The notes beneath the pieces are model-generated. The model saw nothing but the letters and a program-made list of their open reading frames with translations. It did not search any database and had not been told where the DNA came from. 64,000 nt of DNA from Flavobacteriales bacterium UBA1494 (GTDB lineage Bacteria; Bacteroidota; Bacteroidia; Flavobacteriales_E; Vicingaceae): contig CAJJAT010000003.1 of NCBI GenBank assembly GCA_905182175.1, positions 124,001-188,000 of the forward strand, in the 5' to 3' direction. The translations under genes and the position numbers were made by a program. Of this stretch, positions 1 to 64,000 are shown piece by piece; position 1 is the first letter of the stretch; the number at the start of each line of letters is the position of its first letter.

Positions 1-615
1 GTATTTATTGTAGGTTTAATTGGTTTGAACCTATTTCAATCCTTTCAATACAAGGAGAATATCATATCGTCTTGGGATATGACATACAATAAATACAAGT
101 TGACATTTGGAGTCTCAGCTCCCAACCAAGTTAAAATAGGGGGGAGTCGGGAAATTTTACCACATAAGGCGCAGAAGGAACTATTGCTAGATACTGTTTT
201 AAGTCTAGGGAATGAGAATCAGGATAAAATAGAGGAGGTTCAAAGATATTTTAAGTATTCTCAAAAAGAATATGGAGTATCCGTAAACCACAAACTACAA
301 ACATGCTCAAAGTTAAGCAGAGGCTACTATTTAGAATTAGAAATTAATCGGTTAGAAATAGACCTGAACAGTTCTGAGAACGCTAAAATGATAGTTGAAC
401 TCAAAAATGATGAGGGAGGGAATGAGTATTACAGTTGGTTTTTCATTAATGAAGTTCCTTCGAAAGTAGCCGGAGAATGGATGAATTATAATTATCAATT
501 ACATCTTCCAAAATGTAATTCAGATAACAATCAGCTCATAGTATATATTAGAAATGAAGACAAAGCCAATTTCTTAATTTCTAGGTTCAAGTTAAGACTG
601 TTTAACCTTTATTGA
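1..615 (+). CDS. C-terminal part of a membrane glycosyltransferase-like protein (5' end outside window)
   Basis: The frame is open from base 1, so the gene begins upstream of the window; a TTG at base 25 is internal, not a start. The visible 204 residues open with the end of a hydrophobic helix (VFIVGLIGLNLFQ) followed by QYKENIISSWDMTYNKYK. This resembles the last membrane helix and short tail of Bacteroidota PMT/ArnT-like (GT39-type) membrane proteins, which often end in LNLFQ..QY...I...MT. About 160 further residues form a soluble, possibly beta-rich region (for example KMIVELKNDEGGNEYYSWFF) that I cannot assign to a family; it could be a periplasmic carbohydrate-binding-like domain. The next gene is convergent. 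The family call rests on a short stretch and is an inference. Confidence 0.5.
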   Translation, partial: VFIVGLIGLNLFQSFQYKENIISSWDMTYNKYKLTFGVSAPNQVKIGGSREILPHKAQKELLLDTVLSLGNENQDKIEEVQRYFKYSQKEYGVSVNHKLQTCSKLSRGYYLELEINRLEIDLNSSENAKMIVELKNDEGGNEYYSWFFINEVPSKVAGEWMNYNYQLHLPKCNSDNNQLIVYIRNEDKANFLISRFKLRLFNLY

Positions 616-737
616 ATAACACAGTAATTAAATTAGTGCTACTTAAAATTAGGGAAGTACATATTCTCAGTTTATAAGTTAAGTATAGTTCAAACGTCTA
701 GAATTAGTCGATGTAATAAATCGTTAATTCTGAAAAT

Positions 738-1259
738 TTACCACTCAAAACTATCTTCATCGAACCACTTTCCGTGCAACTTTAAAACTTGTTCTATCAA
801 ATCTCTAACGCAACCTTCTCCACCTTTTTTAGATGAAATATAGTCTGATACTGACTTGATTTCTTCTGCAGCATCATTTGGGCATGCAGCAAAACCGACT
901 TGTTGCATTACTTTGTAATCAGGAATATCGTCACCCATGTAAAGGATTTCTTCCTTCTTTAAACCAAGCTTTTTTTGCAACTTTTCAAAAACTTCAACTT
1001 TGTTTTTACAGCCTAAGTTAACTTCTGTAATACCAAGGGTATTTAGTCTTTTGCGGACACTCTCTGAGTTTCCCCCACTAATAATTGATATGTGGTAACC
1101 TTTTTTAACCGCATGCTGCAAAGCATAACCGTCTTTAATATTCATTCGTCGAACTTGCTCTCCATCGGGTAGCGTAATGACCATGCCATCGGTCAGCACT
1201 CCATCCACATCTAACATAAATGCTGAAATAGGTCTCAATTTGGCTTTAATGTTAGACAT
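738..1259 (-). CDS. KdsC-like HAD-family phosphatase (3-deoxy-D-manno-octulosonate 8-phosphate phosphatase type)
   Basis: A 173-residue cytoplasmic HAD phosphatase of the KdsC/YrbI group, about the usual length. Motif I is DVDGVLTDG with Asp17 as the expected nucleophile and Asp19 as general acid/base. Motif II is ISGG (Ser61). Motifs III/IV lie in the segment ending YMGDDIPDYKVM near residue 110, which binds magnesium. The family removes phosphate from KDO-8-phosphate, or from related nonulosonate phosphates, during lipopolysaccharide or surface-glycan synthesis. It is the last gene of a minus-strand series, two bases after the DUF2520 gene and downstream of the ccm genes. No other KDO gene is nearby, so the exact substrate is uncertain. 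Confidence 0.85.
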   Translation of the reverse strand: MSNIKAKLRPISAFMLDVDGVLTDGMVITLPDGEQVRRMNIKDGYALQHAVKKGYHISIISGGNSESVRKRLNTLGITEVNLGCKNKVEVFEKLQKKLGLKKEEILYMGDDIPDYKVMQQVGFAACPNDAAEEIKSVSDYISSKKGGEGCVRDLIEQVLKLHGKWFDEDSFEW

Positions 1260-1261
1260 AT

Positions 1262-2056
1262 TTAGTTGTTTTGTTGCGCTTTGTAAATATCTGCCGTAAT
1301 TAATTCGTAAATCTTTGCGTACTCAGGGTTGTCTTTCAAGTATTCAATATGATTATCAATAACTTTCTCATCGTTACGCACAGCAGGGCCTGTTTGGGTA
1401 TTGATTGGTTTTTCGTACTTTATTTTTTCGGCAGTTTTTTCGACCAATGGTCGAATTATCTCAAAAGGAATTTGTTTTTTACCTAAAATATCGCTGGCTA
1501 TATGAAAGAGATGATTACTGAAATTATTTGCGAAAACAGCTGCAATATGCAGAGCTTTCCTTTTTTCAGAGTCCATTGCGAACACTTTAGTGGACAGTGA
1601 GCGAGCTAAACTTAAAAGTAAGTCCTCAGTTTTTGTGCTATTTGCTTCAACACAGATGGGTATAGGCTCTAAGCTCTCTGTCTCGTTTTTAGAGAACGAT
1701 TGAACTGGATAGAAGATACCATAATTTTTAAAGCCGCATGGCTCAAAAATATTCATAGAAGTAGAGCCAGAAGTGTGCACTATTGGAACATTTTTTAGCT
1801 GTATGTTACAAATTACATCAGATAGAGCATCGTCATTTATTGCCAAAATAATTAAATCTGTATCACTCTTTAGCTCAGATAAATTAGTGGTAAAATTTGT
1901 ATTCATAGCTTGACTCAACAACATAGCAGATCTTTGGGTTCTGCTGTATACTTGATGAATAATATAACCTGCATTCCTGAATGCCAAAGCAAAGTTATGA
2001 GCGACATTTCCAGCCCCTACGATAGTTACCTTTTTTATTTGTTGTTTGGCGTTCAT
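1262..2056 (-). CDS. Rossmann-like / DUF2520 domain protein (NADP-binding)
   Basis: A 264-residue cytoplasmic protein. The N-terminus has a dinucleotide-binding fold with GAGNVA at residues 14-19 and alternating strands and helices (VTIVGAGNVA, DLIILAINDD). The C-terminal half (about residues 140-255) is helical, with ALHIAAVFANNFSNHLF, which matches DUF2520 and is similar to the dimerisation domain of ProC and other 6-phosphogluconate-dehydrogenase-like proteins. The substrate of this family is not known. It lies between ccmF and the KdsC-like gene, two bases from the latter, and the three probably share a transcript. This linkage is common in Flavobacteriales and does not by itself indicate a role in cytochrome assembly. 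Confidence 0.8.
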   Translation of the reverse strand: MNAKQQIKKVTIVGAGNVAHNFALAFRNAGYIIHQVYSRTQRSAMLLSQAMNTNFTTNLSELKSDTDLIILAINDDALSDVICNIQLKNVPIVHTSGSTSMNIFEPCGFKNYGIFYPVQSFSKNETESLEPIPICVEANSTKTEDLLLSLARSLSTKVFAMDSEKRKALHIAAVFANNFSNHLFHIASDILGKKQIPFEIIRPLVEKTAEKIKYEKPINTQTGPAVRNDEKVIDNHIEYLKDNPEYAKIYELITADIYKAQQNN

Positions 2057-2134
2057 AGTATTAATGTAACAGTGTTTTGATGCAATAATGTGGTTCAGTT
2101 AAAGGTAATAAAAGTTCGTTCTATGGTATCTATT

Positions 2135-4561
2135 TTATTTAGAATTTGCTTTCTTTTTCCCAAGCATTAGTCTATTCCATGCAGCAAGTAAACTGCCTAA
2201 TACCATTACAATAATACCAATCCAAAGTACATTTATGTATGGGAAAATAATTGCTTGCATAATAACAAAATCACCTGAGTTTTTATTCTTTTCAGCGAGT
2301 AGGATTTTAAGTTTCTCCGTTTCTGGATCTATACCTGCAAAACCAAAATCGAGGCCCAATTGCTCTATCTTAGAATTAATTGAGAAAATATTATTTCCAC
2401 GAATAACCATAATAGGTCTAGCTTCATAATATCCACCATCTAAGGTCTTAGCTGTAATTTTTACACCTAGTACAATGTCTTCAGGCTGCAAGTTCATAGC
2501 CTCCTTATCAATTGCCCTCTCAAATTGTGTCAGCTTTATAATAGAATTGCTTGTAAATAAGGAGTCTCCAATTTTTAAATTAAGAGTATCAGGTTCGCGA
2601 TATGCATCCTGTGCAGTTGAATCTAAATTTTCTAAATCTGCGTAAGTTATGTGTGTAAAAATGTCCTTATCAATAAAGTGCTCAGTATCTGGTTCCGGAA
2701 CATTTCCCATTTGCTCATTTAATTGAACAAATGGGGATAAGCTAAACTCTTTCTGATATTTTCCTTCTGAGTTTACTTTCAGGTAATCCATATCGTAGTA
2801 AACATTCTTTCCTACAACTCTTCTTTTGTTATAGGTCACATAGTAAGGCTCCATTAAAACCGTATCGTTACGCAGTAACATTACATTTTCATTGTTCGCA
2901 TCCTCGCTATCTTCGAAGTTGATGTTTACTTGAGTCCTATTTTTTGATATAATTTCTTTGTTACCTGCGGAAAGAACAGATCCTAAAATTACCATTGCAA
3001 AACCAACGTGAGCTAGGGCTGAACCACCCTTTTTTACATTGCCTTTAAGAATTCTTGTTAAATAATCGAAATTGGCCAATACAGCAAATAAAGAGGTGAA
3101 AAGTAAGGTTGTTAGAAAGATGTCTCTAATGTCTAATTGAACAGCCATAACTATAGAAAGTGCCAATGCAATTATAAATGAAGGAGCAATTTTCTTGAAA
3201 AAAGGACCAACTTCTGTTTTTTTGTATTTTAAAAACTGACTAATTGCAACAAACAAAGTCACAAGTATGGTTAATGGAATTTGCCAAGAGTTGTAATGTT
3301 CTATTGGTTTAGCAGGTGGTGCTAAATCTGTTCCAAACAATGCATTTATTACAGGAATTGAAGTAGATAGGGTAATTTGAAAGGCTGAAATAACTAAAAC
3401 CAAAGCTCCTAAAAACATCCAAAACTCTCTGCTCCAAAAGGCATCTTCTTCAGTTTTCTTTAAAAACTGTCTTCCATTCTTAATTAAAAAGAAGAGGGCA
3501 ATAAACAAGTAAAATAACAAGAAAATAATCAGTTGTCCAGGTAGTCCATCTGCAAACGAGTGAACTGAGGTTTCTCCTAAAATTCCGCTTTTGGTTAAAT
3601 ATGTTGAATAAACAACAAATAGAAATGAACTTAAAGCCAATGCAAATGCAGAGAAGATACTCTTCATTTTGGTTCTATTGATTAGCATCAAGTGCCCTGC
3701 AGCGACCAAAATTATCCATGGAACAAGAGATGAATTCTCAACAGGATCCCATGCCCAGAAACCACCAAAACTAAGCGCTTCGTAAGCCCATGCTCCTCCC
3801 ATTAGTATCCCTAGCCCCAAAATACCAATTCCAAAAAATGTCCAGGGCAATGCTGGCTTTATCCATTCTTGGTATTGTTTTTTCCACAAAGCAGCTAGTG
3901 CATATGCAAAGGGAATAAGTGTTGTAGCAAAACCAAAAAATACAGTTGGTGGGTGAATGGTCATCCAATAATTTTGGAGAAGCGGATTTAATCCATTTCC
4001 TTCTACAAAATCCAAATAATTAGGGTTGCTTGTAAAAGGTAAGTTGAACATGTCAGGATGTTCTCTTAGTAACACAAATGGGTTACTCCCGATTTGAATG
4101 TCGAATGGGAAAATACCCAATAACATAGCGCTCAAAAACACTTGCACACTCGTGAAGATCACCATGACGCTTCCTTCCCATTTTTTAGCGGTAAAAATTA
4201 AAATATTTCCTAAAACAATGTTCCAAAAAGTCCACAGCATGGTACTACCTTCTTGCCCTTCCCAAAAGGAAGAAATGATAAACTTCATTGGCATATCGGA
4301 AGAACTATGCCTCCAAATATAATAATACTCAAAAGCATGATTATATATAAGGTAAAATAGAATTCCAATTAACCCAACCATTGCAAAGGAATGCAGACGG
4401 AAGAAGAAACGACCGTATCGTTTCCATGAGTTCATTTCTAAACTAATTTCAGATGTAGGTAAATAAAACAGCACAGACAATAAACTAGCTGCAAAGCTTA
4501 AAATTATAAGAAAATTCCCAATTTGACCTGCAAGCAGGTTCTCTCCAACGTATTCTATCAT
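2135..4561 (-). CDS. ccmF: Cytochrome c biogenesis heme lyase subunit CcmF / CcsA-type
   Basis: An 808-residue polytopic inner-membrane protein, longer than Escherichia coli CcmF (about 650). It carries the tryptophan-rich heme-handling motif of the family near residues 255-283 (FGGFWAWDPVENSSLVPW) and the conserved elements FWEGQEGSTMLWTFW near residue 105 and WMTIHPPTVFFGFA near residue 200. CcmF receives heme from CcmE and takes part in covalent attachment to the CXXCH motif of apocytochromes c on the periplasmic side. A large extracytoplasmic region (about residues 540-760) precedes the last helix (VLWIGIIVMVLGSLLAAWNRL). It follows ccmE by three bases in the order ccmB-C-D-E-F. Confidence 0.93.
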   Translation of the reverse strand: MIEYVGENLLAGQIGNFLIILSFAASLLSVLFYLPTSEISLEMNSWKRYGRFFFRLHSFAMVGLIGILFYLIYNHAFEYYYIWRHSSSDMPMKFIISSFWEGQEGSTMLWTFWNIVLGNILIFTAKKWEGSVMVIFTSVQVFLSAMLLGIFPFDIQIGSNPFVLLREHPDMFNLPFTSNPNYLDFVEGNGLNPLLQNYWMTIHPPTVFFGFATTLIPFAYALAALWKKQYQEWIKPALPWTFFGIGILGLGILMGGAWAYEALSFGGFWAWDPVENSSLVPWIILVAAGHLMLINRTKMKSIFSAFALALSSFLFVVYSTYLTKSGILGETSVHSFADGLPGQLIIFLLFYLFIALFFLIKNGRQFLKKTEEDAFWSREFWMFLGALVLVISAFQITLSTSIPVINALFGTDLAPPAKPIEHYNSWQIPLTILVTLFVAISQFLKYKKTEVGPFFKKIAPSFIIALALSIVMAVQLDIRDIFLTTLLFTSLFAVLANFDYLTRILKGNVKKGGSALAHVGFAMVILGSVLSAGNKEIISKNRTQVNINFEDSEDANNENVMLLRNDTVLMEPYYVTYNKRRVVGKNVYYDMDYLKVNSEGKYQKEFSLSPFVQLNEQMGNVPEPDTEHFIDKDIFTHITYADLENLDSTAQDAYREPDTLNLKIGDSLFTSNSIIKLTQFERAIDKEAMNLQPEDIVLGVKITAKTLDGGYYEARPIMVIRGNNIFSINSKIEQLGLDFGFAGIDPETEKLKILLAEKNKNSGDFVIMQAIIFPYINVLWIGIIVMVLGSLLAAWNRLMLGKKKANSK

Positions 4562-4564
4562 TTC

Positions 4565-4978
4565 TTATGAGTTGCTATCAGCAGTAATTTCTGTTAATTC
4601 CCCTGCTTCTCCGTCTTGGTACTTCGAAGGGCATTTCATCAGAATTTTTTCCGCTAAAAAGTTTTCACCTTCTAAACTCCCAGTTATCACAACTTGTTCT
4701 GATCTTTCAAAATCTTGTGGTTTTGCGCCATTAAAGATTACTTTTTGTTCATTCCCATTCTTGTCAACCATATGAAATGAAAACTCGTTGGCATTTTCTT
4801 TTGGGCTGTAAATAATGTCTTTTTCTTTGTTTAATTCTCCAACTACTTGAAATTGTTTGCCCGGGTTTTGAATAGCAACACTAAAATCTGCGTACGTAGC
4901 AGCATCTGCAACTGTACTTATGATAGCCCCTATAGCTAAAGCAATAACAATAATTCCTAAAATATGAGACTTCTTCAT
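4565..4978 (-). CDS. ccmE: Cytochrome c maturation protein CcmE, CxxxY type
   Basis: A 137-residue periplasmic heme chaperone anchored by one N-terminal helix (ILGIIVIALAIGAIIS). The rest forms an OB-fold-like barrel typical of CcmE (YADF, GKQFQVVGELN, FSFHMVD, VVITGSLEG, FLAEKILMKCPSKY). The classical HxxxY heme-attachment site is replaced by CPSKY, with Cys116 and Tyr120; this CxxxY variant is known from Desulfovibrio and other lineages that use a modified Ccm pathway. It accepts heme exported through CcmC and passes it to CcmF, its immediate downstream neighbour. Five bases separate it from the ccmD-like gene. Confidence 0.92.
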   Translation of the reverse strand: MKKSHILGIIVIALAIGAIISTVADAATYADFSVAIQNPGKQFQVVGELNKEKDIIYSPKENANEFSFHMVDKNGNEQKVIFNGAKPQDFERSEQVVITGSLEGENFLAEKILMKCPSKYQDGEAGELTEITADSNS

Positions 4979-4982
4979 CTAC

Positions 4983-5186
4983 TTAATTATTAATTTCTTT
5001 TTCTAATTTCCCTAATTTTTTGTCAATGGTAATAAGGTAAACTATTAGCCCTAAAAGTATTATTGCTAAAACTGCTATAACCACATAAATCTTTCCCTCA
5101 GATCTCATGGTTTCTGCCATTTGAACTGACTCAGCCTTTACTGCAATTGAAACAAGCAATAGTGTAAATAGGTTTAAATATTTCAT
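4983..5186 (-). CDS. CcmD-like small membrane protein
   Basis: A 67-residue protein with a probable N-terminal signal or helix (YLNLFTLLLVSIAVKA) and one clear transmembrane helix (VVIAVLAIILLGLIVYLIT), followed by a short charged tail (KKLGKLEKEINN). Size, topology and position between ccmC and ccmE fit the CcmD role of stabilising the CcmC-heme-CcmE complex. Sequence conservation in CcmD is low, so the call depends mostly on context. Its start overlaps the end of ccmC by four bases, which suggests translational coupling. Confidence 0.75.
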   Translation of the reverse strand: MKYLNLFTLLLVSIAVKAESVQMAETMRSEGKIYVVIAVLAIILLGLIVYLITIDKKLGKLEKEINN

Positions 5187-5839
5187 GCTTCTAATTTTTG
5201 TGAAAGATTTGAAATGCGAATTCTAATACTTGCAATCCACCAACCCAATAAAATCCACCCAAGGACGGCAGGGTAGAAGACAAGCTTCATGTTGTCGTCT
5301 AAGTCATAGTTGTTAAATCCCGGGTTCCCTCCATTCCCAGGATGAAGAGAATCTGTTACTCTAGGCAGAATACCAATAAAAACCAATAGTAATACAAAAG
5401 CAAAAATATTATATACCGCAGATATTCTTGCTCTTTTTTGCTCATCCTCCAATGATCCTCTTAAAACAACATATGCGAGGTAAATTAGCATTGTAATGGC
5501 TGAGCCATTCAACTTTACGTCGTTTACCCACCAAGCACCCCAAGTGTATTTGGCCCAAATACTACCTGTAATAATTCCTAACACCCCAAAGACGATTCCC
5601 GCATTCACCAACTCTTTCGCTTTCGTATCGTGTGTTAAATTATTAGATGAAAGGTTTTTTACGCTATTAATTACAGACATAAAAAATAAGAAAATCATCG
5701 TGAACCACATGGGCACGTGAAAATATAAATTCCGAATGCTTTCGTAAAGAATTACTTGTTTTGGGACAGGAATTAAGAGGCCTGCAATTAGGGTGTACAG
5801 GAGTAAGATTATAGCAAGTGCTTTCCACCAGTGTCTCAT
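5183..5839 (-). CDS. ccmC: Heme exporter protein CcmC
   Basis: A 218-residue inner-membrane protein with about six helices, the usual CcmC size. The tryptophan-rich heme-binding motif is present as KYTWGAWWVNDVKLNGS near residues 97-113, flanked by two candidate heme-ligand histidines, His41 in YFHVPMWF and a second in SLHPGNG. CcmC loads heme onto CcmE at the outer face of the inner membrane. It is the second gene of the operon, 39 bases after ccmB, and overlaps the ccmD-like gene by four bases. Confidence 0.93.
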   Translation of the reverse strand: MRHWWKALAIILLLYTLIAGLLIPVPKQVILYESIRNLYFHVPMWFTMIFLFFMSVINSVKNLSSNNLTHDTKAKELVNAGIVFGVLGIITGSIWAKYTWGAWWVNDVKLNGSAITMLIYLAYVVLRGSLEDEQKRARISAVYNIFAFVLLLVFIGILPRVTDSLHPGNGGNPGFNNYDLDDNMKLVFYPAVLGWILLGWWIASIRIRISNLSQKLEA

Positions 5840-5878
5840 TGAAAATGAGTTATTTATACGTTAATAATAGCGGCTTGA

Positions 5879-6559
5879 TTAGCTGCGCCAAAGGTAGGGA
5901 AATAAAATATAGGATAATGCGACGATAACTATATTTAACAACCCTAAAGTGACAATATATGCTTGGCAATCTTCCCAAGCAAAACCTAATCCGCAAAGCA
6001 TGCTTGCCTTTATTGCAGTTAATAAGGTAGGAAGCATAATAGGAAATGACAAAATAGCAGTTAAAGTTGAGTTATTATTGGTTTTAGAAGCAATGGCTGA
6101 GCTCAGACTTAAAACAGTAGAAATACCTAAACTTCCTAAAAAAAGAACAAGAATGAAGAGGTTATTATTTTCAACAGGGTTGCCCAGTAGTAAATTGAAT
6201 AATAAGAAGGTAAGTGCAGTAATTACTAACTGTAAAACAGCATTGAATAACATTTTGGAAAGAATAATTGCTTTTGGGTTTGCCAAAGTGTAATAGTAAA
6301 AGAACTCTCTGCCGGCTTCTTTTCTAAAGCTATTAACGCTAGCATTGGTTGAAGCAAAGAGTAATACTATCCACAAAAGAGCAACCCAAGTGCTTAACTC
6401 TTCCATTCTAGTAAAAATTAGATAAGCTACAAACACGGTAGAAAGGACATATAAAAGAATTCCATTAAGAGTCGCTTTTTGGCGAAGTTCAACAGTTATG
6501 TCTTTCTTAAAAAGTTGTATGATCTGTTTAGCGAGTGCGATTTTTATAATTTTTAGCAA
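5879..6559 (-). CDS. ccmB: Heme exporter protein CcmB
   Basis: A 226-residue polytopic membrane protein with the CcmB pattern: a basic N-terminus, ELRQKATLNGILLYVLSTVF, then further helices including LGSLGISTVLSLSSAIASK and the C-terminal VALSYILFPYLWRS. CcmB is the permease of the CcmAB ABC transporter that releases heme-loaded CcmE. No CcmA ATPase gene is in the window; upstream lies the divergent bestrophin-like gene. There is no ATG near the N-terminus. The most upstream possible start is a TTG at 6557-6559, which sits inside a TAnnTTTG promoter-like box, so the true start (TTG, or an ATT nine bases later) is unresolved. Confidence 0.88.
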   Translation of the reverse strand: MLKIIKIALAKQIIQLFKKDITVELRQKATLNGILLYVLSTVFVAYLIFTRMEELSTWVALLWIVLLFASTNASVNSFRKEAGREFFYYYTLANPKAIILSKMLFNAVLQLVITALTFLLFNLLLGNPVENNNLFILVLFLGSLGISTVLSLSSAIASKTNNNSTLTAILSFPIMLPTLLTAIKASMLCGLGFAWEDCQAYIVTLGLLNIVIVALSYILFPYLWRS

Positions 6560-6564
6560 AGGTA
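6557..6564 (-). promoter_or_regulatory. Candidate -7 element upstream of the ccm operon
   Basis: Read on the minus strand the bases are TACCTTTG, a full match to the Bacteroidota -7 consensus TAnnTTTG. It overlaps the most upstream possible start codon of ccmB. If used, transcription would begin within a few bases of the coding region. No convincing -33 element is seen. Confidence 0.4.
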
Positions 6565-6638
6565 ATAGAATTCATAATTCAAGTTGTCTTATTTATGATG
6601 CTTTTCAAAGATTCTCTTATATTTTAAAAAAATAAGCG

Positions 6639-7688
6639 ATGTATACTCAACGAAGGTTTCCAATGAAAGGTCTGTTAATATGGACCATTCGTGAAACACT
6701 TTTTTTTATCTTTTTTGCAACCGTGTTTACTTTTTTATACAAGGTAGTGAATATAAAATGGTTGCAGGTTCCTTTGGTTCCGGTTAGTCTAATTGGCACT
6801 GCTGTGGCCTTTATGGTTGGTTTTCAAAATAACGCTGCGTACGACAGAATTTGGGAAGCCCGAAAGATTTGGGGAGGAATTGTAAACGGGTCTAGATCTT
6901 TAATTATTAACATAAGGGACAGTTTTTATTTGCACAGCGCAGAGCAGAAGGTAGAAGAGAAACAGATTCTAAAAGTTATAGCAAATCGTCATATCGCTTG
7001 GCTAACTGCATTGCGTTATGCCATGCGTGCCAAAAAGCAATGGGAGACCAATTATAACTACAATCACAAAAAGACGGTGTACCAATACAATATTCCTGAA
7101 TTTAAATCACAATTAGTTGATGAGCTGAAACCTTTCCTTTCTGAAATAGAGTTGAGTAAGGTAATGCAGAAAGATAACAAACCAAATGCAATCATTAGTT
7201 TGCAGTCGCAGCACTTACGTATGCTCACTGACGAAAATAAGTTTTGGCATTTTTCATTTTTAAATTTTCAACAATCTTTACAAGAATTGACTGCTTTGCA
7301 GGGAAAAGCAGAGCGAATTAAAAATTTCCCTTATCCAAAACAATATGGAAGTATCGGGTATCATTTTGTACATATTTTTATGTGGCTATTGCCCATGGCT
7401 ATTATTCCTGCTTTTGCTGAAATAGGTGTTAAGATATCATCAGCAAACCCATTGGTTGGAGATTATTTTGTTTGGCTAAATATTCCGTTCACGGTCATTG
7501 TAATTTGGGTATTTAATACCATGTTAAGAGTAGGCTTGGCAGGAGAAAACCCTTTCGAAGGTTCACCAAATGATGTGCCAATTTCAAATATTTCCCGAGG
7601 AATTACTAGAGATATTCTGCAAATTATTGACGAAGAACCTGGAAACATTCCAGAGCCCTTCGAAAATATTAATCACATTGAAATGTAG
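6639..7688 (+). CDS. Bestrophin-family ion channel-like protein
   Basis: A 349-residue membrane protein of the bestrophin/UPF0187 family. The N-terminal half has hydrophobic helices (LFFIFFATVFTFLYKVV, VPLVPVSLIGTAVAFMVGFQNNAAYDRIWEARKIWGGIVNGSR), the last part of which is a bacterial bestrophin hallmark. A second pair of helices follows near residues 245-300 (YHFVHIFMWLLPMAIIPAFAEIG, WLNIPFTVIVIWVFNTML), and the C-terminus has the conserved ENPFEGSPNDVPIS segment. Bacterial homologues form pentameric ion channels in the inner membrane. It is divergent from the ccm operon and monocistronic; the coding region closest downstream is decayed. Confidence 0.85.
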   Translation: MYTQRRFPMKGLLIWTIRETLFFIFFATVFTFLYKVVNIKWLQVPLVPVSLIGTAVAFMVGFQNNAAYDRIWEARKIWGGIVNGSRSLIINIRDSFYLHSAEQKVEEKQILKVIANRHIAWLTALRYAMRAKKQWETNYNYNHKKTVYQYNIPEFKSQLVDELKPFLSEIELSKVMQKDNKPNAIISLQSQHLRMLTDENKFWHFSFLNFQQSLQELTALQGKAERIKNFPYPKQYGSIGYHFVHIFMWLLPMAIIPAFAEIGVKISSANPLVGDYFVWLNIPFTVIVIWVFNTMLRVGLAGENPFEGSPNDVPISNISRGITRDILQIIDEEPGNIPEPFENINHIEM

Positions 7689-7790
7689 GAGCTTCAACAA
7701 AGGAACTACCAACTATTTTCAAAATATCAATTTTATATTAGCGAATTCTAAAGTTAGAATATAAATTACCGCACATTTAATTAAATAAAA

Positions 7791-8245
7791 ATGAGTTGTT
7801 TTCACAGTTAGTTGGGATTTATTTTTCGTTTTTTGTGATCTCTTTGCTACTTTCCATTATTTAAGTAATGAACCTCATAAATAATTAAAGATGGAATAAA
7901 CAGTAGCATTATTAATTCCTTTAGTTGGAATTGTCGTGATATTTTGAAGAGTATATTTAGAAGTAACCTCAGACAATAAAATAAATTTGGTCATCATAGA
8001 TTATGTAATAAATCTAAACAAAAAACCAGTAGGAAAAAGAGGAAATTTAAGAAAACCTGTTTCATTGATTTTGATACCTTCAGGATTATTTCTCAGGAAT
8101 TACTTAGCAGGCAGGGCATTGATAACGTTACAAGTGCTGTGGGAATTGTTACAGCTTTTCTATTTTGAGAAATTGCTTTACTCTTTTTTCACTGTATGCA
8201 GAAAAGAGCAAAAGAAAAAACACAACTTCGTTAACGCTTGTCCTT
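7791..8245 (+). pseudogene. Remnant of a DUF6249-like small membrane protein
   Basis: No intact frame survives, but pieces in different frames join into a recognisable protein. An ATG at 7791 is followed by a broken hydrophobic stretch (GIYFSFFVISLL). From about 8050 one frame reads a basic segment (KKPVGKRGNLRK), and another reads QGIDNVTSAVGIVTAFLF with a TGA directly after it, then a further shift gives SLYAEKSKRKN. Two predicted helices around a short loop with a basic tail fit the small DUF6249-type proteins that accompany ECF sigma genes in many Bacteroidota. Several stops and at least two frameshifts are needed to read it. The family name is tentative; the degraded state is plain. Confidence 0.5.
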
Positions 8246-8249
8246 AACC

Positions 8250-8800
8250 AAACTTTTAATTTGACAGGTCAAGAAGGGCGATACAACGGCCTTTTTAGCA
8301 CAGTTTATGAACATAAAAATCTGGTTCATTGGTGTTTGTATTACAAATTACAAATAATTCTTAAGGTGCGGAAGAGCTCGCTCAAATTCCTTTTTTGAAA
8401 GCGTTTAAAAGTTTAAAGAGGTTCAAAGCTAAATCTAAATTCTCAACTTGACTTTATAAGTTGGCCTATTTCACTGCCGTTAACCATTTGCGAAAAAATA
8501 AATTATTGTTTTCTTCTATTGACCTTTAAACTATTGAAAGTGGTGACTCTTCAGAATTAGATTGCTTGATCCCTGCAGACGTGGAGAATTATTTGAATAA
8601 ATAGTTAAATTGAATAATATCAATATACTGAAGCTTAATATCCTTGTTTTATTTAAAAAAGCTAAGTAGAAAAGAAATGGTAGACAGTACGTTATTTAGT
8701 CAGTCAAATAGTAAAATTAAGCGATTGCGAATACGTAAGCAATTGAATGGCTTTCTTAAAAAGTTAGTGAAATATGAAATTCAAACTATTTTTAAAAGAT
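8250..8800 (+). pseudogene. Decayed ECF-type RNA polymerase sigma factor gene
   Basis: Joined frames give the sigma-70 region 2 pattern: QVKKGDTTAF (8265-8293), STVYEHKNLVHWCLYY after a frameshift, then EELAQIPFLKAFKSLKRF, KFST-stop-LYKLAYFTAVNHLRKNK. The stop is a TGA at 8449-8451, where ECF sigma factors have a conserved Trp (TGG). Another in-frame stop follows IDL at 8527-8529, and then ESGDSSELDCLIPADVENYLNK before TAG. Region 4.2 is recognisable in a different frame at about 8660-8770: LSRKEMVDSTLFSQSNSKIKRLRIRKQLNGFLKK, which aligns with the helix-turn-helix and the basic RARKQL end of ECF factors. The order of regions is preserved, so this is one gene broken by point mutations, not a chimera. 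Confidence 0.8.
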
Positions 8801-8806
8801 CAAAAC

Positions 8807-9012
8807 ATGGAAAAAGACCTTGTCAAAAAAAAATCGAAACTAATCAGCAAAAAGTACTATCTCTAAATTTTACAGAACAGGTACTACAAGCAACAAAGTG
8901 GCAGAACATCTCATTTATAGACAGTTTAGTGGATAATCGGAATTATCTGTACATAAATATGCCTCATTCCCATAGCCATGGGAATATAAGAAACCATGCA
9001 TATTTTCCTTGA
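8807..9012 (+). pseudogene. Remnant of a small protein following the sigma gene (probable anti-sigma-like)
   Basis: An ATG at 8807 begins MEKDLVKKK, then a run of nine A bases appears to hold a frameshift, after which another frame reads IETNQQKVLSLNFTEQVLQATK. A short acidic/basic N-terminus leading to a FTEQVLQ-type segment is common in small proteins encoded after ECF sigma factors in Bacteroidota, some of which are thought to restrain the sigma factor. The frame then runs to a stop at 9010-9012 without recognisable similarity (SHSHGN). The identity is an inference from position and one short motif. Confidence 0.35.
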
Positions 9013-9191
9013 AGACATAAATAACTTAGAATCAAATTTTCATAATGTGAAGCAAAGTACGCTTTTGATAATGAATAGTTTGTTTGTTGTTCTTACCTTC
9101 CCACATATGTTGTGAATATTAAAAAAAAGATAAATCTGTTATTTCCATCACTTAGAAAAACGGATTGATAATTAGGAAGTACTTTCCCTAA

Positions 9192-9232
9192 ACAAAGAAG
9201 CCTTTTCCAGTAAATGGAAAAGGCTTCTTTGT
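9192..9232 (-). terminator. Strong hairpin, terminator of the THX gene (possibly bidirectional)
   Basis: A perfect 18-base-pair inverted repeat (arms 9192-9209 and 9215-9232, five-base loop GTAAA). It lies about 17 bases beyond the stop codon of the minus-strand THX gene. The stem contains runs of T on either strand rather than a long separate U-tract. Confidence 0.7.
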
Positions 9233-9249
9233 GAATTTTAAGTTGAAAC

Positions 9250-9483
9250 TTAACCTTCTTTTTTATCCGCTGCTTTTTTAGCTGTTGGTTTTTTAGCTGC
9301 TGCAGGCTTCTTAGCCGCTGCTTTTTTTGGTTCCGCTTTATCCTCTATAGCTTTTGGCTCAGATTCTTCAGCCTTTTTAGTTTTAGCTTCAATTACAGGT
9401 TTTACTTCTTTGCGCTTTCTACTAACGCCATATGATCCTGCAGTTCGCTTACCTTTTTTTGTTTTAATATCGCCTCTTCCCAT
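9250..9483 (-). CDS. 30S ribosomal protein THX family
   Basis: A 77-residue, very basic protein. The first 27 residues (MGRGDIKTKKGKRTAGSYG, then VSRKRKEV) match the short Thx/PSRP protein that binds the head of the small ribosomal subunit in Thermus and is widespread in Bacteroidota. The rest is an Ala/Lys/Pro-rich tail (AEPKKAAAKKPAAAKKPTAKK), probably unstructured and RNA-binding; this tail makes it much longer than the Thermus protein. It is monocistronic, with a candidate -7 box upstream and a strong hairpin downstream. Confidence 0.8.
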   Translation of the reverse strand: MGRGDIKTKKGKRTAGSYGVSRKRKEVKPVIEAKTKKAEESEPKAIEDKAEPKKAAAKKPAAAKKPTAKKAADKKEG

Positions 9484-9524
9484 TTCGTAATTCTCTTTGT
9501 TAATCGTTAATATATGATTATAAG

Positions 9525-9532
9525 CAAAGATA
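9525..9532 (-). promoter_or_regulatory. Candidate -7 element for the THX gene
   Basis: Minus-strand TATCTTTG matches TAnnTTTG in full. It ends 41 bases upstream of the ATG and implies a leader of roughly 35 bases. Confidence 0.4.
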
Positions 9533-9646
9533 GAAAATTTGAACTAGTTTTCTAAATCTGACAAAATACTTTTTTTCCTAAGTGATAAATCGTCGACAGT
9601 CCATATCAATAAAATCGAAATGGGCTGTTAACAATATTTTTTGCTA

Positions 9647-10066
9647 TTAAAATCGCTCTAAATTTGAAAAGAAAAAATCTCCTTCAATTTTAGCATTTTC
9701 ATCACTATCAGAACCATGAACAGCATTTGCTCCTATAGATTCTGCGTATAACTTACGGATAGTGCCTTCGGCTGCTTCAGCAGGATTTGTAGCACCAATT
9801 AAAGTTCTAAAATCTGCTACAGCATTGTCTTTTTCTAAAATTGCTGCTACTATTGGTCCTGAAGACATAAAGTCTACTAATTCGCCATAAAAAGGTCTCT
9901 CAGCATGTACTTCATAAAATTGACCTGCAGTCTCTTTCGTTAATTCTGTGTACTTCATGGCAATAACCTTAAAGCCTGCACCATTAATTTTGTCTAATAT
10001 AGCTCCGATGTAGTTATTTTTAACTGCATCAGGCTTAATCATTGTAAACGTTCTATTCGTTGCCAT
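9647..10066 (-). CDS. ndk: Nucleoside diphosphate kinase
   Basis: A 139-residue cytoplasmic enzyme that transfers the gamma-phosphate of ATP to nucleoside diphosphates through a phosphohistidine. The family hallmark is intact as NAVHGSDS, with His117 as the phosphorylated residue; the N-terminal [14 protein letters not shown] carries the conserved lysine. Length and the acidic C-terminus ([12 protein letters not shown]) are normal. The gene is single, divergent from the exonuclease gene, with a candidate -7 box 21 bases before the ATG. Confidence 0.97.
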
Positions 10067-10087
10067 AATCTTTTAATTTTTCGAGTG

Positions 10088-10095
10088 CAAAAATA
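10088..10095 (-). promoter_or_regulatory. Candidate -7 element for ndk
   Basis: Minus-strand TATTTTTG fits TAnnTTTG and predicts a leader of about 15 bases before the ndk ATG. Confidence 0.4.
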
Positions 10096-10162
10096 ACAAT
10101 TGAATACAGCTTAAAAGTTAAAAAGAGATTAAAAATGTCTTAAATAGTAAGGCCGAAAGAAT

Positions 10163-10170
10163 TACTTTTG
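10163..10170 (+). promoter_or_regulatory. -7 element placed four bases before the exonuclease start (predicted leaderless)
   Basis: TACTTTTG matches TAnnTTTG. The GTG start codon begins at 10175, four bases later, where Bacteroidota transcription is expected to begin. The same geometry is seen at smpB, bamD and recN. Confidence 0.5.
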
Positions 10171-10174
10171 AGAA

Positions 10175-11551
10175 GTGTATGCAATAGTCGATATAGAAAC
10201 AACTGGAGGAAGTGCCACTAGAAGCCGAATTACGGAGATTGCTATATATAAACACGATGGTAAAGAGATTGTAGATGAGTACCAAACACTCGTAAATCCT
10301 TGTCAGGACATACCTTATAATATTACTAAATTAACAGGAATAGATAATAATTTGGTAGCAAATGCTCCAGTTTTTATTGACGTTGCAGCTAAAATTGATG
10401 CTTTTTTAACAGATTGCGTTTTTGTAGCGCACAATGTTAATTTCGATTATGGTTTTATAAAAGCTGAATTTGATAGGGCAGGGCTCAATTTTAGAAGAAA
10501 AAAACTCTGTACTGTTCGCTTAAGCAGAAAATTGATGCCGGGTAAATTATCATATAGTTTAGGTAAGCTTTGCGCAAGCGAAGGAATTTCGTTGAATAAT
10601 GCTCACCGTGCTGCAGCAGATGCTAAAGCAACCGCTATATTGTTTACACAGTTGATGAAGATTGATAAAGAAGGATTTATTGAAAACGCGCTGAATCCGC
10701 TTAGCTTAGAGTCACTGATGCCTCCCAATATGCCCAAGGAAGATTTTTTAGCCCTTCCCAATAAACAAGGTATTTATTATTTGTTGAATCAAAAAAGAGA
10801 AGTCATTTATATAGGTAAGGGAAAGGATATCAAAAAACGAATTCACGCTCACTTTTCTGGTAACACAAATACAAAATCTAAATTTGATTTTGTGAAAAAT
10901 ATTTTTGGGATTGACTTTAAAGTTATTCCTAATACACTGTTAGTAGATATAATAGAGGCGACAGAAATTAAGAAACATTGGCCAATACACAATAGATCCT
11001 ATAAACGAATAACCTTAAATTTTGGGTTATTTAAATATACAGACCGCAACGGCTACGATCGGTTTAATTTCGGAAGATGTGGAAAGCACGACAAGCCATT
11101 AAAGTCATTTAAAAATTTAGCGGAGATAAAAGTGTTTTTGAAGGAAATGGTTGAGGATTATAATTTATGTCCTCGTTTATCAGGCTTGCAACCAATATCT
11201 TCAGGTAAATGTAATTATATTGAAGAATTAGAATGTTTTGGAGCATGCGAGGGAAAAGAAGATGCAGACCTTTACAACTTAAGAATACAACAAGCTATTG
11301 TGGAAAAAGTGAACAGAAATACCACTTTTGTTTTGAAGGAAGAGTCTTATGAAAGGGCTGAGCAGGCTGTCGTTCTTGTTGAAAATGGAAGATATAAAGG
11401 TTACGGTCATGTTCCGCTTTCGGTAGATTTGACGAATATTGAGCTTATTAAATCTCAAATTAATTCAGCATACGATGACCAAGACATGGCGATTATCGTA
11501 AACGGTTGTTTGAAAAAAGCAATGCCCGAAGATGTAGTATACATCAATTAA
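10175..11551 (+). CDS. DnaQ-like 3'-5' exonuclease fused to a GIY-YIG nuclease domain
   Basis: A 458-residue cytoplasmic protein. Residues 1-165 form a DEDDh exonuclease like the proofreading epsilon subunit of DNA polymerase III: Asp6 and Glu8 in IVDIETTGG, the middle Asp in HNVNFDYGF, and HRAAADAKAT with the general-base His and last Asp. Residues about 198-280 form a UvrC/Cho-type GIY-YIG endonuclease (GIYYLL, then VIYIGKGKDIKKRIHAHF). The remaining 180 residues are a UvrC-like tail containing several Cys (NLCPRLSG, KCNYIEELECFGACEG). This fusion is common in Bacteroidota and is thought to act in DNA repair. The start is GTG, since the next Met is far inside the nuclease domain. smpB follows nine bases later. 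Confidence 0.88.
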   Translation: MYAIVDIETTGGSATRSRITEIAIYKHDGKEIVDEYQTLVNPCQDIPYNITKLTGIDNNLVANAPVFIDVAAKIDAFLTDCVFVAHNVNFDYGFIKAEFDRAGLNFRRKKLCTVRLSRKLMPGKLSYSLGKLCASEGISLNNAHRAAADAKATAILFTQLMKIDKEGFIENALNPLSLESLMPPNMPKEDFLALPNKQGIYYLLNQKREVIYIGKGKDIKKRIHAHFSGNTNTKSKFDFVKNIFGIDFKVIPNTLLVDIIEATEIKKHWPIHNRSYKRITLNFGLFKYTDRNGYDRFNFGRCGKHDKPLKSFKNLAEIKVFLKEMVEDYNLCPRLSGLQPISSGKCNYIEELECFGACEGKEDADLYNLRIQQAIVEKVNRNTTFVLKEESYERAEQAVVLVENGRYKGYGHVPLSVDLTNIELIKSQINSAYDDQDMAIIVNGCLKKAMPEDVVYIN

Positions 11552-11556
11552 TTTTG
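11549..11556 (+). promoter_or_regulatory. -7 element four bases before smpB (predicted leaderless)
   Basis: TAATTTTG begins in the TAA stop codon of the exonuclease gene and ends four bases before the smpB ATG at 11561. It would give smpB its own leaderless transcript apart from read-through. Confidence 0.45.
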
Positions 11557-11560
11557 AAAA

Positions 11561-12022
11561 ATGGGAGAGAAACTGGTAAAGGAAATTAAAATAAGGAATA
11601 AGAAATCTTCGTTTTTATACGAGTTTTTAGAGAAGTTCGAGGCTGGTATTCAGTTAAGAGGTACTGAAATTAAGTCGATTAGGCTTGGGAAAGCGAGTAT
11701 AAAAGAAGGGTATTGTGCATTTAAAAATGATGAGTTGTTTGTATATAACATTGATATAACTCCTTATGAAAATGCAAGTTTTGCAAACCATGAATCAAAA
11801 AGACCAAGAAAACTACTTTTGCACAAAAAGGAAATTGAAAAACTAGTTAAAAAGAAGAGGGATGTTGGTCTAACAATAATCCCCACTTTGCTGTTTATTA
11901 ATGAGAATGGTTATGCTAAATTGAATATTGCTCTGGCAAAAGGGAAAAAAACAGCTGACAAACGCGAAAGCTTAAAAGAAAAAGATGCCAAGCGTCAAAT
12001 GGATAGAGCCAAGAAAGTTTAA
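11561..12022 (+). CDS. smpB: SsrA-binding protein SmpB
   Basis: A 153-residue protein with the SmpB barrel: KEIKIRNKKSSFLYEFLEKFEAGIQL followed by GTEIKSIRLGKASIKEGYC, and HESKRPRKLLLHKKEI. The basic C-terminal tail (KGKKTADKRESLKEKDAKR) enters the empty mRNA channel of stalled ribosomes. SmpB carries tmRNA to such ribosomes to tag the incomplete protein and release the mRNA. No ssrA gene is seen in this window. Length is normal. Confidence 0.97.
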   Translation: MGEKLVKEIKIRNKKSSFLYEFLEKFEAGIQLRGTEIKSIRLGKASIKEGYCAFKNDELFVYNIDITPYENASFANHESKRPRKLLLHKKEIEKLVKKKRDVGLTIIPTLLFINENGYAKLNIALAKGKKTADKRESLKEKDAKRQMDRAKKV

Positions 12023-12102
12023 CCGCTAATGGGCTTTTATTTCCCATTATCAACTTATTGTTAATTCTATCATTTAACTAAACAATATCAATTGTTTAGG
12101 GT

Positions 12103-12110
12103 TAATTTTG
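12103..12110 (+). promoter_or_regulatory. Candidate -7 element for the TonB-dependent receptor operon
   Basis: TAATTTTG, a full TAnnTTTG match ending 19 bases before the ATG, predicting a leader of about 14 bases. It lies in a 107-base gap after smpB. Confidence 0.5.
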
Positions 12111-12129
12111 CGTCGAATTTAAATTATTT

Positions 12130-14526
12130 ATGAAAAAACTTAGCGTATTATTTGTCAGCTCTCTATTTGCGTTTTTGAGTTATTCGCAAGAAGATTATAC
12201 CATAAGTGGATACATTACTGCAGCAGAATCTGGAGAGGAATTAATAGGGGCAACTGTTGCAGTAAGATCAATTGGCACCGGTGTAGGTGCTAATGTTTAC
12301 GGGTTTTATTCATTAACCTTGCCAAAAGGTACGTACGAAGTATCTTATTCTTTTATAGGCTATTCAGATCAACTGAAAATAGTTGAATTAACTTCAAATC
12401 AGAAGATCAGCATAGAATTAACTGAAAGTATCAATGAAATTGATGAAGTTGTAATTGAAGCGGAAGGTGCTGAGCAAAACATTAAGAGTATTGAAATGAG
12501 CGTTAATAAAATTAGCGCAAGAGACATTAAAAAAATTCCTGCTTTATTAGGCGAAGCAGACGTTATTAGAAGTGTCCTTCTTTTGCCTGGTGTTAGTACC
12601 GTTGGGGAGGGAAGCACTGGCTTTAACGTCAGAGGTGGAGGAATAGACCAGAATTTGGTATTGTTAGATGAGGCACCGGTGTATAATTCTTCTCATTTAT
12701 TTGGCTTTTTCTCTGTATTTAATCCTGATGCAGTAAAAAATGTAAAGCTGATAAAAGGGGGAATAGCTCCAGAATATGGTGGTCGACTTTCATCTATACT
12801 GGATGTTAGAATGAAGGAAGGAAACAGTAAGAAATTTACAGGATCTGGCGGTTTAGGTTTTATTTTTAGTCGTTTAGCGCTAGAAGGTCCAATAGGGAAA
12901 AATGAGAAAACTTCGTTTCTTGTTGCTGGAAGAAGGTCTTACGCAGATGTGTTGGCAAAGCCATTTTTGAATGAAGATTTAAAAGAAAGTAAATTTTATT
13001 TCTATGATTTCACAGCAAAAATTAATCATAGAATTAACGAGAATAATAGAATCTTTTTGTCAGGGTATTTTGGCAGGGATGTTTTTGGTTCAGGGTTTGC
13101 CTTTAATTGGGGAAATGCCACTGCAACAGCTAGGTGGAATCATATTTTTAATGAAAAATTATTCATGAACCTGACTGCTTTTTATAGTGATTATGATTAT
13201 TCTTTTGGTATTGAAGAGAGTGACCCTAGAGATGACTTCAATTGGTCAAGTAGCATTGTAAGTGGAAGTATTAAGCCTGACTTCACGTATTATTTGAATA
13301 ACAAAAACACAATAAAGTTTGGTGGTCAAATTATTTATTACGACTTCAAACCTGCTGAAGCTTCGTTTGTAAGTGATGGGCAGAGTAACAGTTTAAGCCT
13401 TCCTGAAAAGTTCGCAAACGAAAGCTCTATTTACCTGCAAAATGAGCAGAAAATTGGATCTAGGCTATCTTTGTTATACGGTGCGAGAATTTCTCATTTC
13501 CGATATGAAGGAGATAGAGAGCAAGAATTCTTTGATGGAGAAAATGGAATTAGAAAGGAATTGGAATCAGAAACATTAAATGAGTCAACTCTTCATCAAG
13601 TCAACATACTTGGTTGGAAGCCGTCATATCGTAATTACAAATCTGAAACAAACTATACCAACTTTGAGCCAAGGCTAGCTATAAAGTATGATTTGTCAGA
13701 AACTAGTTCGTTAAAGGCAAGTTACAATAGAATGAGTCAGTATTTGCATTTAATATCTAATACTGTTGCCTCAACACCTATTGATTTGTGGTTACCAACT
13801 ACAAATAATATTAAGCCTCAACTTGCCGATCAAGTTGCACTGGGTTATTTCAGAAATTTTAAGCAAAATAAGTACGAAGCTTCTGCAGAAATATATTATA
13901 AAGATTTCCAGAATCAAATTGATTACATAGACAATGCGGACATATTTTTTAATACACAATTGGAAGGAGATCTACTTGCGGGAGATGGGAGAGCCTACGG
14001 ATTAGAGCTCTATATTAAAAAAAACCAAGGTAAGCTAACCGGATGGATAAGCTACACTGTAGCTAGAACAGAAAGACAGGTGAACGGAATAAATAGAGAT
14101 GAATGGTATCCAACTAGATTTGATCGAGGCCATAATTTAAGTGTTGTTGGGAGCTATGAGTTAACCCCAAAATGGAGCTTTAATGCAAATTTTGTGTACT
14201 CTAGCGGAACACCGGCAACATTTCCAACCAATCGATATGAAATACAAGGAATTGTGCTACCGCATAACGATAAGGATGCACGAAATAATTACAGAATTCC
14301 TGATTATCATCGTTTAGACATTTCGGCAACCTTAACACCTGAAAATAAAAAGAAAAGGAAATTTACGGGCGAATGGGTTTTCTCTGTGTACAATGTATAT
14401 AATCGTCGAAATCCTTTCTCTATTTTCTTTGAACAGGATGAAGTAGACCCAAGAGTAACAAATGCAGTGCGTTTTTCAGTAATTGGAAATTTTGTGCCGG
14501 CAGTTTCTTATAACTTTAACTTTTAA
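12130..14526 (+). CDS. TonB-dependent receptor with carboxypeptidase-regulatory-like N-terminal domain
   Basis: A 798-residue outer-membrane protein. A signal peptide (about residues 1-19, ending SYSQ) is followed by a carboxypeptidase-regulatory-like domain (about 22-105, TISGYITAAESGEELIGATV and YEVSYSFIGY), a plug (about 115-225, VLLLPGVSTVGEGSTGFNVRG and VKLIKGGIAPEYGGRLSSILDV), and a 22-strand barrel. It probably imports a nutrient with energy from TonB; the substrate cannot be read from sequence. It lacks the SusC length and its partner is a DUF4249 lipoprotein, not SusD, a pairing frequent in Flavobacteriales. Five bases separate the two genes. Confidence 0.92.
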   Translation: MKKLSVLFVSSLFAFLSYSQEDYTISGYITAAESGEELIGATVAVRSIGTGVGANVYGFYSLTLPKGTYEVSYSFIGYSDQLKIVELTSNQKISIELTESINEIDEVVIEAEGAEQNIKSIEMSVNKISARDIKKIPALLGEADVIRSVLLLPGVSTVGEGSTGFNVRGGGIDQNLVLLDEAPVYNSSHLFGFFSVFNPDAVKNVKLIKGGIAPEYGGRLSSILDVRMKEGNSKKFTGSGGLGFIFSRLALEGPIGKNEKTSFLVAGRRSYADVLAKPFLNEDLKESKFYFYDFTAKINHRINENNRIFLSGYFGRDVFGSGFAFNWGNATATARWNHIFNEKLFMNLTAFYSDYDYSFGIEESDPRDDFNWSSSIVSGSIKPDFTYYLNNKNTIKFGGQIIYYDFKPAEASFVSDGQSNSLSLPEKFANESSIYLQNEQKIGSRLSLLYGARISHFRYEGDREQEFFDGENGIRKELESETLNESTLHQVNILGWKPSYRNYKSETNYTNFEPRLAIKYDLSETSSLKASYNRMSQYLHLISNTVASTPIDLWLPTTNNIKPQLADQVALGYFRNFKQNKYEASAEIYYKDFQNQIDYIDNADIFFNTQLEGDLLAGDGRAYGLELYIKKNQGKLTGWISYTVARTERQVNGINRDEWYPTRFDRGHNLSVVGSYELTPKWSFNANFVYSSGTPATFPTNRYEIQGIVLPHNDKDARNNYRIPDYHRLDISATLTPENKKKRKFTGEWVFSVYNVYNRRNPFSIFFEQDEVDPRVTNAVRFSVIGNFVPAVSYNFNF

Positions 14527-14531
14527 CCGTT

Positions 14532-15407
14532 ATGAAAATTAAAAATATGTTACTTGTATGTATCGCTGTTGTTACTTTTTCATCCTGTGAAGACGTAATA
14601 GACCTTGATTTAGACAATGGTAAAAATCAATTGGTAGTGGATGCCTTTATTAATAGTGACGACACAGTCCAAACCATTCGCTTGACTTCTTCTGCTTCCT
14701 ATTTCTCAAACGTGGCAACACCGGCGAACAATAGCTCTACAGTGCGAGTATTAGGGCCAAATAATTTAGTCTACAATTTTAACACAGATGGAGAAGGCAA
14801 CTACAATTATGACCCAAGTATTAATGGTGCAATAGATAGTATTGGTTATCCATTTATTCTGGAAGTTGAGCACAACGGAAACCTCTTTCGTGCAACATCA
14901 ATTTTAAATCCGGTACCGATTATAGATAGCATGCCATTTGATTTTGAGCCTGGTGGCTTCGGAGCTGAGGAGGGATATTATTCACAGTTTTATGCACGAG
15001 ATTTTGCGGGCAGAAAAGACTATTATTGGATAAAGCCTTTTAAAAATGATTCGGCTGTGTATGATGACCCTTCCTTCCTAATACTTTCGGAGGATGCTAC
15101 TTTTGGTGGAGATGCAGGGGATGGACTTGTGTTTATCGTTCCGTTAAGGGCCAGTATCACAAATTCAGAGGTGCCTTTTCTAGAAGGAGATACTTCATCG
15201 GTAGAACTTCACAGTTTAAATAACGATGCATATGAATTTTTAGATCAGGTGGTAAATACCTCAGGAAATGATGGATTATTTGCGGTGCCACCCTCAAACA
15301 TTCGTTCAAATATTTTAGATGCAGCAGGTAATTCACAAGATTTAGTCTTGGGACTATTTTCTATATCAGCTATTAGTAAATTTGAAGTTGTAATACCAAT
15401 AAAATGA
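14532..15407 (+). CDS. DUF4249 family surface lipoprotein
   Basis: A 291-residue lipoprotein: signal peptide with lipobox SSC (Cys19), then EDVIDLDLDNGKNQLVVDAFI, the typical opening of DUF4249 proteins. The rest is mostly beta, with GEGNYNYDPS and an immunoglobulin-like look. DUF4249 proteins are regularly encoded directly after a TonB-dependent receptor and are presumed to be its surface partner, as SusD is for SusC. The C-terminus is somewhat shorter than many members but ends with a normal stop. The last four bases overlap the start of the next gene. Confidence 0.85.
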   Translation: MKIKNMLLVCIAVVTFSSCEDVIDLDLDNGKNQLVVDAFINSDDTVQTIRLTSSASYFSNVATPANNSSTVRVLGPNNLVYNFNTDGEGNYNYDPSINGAIDSIGYPFILEVEHNGNLFRATSILNPVPIIDSMPFDFEPGGFGAEEGYYSQFYARDFAGRKDYYWIKPFKNDSAVYDDPSFLILSEDATFGGDAGDGLVFIVPLRASITNSEVPFLEGDTSSVELHSLNNDAYEFLDQVVNTSGNDGLFAVPPSNIRSNILDAAGNSQDLVLGLFSISAISKFEVVIPIK

Positions 15408-16213
15408 GAAATATAATAACAGTAGTTGTCCTAGTATCAATCATGAGCTCCTGCGGTTCTTCTAAGCCTGCAGTAAGTTCTTCTGGTAATAAAAGAGCAG
15501 ATAACCCAAAGATGAGTGCTGTTGTCTGGCAGCAAACAGCCGCTGAATATGAAGCATTGTGTTATCAGGCTTTTAATTTTGCATCTGCAAGGATTAATAA
15601 TACTGACGTTCAAAAATTGTACTCCACAGGCAGGACACCTGCAATTGTCTTAGATTTAGATGAAACTGTATTGAATAATTCTCCCTATAATGGGAGTTTA
15701 ATACTTAACAACAGCAATTACACGGCAGATACTTGGTATAATTGGAGCAAGAAAGCAAGGGCAGAATTAATTCCGGGAGCGAAAGACTTTATATATCTAG
15801 CTGAGGAAAAAGGTTTTGCTATTTATTACATTAGTAATCGAACAGAAGATGAATTGGAAGTTACACTAGAAAATTTAAAAGCTCTTGGTATCAGGGTACA
15901 AATGTCTCAAATGTTTTTTAAGAATGATGAAAGTTCTAAAACTGTTAGACGTGATTTCGTCAAAGAAGAGCATGATATATTCATGTTTATTGGAGATAAT
16001 TTAGCTGATTTTGATGATATTTTTGACGAAAAACTAACTGTAACAGAGCGAAAGAATGTAACTTACAAAATGAAAGAGAAATTTGGAAATAAATTCATTG
16101 TTCTGCCCAATGTAATGTATGGGGATTGGGAAAAAACATTAAAGTTAGATGACGCTAAATACGGCTCTTCAACTGAAAGAACTGGTATATTAAAGTGGAT
16201 CAAAGGTTTTTAA
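15404..16213 (+). CDS. 5'-nucleotidase, lipoprotein e(P4) family (HAD class C acid phosphatase)
   Basis: A 269-residue lipoprotein (Cys17 in IMSSCGSSK). The HAD motif I is DLDETVLNNSPY, motif II lies in IYYISNRTEDEL, and motif IV is MFIGDNLADFDDIF. The family dephosphorylates nucleotides such as NMN outside the cytoplasm in a magnesium-dependent reaction; Haemophilus e(P4) uses this for NAD salvage. AVVWQQTAAEYEALCYQAFN near residues 38-57 is the typical N-terminal signature. It overlaps the DUF4249 gene by four bases, so the three genes from 12130 probably form one operon; a link to uptake of a phosphorylated compound is an inference. Confidence 0.9.
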   Translation: MRNIITVVVLVSIMSSCGSSKPAVSSSGNKRADNPKMSAVVWQQTAAEYEALCYQAFNFASARINNTDVQKLYSTGRTPAIVLDLDETVLNNSPYNGSLILNNSNYTADTWYNWSKKARAELIPGAKDFIYLAEEKGFAIYYISNRTEDELEVTLENLKALGIRVQMSQMFFKNDESSKTVRRDFVKEEHDIFMFIGDNLADFDDIFDEKLTVTERKNVTYKMKEKFGNKFIVLPNVMYGDWEKTLKLDDAKYGSSTERTGILKWIKGF

Positions 16214-16441
16214 CTTATTAAATTATTGAGCAATATGTCCAGTGGTTCTTATTAATAGATTGATATCAAATTCGGGTTTTTAAGAATAGAAACTGATGTT
16301 TACTATGTACGTTGCACTACATTAATTTACTAAATTAAATGTTCAACGTGAAATTCGGTTGAATAAAGTATTTCCTTCAGGGTAAGAGTTACTTACAACT
16401 TCCAATTATTGGGGCTCACTTGAGTCCAACAAATAATAAAT

Positions 16442-16807
16442 ATGAGTGATAAAAAAACATTGGTGCTAGGTGCTTCAACAAATGCTTATCGGTATTCTAA
16501 TATAGCTGTAAAAAAACTTTTATCATTCGGTCACGAAGTTGTTGCAATTGGAATTAAGTCAGGTCGTATAGAGGGAGTAGAGATCCAAATCGATGGCGAA
16601 AACATTGAAAGAATTCATACAGTAACGATTTACATTAGTCCTAAAAATCAACATCAGTATTATGACTATATTTTAAATTTAAGCCCTTACCGCGTTCTAT
16701 TTAATCCAGGAACGATAAATATTGCATTTATGACGCTTTTAGGGAAAAATGGAATAGATGTAGTTGAGGCTTGCACATTAGTTATGCTTTCAGCGAATAC
16801 TTATTAG
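16442..16807 (+). CDS. CoA-binding domain protein
   Basis: A 121-residue cytoplasmic single-domain protein with the CoA-binding Rossmann-like fold: KTLVLGASTNAYRYSNIAVKKLLSFGHEVVAIG, and near the end RVLFNPGTINIAFMTLLGKNGIDVVEACTLVML. Similar small proteins (YccU type) bind CoA, but their role is unknown. It is preceded by a 228-base gap in which I see nothing distinctive. Its 3' end overlaps that of the convergent LON-domain gene by four bases. Confidence 0.8.
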   Translation: MSDKKTLVLGASTNAYRYSNIAVKKLLSFGHEVVAIGIKSGRIEGVEIQIDGENIERIHTVTIYISPKNQHQYYDYILNLSPYRVLFNPGTINIAFMTLLGKNGIDVVEACTLVMLSANTY

Positions 16808-17373
16808 TTCAATTGGAAATTTTGATTCAGGGTGTTCTCTTGTTCCCTAATTTTGCTCAAGAACCTAATTTCATTAATTAAAAAACTACTTAAAGATTTT
16901 TCGTTTTCTATAGCTATCAGTGAATTCTTTGTCTCTGTAGTTAGTTGTAGTTTATTTGCGATATAATACATGCTAAAAGGCTCAGGCTTCGTAATACTTT
17001 TTTGCATACTCGTAAAGTAATTTCTAAATTGGGTTATTAACTTATCGGTAGCTATGTTATTTATAACAATTCTATTAACGGTTACACCGGAATACATTTT
17101 TCCTTCTATAGTGCTTATCTCAGAAGTGATTTTTACAGATTGCTTTCCTCGCACTATGACGTCAACCGTGCCATCTGGATACTCATTGATTATTTGCTCT
17201 ATACAAACTGTTGTCCCATAATCTGGATTTTTACTATTGTCTTCATATAATATAACAAATTCTTCTCCATTCCTATGGTCACTAAATAACTCTCGATATC
17301 TAGGCTCGAAAAGATGCAGCGCTACTGATTCATCAGGTAATACAACAATGTTTAAAGGAAATACTGCTAACAT
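16804..17373 (-). CDS. LON substrate-binding domain protein
   Basis: A 189-residue cytoplasmic protein consisting of the LON N-terminal domain only: LPLNIVVLPDESVALHLFEPRYRELF is not exact in its first residues (FPLNIVVLP), then YPDGTVDVIVRGKQSVKI. There is no ATPase or protease domain. Free-standing LON-domain proteins are common in bacteria and are thought to bind proteins or act as adaptors, but their role is unproven. It is a single gene, convergent with the CoA-binding gene. Confidence 0.85.
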   Translation of the reverse strand: MLAVFPLNIVVLPDESVALHLFEPRYRELFSDHRNGEEFVILYEDNSKNPDYGTTVCIEQIINEYPDGTVDVIVRGKQSVKITSEISTIEGKMYSGVTVNRIVINNIATDKLITQFRNYFTSMQKSITKPEPFSMYYIANKLQLTTETKNSLIAIENEKSLSSFLINEIRFLSKIREQENTLNQNFQLN

Positions 17374-17462
17374 AATTTAAAGTTAAAAATAGAACCTATT
17401 AGAATTGAAAAAGTTCAAAAAATAGTTTTTTATTAGACTGAACATAGTTTTAATAAAGAGTG

Positions 17463-17470
17463 TAATTTTG
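17463..17470 (+). promoter_or_regulatory. -7 element six bases before a DedA-like gene
   Basis: TAATTTTG matches TAnnTTTG and ends six bases before the ATG at 17477. It contains an in-frame TTG at 17468 that could be mistaken for the start codon. A transcript from it would have almost no leader. Confidence 0.45.
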
Positions 17471-17476
17471 CAATTA

Positions 17477-18094
17477 ATGAAATCAAGTGCTTCAAACAAA
17501 AAAAAGAGTAGAGTAACGATCTATCACCATTACTACAAGCGCAAGGGGGTTTATACTTTTTTGTGGAAAAATAGTCTAAAAATTATAGCTGGGTTCGGAA
17601 TATTAATAGGGGCTTTTCTAATTTTCAAAGAGTTTGTTCCGAATTACAATACGAAGCTAGAAAGTCTACTCAACAGTATCAATACAGGGTGGGCCCTATC
17701 CATATTTTTTATCTCTGAAACTATTTTTGGTCTAATCCCTCCAGATTTATTTATCATTTGGTCTAAAAAGTTTGACTCTCCCTACGCTATGGTTTCTTTG
17801 CTTGCTATACTATCCTATTTAGGGGGCATATTTGCCTATTTTATAGGCAAATACATCGGAAGTTTACCCAAAATAGAGAATTGGATATTAGCGAAATTTT
17901 CAAACCACTTTCAACTAATTCAAAGTTGGGGTGGAGTGTTAATTGTATTTGCTGCGCTATTCCCTTTACCTTTTTCCTCTATATGTCTAGTTGCCGGTGC
18001 TGTAAGATTTCCATTCAAAACTTTCCTTCTTTTAGCGTTATTTAGATTCATTAGATTTTTTGGGTACGCACTGGTTCTTTTAAACTTGATATAA
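17477..18094 (+). CDS. DedA/VTT-domain (YqaA-like) membrane protein
   Basis: A protein of 205 residues if it starts at the ATG at 17477; the TTG nine bases upstream lies inside the promoter box and is rejected. After a basic N-terminus (KKKSRVTIYHHYYKRK) there are about four helices: SLKIIAGFGILIGAFLIF, ALSIFFISETIFGLIPPDLFIIWSKK, MVSLLAILSYLGGIFAYFIGKYIGS, and LIVFAALFPLPFSSICLVAGAVRFPFKTFL. The E-x-x-x-G-x-x-P-P and F-P-P/L-P-F-S elements are typical of VTT proteins, which are implicated in lipid scrambling or membrane homeostasis. It is a single gene, convergent with the cyclophilin gene. Confidence 0.8.
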   Translation: MKSSASNKKKSRVTIYHHYYKRKGVYTFLWKNSLKIIAGFGILIGAFLIFKEFVPNYNTKLESLLNSINTGWALSIFFISETIFGLIPPDLFIIWSKKFDSPYAMVSLLAILSYLGGIFAYFIGKYIGSLPKIENWILAKFSNHFQLIQSWGGVLIVFAALFPLPFSSICLVAGAVRFPFKTFLLLALFRFIRFFGYALVLLNLI

Positions 18095-18096
18095 AA

Positions 18097-18122
18097 AAGG
18101 CGATTTCCTCCGAAACCGCCTT
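18097..18122. terminator. Bidirectional terminator hairpin between DedA-like and cyclophilin genes
   Basis: Arms AAGGCGATTTC and GAAACCGCCTT with a four-base loop and one G-T type mismatch, flanked by A-runs on the left and T-rich sequence on the right. It lies between two convergent genes and can serve both. Confidence 0.7.
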
Positions 18123-18144
18123 CTCTTAATTTTACTTATTTTTT

Positions 18145-18765
18145 CTAATTGTTGGCCTGCGAAATACCGCTTAAGTTAGAAAAAACCGAAGGGGCGTCAA
18201 ATTTATTTGCAGCTTTTCCACTTCGAATTATTTCGACTGATGTTATTTCATCTCCTTGAGCAATTAAATCTACCGTTGATAAACCCTCTATCACATATCC
18301 AAAAACAGTATGTTTCCCGTCCAACCAAGGTGTCTCTTTATGCGTAATAAAAAACTGACTGCTGTTTGTTGCAGGACCTTTGTTCGCCATTGAAAGCGTT
18401 CCTGCTCGGTCGTGCTTTAAATTTGCATCGAACTCATCTTTAAAAGCATATCCGATCTCACCAGCACCCGTTCCAGTTGGGTCACCACATTGAATCATAA
18501 AATTTGCTATAACTCTGTGAAATTTTATTCCATCGAAAAATGGAGTTCCGCTTGGTTTTTTATTGTTTTTAATTTTTCCTTCCGCTAATCCTACAAAGTT
18601 GGCAACGGTCATTGGCGTTTTCTCCATTTCTAATTTGATTAGAATAGTTCCTTTTGTGGTATTAATTTTTGCATACAGACCTTCAGGGTATTGATCTTTC
18701 GCTACACAAGCAAAAGTTACCATCATGATTAAAAGTGCTCCAAATAATTTTTTCATTTTTTTCAT
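18145..18765 (-). CDS. Cyclophilin-type peptidylprolyl isomerase, lipoprotein
   Basis: A 206-residue lipoprotein: after a helix, lipobox TFAC with Cys20. The cyclophilin domain shows [21 protein letters not shown] with the catalytic Arg, [20 protein letters not shown] with the active-site Gln and Phe, and [14 protein letters not shown]. It catalyses cis-trans isomerisation of X-Pro bonds outside the cytoplasm, aiding folding of envelope proteins. Two in-frame ATGs lie three codons apart (MKKMKK); either could be used. Confidence 0.93.
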
Positions 18766-18809
18766 TTTTAATGTTAATTAGAATTTAGCAAATAGTTTGC
18801 CAAAATTGA

Positions 18810-19589
18810 TTAATAAATACTTGAGATTAATCTAAGCCTATGGCTATAGTTTCGTTTTTCTTGGTTAAAAATACCTTGGTGATCTAATTTGTCGATTCTT
18901 ACCTTACCTGAGGCATGAATAATTCTATTGTTTGAAAGAATTATTCCTACGTGAGTTATTTTACCTTCATCGTTGTCAAAGAAGGCTAAATCACCTTCTT
19001 CCGCTTCTTCTATAAATGACAATGCCTGTCCCATCGATGCTTGTTGTGAAGCATCTCTTGGTAAGAATACGCCATTTAATTTATATATTAATTGGACAAA
19101 ACCTGAGCAATCAATTCCGAAAGGAGAGCGCCCTCCCCATTGGTAAGGAGCATTTAATAGCATAAATGCATGTTCCGCTAATTTTTCTTTTGGGTGAACT
19201 GTATTTGCATCTATTTTATTTCCTTCAAACTTCCAAACAGCTTCTTTTACATCAACAAGGTTATTTTCAATATTAGGTAGGTTGGCTCCTAATATTACAG
19301 TCATTAACTCACTTCCATCTTCTTTTGAAAGAACCTCCACTAAGTCAGAAACTACCTGCGGTCTTGTCTCGATAAGTGCTTCAAATTCACGCTGAGTTAT
19401 AAATTTGAATTGATTTTCGTCCATCCAACATTCATAATTATCATGAACGGTTTTAACACGAAACCATGACTTCTTTTTCTCATATACTTTAAGTGTTTCT
19501 CCAAAAAGTAATTGAGTAACCTGCTCACTGCTGTCAGAGGCTTCTGCTCTGCAAGGTGATACGCTTAAATGTCCAATTCCGTATTTCAT
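18810..19589 (-). CDS. NlpC/P60 (C40) peptidase with SH3-like domains
   Basis: A 259-residue protein. The first 125 residues hold SH3-like repeats (VSPCRAEASDSSEQVTQLLFGETLKVYEKKKSWFRVKT). The C-terminal NlpC/P60 domain has the catalytic Cys in GGRSPFGIDCSGFVQLIYK (near residue 160) and His in THVGIILSNNRIIHASG. Such enzymes cleave gamma-D-glutamyl-diamino acid bonds in murein peptides. No signal peptide is visible, so like YkfC-type enzymes it may act on recycled peptides in the cytoplasm. It follows the thiolase gene by 18 bases and is probably co-transcribed. Confidence 0.88.
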   Translation of the reverse strand: MKYGIGHLSVSPCRAEASDSSEQVTQLLFGETLKVYEKKKSWFRVKTVHDNYECWMDENQFKFITQREFEALIETRPQVVSDLVEVLSKEDGSELMTVILGANLPNIENNLVDVKEAVWKFEGNKIDANTVHPKEKLAEHAFMLLNAPYQWGGRSPFGIDCSGFVQLIYKLNGVFLPRDASQQASMGQALSFIEEAEEGDLAFFDNDEGKITHVGIILSNNRIIHASGKVRIDKLDHQGIFNQEKRNYSHRLRLISSIY

Positions 19590-19607
19590 TTGAATCGAAA
19601 GGAATTT

Positions 19608-20789
19608 TTATTGTAGGTTTTCGATTACAAAAGCAGAAGCACCGCCACCGCCATTACATATTCCTGCACCACCATATTTTCCGCCGTTTTGCTTTAATAC
19701 GTTAATCAATGTAACTAAAATTCTAGATCCTGAATTACCAAGTGGGTGACCTAAAGAAACAGCACCACCATTAATATTAACCTTTGCAGGGTCTAATTCC
19801 ATTTGTTGCGTATTGGCAATACCAACTACAGCAAATGCTTCGTTTAATTCAATTGCGTCAAGATCACTTAATTTTAAACCTGCTTTCTGAATTGCCTTTG
19901 GTAAAGCTTTTGCAGGTGCAGTAGTAAACCATTCAGGTGCTTGAGCAGCATCTGCAAATGATATAATTTTTGCCAATGGCTTCAAACCTAAACTTTCCAT
20001 CTTCTCCTTGCTCATAAGAACCAGAGCAGAAGCGCCATCATTAATAGTTGAAGCATTTGCAGCTGTTACTGAGCCTTCCTTGTCAAAAACAGGTCTTAGG
20101 TTAGGTATTTTATCAAAGAATACGTTTTTATACTCTTCGTCATGATTAAAAACTATTGGGTCTCCTTTTCGCTGAGGAATCATAACCGGTACAATCTCAT
20201 CATTAAATTTACCTGCTTCCCAAGCTGCTGCAGACTTCTTATAAGAATTTATTGCGAATGCATCTTGATCTTCTCTCGTTATGTTATATTCTTTAGCACA
20301 TAATTCAGCTGCATTTCCCATTGGGTAATTGTTGTAAACATCTATCAACCCATCTTTAGTTAACCCATCAATTACTTGACCGTTTCCATACTTGTATCCA
20401 GTTCTCGCTTTATCAAGGTAATAAGGTGCTTGAGACATGTTCTCCATTCCTCCTGTAACCACAACATCATTGTCTCCTAACATAATAGATTGTGCACCTA
20501 ATATAGTTGCTTTCATACCTGAGGCACAAACTTTATTGATAGTTGTGCAAGGAACATTGTTACATAACCCTGCAAATATAGCCGCCTGTCTTGCAGGAGC
20601 CTGACCTAAATTTGCTTGTAAAACATTGCCCATATAAACTTCTTGAACCTCGTTTTTGTCTAAGCTAATTTTGTCTAGTGCACCTGTAATAGCGACAGCG
20701 CCTAGTTTGGGTGCTGCAATACCTGATAAAGTTCCGTTAAAACTTCCTATAGGTGTTCTTACCGCTGATACTATATATACTTCCTTCAT
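19608..20789 (-). CDS. Acetyl-CoA C-acyltransferase (thiolase)
   Basis: A 393-residue cytoplasmic thiolase. The nucleophile is Cys88 in KVCASGMKA; NEAFAVV and the GHP motif (LGHPLGNSGSRI) provide the catalytic His, and CNGGGGASA carries the second Cys. It condenses or cleaves acyl-CoA, with acetyl-CoA as one partner, in fatty-acid oxidation or acetoacetyl-CoA formation. The start was chosen at the ATG (20787-20789), giving MKEVYIVSAVRTPIG; an in-frame upstream ATG at 20828 lies beyond a TAnnTTTG box at 20816-20823 and is probably not translated. Confidence 0.95.
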   Translation of the reverse strand: MKEVYIVSAVRTPIGSFNGTLSGIAAPKLGAVAITGALDKISLDKNEVQEVYMGNVLQANLGQAPARQAAIFAGLCNNVPCTTINKVCASGMKATILGAQSIMLGDNDVVVTGGMENMSQAPYYLDKARTGYKYGNGQVIDGLTKDGLIDVYNNYPMGNAAELCAKEYNITREDQDAFAINSYKKSAAAWEAGKFNDEIVPVMIPQRKGDPIVFNHDEEYKNVFFDKIPNLRPVFDKEGSVTAANASTINDGASALVLMSKEKMESLGLKPLAKIISFADAAQAPEWFTTAPAKALPKAIQKAGLKLSDLDAIELNEAFAVVGIANTQQMELDPAKVNINGGAVSLGHPLGNSGSRILVTLINVLKQNGGKYGGAGICNGGGGASAFVIENLQ

Positions 20790-20815
20790 AGAAATGTTCT
20801 TTATTGTTAATTTGA

Positions 20816-20823
20816 CAAAATTA
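20816..20823 (-). promoter_or_regulatory. Candidate -7 element for the thiolase gene
   Basis: Minus-strand TAATTTTG matches TAnnTTTG and predicts a leader of about 20 bases. It decides between two possible thiolase starts. Confidence 0.5.
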
Positions 20824-20828
20824 ACCAT

Positions 20829-21042
20829 TCTATACTTGAATTTTAAAGTGCTTGAAAGCCATTAATTTTGAGTTTCACGCCTTTTTTTTACATTGTTAGT
20901 GCTAACAATATGAATAATTCAATCACAAAAAGCAAGCTGACCTCACAAAAAAGAGAATGTTCGTTTATTCAATTATAAATCCTTCATCGCTGTATTGTGT
21001 TATGCTTTTATTCACAAAAGGTTTTACAAAGAGAATTATTTT
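20829..21042. other. Divergent intergenic region with one palindrome
   Basis: A gap of more than 200 bases between the divergent thiolase and glycosyltransferase operons. It is AT-rich. The one distinct element is the palindrome at 20892-20909. No RNA gene or clear plus-strand -7 box is visible. Confidence 0.5.
20892..20909. promoter_or_regulatory. Perfect palindrome, possible operator
   Basis: ATTGTTAG-TG-CTAACAAT: two perfect eight-base arms around TG, about 70-90 bases upstream of the thiolase -7 box. The shape suits a dimeric regulator such as a TetR or LacI-type protein. No regulator gene is adjacent, so this is a guess from symmetry only. Confidence 0.35.
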
Positions 21043-21144
21043 ATGAGTTTACTCAAAACATTACTGCATTATATATTTATTATAATTATTATTGACGTAA
21101 TTGTTCTAGCTGGCTCAATAAGACAACAACAATTAAAAGGTTAA
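21043..21144 (+). CDS. Possible 33-residue single-helix membrane protein
   Basis: An ATG-initiated frame of 33 codons ends three bases before the glycosyltransferase ATG. Its translation has a basic amphipathic start (MSLLKTLLHY), one strongly hydrophobic helix (IFIIIIIDVIVLAGS) and a polar tail (IRQQQLKG). Tight spacing to the next gene suggests co-translation. The Ile-rich core could also simply reflect AT-rich DNA, so whether it is a real gene is open. Confidence 0.35.
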   Translation: MSLLKTLLHYIFIIIIIDVIVLAGSIRQQQLKG

Positions 21145-21147
21145 GCG

Positions 21148-22362
21148 ATGTCGAAAAATACTTTATTCATAAGTTATGATGGTCTAACTGATTCATTAGG
21201 ACAATCTCAAATACTTCCATATTTAATTGGACTTTCTCTAAAAGGGCATTGCATTTCTATTTTAAGCTGTGAAAAGCCGGAGAATTTCAAGAAGAATAAA
21301 CTTGTTGTTCAGCAAAAGTGCACAACTGCTAATATTCAGTGGGATTACATTGAGTACAATAATTCAATTCCTGTGCTATCTTCGTTTTTAACAGTGAGAA
21401 AGTTAAAGGCTAAGGCGGTAGTAATTGCCAAGCGAGATCAGATTCAAGTCGTTCATTGCCGTTCCATTATTCCGGCGATGGTAGGTGAGAGCGTGAAAAA
21501 AAAGTTAGCTGTAAAATTAATCTTTGATATTCGTGGTTTCTGGGCAGACGAAAGAGTAGATGGGAAGATATGGAATCAAAAAAATCCTGTCTACCAGTTT
21601 TTGTACAATTACTTCAAGGCAAAAGAAAAATATTTATTTCAGCAGGCAGACTACATCGTTACGTTAACTGAAAATGCTAAAGAATATATTATCAGGGAAT
21701 TTCAAACAAAAAATAATTTTTTGGTAGTTCCTTGCTGTGTAGATTTTGATCACTTTGATCCATCAAAAATTGATCAAGTCGAGATAGAAGAGCTGCGTAA
21801 ATTAATCGGGATACCGGAAAAAGATTATGTACTAACCTATGTTGGCTCTTTAGGAACAAGATATATGCTACTAGAGATGCTATCTTTTTTTAAGGTTTTA
21901 AAAGGGAAAAAGCCGCAAGCCTCCTTTCTTTTTGTTTCTAAAAGTGATACTTCAGAAATAGAAATTATTTGCAATCAAATTGAATTAGATTTTAATTCTA
22001 TTTACATCACGAGTTGTGAATACAGTCAAATTCCAACATATATTTCCTTAGGAAATGCTTCTGTCTTTTTTATTGTAACTTCCTTTTCAGGAAAGGCAGT
22101 TTCTCCAACCAAGCAAGCAGAAGTTCTGAGTTTGGGCCTTCCAATTGTTGCAAACTCAGGCTTAGGTGACACGGATATAATTCTTGAGAAAACAGAAAGT
22201 GGTATTATTTTAAAGGAGTTTAATGATGAAGAATATGAGAGAATGGTAGCTAAGTTATTTGACTTTAAGAAAGATAAGAAGGCTGTACGAGCAGCAGCAA
22301 AACAGTTTTTTACATTAGAATCCGGAATCGAGAAGTATCATTCAGTTTATGAAAATCTTTAG
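21148..22362 (+). CDS. Glycosyltransferase, GT4-like
   Basis: A 404-residue protein with the two-domain GT-B layout. The N-terminal half opens with TLFISYDGLTDSLGQSQILPYLIGLSLKGHCISIL, the acceptor domain pattern of GT4 enzymes. The C-terminal half has YVLTYVGSLGTRYMLLEMLSFFKVL and, near residue 320, GKAVSPTKQAEVLSLGLPIVANSGLGDTD, with an acidic residue where the nucleotide-sugar binding E-x7-E motif usually lies (KQAEVLSLG). It probably transfers a sugar from a nucleotide sugar to a surface polysaccharide precursor at the inner face of the membrane. First large gene of a six-gene series. Confidence 0.8.
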   Translation: MSKNTLFISYDGLTDSLGQSQILPYLIGLSLKGHCISILSCEKPENFKKNKLVVQQKCTTANIQWDYIEYNNSIPVLSSFLTVRKLKAKAVVIAKRDQIQVVHCRSIIPAMVGESVKKKLAVKLIFDIRGFWADERVDGKIWNQKNPVYQFLYNYFKAKEKYLFQQADYIVTLTENAKEYIIREFQTKNNFLVVPCCVDFDHFDPSKIDQVEIEELRKLIGIPEKDYVLTYVGSLGTRYMLLEMLSFFKVLKGKKPQASFLFVSKSDTSEIEIICNQIELDFNSIYITSCEYSQIPTYISLGNASVFFIVTSFSGKAVSPTKQAEVLSLGLPIVANSGLGDTDIILEKTESGIILKEFNDEEYERMVAKLFDFKKDKKAVRAAAKQFFTLESGIEKYHSVYENL

Positions 22363-22386
22363 TTGTTTTGTAACAAATTAAATTTT

Positions 22387-23286
22387 ATGCAGCCATACAA
22401 TACTTCTGAATTAAGTAAGAGAAAAATAGGGAAGAGGGAAGTACACTGTTTTCATCCCGGAGAGGAAAATATAGATTTGGAAACTGTACAATCTTTTGGT
22501 GAGGAATGGCTAAAATTTAACGCCTTTTCTGCGGAAGAAATTAAAAGTGCAGGAGACCAATATTTTGATATCGTAACAGAAAAGGAACTTAATGATTCAT
22601 CTTATGTACTAGATTTGGGTTGCGGATCAGGTCGTTGGACAAAGTATATGGCCTCTAAATCTAAATTTATTGAGGCAGTTGACCCAAGTCATGCGGTTTT
22701 TTCAGCTATTCAAGCCTACAATGATCTTGACAATGTCCGTTTTACACAAGCGGGAGTTGATACCATTCCTTTTAACGACAACACTTTTGATTTTGTAATC
22801 TCATTGGGAGTTCTTCATCACATTCCCGACACAGAAAAAGCACTAACCTCTTTAATAAGGAAATTGAAACCCGGTGGACATGCTTTAATTTACCTTTATT
22901 ATGCGTTGGACAATAGAGGTTTTTTGTTTAGGTTCATATTTAATGTAAGTACACTGGTCCGAAGAGTTGTTTCAAAGCTTCCTCATGCACTAAAGCAATT
23001 TATTTGCGACCTACTAGCCATTTGCATTTACTTGCCGTTGATTGGTTTATCTAAACTAGTAAAGGCGATTGTCCCAGGAAAATTGCACATGAAAATTCCC
23101 TTGGTTTATTACCGTGATAAAAGTTGGAATATTATTAGAAATGATGCTTTAGACAGATTTGGAACTCCTTTGGAGCAGCGTTTTAATAAAGTACAGATAA
23201 CTTCAATGCTAAAAGCAGCAGGGATGTCTATTGTTCGTTTTTCGGAAAATGAACCATATTGGCATGTATTAGCACAGAAAAAGTAG
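22387..23286 (+). CDS. Class I SAM-dependent methyltransferase
   Basis: A protein of 299 residues if it starts at the ATG at 22387; an upstream TTG gives an unlikely N-terminus (MFCNKLNF). Motif I of the SAM-binding fold is VLDLGCGSGRW, followed by an acidic residue at the end of strand 2 (AVDPSHAVF), and IPFNDNTFDFVISLGVLHHIPD is the usual post-I and motif II region. KPGGHALIYLYY is motif III. The C-terminal 100 residues include a hydrophobic stretch (ICDLLAICIYLPLIGLSKLV) that may tether it to the membrane. Set between two glycosyltransferases, it probably methylates a glycan or lipid-linked sugar; the acceptor is unknown. Confidence 0.85.
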   Translation: MQPYNTSELSKRKIGKREVHCFHPGEENIDLETVQSFGEEWLKFNAFSAEEIKSAGDQYFDIVTEKELNDSSYVLDLGCGSGRWTKYMASKSKFIEAVDPSHAVFSAIQAYNDLDNVRFTQAGVDTIPFNDNTFDFVISLGVLHHIPDTEKALTSLIRKLKPGGHALIYLYYALDNRGFLFRFIFNVSTLVRRVVSKLPHALKQFICDLLAICIYLPLIGLSKLVKAIVPGKLHMKIPLVYYRDKSWNIIRNDALDRFGTPLEQRFNKVQITSMLKAAGMSIVRFSENEPYWHVLAQKK

Positions 23287-23287
23287 C

Positions 23288-24376
23288 ATGAAAAAGAAAA
23301 TTCTCTTCCTTGCGAATCATCGAATTGGGCGTTCTCCAGGGCAGCGCTTTAGGTTTGAGCAATACCTTTTTTATCTGGAGCAAAATAATTTTGAAATTCA
23401 TTTCTCCAACATTGTCAACGAAAAAGAGGATTCCTTCCTATACAAAAAAGGTCAATATTTTAAAAAAGCATTACTCGCTAAAAGACAATGGAATAAAAGG
23501 AAAAAAGATTTGAGAAAAACGAATGATTTTGACATTGTGTTCATTTTTCGAGAAGCATTATTAACCGCCAGTACTTATTTTGAAAAGCAGTTTGCAAAGT
23601 CGAAAGTTAAAGTAGTTTTCGATTTTGATGATGCAATTTGGTTACCAAATGTGTCTTCGGGAAATAAGGCGTTACAAGTTCTTAAAAAGCCTACTAAAAC
23701 AGATGATATTGTAGCTTGTGCCGATATGGTATTTGCAGGAAATTCTTATTTGGCCGAGTATGCGTCAGAATTTTGTTCCAATGTAAAAATTATTCCAACT
23801 ACAATCGATACTTCTTATCACATTCGTAAAAAAGCAAATGACTCTAATCGAATTTGTATTGGTTGGACGGGAACTGAGACCACCCGAAAGTATTTAGATA
23901 GTATTCTCCCTGTATTTTTACAACTATCTAAAATTTATGGAGATAAAATTTATTTTAAAGTAATTTGTGACAAGCCTTGGATGGCAGACGGAATAAACTT
24001 GAAGAATGAAAAATGGATGAAAGAAAATGAAATTGAACAGTTAGAAGAAATTGATATTGGCATTATGCCACTTACGGATGATCAATGGAGCAGAGGTAAG
24101 TGTGGTTTCAAAGGATTGCAATATATGGCAATGGAGTCTGCTACGGTAATGTCGCCAGTAGGGGTAAATACAGAAATTGTAAAACATGGGGAAAATGGAT
24201 ATCTAGCTGAATCAATTGCTGACTGGATAGAACATTTATCTAATTTGATTGAGAATAAAGAATTACGTTTGCAAATTGGAAAAGCGGGCAGAGAAACAGT
24301 AGAAAAACGATACTCTGTTAATGCTAACAAGGATTTGTATTTGAGATATTTGAACGATTTAATTGACAAAAAATGA
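23288..24376 (+). CDS. Glycosyltransferase, GT4/GT1-like
   Basis: A 362-residue GT-B fold protein. It starts [29 protein letters not shown], has [13 protein letters not shown] near residue 112, and a C-terminal nucleotide-sugar domain with [22 protein letters not shown] and [27 protein letters not shown]. The FDFDDA segment and the GWTGT opening of the second domain match a Bacteroidota family of surface-polysaccharide glycosyltransferases. One base separates it from the methyltransferase. Its last four bases overlap gcvT (ATGA), implying coupled translation with an unrelated metabolic gene. Confidence 0.82.
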
Positions 24377-25452
24377 AAGAGATAGCTTTAAATAATGTAC
24401 ACCTAAAATTAGGTGCGAAAATGGTTCCGTTTGCAGGTTATAACATGCCATTGCAATACACAGGTTTAACACATGAACACCTTGCTGTGAGAAGTGGCGT
24501 TGGAGTTTTCGATGTTTCTCATATGGGAGAGTTTATTGTAAAAGGCTCGGGGGCGTTAGATTTGATTCAAAAAATTAGCACCAATGATGCTGCAACACTA
24601 GAAATTGGGAAAGTTCAATATTCTTGTATGCCAAATGGCAAAGGCGGAATTGTAGATGATTTACTAATTTATAAAGTAGGAGATGAGGCCTATATGTTGG
24701 TTGTAAACGCTTCGAATATTCAAAAAGATTGGGATTGGATTCAAAAAAACAACACTTTCAAAGCTGAATTACAAGATATTTCCGATAGAACAACCTTATT
24801 AGCAATTCAGGGTCCTAAAGCTTCTCAAGCAATGAAGGAACTCACTGATATTGATCTTGAAGAAATGGTGTACTACACATTTGAAAAGGGAAAATTTGCA
24901 GGAGTCGATAATGTTTTAGTTTCTGCAACGGGTTACACAGGTTCGGGTGGTTTTGAAATTTATTTTAACAATGAGCATGCCGAGAAAATATGGGCTGCTG
25001 TAATGAAAGCAGGAAAAGCTTTTGGAATTGCTCCTGCCGGTCTAGGTGCAAGAGATACCTTACGTTTGGAAAAGGGTTTTTGCCTGTACGGGAATGATAT
25101 TGACGATACAACATCACCCATTGAAGCAGGTTTAGGATGGATTACGAAGTTTACGAAAGACTTTGTCGATTCAAAGGTTTTGAAAAAGCAAAAAGAAAAT
25201 GGAATAACAAGAAAGTTAGCTGCATTTAAGATGATAGATAGAGGTATTCCAAGAAAAGAGTATGAAATAAAGGATGCTGGTGGAAATAAAATTGGTGTTG
25301 TTACATCAGGAACGTCTTCTCCTTCTTTGAAGTTAGGAATTGGTATGGGATACATTTCCAAAGAGCTTTCAAAAGTTGGAATGGAGGTATTTATTGAAAT
25401 TAGAGGCCGTCAGTTAAAAGCTGAAATTGTAAAACTTCCTTTTGTTAAATAA
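24373..25452 (+). CDS. gcvT: Aminomethyltransferase, glycine cleavage system T protein
   Basis: A 359-residue cytoplasmic enzyme. It takes the aminomethyl group from lipoyl-GcvH, releases ammonia and forms 5,10-methylenetetrahydrofolate. The N-terminus ([20 protein letters not shown]), [16 protein letters not shown], the catalytic Asp region [18 protein letters not shown] (folate-binding), [12 protein letters not shown] and [23 protein letters not shown] are all typical. Length is normal. No gcvH or gcvP is nearby. The gene sits in an operon of glycan genes, overlapping its neighbours by four and one bases. Confidence 0.96.
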
Positions 25453-26186
25453 TGGAGACAACAGAAAATAAAAATCAGAGAAAGCTAGAAGTATGCTATT
25501 CGCCCGACCTTTTTCCGGTTTACTATACGAAGAAAGAATGTGTTGTAGTCGTCATCGATGTATTTCGAGCTACATCTGCTATTTGCACTGCTTTTGAATA
25601 TGGAATTGGCCAAGTTATTCCTGTGGCAACAATTGAGGAAGCTCTGGCATACCAAGCAAAAGGTTACATTGGAGCCGCGGAAAGACATGGTGAAATCGTA
25701 GAAGGGTTTGATATAGGGAATTCACCTTTTAGTTACATGAATCCTGAATTAGTCGGTAAAAAAGTTGTTCTTAGTACCACTAACGGAACTCAAGCTATAG
25801 AAAAGGCAAAGCAAGCAGAAACGATTATTATAGGGTCATTTTTAAACTTAACAGCAGTTTGTGAATTTTTGGCGGTGCAGAATAAAGATGTTATTTTACT
25901 TTGTGCAGGTTGGAAAGGTCGTTACAATCTAGAGGATTCTCTTTTTGCAGGTGCAGTTGCAGATTATTTCGATGGGAGCGATGTTTTTACAGGTATTGCA
26001 GATTCTTCAATTGCAGCAAAGCATATGTATCAAGCAGCTAAGGGTAATTTGAACGAATTTCTAATAAATTCCTCTCACCGAAGACGGTTGCAACGTCTAA
26101 ACTTGGAAAAAGATATCGATTATTGCCTGCAAATAGATATAACAGATAAGGTGCCCGTTTTTGATGGTACTGGATTAAATGTTTAA
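25452..26186 (+). CDS. comB: 2-phosphosulfolactate phosphatase (ComB family)
   Basis: A 244-residue cytoplasmic protein. ComB hydrolyses 2-phosphosulfolactate to sulfolactate. Family hallmarks are VVVVIDVFRATSAICTAFEYG, AAERHGEIVEGFDIGNSPFSY, VVLSTTNGTQAIEKA, and LLCAGWKGRYNLEDSLFAGAVA with acidic metal ligands. ComB belongs to coenzyme M synthesis in methanogens, but is widespread in bacteria that do not make coenzyme M, where it may serve sulfolactate or sulfonate metabolism. No other sulfonate gene is nearby. The start codon overlaps the gcvT stop (TAATG). Confidence 0.85.
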   Translation: METTENKNQRKLEVCYSPDLFPVYYTKKECVVVVIDVFRATSAICTAFEYGIGQVIPVATIEEALAYQAKGYIGAAERHGEIVEGFDIGNSPFSYMNPELVGKKVVLSTTNGTQAIEKAKQAETIIIGSFLNLTAVCEFLAVQNKDVILLCAGWKGRYNLEDSLFAGAVADYFDGSDVFTGIADSSIAAKHMYQAAKGNLNEFLINSSHRRRLQRLNLEKDIDYCLQIDITDKVPVFDGTGLNV

Positions 26187-26189
26187 ACG

Positions 26190-27164
26190 ATGAAAAATAG
26201 ATTGGTTGCTAGTTTTGTATTTATTGCAGTAATGTTAGTTTGCCAATCTTGGGGTTTTTATGGTCATAAGCGAATCAATCGGATGGCTGTTTTTACCCTA
26301 CCGCCTGAGATGGTGGGGTTTTACAAGAAAAATATTGAGTACGTAACTGCTCACGCTGTCGATCCGGATAAACGCCGTTATGCCTCGAAGGGAGAAGCGC
26401 CTAGGCACTATATCGATATTGATCATTACGCAAAAGAAGGACAAAATGTTTTTCAAATAATGCCGCGTAATTGGTTTGATGCGGTAGAGAAATTCTCTGA
26501 AGATACGCTTCAGGCATATGGCATAGTCCCATGGCATGTTGCACGAATGACCAATTGGCTAACTAAAGCTTTTGAAAGTAGAGATGCGAATAGAATTCTA
26601 TCTGTTTCTGCAGATATAGGACATTATATCGGAGATGCTCACGTTCCGTTGCACACCACCGAAAACTACAACGGTCAATTAACAGATCAAAAAGGTATCC
26701 ACGGCCTTTGGGAATCTCGTATTCCTGAATTAATGGCGGATGAGTATGACTACTTCGTTGGAAGAGCGAAATATATTAACAGGCCAATAGATGCTATTTG
26801 GGCTGCTGTAATTGAGAGTCACAGTCACTTAGATTCAGTTTTACTGATTGAGAAAGATTTGACTCAAAAAATAGCTTCTGACCAAAAATACGCTTTCGAA
26901 ACAAGGGGTAAAAGTACAGTAAGGCAGTACTCTCAGCAATTTTCTTTGGCGTACACCAACAGAATGGGGGATATGGTTGAAACCAGAATGCGAAAAGCCA
27001 TTGTAATGGTAGGTAGTATGTGGTATACTGCCTGGGTAAATGCAGGCCAGCCAGACTTAAACAATATAGATGAAGTAAACGAGGAGCAATTGGCGAAAGA
27101 ACTAAAGGAGGCGGAAGATGCTTTTCAAAGACAACAAATTAAGGGACGTAATCACGATAATTAA
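26190..27164 (+). CDS. Zinc-dependent phospholipase C / S1-P1 nuclease-like secreted protein
   Basis: A 324-residue secreted protein: signal peptide (LVASFVFIAVMLVCQS) followed directly by WGFYGHKRINRMAV, where the first Trp and the His of the mature protein bind zinc in this fold. Further ligand motifs are IDIDHY, and GHYIGDAHVPLHTTENYNG followed by GIHGLWESRIPEL near residue 150-178. The fold is shared by S1/P1 nucleases and phospholipase C, so the substrate (nucleic acid or phospholipid) is uncertain. It is the last gene of the series from 21148, three bases after comB. Confidence 0.85.
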   Translation: MKNRLVASFVFIAVMLVCQSWGFYGHKRINRMAVFTLPPEMVGFYKKNIEYVTAHAVDPDKRRYASKGEAPRHYIDIDHYAKEGQNVFQIMPRNWFDAVEKFSEDTLQAYGIVPWHVARMTNWLTKAFESRDANRILSVSADIGHYIGDAHVPLHTTENYNGQLTDQKGIHGLWESRIPELMADEYDYFVGRAKYINRPIDAIWAAVIESHSHLDSVLLIEKDLTQKIASDQKYAFETRGKSTVRQYSQQFSLAYTNRMGDMVETRMRKAIVMVGSMWYTAWVNAGQPDLNNIDEVNEEQLAKELKEAEDAFQRQQIKGRNHDN

Positions 27165-27183
27165 ACGGTCAAAAGTGGTTTCC

Positions 27184-28446
27184 TTAATTTAAAGCAACCT
27201 TACCATTATTAATTACACCAACAACTGTCCCCATTAGTTTTCTATTGAATAAAGGGGAGTTTTTCGACTTGGAAAGGACCTGTTCCTTTGTAAAGATAAA
27301 CTCCTTTTTTGGTTGAAAAATAGTTAATTCTGCTACAGAGCCCTCTTCTATTTTTGGCAATTCAATTCCTAAGATGGCTGCTGGTCCGTTTGTAAAGAGT
27401 GGGATAATCTGATCGATAGAAAGCGACTTTTTTAACGCTGTGTTTGCAACGGCAAAAGAAGTTTGTAGGTTGATGATACCAAAAGCGGCGTGATCAAATT
27501 CTTTTTTCTTTTCTTCAACATCTTCCGGAGTGTGATCTGAAGAAATAGCACTGACAGTGCCGTTCTTAATTCCTTTTATTAATGCTTTAATAGTCTTATT
27601 CGACCGAAGAGGAGGCAATGTTTTGAACCTCGTATCAAAATCTTCCAACTCAGTTTCTTCAAGTAGTAGATTATAGGAAGCAACATCACAAGTCACAAAC
27701 ATTCCATCTTTTCTAGCTTTTGCTATCAGCTCTATAGATTTAGAAGTTGAAATACTATTGAGGTGCAATCTGCCACCTGTGTACTCCAAAATATTCAAAT
27801 CTCTAGCTACCATTAGTGATTCAGACAACTCTGGAATTCCTTTTAAGCCGAGCATTGTACTCGTTTCACCTTCATTCATTACACCTTGACAAGCTACTTC
27901 GTCCGTGTGCGGAAAATTAAAAACAATCCCATCAAATGCTTGGGTATATAACAATGCTCTATTTAATAAATTAGGGTTCTTAATAGACTTTTTCCCATCA
28001 GAAAAACCGACAGCTCCTGCTTCTTTTAAATCATAAAGCTCTGCTAATTCGGTGCCCTTTGCGCCTTTACTTAATGCGCCAAGTGGTAATATTTCAACTA
28101 CTTCAGTAGAATGCTTTGTAAGGTATTCTAATTGTGACTTAGAGTCTCTGACAGGCTCACTTAATGGGGAAACAACAATTTTTGTAAAACCTCCTGCAGC
28201 TGCAGATTTTGAGGCACTAAGAATATCTTCCTTGTGTTCAAACCCAGGGTCTTGAATATTAGCTTGTAAATCGATCCAACCAATTGAAACATAAAGGTCA
28301 TCTGCTTCTATTACTTTGTGGATGGTATTGGAAATGTTAGTACTAATCTTAGAAATTTTACCATCTAGAATTAACAAATCCATTTGCTGTAAATGAAAAG
28401 AACTATGCTCTGCAATAATTGTGGCTTTTTTTATTAAAATATCCAT
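27184..28446 (-). CDS. Dihydroorotase-like amidohydrolase lacking the HxH metal motif
   Basis: A 420-residue amidohydrolase aligned over its full length with PyrC-type dihydroorotase. The usual DxHxH motif on the first barrel strand is WIDLQANIQDPG, with Gln61 and Asn63 in place of both histidines. The later RLHLNSISTSKSIELI retains one His, and AISSDHTPED keeps the catalytic-type Asp. Flavobacterial PyrC-like proteins often lack HxH, so this may be a pseudo-dihydroorotase with a structural or regulatory role, or an altered enzyme. It lies seven bases after the BatA-domain gene. The name dihydroorotase should not be taken to mean pyrimidine synthesis activity. Confidence 0.82.
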   Translation of the reverse strand: MDILIKKATIIAEHSSFHLQQMDLLILDGKISKISTNISNTIHKVIEADDLYVSIGWIDLQANIQDPGFEHKEDILSASKSAAAGGFTKIVVSPLSEPVRDSKSQLEYLTKHSTEVVEILPLGALSKGAKGTELAELYDLKEAGAVGFSDGKKSIKNPNLLNRALLYTQAFDGIVFNFPHTDEVACQGVMNEGETSTMLGLKGIPELSESLMVARDLNILEYTGGRLHLNSISTSKSIELIAKARKDGMFVTCDVASYNLLLEETELEDFDTRFKTLPPLRSNKTIKALIKGIKNGTVSAISSDHTPEDVEEKKKEFDHAAFGIINLQTSFAVANTALKKSLSIDQIIPLFTNGPAAILGIELPKIEEGSVAELTIFQPKKEFIFTKEQVLSKSKNSPLFNRKLMGTVVGVINNGKVALN

Positions 28447-28453
28447 GCTAATA

Positions 28454-30466
28454 TTATAAAATTCTAAGAAACAGTATTTCTAAACCAATGAACAATAAAC
28501 ATAAAATAATACAGTATTTCCAGAAGCTTTGAGATTTTCCGGAATTACTTAATTCGTTAGTTAATATTTCGTTACTACTTTCAAAAACTTCAATTGTCAA
28601 ACCTTTTTGTTCTGCTTTTAGTTTGAATTCCTCTGAGTTAAACTGTGCTAAATTAGATTCATTTCGATTGTAATTGAAGGCTAATTTGTCAATTTCAATA
28701 TCATTTTGCAACACGGAATAAAATCCCGGTTCTTTAATTTGATTTCTTAAATAAATGTCTACTGAATTATCTCTTACGTTTTGTTTTGGAATCCATTCAT
28801 AGCTTCCTTTTTTAAGTTTTAAAGGAGATTCAGACGGTGCAATTCCAGTTAACGTTATTTTATTGTCGTCTAATAAATAGGAGGTAGTAGTTGTCTTAGC
28901 AGCTTGTAAAGCCATATTGTATAAACTAGGTACAAAAAGTGCATGCTTTCCAAAGTTACTGTTATTCGATTCTAAATTGCTACTGCACAAATAGAATGAC
29001 CCCGCTTTTGTGTCGTATTTTTTTAAAAAACTAGTGCCATTCGAGTAAGAAAACAGTTGCTCGCTCAAATCATTTAGATCAGTTTTTATACTCCAAGATT
29101 TATAGGTCTTTGGATAACTAATGTCTCTTGGCGCCTCTTCAAATACATTGGCAAACAATGCAGATTTTGTGTTCATGTCGCTAATCGTTAGCGTATCCTG
29201 TATTAATTTACTGTACCCAGAAATTCCAAATTCATTGAATAAGGAGTTGACTGATTCAGATTGCATATCATTGGAGGGAAAGAATAGAATACTGCCTCCT
29301 TGTTTACTGAAGGAAGTTAATTCAGAAATTAAGCCTGAAGATAATTCTTTAACGTTTTCAAGAACCACCAAGTTTGCAGTTTTAAGAAGACTGAAGTTAA
29401 TGCGCTTTATAGTACTTGATGAATAAGTAATTACACTATCCCCTTCGAAAAGGGAATTCACACTTTTGTTTTTAATATTCTCAAATAAGTGAAGGACTTT
29501 AATTTTTCTGCGAGTAGGGTAATAGAAGTAAAAAGTATCGTCAAATACCACTGGATAGTCCTTGACCGAAACTTTACCCATCACAAACGTATCATTAGGG
29601 TTAATAAAGTTGATTTCCTTTTTAGCTGAATCTTGTTCCATTTCAATAATAAATGGATTTTTTAACTGTCCATTTAGAAATAATCGACCATTTATTTTTT
29701 TAGGCTCCTCATTTTTTCCTTGTTTTACTTGTAGCGAAAATTTTTCCGACATCAATGGCAAATGAAAAGGTTGGAACGATACAAAATTTTGAATCCAAAC
29801 ATTTTCCTGTATTTGAGACTTTACCGGTAAAATGTTTAATTTCAGACTGTCGTAAATTGAACTAATCTCGTAACTTGTTTTTTGCAAATCTCCAATTATA
29901 TAATGTTTCAAGGTAAGTTGTTCATTTTTTTCAACTGCTTTCATTCGGCTGCAAACAGCATCCAATGTTCTAAACTTTGGACTAAAGTCTACGCTTTGAA
30001 GCTTGCTAATAAAACCTTCTTTATTGAGCCAACGTTGTTCATCTCCTCCAAAATTATTGGTGTGTAATTGAAACTTATCAGCGGCAGAGTAGGCATCAGA
30101 AATAGCGATTGCTTTGTTCTTAGCTTCGTCTAATAAACTGCCAACCTCTGCACTTATTTGCAAAGAAAACGAGTTATCTAGATACACTATCACCCCATTT
30201 TTTTTACCCAATGATTTTATTTCTTTCTCTGAAAAGTAAGGTTGGGCAAAAGCAAAAACTAAAGTTGCTAAGGCCAAGCACCGACAGGCTAAAACGATGA
30301 AATGTTTCAGTTTTGATGTGGATTGGGTCTGTTTTTTAAGACTCTTTAAAAAACGAACCTGAGAAAATTGAACTGTCTTATACCTTCGGAAGTTGAATAA
30401 ATGAATAAGGATGGGAATTGCAAGAAAACCAAGTGCATAAAGAAACTCTGGGGCAATAAAATTCAT
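28454..30466 (-). CDS. BatA-domain membrane protein
   Basis: A 670-residue protein. The N-terminus is the BatA/Bacteroides aerotolerance domain: FLYALGFLAIPILIHLFNFRRYKTVQFSQVRFLKSLKKQTQSTSKL with the conserved HLFNFRR and FS.VRFLK elements, and a second helix (LACRCLALATLVFAFAQPYF). A von Willebrand-like region (GVIVYLDNSFSLQ) lacks a full MIDAS and a periplasmic middle part follows, ending in a C-terminal helix (YCIILCLLFIGLEILFL). The role of this family is not established; BatA-E proteins have been linked to oxygen tolerance. It is the first gene of a two-gene operon, divergent from the LpoB-like gene. Confidence 0.85.
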   Translation of the reverse strand: MNFIAPEFLYALGFLAIPILIHLFNFRRYKTVQFSQVRFLKSLKKQTQSTSKLKHFIVLACRCLALATLVFAFAQPYFSEKEIKSLGKKNGVIVYLDNSFSLQISAEVGSLLDEAKNKAIAISDAYSAADKFQLHTNNFGGDEQRWLNKEGFISKLQSVDFSPKFRTLDAVCSRMKAVEKNEQLTLKHYIIGDLQKTSYEISSIYDSLKLNILPVKSQIQENVWIQNFVSFQPFHLPLMSEKFSLQVKQGKNEEPKKINGRLFLNGQLKNPFIIEMEQDSAKKEINFINPNDTFVMGKVSVKDYPVVFDDTFYFYYPTRRKIKVLHLFENIKNKSVNSLFEGDSVITYSSSTIKRINFSLLKTANLVVLENVKELSSGLISELTSFSKQGGSILFFPSNDMQSESVNSLFNEFGISGYSKLIQDTLTISDMNTKSALFANVFEEAPRDISYPKTYKSWSIKTDLNDLSEQLFSYSNGTSFLKKYDTKAGSFYLCSSNLESNNSNFGKHALFVPSLYNMALQAAKTTTTSYLLDDNKITLTGIAPSESPLKLKKGSYEWIPKQNVRDNSVDIYLRNQIKEPGFYSVLQNDIEIDKLAFNYNRNESNLAQFNSEEFKLKAEQKGLTIEVFESSNEILTNELSNSGKSQSFWKYCIILCLLFIGLEILFLRIL

Positions 30467-30611
30467 TAAAGCACAATATTACGAAAGTTGTGCATTTCGA
30501 GTGAACAATTAATTAATCTTTATCTGAATTAATTCGGCAATTGGTTGAAGGCTGTTTTGTTCTTTTGGCACAACTATTGATTATCCACGTCAAACCAATA
30601 AAAACAGCAAA

Positions 30612-31205
30612 ATGAAATTCAAAAGTATAATATTAGCCACAGCCTTTATCAGCACAGCAATGTTGTTTGATTCTTGCAAAGGAACTCAACAAGTTACTAG
30701 AGTAGATGCAAACACAGTTATAGATTTAAGTGGGAGATGGAACGAGACAGATTCTAGATTAGTTGCAGAAGAAATTGTGAGTGATATGATGTTGCGACCA
30801 TGGTTAGCTGAATATGAAAAAGCTACCGGTAAAAGGCCTGTCTTCGTTGTTGGCATTGTGAAAAATAAAAGTCACGAACATATTGCTGTTGAAACGTTTA
30901 TTAAAGATATTGAAAAATCGGTGTTGAATATTGGCAAAGTTCGTTTAGTAACTGCAGGTGAAGCACGCGAGGAGTTAAGAAAAGAAAGAGCAGATCAAAA
31001 TGAATTTGCAACTCCGACTTCAACTGCCAAGTGGGGAAAAGAGTTAGGCGCTGATTTTATTTTGCAAGGGGTATTAAACTCTATCGTTCAAGAAAACGGA
31101 AAACAAAAAGTTGTTTTTTACCAAACTGACATGGAGCTAACCAACATGGAAACCAATGAAAAGGTTTGGATTGGAGATAAAAAAATCAAAAAAGTAATAG
31201 AGTAA
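30612..31205 (+). CDS. Penicillin-binding protein activator LpoB-like lipoprotein
   Basis: A 197-residue outer-membrane lipoprotein (Cys22 in FDSCKG). GRWNETDSRLVAEEIVSDMMLRPWLAEYEKATGKRPVFVVGIVKNKSHEHI is the LpoB/COG3417 signature, and WGKELGADFILQGVLNSI is the second conserved block. In E. coli LpoB stimulates the transpeptidase PBP1B through the periplasm. Enterobacterial LpoB has a long disordered linker that is missing here, as in most Bacteroidota relatives. It is followed after ten bases by a COG3014 lipoprotein, a linkage seen in many phyla, so both may work together at the outer membrane. Confidence 0.85.
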   Translation: MKFKSIILATAFISTAMLFDSCKGTQQVTRVDANTVIDLSGRWNETDSRLVAEEIVSDMMLRPWLAEYEKATGKRPVFVVGIVKNKSHEHIAVETFIKDIEKSVLNIGKVRLVTAGEAREELRKERADQNEFATPTSTAKWGKELGADFILQGVLNSIVQENGKQKVVFYQTDMELTNMETNEKVWIGDKKIKKVIE

Positions 31206-31215
31206 TTAAAGATCT

Positions 31216-32628
31216 ATGATACACAGAAAAAATATCGTCATCACCTGCATGTTGACGATATTTCTTTTCTCTTCTTGCGCCTCATATTATCAAAAAAGCT
31301 ACCAGTTTCAGCAGCAATTCGCACTGGGTAATATAAAAGAAGCACAGGCATTTTTATTGAGTAATAAGAAAGCTGCAGAAAAGAAAGATCGTTTGCTTTA
31401 TTTTTTAGACAGAGGAGTAGTAGAGCAAATGCTCGGGAATTATGAAGTAAGTAATACTTATTTTGAAAGAGCATATATATACAACGAAGATTATCGAAAG
31501 AACTTTAAATACGACGTCATAGGTGTCTTAACGAATCCAATGCTGAAGCCTTATAAAGCAGAAGATCATGAGATCGTTTTAATTCATTTTTACAAATCAA
31601 TTAATTACATTCAATTAAACAATTTTGATGCGGCTTTAGTAGAAGTTAGGCGTATTAATATTTTATTGAACAAACTCAACGATAAATACGAAGGAAAGAA
31701 AAATAGATACAAAGAGGATGCTTTTGCAAACCTTTTAATGGGGATAATTTACGAGGCAAAAAATGAGTTTAATGATGCATTTATTGCTTATCGTAATGCA
31801 TTAAATGTTTATAAAGGAACTTACACAGAAGAATTTAGCATCAAAGTACCAACCCAATTAAAACTGGATATTCTTAGAACAGCTGCGAAGAATGGTTTTG
31901 CAACTGAACTTTTAAAATATGAAAAGGAGTTTGGTATGAGTTATGTCTCTCAAGTAAGAGGGAATGGTGAGTTAGTTTTTTTCTGGATGAATGGCTTGGG
32001 GCCTGTTAAAGGAGAGCTTAGCATGAATTTGACCAGAAGTGAAGGTACTGGTGGAAATTTGGTATTTGCAAACGAATCGGGTCCTTACAACTTCCCTATA
32101 AATATCTCAAATCAAATAAATAACCAGAATCAAGAAGGGCTAAATGACGTTAGGTTTGTTAGAATGGCTGTTCCCAAATACAGGGCCAGAAAACCATTGT
32201 TGTCCAAAGCCCATCTATTAATAAACGGAGAAAAAGTAGCATTGGAGTTAACCGAAGATATAGAGCAGATTGCCTTTAAAAGTTTACAAGATAGGATGTT
32301 TCGAGAAATTGGAAAATCTGTTACTAGGTTGGTGTTAAAGCAAGCTGCAGAGATTGTTGCTACAAATCAAAATGAAAATGCGGGATTTGTTCTTTCTGCT
32401 TTAAATGCGATGACCGAACGAGCAGACACTAGAAACTGGCAAAGCTTGCCACATAGTATATATTACCAAAGAGTTAGTCTATCGGTTGGTAGCCAAGACG
32501 TACAATTAGTAACGTCTGGTGATGCGATCGTCGAAAAGGATCTAAAGTTTGAAGTTCAAATTAAAAAAAATGCAACCACTTTTCGTATCTACCATTCTTT
32601 AGAAAGTACACCCCCATTAGAACAATAG
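31216..32628 (+). CDS. COG3014-family lipoprotein with TPR-like region
   Basis: A 470-residue lipoprotein (Cys21 in LFSSCASYY). Residues 30-215 are helical with TPR-like pairs (LDRGVVEQMLGNYEVSNTYFERAYIY, FANLLMGIIYEAKNEFNDAFIAYRNALNVY). The C-terminal half is beta-rich (GELVFFWMNGLGPVKGELSMNL and VRFVRMAVPKYRARKP), a pattern of COG3014 proteins, and it ends with SLPHSIYYQRVSLSVG. The function of the family is unknown, but it is repeatedly next to lpoB-like genes. It is probably co-transcribed with the LpoB-like gene. Confidence 0.75.
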   Translation: MIHRKNIVITCMLTIFLFSSCASYYQKSYQFQQQFALGNIKEAQAFLLSNKKAAEKKDRLLYFLDRGVVEQMLGNYEVSNTYFERAYIYNEDYRKNFKYDVIGVLTNPMLKPYKAEDHEIVLIHFYKSINYIQLNNFDAALVEVRRINILLNKLNDKYEGKKNRYKEDAFANLLMGIIYEAKNEFNDAFIAYRNALNVYKGTYTEEFSIKVPTQLKLDILRTAAKNGFATELLKYEKEFGMSYVSQVRGNGELVFFWMNGLGPVKGELSMNLTRSEGTGGNLVFANESGPYNFPINISNQINNQNQEGLNDVRFVRMAVPKYRARKPLLSKAHLLINGEKVALELTEDIEQIAFKSLQDRMFREIGKSVTRLVLKQAAEIVATNQNENAGFVLSALNAMTERADTRNWQSLPHSIYYQRVSLSVGSQDVQLVTSGDAIVEKDLKFEVQIKKNATTFRIYHSLESTPPLEQ

Positions 32629-32668
32629 AAGTTTTTTTTTGTTACTTCTTTAAAGGTTAATTAATTAT

Positions 32669-33112
32669 ATGATAAAAAACCAAACCGATCCAACAGAGAT
32701 TACAGTGAAAATTAATAGGTTGTCAACACTTTTAACAACAGGGTTGTTATCTGGTGTTATAGCAGCATTGTTAAATATTATATACATGTATCTCCACGAA
32801 TCTCTAACCTCTTTTTCGATTCCTGAAGTAATTAACATTGGCTCAGTTGCGATTGCCTCATTAATTCCTGGTATAATCTCAGGAATATTTTATTTTATGT
32901 TGAGAAGAGTAATGACTGATAAAAAAGCAATGTTAACTTTTTTAATTACTCTTTTTGTTTTTGTATTACTAAGCTTACTCGGTCCTTTATCAAGTGAATT
33001 ACCCAATGGGACTATAACGCCCCGAGGATTCCAAGGACTGACAATTCCAATGCATATTATTGCTGTTTTATTGTATTCCACGATGCTAGTTAGATCTGTC
33101 CCTACGTCTTAA
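32669..33112 (+). CDS. Four-helix membrane protein (DUF6069-like)
   Basis: A 147-residue inner-membrane protein with four predicted helices: LLTTGLLSGVIAALLNIIYMYLH, IGSVAIASLIPGIISGIFYFML, AMLTFLITLFVFVLLSLLGP and IPMHIIAVLLYSTMLV. Topology and the PRGFQGLTIPMHIIAV element resemble DUF6069-type proteins of unknown function; I am not sure of the family. It follows the COG3014 gene by 40 bases and precedes the DCC protein by nine. Confidence 0.55.
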   Translation: MIKNQTDPTEITVKINRLSTLLTTGLLSGVIAALLNIIYMYLHESLTSFSIPEVINIGSVAIASLIPGIISGIFYFMLRRVMTDKKAMLTFLITLFVFVLLSLLGPLSSELPNGTITPRGFQGLTIPMHIIAVLLYSTMLVRSVPTS

Positions 33113-33121
33113 TTTTAAACT

Positions 33122-33604
33122 ATGTTTTCTAAACTTAATCAAACTCAATATCCTCCCAAACAAAAACCATTGATGGTTTTTGACGGAAATTGCGGATTTT
33201 GCAAATATTGGGTCATCCGATGGAAAAAAATAAGCGGGTTAGGTGTAGATTACAAGCCATACCAAGAAGTAGCTGCGAACTTTAAAGATATTGAAGAGGA
33301 CCATTTCAAAGAAGCAGTGCGGTACATAGATGTAGATGGTTCAATTTATAACGGACCTGATGCAGCTTACATAACCTACTTTAATAAGAATCAAGTCAAG
33401 TTTTTACATCAATGGTATGTATCTAAACCTTGGTTTAAGGTATTAAGCGATGTGGCTTACCAATTTGTAGCGGACAACAGGAATACGATGTCTAAGATTA
33501 CTATTCGGCTTTTTGGTAAGAATCCTGCTAATCCGAAACCTTATTGGAAATATTACTTACTTGGTTTAATGTTAATTATTACTAGTTTAACAATTTTATT
33601 GTAA
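33122..33604 (+). CDS. DCC-family thiol-disulfide oxidoreductase-like protein (DUF393)
   Basis: A 160-residue protein. The DCC motif is MVFDGNCGFCKYWVIRW with Cys24 and Cys27, a thioredoxin-like redox pair. Then follow the VDYKPYQEV and VRYIDVDGSIYNGPDAAY segments typical of DUF393, and a C-terminal helix (YYLLGLMLIITSLTILL) that anchors it to the membrane. Members are thought to exchange disulfides, but substrates are not known. A TAATTTTA sequence, one mismatch from TAnnTTTG, ends four bases before its ATG. Confidence 0.82.
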   Translation: MFSKLNQTQYPPKQKPLMVFDGNCGFCKYWVIRWKKISGLGVDYKPYQEVAANFKDIEEDHFKEAVRYIDVDGSIYNGPDAAYITYFNKNQVKFLHQWYVSKPWFKVLSDVAYQFVADNRNTMSKITIRLFGKNPANPKPYWKYYLLGLMLIITSLTILL

Positions 33605-33724
33605 GCCAATATTTTAAAGCGACTACACCCTTTAAGGTTGTCGATAAGCGGGTTAGGTCCTTTTCATAAATTCTAGGGAAAAGTATATTAACAATTTTAA
33701 ACACTACTCTATAAAGCGTTTTCA

Positions 33725-34438
33725 TTATAAGTTAATTATTAACCCTATCCCTAAATTTAAAGCTGATATATCTCTTTCAACTGTCCGCTCTATCTTTGGT
33801 TGTACTATTCCGTTTTGAGAGATTTCTGATATTTTTTCCACAAATTCCTGTGTGGAAAGCATCCCTTCACCATTAATTCTGAGTGCCAATTTACTTTTTA
33901 GCTGAATTCTAAGATGCATGCCGTAATTTACTCCAAATGATGTGCTGTAGACTGCTGAAGAGTTAAATGAGTAATCATCATCATTAGAATTAATATTAAC
34001 AAAAGGCCTTTCGGAATTAATTATGCCACCCATTACTTTTAGATCAACAATAAATTTCTTACTCCCAAAAGAGAAGTATGGTCCTAACATAATGTATCCA
34101 TTTGTCCAATTTTGCGAACTCACATCAAAGGTTCCATCTTTGTACTGAGCATCTCTCTTTAATTGGTCGACAATACCGTTATCATCAACTGAATTGTTAA
34201 ATGCGCCAATATTTACACCAATCCCAAAAAGTTTAGAAAAATATGCAGCACCTTCGAAGCCATAATAAACACCTGGGTTTGCTCCTGCACTGCTTAAACT
34301 GTCAATTGTGCTATAATCACCAAGAGGGATATTCGTTCCAAGGTTGAGCGATAAAAAGTGTGGGTGAGCTAATTGTGCAGTTGCAGTGCCAAAGCTTAAG
34401 ACAAATAAACTACTTATAATGAGTTTGGAAAATTTCAT
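33725..34438 (-). CDS. Outer-membrane beta-barrel protein
   Basis: A 237-residue protein with a signal peptide (LIISSLFVLSFGTATA) and alternating strand pattern of a small outer-membrane barrel (FLSLNLGTNIPLGDYS, YGFEGAAYFSKLFGIGVNIGAF, NGYIMLGPYFSFGSKKFIVDLKVMGG). The final strands end in DISALNLGIGLIINL. I do not recognise a specific family beyond the OprB/OmpW-like PorT shape. It follows the TonB-C-like gene by six bases and is probably co-expressed with it. A gap of 120 bases without features separates it from the DCC gene. Confidence 0.7.
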   Translation of the reverse strand: MKFSKLIISSLFVLSFGTATAQLAHPHFLSLNLGTNIPLGDYSTIDSLSSAGANPGVYYGFEGAAYFSKLFGIGVNIGAFNNSVDDNGIVDQLKRDAQYKDGTFDVSSQNWTNGYIMLGPYFSFGSKKFIVDLKVMGGIINSERPFVNINSNDDDYSFNSSAVYSTSFGVNYGMHLRIQLKSKLALRINGEGMLSTQEFVEKISEISQNGIVQPKIERTVERDISALNLGIGLIINL

Positions 34439-34444
34439 AATATC

Positions 34445-34969
34445 TTAGTAAACAATAGTTATGGTGCCTTCTGTTTTCAAAGGACCTTTTAAACCTTCGT
34501 CAAACTTAGCTGTTTTTGCCGCAGTTTTCGCTTTTATGTACAAATAGTTATTTGATGTTGTGCTACCTGATTGTCCCGGATCCGCACTTAAAACATTGCC
34601 ATAACGGTCAATAATCACTTTCACAACAACAGCTCCCTTATCTTGAGTACCAATTGACACCCTTGGGTTTCGAATCATTTTACGGTCTTTCATCATGTAT
34701 TTTACCGTAAATTCTCCAACTTTCAATTTCGTTTCTTGCCCTGTAGGGACAAATACTCCATCGTATGGGACGTATTCATTGAAAAAAATGCTGCTCACTT
34801 CTTTCATAGAGATAGCGCGTTCTTTTCCATTTTCATAAACCTTCCAAACATCGTCGTTCAGAGAAAGTACAATGCATTCGACCTTATCGCCCGATTTTAA
34901 AATGATAGAATGCTGTGCAGAAAGTGTCAGGGAAGTTCCTACAATAAGCAACGTAATAAAAGTTTTCAT
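34445..34969 (-). CDS. Secreted protein with TonB C-terminal-like domain
   Basis: A 174-residue protein with a signal peptide (TFITLLIVGTSLTLSA). The first part is a small beta region (HSIILKSGDKVECIVLSLNDDVWKVYENG), similar in look to SH3-like domains seen in Bacteroidota envelope proteins. The second (about residues 108-174) reads GAVVVKVIIDRYGNVLSADPGQSGS then YLYIKAKTAAKTAKFDEGLKG and GTITIVY, a clear TonB C-terminal fold. There is no N-terminal anchor or Pro-rich linker, so it cannot be a standard energy transducer. It may bind the plug of a TonB receptor or the barrel encoded downstream. Confidence 0.72.
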   Translation of the reverse strand: MKTFITLLIVGTSLTLSAQHSIILKSGDKVECIVLSLNDDVWKVYENGKERAISMKEVSSIFFNEYVPYDGVFVPTGQETKLKVGEFTVKYMMKDRKMIRNPRVSIGTQDKGAVVVKVIIDRYGNVLSADPGQSGSTTSNNYLYIKAKTAAKTAKFDEGLKGPLKTEGTITIVY

Positions 34970-34977
34970 TTTTTTAT

Positions 34978-34985
34978 CAAATGTA
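34978..34985 (-). promoter_or_regulatory. Candidate -7 element for the TonB-C-like gene
   Basis: Minus-strand TACATTTG fits TAnnTTTG and ends eight bases before the ATG at 34969, predicting a very short leader. Confidence 0.4.
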
Positions 34986-35101
34986 GCTTGTTCTTTTTTC
35001 TCTTACGCAAGGTTGTCTGAACTGTTTTCAACAGTTCATGTTTAATATAATTCTTAACATATTTTGCATTCGTCATCTAATTAAAAACATAAGTTTAATA
35101 G

Positions 35102-35109
35102 TACTTTTG
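35102..35109 (+). promoter_or_regulatory. -7 element four bases before bamD (predicted leaderless)
   Basis: TACTTTTG fits TAnnTTTG; TGGG separates it from the ATG at 35114. Transcription is expected to begin at or next to the start codon, as at smpB and recN. Confidence 0.5.
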
Positions 35110-35113
35110 TGGG

Positions 35114-35941
35114 ATGAGTAAAACCGGACTCTTTTTTGTCAGCATAGTTATTGCTATTTTTTTATCAGCATGTAGTGAATACCAAAAGGTACTTAAAAGT
35201 CCAAATCCAGAATTGAAATATACAAAGAGTATTGAGTATTACGAGAATGGGGATTATTTAAGAGCACTGCCGTTGTTCGAAGAATTATTACCCCTTTATA
35301 GAGGTACTGAAAAAGGGCAAAAAATTTATTTTTATTACGCCTTTACAAACTTTCATATAGATGACTTGTATCAAGCGGCTTATCATTTTAGAAGCTATGC
35401 ATCAACGTATTCCTTGAGCGAATTCGCACAGGAGGCATTATTTATGAGTGCATATTGCAATTACTTAGATGCTCCGGGTCCTACTTTAGACCAAACACCA
35501 ACAAAATTGGCATTAGAAGAGCTTCAAATTTTTGTGAATACCTATCCTGAAAGTGAATTAGTAGACTCCGCTAATACTTTAGTTGACATATTGAACTTTA
35601 AATTAGAAGAAAAAGAATTCCTAAATTCTAAACAATACTTTAAGATACAGAAGTATCAATCAGCAATAGTAGCGCTTAACAATATGATTATCAAATACCC
35701 CGACACAAGGCATTTGGAAGACGTTAAGTTGATTATATTGAAATCTTATTACTATTTGGCAACAAAATCAGTAATTGATAAGAAAATGAAGCGATTTGAC
35801 GAAGGAATAGAAGCTTATTTCGATTTTATTGATAATTTTGCTGCAGGAAAAAACCTAGAAGAAGCGAAGATTGTCTACGCAAAACTAATTAGAGAACGAG
35901 AACGTTTTTTAATTGAAAACCCAAGTACAGATGAACTATAA
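35114..35941 (+). CDS. bamD: Outer-membrane assembly lipoprotein BamD
   Basis: A 275-residue lipoprotein (Cys20 in LSACSEYQKVLKS). It is built of TPR-like helix pairs: YTKSIEYYENGDYLRALPLFEELLPLYRGT, YYAFTNFHIDDLYQAAYHFRSYASTY and FKIQKYQSAIVALNNMIIKYPDTRHLEDV. BamD works with BamA to fold and insert beta-barrels in the outer membrane and is essential where studied. The opening EYQKVLKSPNPELKY is typical of Bacteroidota members. Its end overlaps the start of rpoZ by 11 bases; this begins a five-gene run to recN. Confidence 0.93.
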   Translation: MSKTGLFFVSIVIAIFLSACSEYQKVLKSPNPELKYTKSIEYYENGDYLRALPLFEELLPLYRGTEKGQKIYFYYAFTNFHIDDLYQAAYHFRSYASTYSLSEFAQEALFMSAYCNYLDAPGPTLDQTPTKLALEELQIFVNTYPESELVDSANTLVDILNFKLEEKEFLNSKQYFKIQKYQSAIVALNNMIIKYPDTRHLEDVKLIILKSYYYLATKSVIDKKMKRFDEGIEAYFDFIDNFAAGKNLEEAKIVYAKLIRERERFLIENPSTDEL

Positions 35942-36266
35942 AGAAGTAGAAGCGGCAAGAACAACAATTACAAGAAACGTTATTGATATTGATTCAAAAA
36001 CTGGAAATATTTACGAGTCAATTGCAATTATTGCTAAGCGTTCGAATCAAATTGCTCTTGAGATGAAAGAGGAATTGAACGGAAAATTAGCTGAATTTGC
36101 GACAACAACTGATAATTTAGATGAAGTTTTTGAAAACAGAGAGCAAATTGAAATTTCTAAGTTTTACGAAAGTCTTCCTAAATCAAATGCTATCGCTATG
36201 AGTGAATTTATGAACGACGCAACGTACTACAGAAATCCAAAGGACGACGCAGAAGTAGAAGCTTAA
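35931..36266 (+). CDS. rpoZ: DNA-directed RNA polymerase omega subunit (Bacteroidota type)
   Basis: A 111-residue protein. I chose the ATG at 35931 (MNYKEVEAARTTITRN); an upstream TTG would begin inside the bamD end. The core helical motif of omega is VIDIDSKTGNIYESIAIIAKRSNQIALEMKEELNGKL, followed by an acidic tail with FYESLPKSNAIAMSEFM. Omega binds the beta-prime subunit and aids polymerase assembly. Sequence is distant from proteobacterial RpoZ but matches the bamD-linked copy found throughout Bacteroidota. It overlaps bamD by 11 bases and precedes coaBC by one. Confidence 0.85.
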   Translation: MNYKEVEAARTTITRNVIDIDSKTGNIYESIAIIAKRSNQIALEMKEELNGKLAEFATTTDNLDEVFENREQIEISKFYESLPKSNAIAMSEFMNDATYYRNPKDDAEVEA

Positions 36267-36267
36267 T

Positions 36268-37452
36268 ATGCTGAAAGGCAAAAACGTACTTTTAGGAGTA
36301 AGTGGAAGCATAGCAGCTTACAAGTCAGCTGTTATATGCAGAGAGCTCATAAAGAAAGGGGCAAATGTAAAAGTTGTGATGACTCCAGATTCGTCTGACT
36401 TTATTACACCCTTAACCTTATCGACACTTTCTAAAAACCCTGTTTATTCAGAATATTCTGATAAAAAAACTGGGAGATGGAACAATCATGTAGAGTTGGC
36501 TAAATGGGCTGACTTTTTTTTATTAGCCCCGGCCACACAAAATACAATTGCTAAAATGGCAAATGGCATTTGTGACAACTTATTACTGGCTACTTATTTT
36601 TCATTGGAGAAAAAAACTTTCTTTGCCCCTGCCATGGATTTGGACATGTTCAAGCATCCAGCTAATCAAAAAAACATTCGAACGTTGCAAGCAAATGGAA
36701 ACATTTTGATTCCTTCTGAAAGTGGGGAACTAGCAAGTGGATTGGTTGGTGAAGGTAGAATGGCAGAAGTTGAAAATATTATTAAGGCTATTTCTTACGA
36801 ACGAACACTATGGAGGAACAAAAAGGTGTTAATCACTGCAGGTCCTACCTACGAGCCCTTAGACCCAGTTCGATTTATTGGTAACCATAGTTCGGGAAAA
36901 ATGGGATACGCTTTAGCTGAAAAGGCCAGAGATATGGGAGCTGATGTTATTTTAGTTTCAGGGCCAACTAGTTTAAAAGCTCCAAATGGTGTAAATTGTA
37001 TTAACGTAAGGTCTGCATCAGATATGTTATTGGCAGTTAGGGGCAACTCTGCAGATTTATATATTTGTGCAGCTGCAGTTTCTGATTATGCTGTAGATAA
37101 TCCTGCAAATGAAAAAATTAAAAAGAAATCTCAAAACCTTACAATAGAGCTTGTGCCCACTATTGATATTTTGGCGGAAATTGGAAATAATAAAAAAGCT
37201 GGTCAATTTGTTGTCGGTTTTGCTTTGGAAACGAACGATGAAGAAGAAAACGCTAGAGGGAAATTAGAGAGAAAAAACTGTGACTTAATTGTACTCAATT
37301 CACTCAGAAATGATGGAGCAGGTTTTGGGGGAAATTCGAATCAAATTACCATTTTTGATAAAGACAATAACCGAACGAGTTTTGAGTTAAAAAGTAAGAA
37401 AGAAGTTGCCCAAGATATATTAGATACCATAGAACAGAAATGGCTCGCATAA
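36268..37452 (+). CDS. coaBC: Bifunctional phosphopantothenoylcysteine decarboxylase / phosphopantothenate-cysteine ligase
   Basis: A 394-residue two-domain enzyme of coenzyme A synthesis. The CoaC flavoprotein (residues 1-175) has GKNVLLGVSGSIAAYKSAVICREL, the catalytic His in NHVELAKWADFFLLAPATQNTIAKMANGICDNLL, and FAPAMDLDMF. The CoaB ligase (about 185-394) has VLITAGPTYEPLDPVRFIGNHSSGKMGYALAE, AAAVSDYAV and FVVGFALETND. It joins phosphopantothenate to cysteine and then decarboxylates the product. Length is normal. Its end overlaps the next gene by 13 bases. Confidence 0.97.
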   Translation: MLKGKNVLLGVSGSIAAYKSAVICRELIKKGANVKVVMTPDSSDFITPLTLSTLSKNPVYSEYSDKKTGRWNNHVELAKWADFFLLAPATQNTIAKMANGICDNLLLATYFSLEKKTFFAPAMDLDMFKHPANQKNIRTLQANGNILIPSESGELASGLVGEGRMAEVENIIKAISYERTLWRNKKVLITAGPTYEPLDPVRFIGNHSSGKMGYALAEKARDMGADVILVSGPTSLKAPNGVNCINVRSASDMLLAVRGNSADLYICAAAVSDYAVDNPANEKIKKKSQNLTIELVPTIDILAEIGNNKKAGQFVVGFALETNDEEENARGKLERKNCDLIVLNSLRNDGAGFGGNSNQITIFDKDNNRTSFELKSKKEVAQDILDTIEQKWLA

Positions 37453-38333
37453 TTTTAATCACAATTTTAATTGCGCTTTCAACCGCTTTATCTTCACAAG
37501 AACTTAATTGTGTTGTGGATGTAAATTCACGGCAAGTAGAAGGGAGTGAGCGAACCATGTTTGAAGAAATGCAACGGCAAATTTTTCAATTGGTTAACGG
37601 TCGTAAGTGGACAAGGGACGACTTCGAAACTCACGAGAGGATCGATTGCAGTATACTAATTAACCTTACTGAGAGAGTCAATGCAAACGAGTTTAAAGGA
37701 AACATCCAAATTCAAGCATCTCGACCAGTATTCAATACTGGGTATAATTCACCTCTAATAAATATAAGAGATGAAAACTTTGTCATCCGATTTAATCAGT
37801 TTGAACCTCTAATTTATAATGAAAATGCATACGGTGGAGAGTTAGCAGCTATCTTGGGTTTCTATGTATACATGGTTTTGGGTTACGATTATGATAGTTA
37901 TTCTTTTGAAGGTGGAACAAAATATTTTCAAACTGCACAGCAAATTGTTAACTTTGCTCAAGCATCATCTCGAGCAGGTTGGAAGGCATTCGAAGACAAG
38001 CGAAACAGATATTGGTTAGTTGAGAATGCATTGAGCGCTCGTTTTAAACCACTTCGTAAATTATACTACGATTATCATATCAAAGGTTTTGATGCAATGC
38101 AAAAAGACATAACAAGGTCTAGACGGCAAATTACAGCAAGTTTAAAATCACTTCGGCCTATTCATAATGTTGCTCCATCATCGTACAACTTACAGGCTTT
38201 ATTTAATGCTAAACTACAGGAAATAATAGATTTGTACGGGGAGTCAACACCCCAAGAAAAGACAGAGATATCTGAACTTTTGATCATTATTGATCCCGGA
38301 AATTCGAATAAGTACGATAAGTTAAGAAAATAA
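37440..38333 (+). CDS. DUF4835 family secreted protein
   Basis: A 297-residue protein with a signal peptide (RIILITILIALSTALSSQ). It begins ELNCVVDVNSRQVEGSERTMFEEMQRQIFQLVNGRKWTRDDFETHERIDCSILINLTER, the signature of DUF4835, which is confined to Bacteroidota. The middle holds GFYVYMVLGYDYDSYSFEGGTKYFQTAQQIVNFAQ. Its conserved place between coaBC and recN in the phylum does not reveal a role; it is probably periplasmic or outer-membrane associated. The ATG lies 13 bases inside the end of coaBC. Confidence 0.9.
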   Translation: MARIILITILIALSTALSSQELNCVVDVNSRQVEGSERTMFEEMQRQIFQLVNGRKWTRDDFETHERIDCSILINLTERVNANEFKGNIQIQASRPVFNTGYNSPLINIRDENFVIRFNQFEPLIYNENAYGGELAAILGFYVYMVLGYDYDSYSFEGGTKYFQTAQQIVNFAQASSRAGWKAFEDKRNRYWLVENALSARFKPLRKLYYDYHIKGFDAMQKDITRSRRQITASLKSLRPIHNVAPSSYNLQALFNAKLQEIIDLYGESTPQEKTEISELLIIIDPGNSNKYDKLRK

Positions 38334-38366
38334 TTTTGAGAGCTACCTTTGAAAGCGAATCTAACT

Positions 38367-38374
38367 TAACTTTG
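38367..38374 (+). promoter_or_regulatory. -7 element four bases before recN (predicted leaderless)
   Basis: TAACTTTG fits TAnnTTTG, followed by ACTT and then the recN ATG at 38379. It would give recN its own leaderless transcript inside the operon. Confidence 0.5.
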
Positions 38375-38378
38375 ACTT

Positions 38379-40034
38379 ATGTTGAACCAGCTTTCAATTC
38401 AAAATTTTGCATTAATAGATCAAGTTGAAATTGATTTTAGTGGTGGCCTTTCTGTTATCACAGGAGAAACAGGTGCAGGTAAGTCTATTTTATTAGGTGC
38501 GTTAGGACTTATTCTTGGTAAACGGGCAGACCATTCAGTTTTAAAAGATACTTCACGAAAATGTATTGTGGAAGGGGTCTTCGACTTGAGAGGATACAAG
38601 CTTTCAGTCTTTTTCGATAAGAATGATTTAGATTATTCGGATTCAAGTATTTTACGCAGAGAAATAAACGGTAACGGCAAAAGTAGGAGTTTCATAAATG
38701 ATACGCCTTGTACCTTAGATGTTTTAAAGAAACTTGGATCTCAATTAATTGATATTCACTCTCAGCAACAAACGTTGCAACTGAATGATAGTCAATTTCA
38801 ATTGAAGATTGTAGATGCGCTGGCAGGCAATGATAAATTGCTATCCTCGTACCAAAAAGACTTTGTAGTATATCAAAACTTAAAGTCGAGAATACAATCG
38901 TTTGAACAAGAATTAGCGGAAGCAAAACAACAGGAAGACTATTTGAACTTTCAGTTTAAGGAATTAGAGGAATTGAATTTGAAAGTTGGAGAGAACGACG
39001 TTTTAGAACAAGAGCAGAAGCGGTTTGCGAATAGCGAAGATATTTTGAAGAATTTATCTGAAGCTCAATCACTCTTAACAGATAAAGAAGATAACATCAT
39101 TGGACAACTTTCTGCACTAAAGCAGTGCATGCAGCAATCAGAGCAATATGATTCTGACTTTACCGAACTTTTGGGAAGGGTAAGCAGCATGCTTATAGAG
39201 TTACAAGACGTATCATCAGAGGTAGAAGGCAAGTCTCAAGATTTTGAATACGATCCTGAAAGGCATCGAGTGGTAGAAGAGCGCCTAGGGGATATTCACC
39301 GATTACAGAAAAAACACGTATGTTCAGATGCAGATACTTTAATCGAAATAAAGGAAAATATTGAAAGTCAGTTATTAGCAGTGAGTAATTCAGACGAACA
39401 GTTAAAATCTTTAGAGAAAGAGTTGGATCAAATAAAGGAGAAGTTAGCTACTCAAGCAAGTAAACTTACAAAAAAGAGAAAAGCGTCATTGCCCTCTTTT
39501 CAAACTAAAGTGGAAGAGACCTTGCAAAGTTTAGGAATTCCATTTGCTTGTTTGCGAGTAGAGCATCAAAACCAGAATGACTTTACTAAAAGTGGAAAAG
39601 ATTCTTTTGATTTTCTATTCTCAGCAAATAAAGGAATTGATCCTGCAAAAGTTTCAAAAACAGCGTCTGGAGGTGAAACTTCTAGATTAATGTTAGCAAT
39701 TAAAGAAATAATAGCTCAACATCAGCAACTACCAACTATTTTGTTTGATGAAATAGATACAGGTGTATCAGGAGAAATTGCTGAAAAAATGGGAACAATA
39801 TTAGCAAAAATTGGAAAACAAAGGCAGGTAATTTCCATTACTCATTTACCACAATTAGCCGCAAAAGGAGAACACCATTATTTTGTTTACAAAGATGTTG
39901 TCAATGATAGAAGCAGCACTCAATTAAAAAAATTAACTGACGATGAGCGAATATCAGAATTAGCAAAAATGCTGAGTGGGTCTACTTTAACAGAAGCAGC
40001 GTTGAATAATGCAAAAGAATTATTACACGATTAA
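38379..40034 (+). CDS. recN: DNA repair protein RecN
   Basis: A 551-residue SMC-like ATPase. Walker A is GETGAGKS at residues 29-36 in LSVITGETGAGKSILLGALGLILGKRAD. A long coiled coil covers about residues 150-385 (QSFEQELAEAKQQEDYLNFQFKELEEL), followed by the signature KTASGGETSRLMLAIKEI and Walker B TILFDEIDTGVSGEIAEKMG with the D-loop. ISITHLPQLAAKGEHHYFV is the switch. RecN helps repair double-strand breaks, bringing DNA ends together. It is 45 bases after the DUF4835 gene. Confidence 0.97.
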   Translation: MLNQLSIQNFALIDQVEIDFSGGLSVITGETGAGKSILLGALGLILGKRADHSVLKDTSRKCIVEGVFDLRGYKLSVFFDKNDLDYSDSSILRREINGNGKSRSFINDTPCTLDVLKKLGSQLIDIHSQQQTLQLNDSQFQLKIVDALAGNDKLLSSYQKDFVVYQNLKSRIQSFEQELAEAKQQEDYLNFQFKELEELNLKVGENDVLEQEQKRFANSEDILKNLSEAQSLLTDKEDNIIGQLSALKQCMQQSEQYDSDFTELLGRVSSMLIELQDVSSEVEGKSQDFEYDPERHRVVEERLGDIHRLQKKHVCSDADTLIEIKENIESQLLAVSNSDEQLKSLEKELDQIKEKLATQASKLTKKRKASLPSFQTKVEETLQSLGIPFACLRVEHQNQNDFTKSGKDSFDFLFSANKGIDPAKVSKTASGGETSRLMLAIKEIIAQHQQLPTILFDEIDTGVSGEIAEKMGTILAKIGKQRQVISITHLPQLAAKGEHHYFVYKDVVNDRSSTQLKKLTDDERISELAKMLSGSTLTEAALNNAKELLHD

Positions 40035-40042
40035 TAGAAAAA

Positions 40043-40050
40043 CTATATTT
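40043..40050 (+). promoter_or_regulatory. Candidate -7 element for fabI
   Basis: TATATTTG fits TAnnTTTG and lies between recN and fabI, ending 23 bases before the fabI ATG. It predicts a leader of about 18 bases, unlike the recN case. Confidence 0.45.
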
Positions 40051-40073
40051 GTCAACTTACAAAACCTGAGAAC

Positions 40074-40883
40074 ATGTCTAACAACCTACTAAAAGGGAAA
40101 AGAGGAATTATATTTGGTGCACTTAACGAGCAGTCAATTGCTTGGAAGGTAGCGGAGCAAGCTAAAGCGCAAGGTGCTACGTTTACATTAACAAATGCAC
40201 CAATTGCAATGAGAATGGGAGAGATTCAAAAATTAGCTGATGCTTGTAACGCTACTGTAATTCCTGCTGATGCTACTTCTGTTGAAGATTTGGAGAATTT
40301 AATCACCCAGTCTATGGAAATTTTGGGAGGAAAGATTGACTTTATTCTTCATTCAATAGGGATGTCTCCAAATGTTAGAAAAGGAAAACCTTACGACGGT
40401 ACAAATTACGATTGGTACCACAAAACAATGGATGTTTCTGCCATGAGTTTACACAAGGTATTACAAGTTTCTAAGAAGATGGATGCTATTAGTGAATGGG
40501 GTTCAGTGGTAGCTTTAACGTATATAGCAGCTCAAAGAGTGTTTCCCGATTACAATGACATGGCAGATGCTAAATCATTATTAGAATCAATTACAAGAAG
40601 CTTTGGTTATCATTATGGTGAGGCTAATAAAGTTAGAATTAATACAATTTCGCAATCACCAACCGTTACTACCGCTGGAAGTGGAGTGAAGGGGTTTGAT
40701 GCATTCATTAATTATGCAGAAGATATGTCTCCGCTAGGTAACGCATCAGCATTAGATTGCGCAAATTACTGTATTACAATGTTTTCAGATTTAACAAAAT
40801 ATGTTACCATGCAAAACCTTTTCCATGACGGAGGTTTTTCAAGTACAGGAGTTACTAAAAAAGTGATTGACAAGTTTTCTTAA
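40074..40883 (+). CDS. fabI: Enoyl-[acyl-carrier-protein] reductase (NADH), FabI
   Basis: A 269-residue member of the short-chain dehydrogenase family. It reduces trans-2-enoyl-ACP in the last step of each fatty-acid elongation cycle. GIIFGALNEQSIAWKVAEQAKAQGA is the FabI-type cofactor loop, ILHSIGMSPNVRKG carries the SIG motif, and the catalytic pair is in YNDMADAKSLLESITR (Tyr, six residues, Lys). The C-terminus FHDGGFSSTG is typical. It ends the housekeeping run from bamD and is followed by a strong terminator. Confidence 0.96.
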   Translation: MSNNLLKGKRGIIFGALNEQSIAWKVAEQAKAQGATFTLTNAPIAMRMGEIQKLADACNATVIPADATSVEDLENLITQSMEILGGKIDFILHSIGMSPNVRKGKPYDGTNYDWYHKTMDVSAMSLHKVLQVSKKMDAISEWGSVVALTYIAAQRVFPDYNDMADAKSLLESITRSFGYHYGEANKVRINTISQSPTVTTAGSGVKGFDAFINYAEDMSPLGNASALDCANYCITMFSDLTKYVTMQNLFHDGGFSSTGVTKKVIDKFS

Positions 40884-40903
40884 TAAAAGGCAAGTCATTA
40901 GAA

Positions 40904-40939
40904 CAAAAAAAGGGCTGTGAATTTTACAGCCCTTTTTTG
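40904..40939 (+). terminator. Rho-independent terminator after fabI
   Basis: CAAAAAAAGGGCTGT pairs with ACAGCCCTTTTTTG around a seven-base loop. A GC-rich stem top with A-run and T-run flanks makes a strong, nearly symmetrical terminator 20 bases after the fabI stop. Confidence 0.85.
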
Positions 40940-42000
40940 TTGTTGAAATAATTTGCGAGTCACTATTTAGAATCCAGTTTCCATTATTGTGTAGTATTGC
41001 ACCTAATAAATTAGTACATATAAGCAGATAGCGAATGACGAGAATTTATGAGAGGTCTCCTTTATTAAAAGGAAGTTTTCTTGAACTCTAGTACCTGTAT
41101 AAGACGCTTTTGTAATTAACGTTGAGTCTTTTATTAAAACGGAGTAATCCTTTAGGTCAGGTATGAAGTTGAGTGAAATAGAGGGAACAGCAGCAGACGC
41201 AAACAACAGTTAGGTTCTGTTATATTTTTTTAATAAGTAGTGACTTAATAAAAAGTGGTAAGTCAAATTTAACACGGTACTAATTACCGTTGATTTTAAG
41301 AAATATAGAATCATGAATTCTTATATTTTTGTTCATTTTTTTTGTTATAAGACGCTGCAATTCTTCGAGCTATTCTGAACTAAAGACTCCTTGGTCAAAA
41401 ATGAAGCAAACTGACAGGGTGATTTGTTAAAATATGTATCCATTATTTGATTAAACTTCTGTTTAAAGTAAGACGGTTTTTTAAGAATGGGGAAGTACTT
41501 CTTGTCCGTAACACATAATCTAGACTCAATGGGACTCTTAGATAATAGTCTTGACTTTGGTGATTAAATAGAAGTACATGGAGTCTTTGGCTTTTTATAT
41601 TAGCAAACGACTACTTTTAGATAAGCTTTCTTAAGTTTCCATGAATGATTCTTGAGTTCTAATTCCTTTTCACTTAAATTTTCATTCCGATAAGTATAGT
41701 TTAGTTCTTGAAAATGTCGCAGCTAATAGTGTGTTTTAATAAAAATATAACAATTTTGATTGTTTATCGTAGAATGTTTACTGGTTTTTAGAATCAATTA
41801 TTAAGTGTCGCGAGGGTGATATTTAATTCTATTGTGTTAAATTTTTGTAATTACTAATTGGATTAAATCCCTGTTTTAAATTGAATTGGGTAAGTATAAA
41901 TCGTTTTGATTATTAAATTAACAAGGATGAAAATAACAAAACTGAAATTAACTAGTGTACATTATATTATTTTTTACATTAAATAGAGTAAATTAACCGC
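40940..42000. other. Long AT-rich stretch without an intact gene
   Basis: More than a kilobase with no credible gene. Minus-strand open stretches are visible: one at 41003-41206 gives a secreted-looking N-terminus (FASAAVPSISLNFIPDLKDYSV), and one at about 41346-41690 reads ELELKNHSWKLKKAYLKVVV, then, past two stops, KKYFPILKKPSYFKQKFNQI and MDTYFNKSPCQFASFLTKES. I recognise neither. The region borders the decayed phosphorelay locus, so it is likely to be old coding sequence in advanced decay. No RNA gene is seen. Confidence 0.5.
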
Positions 42001-43904
42001 ATGCAAAACTTGACCATATCAGCACCTGAATATGAAGAACAAGCTACTTTTAATAGTTATAAAGTTTTAAAGAACTCTTCTGATTCACTGTTTGATGACT
42101 TAAAGTTAATTATTGCTCAGGTTTGCTCTGCTCCGATAGCTATAATTTCATTTTAGATAATATTAGTCAATGTGTTATATCTAAATTTGGGTTAAATACA
42201 AATGAAATTGTAAAAGATATTTCATCTTGTGGGCATGGTTTCAAAACACCTAGTGCTTTTTTTGAGGTTGAAGATGCTAAGAATGACTCTCGATTTTTAG
42301 ATAACCCCCTAGTTACCGAAAAACTTAATGTCAGCTTTTTTGCTGCGGTCCCGTTGGTTGATTCATCTAATTTAATCATAGGATTTGTATGGGTAGTCGA
42401 TTACAATCCTAAGACTTTGACAGTGAATCAAAAGAAAGCTTTCATTTCTTTGGGGGCAGAGGTAATGAGAAGAATTGAGGTAAAGTTAAAAAATGAATTG
42501 TTAACCTCAGAAATAGAGATAGAAAAAGAATTAGAGGTATCAAAATCGAAGCTCTTTGATCTATACGATGAAACTCCTGTCGTGGTTTTTTCTACTGACC
42601 CTTTTTTCAAAAGAGTTACTAAATGTAATGGAGTAGCTTCTGAGCTTTTGGGTTTTGTTAAAAACGAGATGATTGGAAAAACACTCCTTGATCTATTTCC
42701 CACTTCTGGTGGAGAGAAAATAGAGCAGATTTTAAAGAAAATTATTGAAAAGGGTAAGATTGAAAATTAGCGATTATTAGTAAAAGCTACTAGAGGAAAG
42801 GATATTAACGTAGCTATAAATAGTAAAGCGGTAAGAAACGAAAAAGGAGAAATTATTCATTGCATTTATGGCTTTAACCTGAAAAAAATGGCCAATGAGT
42901 ATGTGAACAGAAAAGTAGGTGCTGTTTTAGGTTACTCTGACAAAGAGATACAAGATTTCGGATCTCGATTACTTCCCACTCTTTGCCATCCCGAAGATCT
43001 GGAGCATGTTCTCGCCCATTTCACTGTAGTGGCAAATTAAGAAGATGACAAAGTAGCGAGCTTGGAGTACCGAATGAAACATAAAGATTTAGAATATCAG
43101 TGGTTACTCTCTGAAGAAACGGTATTTGAGAGAAATGATGATGGTTCTCTGGAGAAGCAACTAGGCGTTGCTACTGATATTACAACATTGAAAAATATAC
43201 AAGCAAGTTTATCTACAAAGACAGAAAAGTTGAAAGTACAAAATGCGGATTTAAAGCAATTAGCTTACGTCGCAACGCACGATTTAAAACATCCAATAGT
43301 TGTACTTCAGGGTCATTTTCATTATTTGAAGAAACAATTTGTACAGCCTTCGGAAGATATCGAGGATTCGATTGAGTTTATTGAAGATGAGATAAAGAAT
43401 TTTAATGTAACGTTAAAGGGTCTAAATGATGCCATTAAAGTAACAGAGTTAAGAATTGAGAAGGTGCCTTTAAATCTAACAGAATTGATTAAAGCAACTT
43501 TGCCTACTTTTAAAAGGCAAGTAGAACAGCTAGGGGGAAAGCTTACCACACGATTATTAGAAAATGTAGTAGTATTTGGAACAACAGTTTACTTTCAAAG
43601 TATTATCCAGAATCTGCTTTCTAATGCTATTGAATATCGATCTTTAACTGAGAAGTTAGAAATTAATATCTCAACAAGTGTTGATAAAAAGGGGCTTATT
43701 TTTAACGTGGAGGATAACGGGTTGGGTATGGACCTTGTTCGGTAAAAAGATAAATTATTTAAAATGTTCAATAACTTTCACCATAATTCTGAGGGCAGTG
43801 GAATGGGACTCTATACGGTGAATAATATGGTAGAGAAAATGGGAGGATCTATAAAAATAGCTAGTGAAATAAATAAATGAACAAAATTAAATTTACTATT
43901 CTAA
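42001..43904 (+). pseudogene. GAF-PAS sensor histidine kinase, broken by a frameshift and four stops
   Basis: An ATG at 42001 opens MQNLTISAPEYEEQATFNSYKVL and VCSAPIAIISF; a frameshift near 42150 then leads into a GAF domain (ISKFGLNTNEIVKDISSCGHGF and VEDAKNDSRFLDNPLVTEKL). One frame continues through a PAS domain, an RxxLxxxD-like link, HisKA (QLAYVATHDLKHPIVVLQGHF, with the phospho-acceptor His) and HATPase (SIIQNLLSNAIEYRS, VEDNGLGMD, and GSGMGLYTVNNMVEKMGGSI). In-frame stops lie at 42768 (TAG), 43038 (TAA), 43743 (TAA) and 43878 (TGA, in the GxGT turn where Gly is expected). The kinase was once a cytoplasmic light- or redox-type sensor with no membrane segment; what it sensed is unknown. 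Confidence 0.9.
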
Positions 43905-43912
43905 ATCGCAAA

Positions 43913-44327
43913 ATGATAGAATTAAATGAAATATTACTAATTGATGACAGTAAGGGTGCAAATGCTTTGAACAAAGGTTACTTCAAGAAATGGGTGTTGG
44001 GAAAAAAATAGCAACTCTATTAAATGGTCAACTTGCGCTATAATATTTAGTTACCAAAGATGTAAATGGCCAATATCCATGTCCGGATATTATTTTTTTA
44101 GTCATAAATATGCCAGTCATGGATGGGTACAAATTTTAGAAGAATATGAGCTCTTGAAACCAAATCAGAAATTGAATAAAGTAATTGTCATGCTTACTAC
44201 TTCAACCAGTGAATTTGACATCGTAAGGGCGAATATAAATGTTGAAGTAAATAATTATCAAATCAAGCCTTTAATAGAAGATAAAGTCTTTGAAATTATA
44301 AACCAAGTGGAAAAATTAGGGCAATGA
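43913..44327 (+). pseudogene. Response regulator receiver domain, decayed, phospho-acceptor lost
   Basis: An ATG at 43913 opens MIELNEILLIDDSKGANALNKG with the acidic pair of a receiver domain. A shift in frame gives LLQEMGVGKKIATLLNG, a stop (TAA near 44040), and then CPDIIFLVINMPVMDGYKF. The expected FLDINMP has Val instead of Asp, so the phosphorylation site itself has been lost. A second frameshift at a stop leads into ILEEYELLKPNQKLNKVIVMLTTSTSEFDI and NYQIKPLIEDKVFEIINQV, with Thr and Lys in their usual places. It overlaps the next regulator gene by four bases (ATGA). Confidence 0.88.
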
Positions 44328-44755
44328 GGAAAGAAATAAACGTTTTATTAATTGATGATAGCAGAGCAATAAATAATAGGAACGAATCATTGCTAAAAAG
44401 TATGACTTTATTTAACGAGATAAACAAATATTCTTATCCAACCGAAGCATTAGATTTTATTAAAAATGAAACTGATGGTGTAGATAACAAGCTATTGCCA
44501 GATTTAATTTTTTTGGATATCAGTATGCCCGGGATGGATGCTTTTGCCTTTTTAGATAAATACTCTAGACTTGATAATGTAGTAGACTCTGATTTCCTGC
44601 CAAAAATAATTATAGTTAGTGATCATTTACTCGAAAACCGGAATCTTGATCATACCAATAAATATAAAACCGTCGGTGTTGTTGATCATATTAAAAAACC
44701 AATGGATAAGGAGGATGTATTGTCTGTTTTGGAGGAACATTTAGACAAATATTAA
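44324..44755 (+). CDS. Stand-alone response regulator (receiver domain), intact
   Basis: A 143-residue receiver-only protein. VLLIDDSRAINNRN holds the acidic pair, LIFLDISMPGMDAFAFLDKY the phospho-acceptor Asp, IIIVSDHLLENRN the Ser/Thr switch, and HIKKPMDKEDVLSVL the conserved Lys. No output domain follows, so it would act by protein contact or as a phosphate relay. It is the third gene of a locus whose kinase and first regulator are broken, and it may now be uncoupled or serve another kinase. Confidence 0.88.
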   Translation: MRKEINVLLIDDSRAINNRNESLLKSMTLFNEINKYSYPTEALDFIKNETDGVDNKLLPDLIFLDISMPGMDAFAFLDKYSRLDNVVDSDFLPKIIIVSDHLLENRNLDHTNKYKTVGVVDHIKKPMDKEDVLSVLEEHLDKY

Positions 44756-44762
44756 GCAGACA

Positions 44763-45092
44763 ATGACAAATCCTTCAATTTTTTCCAAAACAGAGATTTC
44801 CTTAGAATCGTTCAAGGATTTACTTCCCTTTTTTTTCGAGGAAATATGGGAGGATTTCAAGGTGTTAAAACAATTAGATACTTTTAAGGACATTGAGGAA
44901 ATAAGATCTCTCGCTCATAAATTAAAAGGATCTTCTGCTTGCTATGCAGCTAATTTGATGTCAGCAAATGCAAAAGCACTGCAAGATTATGTTGAATCTA
45001 ATAATACAGAACAGACAGAAAAGTTGATAAATGAGTTTGAGAAGTCAATTCAGATTACTCAGGAATATGCTAAAGAATATTTCAATATCTAG
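44763..45092 (+). CDS. Histidine phosphotransfer (HPt) domain protein
   Basis: A 109-residue helical protein. The HPt motif is SLAHKLKGSSACYAANLM with the phospho-acceptor His in AHKLKGSS, near residue 60, and the helices on either side (FFEEIWEDFKVLKQL and SANAKALQDYVE) complete a four-helix bundle. HPt proteins pass phosphate between receiver domains. It lies seven bases after the intact regulator, consistent with a former multi-step phosphorelay. It is intact despite the loss of the kinase. Confidence 0.85.
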   Translation: MTNPSIFSKTEISLESFKDLLPFFFEEIWEDFKVLKQLDTFKDIEEIRSLAHKLKGSSACYAANLMSANAKALQDYVESNNTEQTEKLINEFEKSIQITQEYAKEYFNI

Positions 45093-45136
45093 TTACCTAA
45101 CTAAATTTAGCCCTGACTGTTGTGTAGGTAACTTTT
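45091..45136 (+). terminator. Possible terminator after the HPt gene
   Basis: AGTTACCTA (45091-45099) and TAGGTAACT (45125-45133) pair over nine bases around a 25-base loop, followed by a short T-run. It begins at the stop codon of the HPt gene. The large loop weakens the case. Confidence 0.35.
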
Positions 45137-45157
45137 AAACTAAACATACCTTCAAGG

Positions 45158-45544
45158 TTATCGCTCTAAATCGATGTAATCTACGAGAACACCGGCCTCA
45201 AAAATAAGTCGACGCTTTTTTACGTCTCTTTTTTTAGGGTCAAAGGAATGGTCAATAAAGATGTTGATTTCACCACTGTACCAAACGGCAAAAACATTTT
45301 CAGGATCTTGAAAAAGATCTTCAATACCCACCATTTTCATATTTTGGTCAAAGCCACCTAATTCAACCAGTTTTAAGCGGTCATTTACAATTTCCCAAAT
45401 ACCAATATAACCCCTTTCGTTCTCTGAAGAGTAGGAGAGGAAAGCATCTTCTATTTCGTGGTGTTGCAAGTATTCTTCCAACGGTTCTTCTTGAAAACTT
45501 AGCTTTCTACCGTTATAAATAAGTAATTCTGAAATTTTTGTCAT
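45158..45544 (-). CDS. Hypothetical protein, 128 residues
   Basis: I do not recognise the family. I chose the ATG at 45544 (MTKISELLIYNGRKLSF); an upstream start adds seven unlikely residues. The protein is acidic and mostly beta (GYIGIWEIVNDRLKLVELGGF, VFAVWYSGEINIFID), with IEDLFQDPENVFAVWYSG near the middle and a basic KKRDVKKRRLIFEAGVLVDYIDLER end. The pattern resembles small cytoplasmic immunity- or SMI1-like proteins found in Bacteroidota, but this is a weak impression. No partner gene is adjacent. Confidence 0.6.
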   Translation of the reverse strand: MTKISELLIYNGRKLSFQEEPLEEYLQHHEIEDAFLSYSSENERGYIGIWEIVNDRLKLVELGGFDQNMKMVGIEDLFQDPENVFAVWYSGEINIFIDHSFDPKKRDVKKRRLIFEAGVLVDYIDLER

Positions 45545-45628
45545 TGCGCTTTGTGAGAGCCGCAAAGTTCATTATAAATTTGAGACTTTCTTAAAAAATA
45601 AAGAGTTTTTTGAAGGTTATTACCGGAC

Positions 45629-47624
45629 CTAAAAGTTGGAAAATTTCGGATATTTAATGTTGTATTTAAACCCAATTCCTTCTTTTCTCCAGGGTTTAAA
45701 GTAAAACTCCAACTCAGTTTTCCTATTTTTTCATTTACAATAGCCCCCTCATAATCGGTGAAATATACGATTACAATTTTCCTTTCAGAAGTCGGGTATT
45801 GGTTCTCTATATTAATCTTTGCAGTGTCACTCTTGGCATTTTTTACGACTAAGTCCCATCCAATATGTTTTTTTATTGAACTGGTATATAATTGTTTTTC
45901 TTCGACTTCTTTGTTGATCTCGCTGCTAGTGCAGATACTCTTCTATCTTCCCAAAGAAATGTTCATTTTATCTTCCAATTGGTCGGCGTTAATTAAAGGT
46001 TACCCAATAAAGATTACTTGTTCGTAGAGGTCCGATTTGCAGGGTATTAAATTTAAGTCTTCCCAGTTGATAATGTTGGTTACTAAAAAAGCATCTTTAT
46101 CAATTTTGGGCACAATGTAATATTCGTAACCAACAAAAATATCTGTCTCTTTAATTTTTAAGTTATATTCCTTGCCGTCTGAAGGTATTGTATAAGGAAT
46201 GTTGATTTTATATTCAAGACTTAAATTACTTCTAGAAACATTTGTCATAGTGTTAAACTCTTCTGTGTCTACATATCTTACGGAAGGTGATATTTTCGAA
46301 TGGTTGTAACCGAACTTTCCATTTGTCACTTCTTCTTTATAATTATGGTAGTATGAGTCATTTTCTTACTAATCGTTCATATTGATACTGACTTCTTCAA
46401 TCGCACTTTTTGGTAAATTAGTACTTCCTATAACTTTTACCCCATCAATAAATGTCACGTTCGAACCACTCCGTTGACCTTTACTAAAAGTCTCTCCACT
46501 GCCATCATCTCTGGATGCAATAACACTCCCTGCTACTTTTGCTATGTCAGCAACTGAACGCACAGCCATTTGACTAATTTTATTTCTTTCAGAAATACCT
46601 TGATAATTAAGAGTAAAACTATTGATTAACATTTTGTTATCGTTAAATCTAACTGAATGAAAAAATTCTTTAGAAAATCAAATATAAGAGGCCTTTAAAG
46701 TATATGTTTCCGGTAGTGTTGGCTTTAAAGTATTGCTTCCGCTAAAATCAGTAGTTGTACTAAGTACGTGATTGTCATTTTTAAGAAGAGCTATTTTTGC
46801 AAATGGGACAGGCTAATTTAAATTACTAGAAACAACTTCTTCAATTGCACCTAAAGAATAATTCAAATTTTCTTCAACCTCCCGATAGGAGGAGTTTGTA
46901 TATGCATTTGCTCTGACGATTATCTATTTTTTGAATTCAAGCTTAACCCTATTAATACCCGGATTGTTTGTAGATAATTTTAGATCTACTTTATTCCAAT
47001 CTTCACCCATACTTGGGAACAAATTCGAGTTGTAAACAATTTTAAGTGGGGATTCAGTATCTTTCAATCTAAAATCATAGCTAGGCGTCCAGCCAGCAGG
47101 TGGTCTCTAGTATTTGATATGAAGCTTCGTTGCTGTGAAGTTTTTGATTCAACAGCGATATATACCTGCTTGTAAGCACTTTTTTTCTTCGATACTGACT
47201 TATTTAAAGCAACATATTTATTTTTAATTTCATCTGTAATTTTTCCTGCCTTATTTGAATATCTATTACACCGTTTCTAACTTCATTTAGCCTCTTCTGT
47301 AAAAATCTGAAGCTAGTTTTAATTCATTTATAGAAACACTTTTTTTTTCCAGAAAATTTACTATTGTTCAATAGGATATTTTATTCCAATCTTAAGAACG
47401 TCATAAGAATTGTACAGTTGGTTAGCGTTTACTTTTAGCTCTTTCACATCAGTCTCAATCTGTTTAGTCTGGTCACTTATTTATGTTGAATTACAGTGCT
47501 TTATTTCGTTTTTTACTGAAAGAATTGTAGATGTCTACATCAGAAACCTTAAGGTAAGTGGATCAATTTGTGCAAAACTGAATTGACTTAAAACGATAAA
47601 TAGGAGTATGGCTACTTTTTTCAT
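45629..47624 (-). pseudogene. DUF4139 (MuiA-like) protein with carboxypeptidase-regulatory and plug-like insert, decayed
   Basis: On the minus strand an ATG at 47622-47624 opens a signal peptide (MKKVAILLFIVLSQFSFAQ). The frame then breaks repeatedly, yet readable segments follow in order: coiled-coil pieces (KQIETDVKELKVNANQLYNS), the DUF4139 core GWTPSYDFRLKDTESPLKIV and FPSMGEDWNKVDLKLSTNN, a carboxypeptidase-regulatory segment (VPFAKIALLKNDNHVLSTTT), a TonB-plug-like segment at 46369-46632 (TFIDGVKVIGSTNLPKSAIE), and the DUF4139 end (SLEYKINIPYTIPSDGKEYN and WEDLNLIPCKSDLYEQVIFI), finishing near KYPKFSNF before TAG at 45629-45631. At least six stops or frameshifts are needed. Confidence 0.85.
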
Positions 47625-47708
47625 GTTTGTTTTTTTTAGTGAAACAATGGGCTGTCTTCAATTTGACACAGAAACATGGGTTTACGTGGCTTCTTTTGTA
47701 AAATGGTT

Positions 47709-48704
47709 TTAGAATTTTACCAGCACCCTACCTTTGGACTTGCCTGCTAACATTAGCTCGATGTATTCTTCCAAGTCCCCTAATGAAATAATATTTTTAA
47801 TACTATCTAGATGTTTTGGTTTCCACTTATCAGCTAGTAATTCCCAAATTTTTAATCGAATATTTCTTGGTGTTTCTGCCGTTTCAATTCCCAACACATT
47901 TACTCCATTTAAAATAAACGGATAAACTGTTGTATTAAGCTTTGGAGACTCTATTAATCCACAGACAGCTATATTTCCATTTTTGCCACAAGCTTTTATT
48001 GCGGTTGCAAGGGTATTGTCACCAACGGTATCAATTACACCCGCCCATTTTGGACGAAGTAAAGGTCTCCCGCTTTGATCATATGTCTCATCTCTTGATA
48101 TAATTTTAGTGGCGCCTAACGCTTTTAAATAGTCGTGCGCCTCTGTTTTACCGCTAGATGCTATCACTTCGTAGTTATTCATAGCTAAAAGCGCGACGGC
48201 CATGCTACCAACTCCACCTGTTGATCCTGTAACTAAAATAGGTCCCATTTCAGGAATTTGACCGTTTTGTTCCATTTTATATAAGGATAAGGCAGCGGTA
48301 AATCCACCAGTTCCTAATACCATACTTTCTTCAAAGCTTAGGTTATCCGGCAATTTTACCGGCCATTTTGCAGGGACTCTTATGAATTCCTGAAAGCCAC
48401 CTGAAGTATTCATTCCAAAATCATAAGAAGTTACGATTACAGCATCTCCTTCTTTGAATTCCGAACTTTGGGAGTTTACTACAACTCCACAAGCATCCAC
48501 ACCAGGCGTATGCGGAAATTGTCTGGTAATTCCTTTGTGCCCTGTCGATGAGAGAGCGTCTTTGTAATTTAACGCAGCGTACTTTACTTGAATAAGTACT
48601 TCACCTTCAGGTAATTCATTTATCGACTTGTTTTCTATTGAACGGCTAAATTTTCCGTTCTCATCTTCTCGCACTACAAATGCCTTGTATTCGTTATCCA
48701 TCAT
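47709..48704 (-). CDS. AcuI/YhdH-family NADPH-dependent reductase (quinone-oxidoreductase type MDR)
   Basis: A 331-residue medium-chain reductase without zinc ligands. KAFVVREDENGKFSRSIENKSINELPEGEVLIQVKYAALNYKDALSSTGHKGITRQFPHTPGVDACG is the YhdH/AcuI signature (NYKDAL, PHTPGVDA). The Rossmann motif is VTGSTGGVGSMAVALLA, and VIDTVGDNTLA follows. The group contains acryloyl-CoA reductases of DMSP metabolism as well as enzymes of unknown substrate, so I do not assign acuI itself. It abuts the end of the GT39-like gene and is probably co-transcribed with it. Confidence 0.88.
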   Translation of the reverse strand: MMDNEYKAFVVREDENGKFSRSIENKSINELPEGEVLIQVKYAALNYKDALSSTGHKGITRQFPHTPGVDACGVVVNSQSSEFKEGDAVIVTSYDFGMNTSGGFQEFIRVPAKWPVKLPDNLSFEESMVLGTGGFTAALSLYKMEQNGQIPEMGPILVTGSTGGVGSMAVALLAMNNYEVIASSGKTEAHDYLKALGATKIISRDETYDQSGRPLLRPKWAGVIDTVGDNTLATAIKACGKNGNIAVCGLIESPKLNTTVYPFILNGVNVLGIETAETPRNIRLKIWELLADKWKPKHLDSIKNIISLGDLEEYIELMLAGKSKGRVLVKF

Positions 48705-50675
48705 TTATTGGAATATAATTAAGTTCGTATTGTCTATAAATAATTCGTTTTTGTCTGGGTTCCATATGTAAATTGACCATCGGTCACCATTCTTAAATTG
48801 TGATGGGTTAACCCAAAAGCTAAACTGATGTTTTTCCCATTCCCCTATCTTCTTTAATTCGCTTAGAGTATATCTAGTCCCATAAAATTCTCCCAGAGAA
48901 AAAACAATTTGCATTCTGCTAGTATCATTTTGAAAGTAATCTGCAGAAAATTGAACTCTTAATAATTTGTCAGCTTGCTTGTTGCGAATGGTGTCTCTTA
49001 TTGTTAGTGCATATTGATTTTTACTCTCAATTTTTAAACTGTTTCCGTAGTCTTCATCCATTTGTTCAAGACCAAGCCAATCTGTCGCAGATTTTGGTAA
49101 GTCAGCTTTGTTTTCAAAGTCAGTGTGGGCCTCATAATGTAATTCGTCGAAAAATGATTTTGACTTATTCGTTGATGATTTTTTGTACAAGCTGAGCTCT
49201 CCGTTTCCTTCTACCTTTTCTAGTCGATTGATGATTTGAGGATAATCTCTGTACACATGGCTGAAGAAAAAACTATCCACCAAAGTGGCATAGGTAAAAT
49301 TGCTATCTAATTCAGGTTCTAATACTGCAGCTCTGGTCGATAAATTGGTGTAGCCTTTCGTTTTCCATAGGGTAAACGGAATGTTGGTTGAGTTCGCATC
49401 AATTACATAAAGTGTGTCTCTTTCTGTCACATTCCATGTTTTTAAGTCGGCTGTTGAACTTTTATAGACTTTATATGCATATTCCACACTGTCGTCAAAA
49501 GGTGCAGTATATCTCAGTTTTTGGACGTCCTTTGCGTAGCCAAAAAAGTAAAAGAAGAAAATAAAACTACCTGCAGCAACAAAAGCATACCATTTTTGTG
49601 AAATTTTAATAGAGGATAGCATAAAGATGATCCAAAAGGAGAGCAACGGCAGAAAACTATCTATGTAGTAATAGTCGTGATCCGTAAATTGATTTCCAAA
49701 TGCTATGAAAAACAAAGAAACACCAAAGGCAGAAATTAATAGGTAGGTAAGTAGCGTTCTTAGTTTTTGATCAACGTGTTGTAAATGTCTGACTTGGTAA
49801 ATACCGGTGCCAATTAAAAGGAGTAAAAGTATGCCGTGGAAAGGGCTTAACCATTGAGCACTCCAACGATCATAAGCGGATACAACTACATTAATAAAGT
49901 TTGAAAAACTGGTAAAGTGAAGTGTTTCGCTTAAAAACATACTGCCATACTTTTCGCCTATATGTTGATTGTAAAAGTAATAACCTACAAAGACTAGAAT
50001 TCCAACTCCGATTTTGACCATATTAGGAATTGAGAATTTCTTGCTACGAAATCCCTGTAAACATTCAGTACATAACAAGGCAAATAGAAAGATAAAGAAG
50101 GGGGCTCGAGCTAATGCCGCCAAGGTAACAAATAGAACACCTAAACTAAACTGCTTTTTGCTGGTGCCGCTAAAAATGAAAAAAAGCCCTATAATCAAGT
50201 TTGAAAAAGAGGCAGTTGACGGTAAAAAGCCATTTTGGTAGTAAACAAAAAATGGGAGTGTAAAAATGAAGGTTGTTCCTAATATTGACCGAGTAGGTGA
50301 TTTGCTGAACAACAGGAATAAGTGAAATAAAAAGAACAGCCCAATAATAGAGTATAACAAATTGTACCAATGAAAAACGCTAACAACCGGCACGTTTGAA
50401 GCGAAACTGATGAATGCAACTGCATAATCGTGAATAGGAAAATCAACTCTCGTGATACCATCTTTCGTAAGTAGGTTATACGTGGCCGGATGAAAGAAAT
50501 CAAAGCCATTTTCTTGAAAATTTTGAGCAATTGCAATACGATCACTTTGTGTCCATGCATGCACATAGGCTGGGTATTTGTGCATGGTTCCCTGAAACAA
50601 GTATGCAGAACCGATGCATAAAATTAAGATCATTAAGATACTCGATGGAAATTCTTTCTTTAATTGAGGTAACAT
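48705..50675 (-). CDS. Polytopic glycosyltransferase-like membrane protein (GT39/PMT-like)
   Basis: A 656-residue membrane protein. The first 385 residues form about ten helices with a first periplasmic loop YPAYVHAWTQSDRIAIAQNFQENGFDFF followed by DFPIHDYAVAFIS; an acidic residue in this loop is the catalytic site in PMT-like enzymes (here Asp in QSDR is a candidate). A C-terminal domain of about 270 residues faces outward; its end is beta-rich (LLRVQFSADYF, RMQIVFSLGEF, WSIYIWNPDKNELFIDNTNLIIF), like a carbohydrate-binding module. It probably transfers a lipid-linked sugar outside the inner membrane. It is between a DUF3887-like gene and the AcuI-like gene, separated by 12 and 0 bases. Confidence 0.72.
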   Translation of the reverse strand: MLPQLKKEFPSSILMILILCIGSAYLFQGTMHKYPAYVHAWTQSDRIAIAQNFQENGFDFFHPATYNLLTKDGITRVDFPIHDYAVAFISFASNVPVVSVFHWYNLLYSIIGLFFLFHLFLLFSKSPTRSILGTTFIFTLPFFVYYQNGFLPSTASFSNLIIGLFFIFSGTSKKQFSLGVLFVTLAALARAPFFIFLFALLCTECLQGFRSKKFSIPNMVKIGVGILVFVGYYFYNQHIGEKYGSMFLSETLHFTSFSNFINVVVSAYDRWSAQWLSPFHGILLLLLIGTGIYQVRHLQHVDQKLRTLLTYLLISAFGVSLFFIAFGNQFTDHDYYYIDSFLPLLSFWIIFMLSSIKISQKWYAFVAAGSFIFFFYFFGYAKDVQKLRYTAPFDDSVEYAYKVYKSSTADLKTWNVTERDTLYVIDANSTNIPFTLWKTKGYTNLSTRAAVLEPELDSNFTYATLVDSFFFSHVYRDYPQIINRLEKVEGNGELSLYKKSSTNKSKSFFDELHYEAHTDFENKADLPKSATDWLGLEQMDEDYGNSLKIESKNQYALTIRDTIRNKQADKLLRVQFSADYFQNDTSRMQIVFSLGEFYGTRYTLSELKKIGEWEKHQFSFWVNPSQFKNGDRWSIYIWNPDKNELFIDNTNLIIFQ

Positions 50676-50687
50676 TGTTTAAATTCC

Positions 50688-51533
50688 TTAATTCCAATTA
50701 ATAATGTTATTTAAAAACTCTTCTGATAAGTCGCTTTCATTTTCGTAATCAGAAGGTATATAAACACCTTTTCCTGCGCAAAAGAGGTGTTTTAAATGGG
50801 GGTGAATTTCTGTCTTTGAAGGCTTATTAATGGATTCATTTTTCGATTTAGGGGTTCCCGTAGGAAAAGCTTGAAAATCTCCTTCTGCGTTTAAAGTCAA
50901 GCACGATTGTGGTTGTTTTTTGGCCATCTTTTGCGGGTTGTACCCTTTAAGACTTAACCAAAAAGAGCTCGAGTGGTTAAGTGTCAACATTGCTGAAGAG
51001 ATCTCTAAATTAAAAATGTTTTTTTGAATCCGGTCAACTTGATCTTTAAGGAGTCTGAATTGAAAGTCATTGATTTTAGGGCCCGTTTCTTTCTTTCTGA
51101 TGTGTTCGATTTGTAGAATCAGTAAATCTGTCAAAAAGCTAACTTTCCCTGACGGTTGTATTATTAGAGCTATTTTAGCTGTAATGTACTCTTTGTCAAG
51201 TGGAAATATTATACTGTAGAAGTTGTTTTCGAATTGAACAGCTTGCGCATCATAACCTGATTTAGGAGGTTGTTTTATGTTGAGTGCTTTTCTTTCAATT
51301 AATGCACCAAATTGAGTAAAAACACCTGAAAAAGTTTTTTTCATGCGTTTTGGAGGGAGTGACATGCTTAGTTTTCTGGAAAAAAAAGTGTGTAATTTTT
51401 CAAAGTCCTTCTGCTGTAAATATTCTGTAGCTTGTTTATCCAGCTTATTCTCGATTGCGACTTTCTCTGTTTGTGCTTGGATTTGAGTTGCTAAACTTAT
51501 ATTTATAACGAGTAGAAGTAGCAATCTTTGCAT
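50688..51533 (-). CDS. Secreted DUF3887-like hypothetical protein
   Basis: A protein of 281 residues if it starts at the ATG at 51533; a TTG further upstream lies inside a TAnnTTTG box. Signal peptide QRLLLLLVINISLATQIQA. Residues 30-135 resemble DUF3887 (QATEYLQQKDFEKLHTFFSRKLSMSLPPKRMKKTFSGVFTQFGAL), a fold related to NTF2. The rest is unassigned, with a basic Pro/Ser-rich linker (FPTGTPKSKNESINKPSKTE) and an acidic end (SDYENESDLSEEFLNNIINW). First gene of a three-gene minus-strand operon. Confidence 0.6.
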   Translation of the reverse strand: MQRLLLLLVINISLATQIQAQTEKVAIENKLDKQATEYLQQKDFEKLHTFFSRKLSMSLPPKRMKKTFSGVFTQFGALIERKALNIKQPPKSGYDAQAVQFENNFYSIIFPLDKEYITAKIALIIQPSGKVSFLTDLLILQIEHIRKKETGPKINDFQFRLLKDQVDRIQKNIFNLEISSAMLTLNHSSSFWLSLKGYNPQKMAKKQPQSCLTLNAEGDFQAFPTGTPKSKNESINKPSKTEIHPHLKHLFCAGKGVYIPSDYENESDLSEEFLNNIINWN

Positions 51534-51548
51534 TTGGTGGCTTTGAAA

Positions 51549-51556
51549 CAAACTTA
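51549..51556 (-). promoter_or_regulatory. Candidate -7 element for the 51533-47709 operon
   Basis: Minus-strand TAAGTTTG matches TAnnTTTG, 15 bases before the ATG at 51533. It settles the start by excluding the upstream TTG. Confidence 0.45.
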
Positions 51557-51625
51557 ACTATTCTTTTAGCATAGCACTTACAAAAGACTCAAATAATAAG
51601 AACAGCATATTTAACAGAAATAACC

Positions 51626-51633
51626 TACTTTTG
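51626..51633 (+). promoter_or_regulatory. Candidate -7 element for typA
   Basis: TACTTTTG matches TAnnTTTG. Transcription would begin near 51638, leaving a leader of about 90 bases that carries a 14-codon ORF. Confidence 0.5.
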
Positions 51634-51687
51634 CGCCCTGAAAACAACGAGATATTGTTATCCTAAACTCAATTCAAATTTATTAAA

Positions 51688-51732
51688 ATGAGAGTTTTAG
51701 CAATCATCTTCGACATTAGATTAGCATCATGA
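51688..51732 (+). CDS. Possible 14-residue leader peptide coupled to typA
   Basis: ATG at 51688 opens MRVLAIIFDIRLAS, and its TGA (51730-51732) overlaps the typA ATG (51729) as ATGA. This is the arrangement of translational coupling and lies in a leader otherwise free of features. A chance ORF of this length is not rare, so it needs comparison with relatives. Confidence 0.35.
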   Translation: MRVLAIIFDIRLAS

Positions 51733-53525
51733 AATTAAGAAACATCGCCATTATTGCTCACGTCGACCACGGTAAAACCACTTTGGTAGACAAAATGTTA
51801 TTAGCTGGAAAATTATTTAGTGACCACGAAACTCCGGGTGAGTTAATCATGGACAGTAATGATTTAGAAAAAGAACGTGGAATTACGATTACGGCGAAAA
51901 ACGTATCCGTTTTTTACAAGGATCTAAAAATCAATATTATTGATACTCCTGGTCACTCCGATTTTGGTGGTGAGGTTGAAAGAGTCTTAAATATGGCCGA
52001 TGGAGTACTTTTACTAGTAGATGCTTTTGAAGGTCCTATGCCTCAGACAAGGTTTGTATTGCAGAAAGCAGTTGAATTGGGGTTGAAGCCAATTGTTGTC
52101 GTGAACAAAGTAGATAAGGAGAATTGTACTCCTGACATAGCACAAGAAAAAGTTTTTGACTTGATGTTTAACTTAGGAGCAACTGAGGATCAACTTGATT
52201 TCCCTACCATTTATGGTTCTGCGAAACAAGGTTGGATGAGTGATGACTACAAAAAACCAACAGACAACATTATTGCTCTAATGGACGCAATTGTTGAGCA
52301 CATTCCTGAGCCAAAGCCACCGGAAGGAAACACTCAAATGTTGATTACTTCTTTGGATTATTCATCTTTTATTGGTCGAATTGCAATTGGTCGTTTACAC
52401 AGAGGTAGTTTAAAGGTGAACCAACAAGTAAACTTGGTTAAAATTGACGGTACTTCAACAAAAAGCAAAATCAAAGAGCTTTATGTATTTGAAGGAATGG
52501 GTAAGGTGAAAGTAGATACTGTTGAAGCAGGAGATATCTGTGCAATTGTTGGACTAGAAGGATTTGATATCGGTGATACTGTTGCTGACATCGAGAACCC
52601 TGAAGCTTTAGCATCAATTAAAATTGATGAGCCAACAATGAGTATGTTGTTCACTATTAACGATTCTCCATTCTTTGGTAAAGAAGGAAAGTTTGTTACT
52701 TCAAGACACATTAAAGACAGACTAGATAAAGAATTAGAAAAGAACTTAGCACTTCGAGTGGAAGAAACTGGTTCTGCAGATTCTCATAGTGTATTTGGTA
52801 GAGGTGTTCTTCACTTGTCTGTTTTAATTGAAACAATGAGAAGAGAAGGTTATGAGCTTCAAATTGGTCAGCCACAGGTAATTATTAAGGAGATTGATGG
52901 TAAAAAGCATGAGCCAATTGAAGAATTAACAATTGATTTACCAGAAGAAGTAAGTGGAAAAGCAATTGAAGTTGTCAATCAACGAAAAGGTGAAATGTTG
53001 AACATGGAGCCTAAAGGTGATCGTATGATCTTAGAATTCGAAATTCCATCACGTGGAATTATTGGTTTAAGAAATTATTTATTGACAGCGACTGCAGGCG
53101 AGGCAATTATGTCACACAGGTTTAAAGAATTTCAGCCATATAAAGGTGTAATTCCAGGTCGTCAGAATGGTTCTTTAATTTCTATGGAGAAAGGAAAAGC
53201 GATTCCATTTTCATTGAACAACTTACAAGATAGAGGGAAGTTCTTTGTTAATCCAAACGAAGAGATTTACGGTGGTCAAGTAGTTGGAGAGAACTCTAGA
53301 GCAGGTGACTTAGTTATTAACTTAACGAAGGCGAAGAAAATGTCTAACATGCGTTCTTCAGGAGCGGATGATAAAATTAGAATTGCACCAGCAATTAAGT
53401 TTTCATTAGAAGAAGCATTAGAATACATTCAAGGTGACGAGTATGTTGAAGTTACTCCAAACTCTTTGAGAGTGAGAAAGGTGTTCTTAAATGAAACAGA
53501 CAGAAAGAGATCAGGAAAAAATTAA
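51729..53525 (+). CDS. typA: Translational GTPase TypA/BipA
   Basis: A 598-residue ribosome-associated GTPase. G1 is AHVDHGKT at residues 10-17, G2 lies in ERGITITAKNVSVFY, G3 is DTPGHSDFGGEVERV, G4 NKVD in VVVNKVDKENC, G5 in TIYGSAKQGW. Domains II, III and V follow, and the C-terminal TypA-specific domain contains GQVVGENSRAGDLVINLTKAKKMSNMRSSGAD. TypA assists ribosome assembly and translation under stress such as cold. Length is normal. Expression may be coupled to the short upstream ORF. A strong terminator follows. Confidence 0.97.
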   Translation: MKLRNIAIIAHVDHGKTTLVDKMLLAGKLFSDHETPGELIMDSNDLEKERGITITAKNVSVFYKDLKINIIDTPGHSDFGGEVERVLNMADGVLLLVDAFEGPMPQTRFVLQKAVELGLKPIVVVNKVDKENCTPDIAQEKVFDLMFNLGATEDQLDFPTIYGSAKQGWMSDDYKKPTDNIIALMDAIVEHIPEPKPPEGNTQMLITSLDYSSFIGRIAIGRLHRGSLKVNQQVNLVKIDGTSTKSKIKELYVFEGMGKVKVDTVEAGDICAIVGLEGFDIGDTVADIENPEALASIKIDEPTMSMLFTINDSPFFGKEGKFVTSRHIKDRLDKELEKNLALRVEETGSADSHSVFGRGVLHLSVLIETMRREGYELQIGQPQVIIKEIDGKKHEPIEELTIDLPEEVSGKAIEVVNQRKGEMLNMEPKGDRMILEFEIPSRGIIGLRNYLLTATAGEAIMSHRFKEFQPYKGVIPGRQNGSLISMEKGKAIPFSLNNLQDRGKFFVNPNEEIYGGQVVGENSRAGDLVINLTKAKKMSNMRSSGADDKIRIAPAIKFSLEEALEYIQGDEYVEVTPNSLRVRKVFLNETDRKRSGKN

Positions 53526-53544
53526 TTTAATTTTTTTTGAATTT

Positions 53545-53580
53545 AAAAGCCTAAAACAACATCGTTGTTTTAGGCTTTTT
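53545..53580 (+). terminator. Rho-independent terminator after typA
   Basis: AAAAGCCTAAAACAAC pairs with GTTGTTTTAGGCTTTT around the three-base loop ATC, with a T-run at the end. The stem is 16 base pairs long. Confidence 0.88.
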
Positions 53581-53830
53581 TTTGTCTGAATGCTTTACTT
53601 CGACTTCGCCTATTGTGCCAAAGTTCTGAAATGTAGCACTTTGGTTTTGCCTAGTGTTATAGAGTTTTGAAATGTAGAATTACAAGTCAAATTTAGTCGT
53701 TTAATTGTAGATCGTTAATGGAAATGTTGGCCTAATACATACAATTAACAATTGATAATGGACGATTTAATTCATAGGATTGAACAGCAACAAATACAGA
53801 TTAAGATTTCAAAATTGATTTGACAATCCT
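53581..53830. other. AT-rich intergenic spacer with degenerate short repeats
   Basis: No gene is seen. A 15-base unit of the type AGTTyTGAAATGTAG occurs twice (near 53621 and 53661), and AATTAACAATTGATAATGG near 53745 is the kind of low-complexity sequence that recurs in gaps of Flavobacteriales genomes. Similar wording occurs at 55240-55340 and near 60950. Confidence 0.45.
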
Positions 53831-53838
53831 TAATTTTG
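53831..53838 (+). promoter_or_regulatory. Candidate -7 element for tspO
   Basis: TAATTTTG matches TAnnTTTG and ends 19 bases before the tspO ATG, which implies a leader of about 14 bases. Confidence 0.45.
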
Positions 53839-53857
53839 AATCTTTATTAAAAACTGA

Positions 53858-54322
53858 ATGAAGCCCCAACTAAAGCTATTTTTACTTTTCCTTTTGTTCA
53901 ATTTTGGTGGTTTAGCTCTAGGAGCTTATTTACAAGGAAGTATTTTAGACAACCAATGGTATTCAAACTTAAATCGTGCACCTTGGACTCCTCCTGGTTG
54001 GGTTTTTGGAGTAGCTTGGGGTATTATTATGTTAGCTTATTCTTTGTATTTAAGTAAACTAACCATCACTATTAGTCATCGTTTTATTTCCGTATTATTC
54101 GCTGCCTCTTGGCTCTTAAATGTCGCTTGGAGTCCGTTATTTTTTCGTTTTCAATTTATTAATTTGGGGTTGGTTGTTTTAACGCTACTCTTTCTGTGTA
54201 TCCTAACTTTCTTTCTGTTGTTTGTAAGAAAATTAAAAGAAACAAGCTTTTTGCTCTTGCCATACTTAGTCTGGTTGGGTATTGCATTTTCATTGAATTG
54301 GTACATAGTATTCAACAATTAA
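53858..54322 (+). CDS. tspO: TspO/MBR family tryptophan-rich sensory protein
   Basis: A 154-residue membrane protein with five helices. NRAPWTPPGWVFGVAWGIIMLAYSLYL is the family hallmark, and SWLLNVAWSPLFFRFQFINLGLVVL and LPYLVWLGIAFSLNWYI follow, with many Trp residues. TspO proteins bind porphyrins and related ligands and modulate stress or tetrapyrrole levels; bacterial roles vary. It is one base before the phosphodiesterase gene, so the two are probably co-transcribed. Confidence 0.93.
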   Translation: MKPQLKLFLLFLLFNFGGLALGAYLQGSILDNQWYSNLNRAPWTPPGWVFGVAWGIIMLAYSLYLSKLTITISHRFISVLFAASWLLNVAWSPLFFRFQFINLGLVVLTLLFLCILTFFLLFVRKLKETSFLLLPYLVWLGIAFSLNWYIVFNN

Positions 54323-54323
54323 T

Positions 54324-55226
54324 ATGAAAGCAATTCGCTATACATTTGCATTCTTAGCATTAGTTGTCATCGGTTACAATGTATTTCTTTGGTCAGTCAC
54401 TTTTGATAATACAACGCTTGAGAATAATAGTAATGGACAAGTTGAAATTATTGGACATAGCGGTGTTGGATTCCATTCTTGGTTTCCGTTTAAGTATTTT
54501 CCATCAAATAGTTATGGCTCTTTATTGAAAGCATTAGATGAGTATAAGGTTAATGGTATTGAAGTTGATGTTCACCTTACTTTAGATCAAAAATTTGTAT
54601 TGTTTCACGACAGTAAGTTGGAAAACAAATCAGTGGAATCGGGGTGTCCAGGAGAAATGACTTTAGAGGAATTAACAGCTGTTGATTATAAGTTAGGAGC
54701 TCCTTTTGATTGGTTTCATTCAGAGCGCATAATCGGATTGGAAGAACTTATTGATAGTCTGCAAAACCGAGAAGAGTTTCCGAGTTTACACTTAGATGTT
54801 CGGAACTGGAACGATTGTGATACACCTGAACAAAGTGCAGTTTTGGAGAGAAATATTGCTTTTGAATTGATCAAAACCCTTGGTTCCAAGGGAGTCCCCT
54901 TAGATAAAATATTAATTATATCCTTGTCTCAGAGTTTCTTAGATCAATTGAAGGCACATAATAATCCATACCCTGTATCCTTTGAAATCGTAGGTAACGA
55001 ACATGAGTTTTTGCAATGGGCTATCGACTATGGAGTAGAGTCAGTTACCGTAAAACCCAAATTATTGACCAAGGAGCTTTCAAAAATGGCGCACGAAGCT
55101 GGACTGAAAGTAATCACTTTTGGGGCAAAGAGTAAGACAGGAAATAAAAAGCTTTTAGAATTGAACCCTGACGCTATACAGACCGATAATATTACTGCTT
55201 TGAAGGACTTAATGGGGTATAAGTAG
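54324..55226 (+). CDS. Glycerophosphodiester phosphodiesterase family protein
   Basis: A 300-residue protein anchored or exported by an N-terminal helix (YTFAFLALVVIGYNVFLWSV). The GDPD barrel begins VEIIGHSGVGF where most members have GHRG, so the Arg is replaced by Ser. GIEVDVHLTLDQKFVLFHDSKLENKS holds the metal-binding Glu and Asp and the second catalytic His, and EVSFEIVGNEHEFL-like strands lead to VKPKLLTKELSKMAHEAGLKVITFGAK and DAIQTDNI. It probably cleaves glycerophosphodiesters in the periplasm. The HSG for HRG change may alter activity. Confidence 0.85.
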   Translation: MKAIRYTFAFLALVVIGYNVFLWSVTFDNTTLENNSNGQVEIIGHSGVGFHSWFPFKYFPSNSYGSLLKALDEYKVNGIEVDVHLTLDQKFVLFHDSKLENKSVESGCPGEMTLEELTAVDYKLGAPFDWFHSERIIGLEELIDSLQNREEFPSLHLDVRNWNDCDTPEQSAVLERNIAFELIKTLGSKGVPLDKILIISLSQSFLDQLKAHNNPYPVSFEIVGNEHEFLQWAIDYGVESVTVKPKLLTKELSKMAHEAGLKVITFGAKSKTGNKKLLELNPDAIQTDNITALKDLMGYK

Positions 55227-55548
55227 AACTTTAACGAGGAATTACGAATCGTGTATATCAAATTATAAATGTAGAATTAGGAATGTATAATTAAGATTTA
55301 CAATGTTGATTGTTAAATTATAAATATTGCATTAAAAATGTCGAACATCCCAAAAAAAGATGTTTCATTTAAACAATCTCACCCCGTCACTTTGTGGTCA
55401 AAGTAATTTTGGCGGTAAAAGTTACCTTAATTAATGCCTGCAGCAAGTAAGTTTATGTTATGAACTTGAAGTTAAAGCTATATTACTCTTTTCGTTTTTT
55501 AAAATTCAGCGCAGCGAAGTGCTCTATATTTTAAATTAAAGTCAAAAC
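55227..55548. other. AT-rich intergenic region
   Basis: A 322-base gap between convergent genes. It contains AT-rich tracts with TAATTAAGATTTACAATG-like wording akin to the other repeat-like spacers. No RNA gene or strong terminator is visible. Confidence 0.45.
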
Positions 55549-57243
<1,695 letters not shown>

Positions 57244-57245
57244 TC

Positions 57246-58322
57246 ATGAAAGTTCGATTAATAATTTTATTTCTTGCCTTAGGTGTTGCTTCCTGTAAAT
57301 TACCATACATCAAAAAAGACGTATTCGAGGAGAAAGCTGAGCTACCAAGAGATGAAGCACCCCATTTTAAAAACTCATTGGAATGGTGGTACTTTACCGG
57401 CCATTTGAAAGATGAAGAAAAGAATAAAACGTTGGGAGTAGAGTATGTCGTCTTTCATTTTAATCCCTCAAATATAAAAGGCGGCTGGATGGTAAACATG
57501 GCAGTAAGCGATCCAGAAAACGAAGCGTTTTATTACGACCATCAGTTCTTTCCCAAATCAAAATATGAATTTAACGAGCTACCATTAAATTTTAATTGGT
57601 CAAAAAAGCAATTCAAATCTAGTTTGAAAGGGCAGAATGGTTCTTATGAACTGGCTGCGCACTTTTCTAAAGATTCAATTTCAATGAACTTAAAAACAAG
57701 GTCAGAGAAAGAGGTTGTTTTGCACGATGGGATTGGGTATGAAAACTACGGAGACATCGCTAGAGCTGGATATTATAGTTTTCCAAGGCTAAAAACTGAG
57801 GGACAGATTAACTTAAATGGTGAGCGGTTTAACGTCAACGGGAACTTGTGGTACGATAGGCAGTGGAATTGTAGTGGAGTATTTGATAAGAAAGTGGCTT
57901 GGGATTGGTTTTCAATCCAGTTCGAAGAAACTCAGTCTGAGTTAATGTTGTATCGTTTATATAGCTTGAAAGACAGTACAGTAATTTTTGGAGGAACGTA
58001 CACAAATGCTGAAAATGAAAGTGTGTTTTTAGAAAATGAACAAATTAACATAACTGAGTTAAAACATTGGATAAGCCCTGATTCTGACGCAAAATATCCT
58101 GTAGAGTGGCAAATTGAGGTTCCCGATGTAGGCCTTACCACTAATTTAAAAACATTGTTTCCAAGTCAAGAGTTAGAGCTAAACTTTGGACCACTGAGCG
58201 AATTCTACTATTGGGAAGGAATGTGTGAAGCAGAGGGAGTAATTAAAGGTCTGAAGGTAAATGGCAAATCCTATGTTGAGATGACGAATCGTTTTAGAAT
58301 AAAGGAACCTAAGACGAAGTAG
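57246..58322 (+). CDS. Lipocalin-like CrtC/AttH-family lipoprotein
   Basis: A 358-residue lipoprotein (Cys17 in GVASCKLPY). The opening DEAPHFKNSLEWWYFTGHLKDEE and GVEYVVFHFN match the CrtC/AttH double-lipocalin family (PF07143-type), and later VNGNLWYDRQWNCSGVFDKKVAWDWFSIQF contains the second hallmark W-x-D-R-Q-W. Family members include carotenoid 1,2-hydratases, but most, such as secreted AttH-like proteins, have unknown ligands. No carotenoid gene is adjacent. It is divergent from the ABC-F gene and 30 bases before the LysE-type gene. Confidence 0.85.
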   Translation: MKVRLIILFLALGVASCKLPYIKKDVFEEKAELPRDEAPHFKNSLEWWYFTGHLKDEEKNKTLGVEYVVFHFNPSNIKGGWMVNMAVSDPENEAFYYDHQFFPKSKYEFNELPLNFNWSKKQFKSSLKGQNGSYELAAHFSKDSISMNLKTRSEKEVVLHDGIGYENYGDIARAGYYSFPRLKTEGQINLNGERFNVNGNLWYDRQWNCSGVFDKKVAWDWFSIQFEETQSELMLYRLYSLKDSTVIFGGTYTNAENESVFLENEQINITELKHWISPDSDAKYPVEWQIEVPDVGLTTNLKTLFPSQELELNFGPLSEFYYWEGMCEAEGVIKGLKVNGKSYVEMTNRFRIKEPKTK

Positions 58323-58352
58323 TTTCTATTTCTTTCTTACTTATTTTGTAGT

Positions 58353-58964
58353 GTGGAATTATCTGTTTTTTTATCCTTTTCTTTGGCTTCATTTTTAATA
58401 GCATTAATGCCGGGGCCGGATAATATTTTTGTTTTGACGGAAAGTATCGCCAAAGGTGCAAAAAATGGAATTTTAATTGCTTTTGGGTTAAATTCAGGCG
58501 TTCTGATTCATACGTTAGCTGCAGCCACTGGTGTTTCTCTAATTCTAAAGCAGTCTGAATTAGCATTTGCAATTATTCAATATGCTGGTGCAGCATATTT
58601 GCTGTATTTAGCTTTCCTAGCGGCAAAAGAAAAGGTGGAACCTTTTAAAACGCAGGTGAATTCTAGTAAAGGAGCTATTAAGTTAGTTAGAACTGGTTTT
58701 ATCATGAACATTTTAAATCCAAAGGTTTCACTGTTCTTTATTGCTTTTTTACCTCAGTTTGTTCAACCTGAAAGAGGTAACGTTAGCGTGCAAATGATTA
58801 CAATGGGCAGCGCATTTATGGTGATAGGATTTCTAACGTTTAGCAGTTTCGCATTATTGGCGCATCAATTACGCAAGCCACTTGGCAGTTTAAAAGTGTT
58901 AAGTGTAATAAAGTGGACAAAGGTGTCTGTTCTGGTTGGACTCGCTGTTTATTTATTAGTTTAA
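58353..58964 (+). CDS. LysE/RhtB-family amino-acid exporter
   Basis: A 203-residue membrane protein with six helices. It starts at a GTG (MELSVFLSFSLASFLIALMPGPDNIFVLTESIAKGAKNG), and MPGPDNIFVL is the family motif. Next come GVLIHTLAAATGVSLIL and IQYAGAAYLLYLAFLAAKEK, then FIMNILNPKVSLFFIAFLPQFV (N-P-K element) and a last helix. LysE/RhtB carriers export amino acids or related metabolites using the proton gradient; the substrate cannot be predicted. The preceding lipoprotein gene ends 30 bases earlier. Confidence 0.92.
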   Translation: MELSVFLSFSLASFLIALMPGPDNIFVLTESIAKGAKNGILIAFGLNSGVLIHTLAAATGVSLILKQSELAFAIIQYAGAAYLLYLAFLAAKEKVEPFKTQVNSSKGAIKLVRTGFIMNILNPKVSLFFIAFLPQFVQPERGNVSVQMITMGSAFMVIGFLTFSSFALLAHQLRKPLGSLKVLSVIKWTKVSVLVGLAVYLLV

Positions 58965-58972
58965 AATTAATT

Positions 58973-59377
58973 ATGGGAGAGTTAAAGTATTTATATTTAG
59001 TTGGTGTTGTATCATTGATATTATTTTCTTGTTCAAGGGGGAGTTACCAGTCAGAAGGTCCAAAAAAGGAATTGATGTTAGCTGCAAGTAAACAAGCTCC
59101 TTCCGGTATAATGGTATTGATGTTATACAAGGACAGCAGCTTTGTTTTTAGAAATTCCGGAATTAGAACTGCGCGCAACTATACGGGATTATATGAAATT
59201 AATTCTGATACGTTATCACTTGCCTTTGATGTGCGAAATCCTTCTGCAATAGGAGAGAAACTCCTAATAAAGAAAGAGAATTTGACATTTCTTGATAGGG
59301 CTGGCAGCATGCAAATTGATACGAGTTCAGTTGGATTTTTGAGTGGTATAGGAACAAATTTTAAAATCGAACTATAG
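58973..59377 (+). CDS. Small lipoprotein, unknown function
   Basis: A 134-residue lipoprotein: MGELKYLYLVGVVSLILFSCSRGS with Cys20. I chose the ATG at 58973, eight bases after the LysE-type stop; an ATG at 58913 would overlap the LysE gene by 52 bases and put the signal peptide inside the protein. The mature part is beta-rich (GIMVLMLYKDSSFVFRNSG, YTGLYEINSDTLSLAFDV, KLLIKKENLTFLD). It resembles small copper-resistance NlpE- or META-like beta sandwich domains in style only. Followed by a 200-base gap without features. Confidence 0.65.
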   Translation: MGELKYLYLVGVVSLILFSCSRGSYQSEGPKKELMLAASKQAPSGIMVLMLYKDSSFVFRNSGIRTARNYTGLYEINSDTLSLAFDVRNPSAIGEKLLIKKENLTFLDRAGSMQIDTSSVGFLSGIGTNFKIEL

Positions 59378-59579
59378 TTGATGGCAGATTGACATGGATA
59401 ACTCTTTTAAATAACTTTTTTCTTGACTATCCTGTCTTGTTCGACTAAAATGAGTTGCATAAGACGGCGGGCGTATTGTTTAATACTTACTTGGCAATAT
59501 GTTTGACTCAATGTCCGAAGAGCTCGTATAGGTTAGCACAGTAGCTTTTGTATTAGCATAATAATTGGTCGTTGCCTTA

Positions 59580-60185
59580 TTATTCTTGTTTGAATTCCTT
59601 GCTCCAATTTCTAAAAATCTCAGTGAGCATTAAAAGAATTGAAGCAAACATAATTAAAATGCCAATTTGATGCATATAAGCGGGGTCTATTGGTTTAATT
59701 CTGCCATAAAAAGAAATTCCGATAAAGTAAGTGACATTTATAATGTGTAAAATGAAAAAAGCATACAGTAAATGATTCAAGCTTATATAAAACAATGCTA
59801 TTACAGGTGCTATTAAAATAAGCAGATAAGTAATAAAACCATGTAAATTATCAATAATACCAACTGACCAGTTGTGTATTTCAAAATTCTTAGACACAAA
59901 ATAGAAGTGAATGACATGATTTATGGCAAACATAAATAACGAAAGCTGAAATAAAAGTGTTTTCGTCGCTGATGTGTCAATTTTATTTAGCCGCCAAATA
60001 ATTAATAAGGCTATAATAAATAGATTCAAAGCAGCCGCTGTTCTTCCAGAATTTCGGGCACATTCTGCGAAAATTAAAATTGCATCATGTAGGGTGTCTT
60101 TTGAACGCCAATAAATCAAAATATTGAGACATCCAATTGCAAAAGTCGCGCTTGTAAAAAGTAGCAGTTTAGATTTCTTAAACAT
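59580..60185 (-). CDS. Six-helix membrane protein, unknown function
   Basis: A 201-residue protein with six predicted helices: LLFTSATFAIGCLNILIYW, GRTAAALNLFIIALLIIWRL, LLFQLSLFMFAINHVIHFYFV, GFITYLLILIAPVIALFYI, LLYAFFILHIINVTYFIGI and IGILIMFASILLMLTEIF. The GRTAA start of helix 2 and two histidines in NHVIHFYF look like the heme-ligand arrangement of ferric-reductase-like membrane proteins such as MsrQ, and HGFITYLL gives a third His. The likeness is from pattern only. Single gene, divergent from the pentapeptide-repeat gene. Confidence 0.6.
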   Translation of the reverse strand: MFKKSKLLLFTSATFAIGCLNILIYWRSKDTLHDAILIFAECARNSGRTAAALNLFIIALLIIWRLNKIDTSATKTLLFQLSLFMFAINHVIHFYFVSKNFEIHNWSVGIIDNLHGFITYLLILIAPVIALFYISLNHLLYAFFILHIINVTYFIGISFYGRIKPIDPAYMHQIGILIMFASILLMLTEIFRNWSKEFKQE

Positions 60186-60281
60186 TTGGTATTAATTTGG
60201 TTGTAGAGTTGTGTTAACGTTTTTTGATAAAAAAAATTACTCCTTCCCTTAAAATCGAACTCTGGTTGGTACATTTATTTT

Positions 60282-60809
60282 ATGGAGTTAATAGAAAACC
60301 ACACATTCACCTCAAAAGACCTGAAGGAAAACTCTCTTAAAATTGCTCAATATGAATTGTGTGTGTTCAATAATATAGACTTCAAAGGGTTCAACTTATC
60401 TGAGTCTAAATTTGTGGAATGTGACTTTGTTGATTGCGATTTGAGCTTGGTAAGTTTAACGGGAAGCATGTTTCAAGTGGTGCACTTTAAAAGATGTAAA
60501 ATGCTCGGATTGTTTTTTGAAACGGTCAAGCCCTTTTTGTTTCAAGTAAGGTTTGATAATTGCAATTTAGAAAGCAGCTCTTTTGCTGGAGTTAATTTAG
60601 AACGCACCATTTTTGTTGAGTGTAAATTGGTAGGAGTAGACTTTACAGAAGCGAATGGCTCAAAAGGTATTTTTAATGAATGTGATTTACTAAATGCTAC
60701 CTTTTTAAATACAAACCTGACTAAAACAAATCTGCAAACTGCTCATAATTTTTCAATTGATATCCGATCAAATCAAGTTACAAAGCCGTTGTTTCCAATA
60801 CGAATTTAG
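60282..60809 (+). CDS. Pentapeptide-repeat protein
   Basis: A 175-residue cytoplasmic protein with repeated A(D/N)Lxx-type coils: FNNIDFKGFNLSESKFVECDFVDCDLSLVSL, CNLESSSFAGVNLERTIFVECKLVGVDFTEANG and CDLLNATFLNTNLTKTNL. About 25 repeats would form a right-handed quadrilateral beta helix. The arrangement, with a break near FKRCKMLGLFFETVKP, and the C-terminal cap resemble Qnr/MfpA proteins that mimic DNA and bind gyrase, but at 175 residues it is about 40 shorter. A role in gyrase protection is only a possibility. Single gene. Confidence 0.85.
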   Translation: MELIENHTFTSKDLKENSLKIAQYELCVFNNIDFKGFNLSESKFVECDFVDCDLSLVSLTGSMFQVVHFKRCKMLGLFFETVKPFLFQVRFDNCNLESSSFAGVNLERTIFVECKLVGVDFTEANGSKGIFNECDLLNATFLNTNLTKTNLQTAHNFSIDIRSNQVTKPLFPIRI

Positions 60810-60992
60810 AAGGTTTACAGAATGGGGCAGGGCTTGATGTTCGAAACTGACGACATTCAGTTTTAGCTTGATCTAGGGTAGTTTTTTTTAATCCAACTTT
60901 TAGTTAGCTGCATTGATATAGAGTTGATGAATTGAATCTTGGCTTCAAATTTTAAACCTTAACCTTTAATCTTGGGTCTTTATTTCCAATCG

Positions 60993-63626
60993 TTAACGAT
61001 TCAGGAATCCACCAAAGCCAATTCTAACATTACATGCGGCAAACTCATCGTCTTCAAATGCAGCATAAACACCTACTTTCATTCCAAAGAAAATTCGGTC
61101 AATCGAATAGCCCACTTCAGTATAGTTAATGTTTTGTTCTGTAACTAAATAGTTAACATTTATAGTTTCTGAGATTCCTTTAGTGCTAAAAAATGGAATA
61201 CGTTTTAGTAGAATTCGATTGTCTTCTACTCGAAAGTGAGCTTCAAAATAGCGCTTGTTAGTGCTAAATCGATAATTTTCTAACAGCTTAAAACTGTTCC
61301 CCAAGTCATTGCTTAAAAATAATAAAGGCGAAGAGTTGAAGTTTTTATAATCAGCAAAAAAGGTACTGTTACTTTGTAAGAAACTTCCTGCTTCTAAGTG
61401 ATAGGTAAAACGATCAATTCTACGAACAGGTAATTCTTGTTTTGCAGCAAATGAAACAAACTGATAACCAACGTCGCTACTTAGAACATCGTTTAAACCT
61501 TGTCTGTAATTTGCAACAAAGGTTGGAAACTTTGAACGCAGCATTTCTTTAGTGCCATTTTTTACTCGGTAAAATTGTTTTGGAGTGTAAATGAGCTTAA
61601 CATCTATACTTAAAGATTGGTGATTATCTAATAAGGTTTTATTGTTATTTACTTCGTTGTTTTCCGGTAGATTAGTAGTGTATTTTGAACCCCACCAATT
61701 AGTTAGTGTAAAGGCTGAGTTATTTTGTAGAACACTCCTATCTTCAAAATCAAATGTTGTAATTAATTGTAGACCATTTGCAATATCAATTTGATGCCCA
61801 ATTTTGAAAAAATCAGATTCATAAAACTTCTTTGAGTTTTGCGTGTAAAATAAAGAGGAAATTGTATTTACTAGTAACGGTATAGACTCTTCTCTGTTAA
61901 AATCATCGGCCAATCTTCCAAAATGAGCAAAAAATGAAGCTCTCCTTTGGCCATCATACTGAGCTTTTAGTTGTCCATCTCCTAAAAATCGATTTCGAGA
62001 AAATGCATACCCTACCATAGGCTCAAAGCGGAAGAGTTTCCCCTTTTTATCTAACCAAACTGCCTTAAATAGAGATTTGTATGGAGTTATGCCATTTACC
62101 GTATTAAATTCTCCTGTTGTATGGCTTAATAGGCCATATGGAGTAAATCGGAACTTTTTATCTTTCGAAAATTGGGGTGTATCGTAAAACAACAAATGAC
62201 CAATTAGATTTCGCTTTTTTGCAACAGCAGTATCGCCCTTGATTATTTTCTGCAAAGAATCTCGCTCCATGTAAATACTGTGCTCCTGTTCTGATAAAGG
62301 GATGGTTCTGTGCGTATTCCAAATAGAATCAGTCTGCGAGAAAACACTGTCAGCATAGGTAACACTTCTGTTAGCAGTAATTTCTAGGTCATCAATTGTG
62401 TCATTCTTTTCTTCTAGCTGCCGTTCTTTCTGTTTTATTAGTCGAATTAATTTTAGTGATTCTCCTTTTGAAACGCGGTCTTGAGTTATAATTTTTTCAA
62501 TTTTGGAATCTAACTTTTCTAATTTTATCTTTTTTTCAACAGGAACAGTTCCATCAAAATGAATGTCCTCGGGCGTCATTTGCAAACTGTTTAAAATCTG
62601 TTGATCTATTTTAGGATTCGTTGTAACTTTCAGCTTACTTAAGGTAGAAAGGTATTTAATCTGTACCTCGTACCCTAAAATTTGAACGTCTGCTGTTATT
62701 TTGTGGTTAATTGGCATCCACACATTTGGTCTTACTTGCGCATATAATTGCTGATATTTCAATTTTGCTAAGGGTTGTTCAAATTCAACATCTACATTAT
62801 TGATATTCCAAACTTTGTCATTTATATAGATGTAGCCACTCATCAAATCATTTCCGTTGCGACGGGGAATAATTTTTATTTTATGAATTCCTTTAAGGTC
62901 TTCATAATATGTACTAATGTGCTCAAATTCGTATACAGCAAAAGCATTTTTACTTAATGGATTAATGATGGAGGGCCCACCTAAGTTGTAAAAATTAAGA
63001 TTAATGTATTGAGCGCCATCTTTAAGAGAATCTAAAATCCCTGATTTAGCTGCAAGTATCTTTTGATTAACTGTATTAGGCCTTTTAAAAGAATACTCTA
63101 ATAATGTTTCTGAAATGTTACCGGTCGCCATATCCGCTAAGTCTTCCTCCGAAATTAGTTTCTTGGCAAGCCAAGGAATTTTTTCTGGATCGTAAAAACT
63201 TCGAATGTATAATTTACATTCGTAAGCTGTAATTTGTTTTTTATAATATTCAGCCATGGCTGTGGCTTTGCGAATGTAGCTGTATGCAATGTCCTCTTGT
63301 GAAGCGTCAACTTCCACTTCACCTAGGTCGTAAGCAATGCTTTTTAATGTGATTATCTGTTCAAGATTTTTACTGAAATCAATCTTTAATGCCTTTTTTT
63401 CGAAGCCTAGGCTTTGAAATTGGATGGTATAAATAGAACAGGGAGCTGTTATTGAAAAATCTCCATCAATATTTGCCATGCTACCGTTTGCGATAGAAGC
63501 GATGTATACGCTAGTAAACGGAATAGCATTTCCTTCTGAATCTACAATGCTGCCGCTGAAAGTACAGTTTTGTGCTAAGGAAGCAATGCTTGTTACAAGG
63601 AGTAAGAGAATAATTAAATGCTTCAT
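60993..63626 (-). CDS. DUF5686 protein with carboxypeptidase-regulatory-like domain
   Basis: An 877-residue outer-membrane protein. Signal peptide (MKHLIILLLLVTSIASLAQN), carboxypeptidase-regulatory-like domain (about residues 20-95: TFSGSIVDSEGNAIPFTSVYI then YTIQFQSLGFEKKALKI), and a large DUF5686 region. Conserved points include AYSYIRKATAMAEYYKKQITAYECKLYIRSF, MSGYIYINDKVWNINNVDVEF and VWMPINHKI; the last 450 residues form a barrel ending in RIGFGGFLN. There is no plug, so it is not a TonB receptor. Such proteins are frequent in Bacteroidota with no known function. It is a single gene. Confidence 0.88.
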   Translation of the reverse strand: MKHLIILLLLVTSIASLAQNCTFSGSIVDSEGNAIPFTSVYIASIANGSMANIDGDFSITAPCSIYTIQFQSLGFEKKALKIDFSKNLEQIITLKSIAYDLGEVEVDASQEDIAYSYIRKATAMAEYYKKQITAYECKLYIRSFYDPEKIPWLAKKLISEEDLADMATGNISETLLEYSFKRPNTVNQKILAAKSGILDSLKDGAQYINLNFYNLGGPSIINPLSKNAFAVYEFEHISTYYEDLKGIHKIKIIPRRNGNDLMSGYIYINDKVWNINNVDVEFEQPLAKLKYQQLYAQVRPNVWMPINHKITADVQILGYEVQIKYLSTLSKLKVTTNPKIDQQILNSLQMTPEDIHFDGTVPVEKKIKLEKLDSKIEKIITQDRVSKGESLKLIRLIKQKERQLEEKNDTIDDLEITANRSVTYADSVFSQTDSIWNTHRTIPLSEQEHSIYMERDSLQKIIKGDTAVAKKRNLIGHLLFYDTPQFSKDKKFRFTPYGLLSHTTGEFNTVNGITPYKSLFKAVWLDKKGKLFRFEPMVGYAFSRNRFLGDGQLKAQYDGQRRASFFAHFGRLADDFNREESIPLLVNTISSLFYTQNSKKFYESDFFKIGHQIDIANGLQLITTFDFEDRSVLQNNSAFTLTNWWGSKYTTNLPENNEVNNNKTLLDNHQSLSIDVKLIYTPKQFYRVKNGTKEMLRSKFPTFVANYRQGLNDVLSSDVGYQFVSFAAKQELPVRRIDRFTYHLEAGSFLQSNSTFFADYKNFNSSPLLFLSNDLGNSFKLLENYRFSTNKRYFEAHFRVEDNRILLKRIPFFSTKGISETINVNYLVTEQNINYTEVGYSIDRIFFGMKVGVYAAFEDDEFAACNVRIGFGGFLNR

Positions 63627-63835
63627 TTTTCGACTTGGAAATGTAACGAATACAATTCAAGTTTTGTTACTGGAGTTTTTAGAGAATGTGAAATGCTGGA
63701 ACGTGGAAGGAAGAAAGCATCGATTCACTTTTTTCAACTAAAAAATTGACTTTTCAAATCTAGCTTACAAGAAAATATTACATCGGTTACTCTTCTGTGA
63801 TGTATTAGCCCCTAGTAAAGTGGGAGTGTTTTATT

Positions 63836-63862
63836 AGATTTCAAATAATACATTTGAAATCT
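63836..63862. repeat. Perfect inverted repeat in the IS leader
   Basis: AGATTTCAAAT (63836-63846) and ATTTGAAATCT (63852-63862) pair fully around AATAC. It lies 13 bases before the only ATG of the transposase region and could sequester the translation start when read through from outside, a known IS safeguard. Confidence 0.55.
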
Positions 63863-63874
63863 GAAACATAAGAG

Positions 63875-64000
63875 ATGAAGCGTAAAAGAGAAGTTAGAAA
63901 TTCTCGAAGCTTCAGAGAAATACGGCATAGTTGAAACTTGTCGAAAATATGGCGTGAGTACCGGAAGACATTACAGCTGGAAAAAGAAGTTCGAAAGTCG
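63875..64000 (+). CDS. IS3-type transposase orfA, N-terminal part, start out of frame
   Basis: From 63879 one frame reads SVKEKLEILEASEKYGIVET and CRKYGVSTGRHYSWKKKFES to the window edge. This is the helix-turn-helix of IS3-family OrfA. The only nearby ATG (63875) is in a different frame that stops at 63932, and a TGA (63876-63878) directly precedes the transposase frame. Either a single-base deletion has broken the start or an unusual start codon is used. The rest lies outside the window. Confidence 0.6.

Follow-up and report, generated by a model that had tools for sequence, protein, structure and literature searches.

The four genes analyzed here, which encode a histidine kinase, a first receiver (REC1), a second receiver (REC2) and an HPt protein, make up a recently half-decayed phosphorelay operon of known design that was probably inserted at its present site. 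The kinase and REC1 are pseudogenes, and REC2 and HPt are intact. We tentatively propose, at only a little under an even chance, that the inserted relay lost its input half and that HPt and REC2 are now served in trans, most likely by a kinase-REC1 pair encoded on another contig (C15) of the same genome. If the pair is still used, the locus would be a rewiring intermediate in which the input genes are dying and an HPt hub and a receiver survive through paralogous kinases that depend on them; if it is not used, the locus would be an ordinary half-decayed operon.

Lesions, ancestral design and insertion site

The window, a stretch of 64,000 nucleotides, lies on contig C3 of the host draft genome (G000; 3.33 Mb in 45 contigs, 96% complete), which was compared with Flavobacteriales MAGs and with Acidiluteibacter ferrifornacis (G006). 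In it, recN and fabI are followed, after about 1.1 kb, by the four genes in the order kinase, REC1, REC2 and HPt:

40884..42000 (about 1.1 kb), strand not given: no convincing gene; forms the left part of the interval between fabI and the gene at 45158
42001..43912, + strand: kinase pseudogene (soluble GAF-PAS histidine kinase, A type) with a frameshift, four stops and a deletion of about 182 residues
43913..44327, + strand: REC1 pseudogene (receiver 1), frameshifted twice, with a stop at 44041 and Asp replaced by Val at 44101
44324..44755, + strand: REC2, an intact single-domain receiver of 143 aa with D11, D12, D65, S99 and K125
44763..45092, + strand: HPt, intact and stand-alone, 109 aa, with H52

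The kinase starts at the ATG at 42001, reads in the 42001 frame to about 42150 and thereafter in the 42003 frame, where it is interrupted by stops at 42768 (TAG), 43038 (TAA), 43743 (TAA) and 43878 (TGA). A newly recognized lesion, absent from the earlier sequence-only reading, is the in-frame loss of about 182 residues near 42863, which has the same size against the kinases of G006:C20 (L088) and G005:C148 (L033). In terms of the 815-aa G006:C20 kinase, the deletion removes all of one PAS domain (349-434) and the last part of the PAS domain before it. The H-box and ATPase motifs are still readable, but the open frame expected of a functional histidine kinase is lost. Recoding or another genetic code for the kinase was excluded, because TAG, TAA and TGA are all present and the gene also has a frameshift. 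REC1 is spread over three frames (from 43913, from about 43972 and from about 44133 to 44327) and carries one stop (TAA at 44041). Its phospho-acceptor Asp has become Val (GTC at 44101), so that both this residue and the open frame of a receiver (PF00072) are missing. The frameshift and four stops of the kinase, and the loss of frame and phospho-acceptor in the first receiver, had already been claimed from the sequence alone, and each of them stands.

A second pseudogene in the window, a DUF4139 protein with a carboxypeptidase-regulatory-like part, extends over several frames at about 45570-47700 on the minus strand (DUF4139 match with E 2.5e-13 at 46924-47103) and is an exception among the mostly open genes; the genes that flank it adjoin each other in G003 and G004. 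In the host genome, another kinase-like stretch (C13:40691-41056) contains two stops, and further signaling genes may therefore be decaying there.

The receiver-only protein and HPt had been described as keeping their catalytic residues and full frames, and residue conservation and Pfam scores agree. REC2 matches Response_reg (PF00072) with 47.6 bits (cut-off 30.2) and retains all five residues listed above; a near-invariant Gly is altered (G73A). HPt matches Hpt (PF01627) with 37.8 bits (cut-off 24.6), and its H52, K53 and G56 are invariant across eight homologues. The HPt model consists of four helices (14-40, 44-60, 64-78 and 82-107; pLDDT 93.0), and ranks 1-19 in its comparison with the PDB were all HPt proteins or domains, with E values of only 0.007-0.053 and none below 0.001. 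The REC2 model (pLDDT 80.5) is receiver-like, with strands alternating with helices. In a search for a promoter of REC2 and HPt, a Bacteroidota-type pattern, which is a weak test because just 3 of 21 control genes carry it, had no match in 42001-44323 (chance 0.17), and a sigma-70 scan remained at chance level, with 23 found against 21.1 expected.

That the ancestral design comprised a kinase, two receivers and an HPt, as first read from the window, is borne out by four-part operons in relatives. A first contig scan with HPt alone as the query returned no matches, and a second with the REC2 alignment returned five loci. One operon, in G005 (C148; CAJXRL010000148.1), matches the window in gene content and order and encodes the nearest counterparts found for REC2, HPt and the kinase (REC2 and HPt are 56% and 43% identical to those of the window, a distance that we judge too great for comparing synonymous sites), but its frames are free of lesions, its neighbors are different and the contig ends within its kinase gene. 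Next to an FKBP gene, G005:C42 (CAJXRL010000042.1) and G002:C27 (JABAZP010000006.1) carry an intact paralogous operon B composed of kinase, RECa, RECb and HPt; these two share the gene content of the window but have intact frames and place the REC2-type receiver first. In the receiver tree, the window REC2 forms one clade (100/99) with the G005 REC2, three RECa and the REC2 of G001 and G006:C16, and the dead REC1 forms another (98/95) with the REC1 of G005, G000:C15 and G006:C20. The kinase tree likewise unites the dead kinase with those of G005:C148, G006:C20 and G000:C15 (98/96).

Because only 18 bp separate fabI from the homologue of the conserved 45158 gene in G002 and G004, an empty site in two relatives, the four-gene operon would most simply have been inserted between these genes in this lineage rather than lost elsewhere. 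At the same place G003 has two other ORFs, different genes follow fabI in G001, and the fabI region of G005 is out of view because its contig ends within recN. A search for flanking repeats that would mark a mobile element found only short, two-copy, chance-like repeats around the operon.

Constraint or chance survival of REC2 and HPt

An explanation that deserves considerable weight, if less than an even chance, is that the inserted operon is dead as a whole and that REC2 and HPt have merely not been hit so far. The decay would be recent, as the dead kinase still shares 55% identity with its G005:C148 homologue over 346 residues, much as REC2 does (56%). The neighboring DUF4139 gene is also a pseudogene, and G003 and G004, which belong to the same genus (84% and 91% complete), gave no REC2 match and no HPt match. 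The difference in lesions itself, eight disabling ones across about 765 codons of kinase and REC1 against none in 252 codons of REC2 and HPt, has a binomial probability of 0.10. We also simulated neutral decay, with the divergence set from five stops at about 0.048 substitutions per site (3-7 stops would correspond to 0.029-0.067), and the neutral probability of acquiring neither stop nor frameshift was 0.20, 0.12, 0.07 and 0.04 at 0.03, 0.04, 0.05 and 0.06 substitutions per site, with 0.33 at 0.02 and 0.01 at 0.08. These values leave room for chance survival, but the probability falls to 0.11, 0.05, 0.02 and 0.01 over the range 0.03-0.06 when eight active-site codons (REC2 D12, S13, D65, S99 and K125; HPt H52, K53 and G56) must be kept as well.

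For relative rates, we counted changes unique to the window against changes unique to G005, one pair of counts per outgroup. The kinase gave 46:24 (G006, p 0.01), 23:24, 25:24, 21:11, 30:16, 26:21 and 28:21, and the reframed REC1 gave 12:12, 18:11, 17:7 and 14:4. The counts were 14:11, 12:10, 11:12, 14:7 and 14:13 for REC2 and 7:5, 6:9, 8:11, 10:7, 7:7 and 10:10 for HPt. As a control, 300 residues of RecN were about even with the distant outgroups G001, G006 and G007 (18:22, 16:11 and 13:11); the RecN counts with G002, G003 and G004 (39:15, 39:14 and 33:14) are skewed, which we read as these genomes probably being closer to G005. A second control, a 297-aa protein, gave 9:3 (G004) and 6:6 (G007).

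Maximum-likelihood tip lengths for the window and G005 were 0.526 and 0.275 in the kinase (window longer in 20 of 20 bootstraps) and 0.559 and 0.310 in REC1 (19 of 20). The REC2 tips (0.505 and 0.254; 19 of 20) show a twofold acceleration like that of the dead genes, as expected if the pair were a remnant, but HPt shows no acceleration (0.607 and 0.748; window longer in 3 of 20 bootstraps), which argues against that account. Based on the relative rates and tip lengths, HPt looks as constrained as its G005 relative and REC2 as relaxed as the dead genes, although this pattern is not decisive. Deviations at highly conserved columns, window against G005, numbered 11 and 10 of 59 in the kinase, 21 and 19 of 63 in REC2, and 4 and 3 of 14 in HPt; this comparison is without power, because even the dead kinase shows no excess.

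Relay parts elsewhere in the host genome and supply in trans

A whole-genome profile search with stops read through detected two Hpt matches in the host, the window HPt and one within a 946-aa hybrid kinase on C2. No stand-alone HPt other than that of the window was found, and the 96% completeness leaves room for another. Two further loci carry relay parts. On C15, an RsbQ-like hydrolase is followed by a 373-aa PAS kinase and REC1, an intact pair, and neither REC2 nor HPt lies beside them in the 9 kb read. The hydrolase matches Bacillus subtilis RsbQ (1wom) with E 3.3e-85, stands directly before the kinase and receiver (L040 4249-6799) and, at E <= 1e-30, is present in one of 46 family genomes.

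C27 holds the host's own copy of operon B, which has kept its 673-aa kinase and RECb. In RECa, of the REC2 type, the frame shifts by one base within an A7 run directly after the ATG (L032 6640-6665); this shift could be real, a sequencing error or a slippage site. An HPt is not recognizable in the 326 bp at its expected place, where both syntenic relatives have one (the corresponding stretches of operon B in these relatives measure 375 and 361 bp), and the best tblastn match to HPt remains in this gap, 14.2 bits, was not above 100 gap shuffles (medians 13.9-14.2). This HPt may either have decayed beyond recognition or have been deleted, because a permissive blastn alignment runs through the gap against G005 operon B (62% over 904 columns) and stops over the HPt part against G002.

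From the contents of C15 and C27, the parts missing there are therefore the parts kept in the window, REC2 and HPt. This complementary fit alone is weak, because two four-gene operons with four losses would retain one copy per role at random with a probability of 16/70 = 0.23. Partner choice resides in the kinase dimerization domain, and identity to the G005 A-type kinase in this domain is 25/75 for the C15 kinase, 21/75 for the C27 kinase, 25/75 for that of G001:C51 and at most 25/75 for kinases outside the A clade, a comparison that does not single out one partner.

Judging from the protein families, phosphate in the ancestral relay would have passed from kinase to REC1, HPt and finally REC2. 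With its kinase and REC1 dead, the operon no longer has an input half of its own, and the output half that it kept, if expressed, would most likely take phosphate in trans from the C15 kinase and REC1 of the same clade. Having no HPt of its own left, the C27 kinase perhaps also feeds the window HPt. Between continued use in trans and a mere lag in decay, we slightly favor use. Points that would speak for it are the single stand-alone HPt, a same-clade C15 kinase and REC1 lacking REC2 and HPt, a C27 operon lacking HPt, split relays elsewhere, the clustering of intact REC2-type receivers with an HPt, the HPt tip without acceleration and the freedom of 252 codons from lesions. Plain remnants also accord poorly with the inventory, in which two modules without these parts persist and no other stand-alone HPt with an intact REC2-type receiver turned up. 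Against use in trans, we would count the acceleration of REC2, its G73A change, the chance of neutral survival, the low dimerization-domain identity, the random expectation for the complementary fit, the lack of a promoter match in a weak scan and the room for an unseen HPt at 96% completeness; the C15 kinase may also work with its REC1 alone.

It is possible, though we think it unlikely, that two or three paralogous relay operons decayed complementarily and left one working relay scattered over the genome, with input from C15 and/or C27 and output through the window REC2 and HPt. If true, this would be a natural partition of subfunctions and a rewiring caught in progress. It is distinctly improbable that the pair is kept only for the C27 operon, by reciprocal loss between paralogous operons, or is fed by the C2 hybrid kinase: C27 does retain a kinase and RECb without the parts that the window retains, but its kinase and receivers fall in clades other than those of the window kinase and REC1, the single-base frameshift in its RECa may be a sequencing error, and the C2 hybrid carries its own HPt domain. 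Finally, an assembly or sequencing artefact, conceivable in a draft of 45 contigs, has a negligible probability, and sequencing error is a very unlikely source because one 2.3-kb stretch contains eight lesions of several types (among them three frameshifts and stop codons of all three kinds), together with a large deletion and the change of a catalytic residue, in a window whose surrounding genes are mostly open.

Comparison with other relays

A relay divided between loci, as we propose for the host, has a natural parallel in Acidiluteibacter ferrifornacis, in which an A-type kinase and REC1 without HPt are encoded at C20 and REC2 and HPt apart at C16; rewiring in trans at the window locus is plausible. 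The C16 locus consists of a SpoIIE phosphatase, a 117-aa ORF that is receiver-like by eye, REC2 and HPt (L038 2011-4474), and the SpoIIE-type phosphatase hints that the relay output there meets a partner-switching system. G001:C35 encodes HPt and REC2 on the other strand from its kinase and REC1. REC2-type receivers (profile score at least 171) occur in 7 of 22 loci; six of them are intact and share a cluster with an HPt, directly adjoining it in four cases and separated from it by a single receiver in the other two. The remaining one is that of C27. The 22 loci were partly picked for HPt or receiver matches, so this count is not unbiased.

A search of the literature, judged by titles, found none on this kind of operon decay in Flavobacteriales. 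The stand-alone HPt proteins LuxU and HptB resemble the window HPt in sequence profile and fold, although the latter scores below the NCBIfam LuxU cut-off (25.6 of 140 bits). Spo0B is not known to belong to the HPt family. The Spo0 phosphorelay is likewise a four-protein relay, remodeled through its kinases, and, unlike that of the window, it ends in Spo0A (PMC6136694). A further published parallel is the reported action of HpaS on VemR, an orphan regulator with a single domain (PMC7036368).

Surviving partners of broken signaling genes have been described in two other systems. In Francisella, kinase and regulator pseudogenes coexist with surviving partners, and KdpD is reported to act in a cascade with QseB/PmrA; the excerpted account deals with classical two-component pairs and includes no HPt protein, whereas the window has one (PMC6584805). 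In Yersinia pestis, a frameshift-broken rcsD gene leaves a small HPt protein, RcsD-Hpt, that still takes part in the phosphorelay (PMC10191623). RcsD-Hpt is the tail of the broken protein and was demonstrated experimentally, whereas the window HPt is the product of a separate gene and is known from sequence (PMC10191623).
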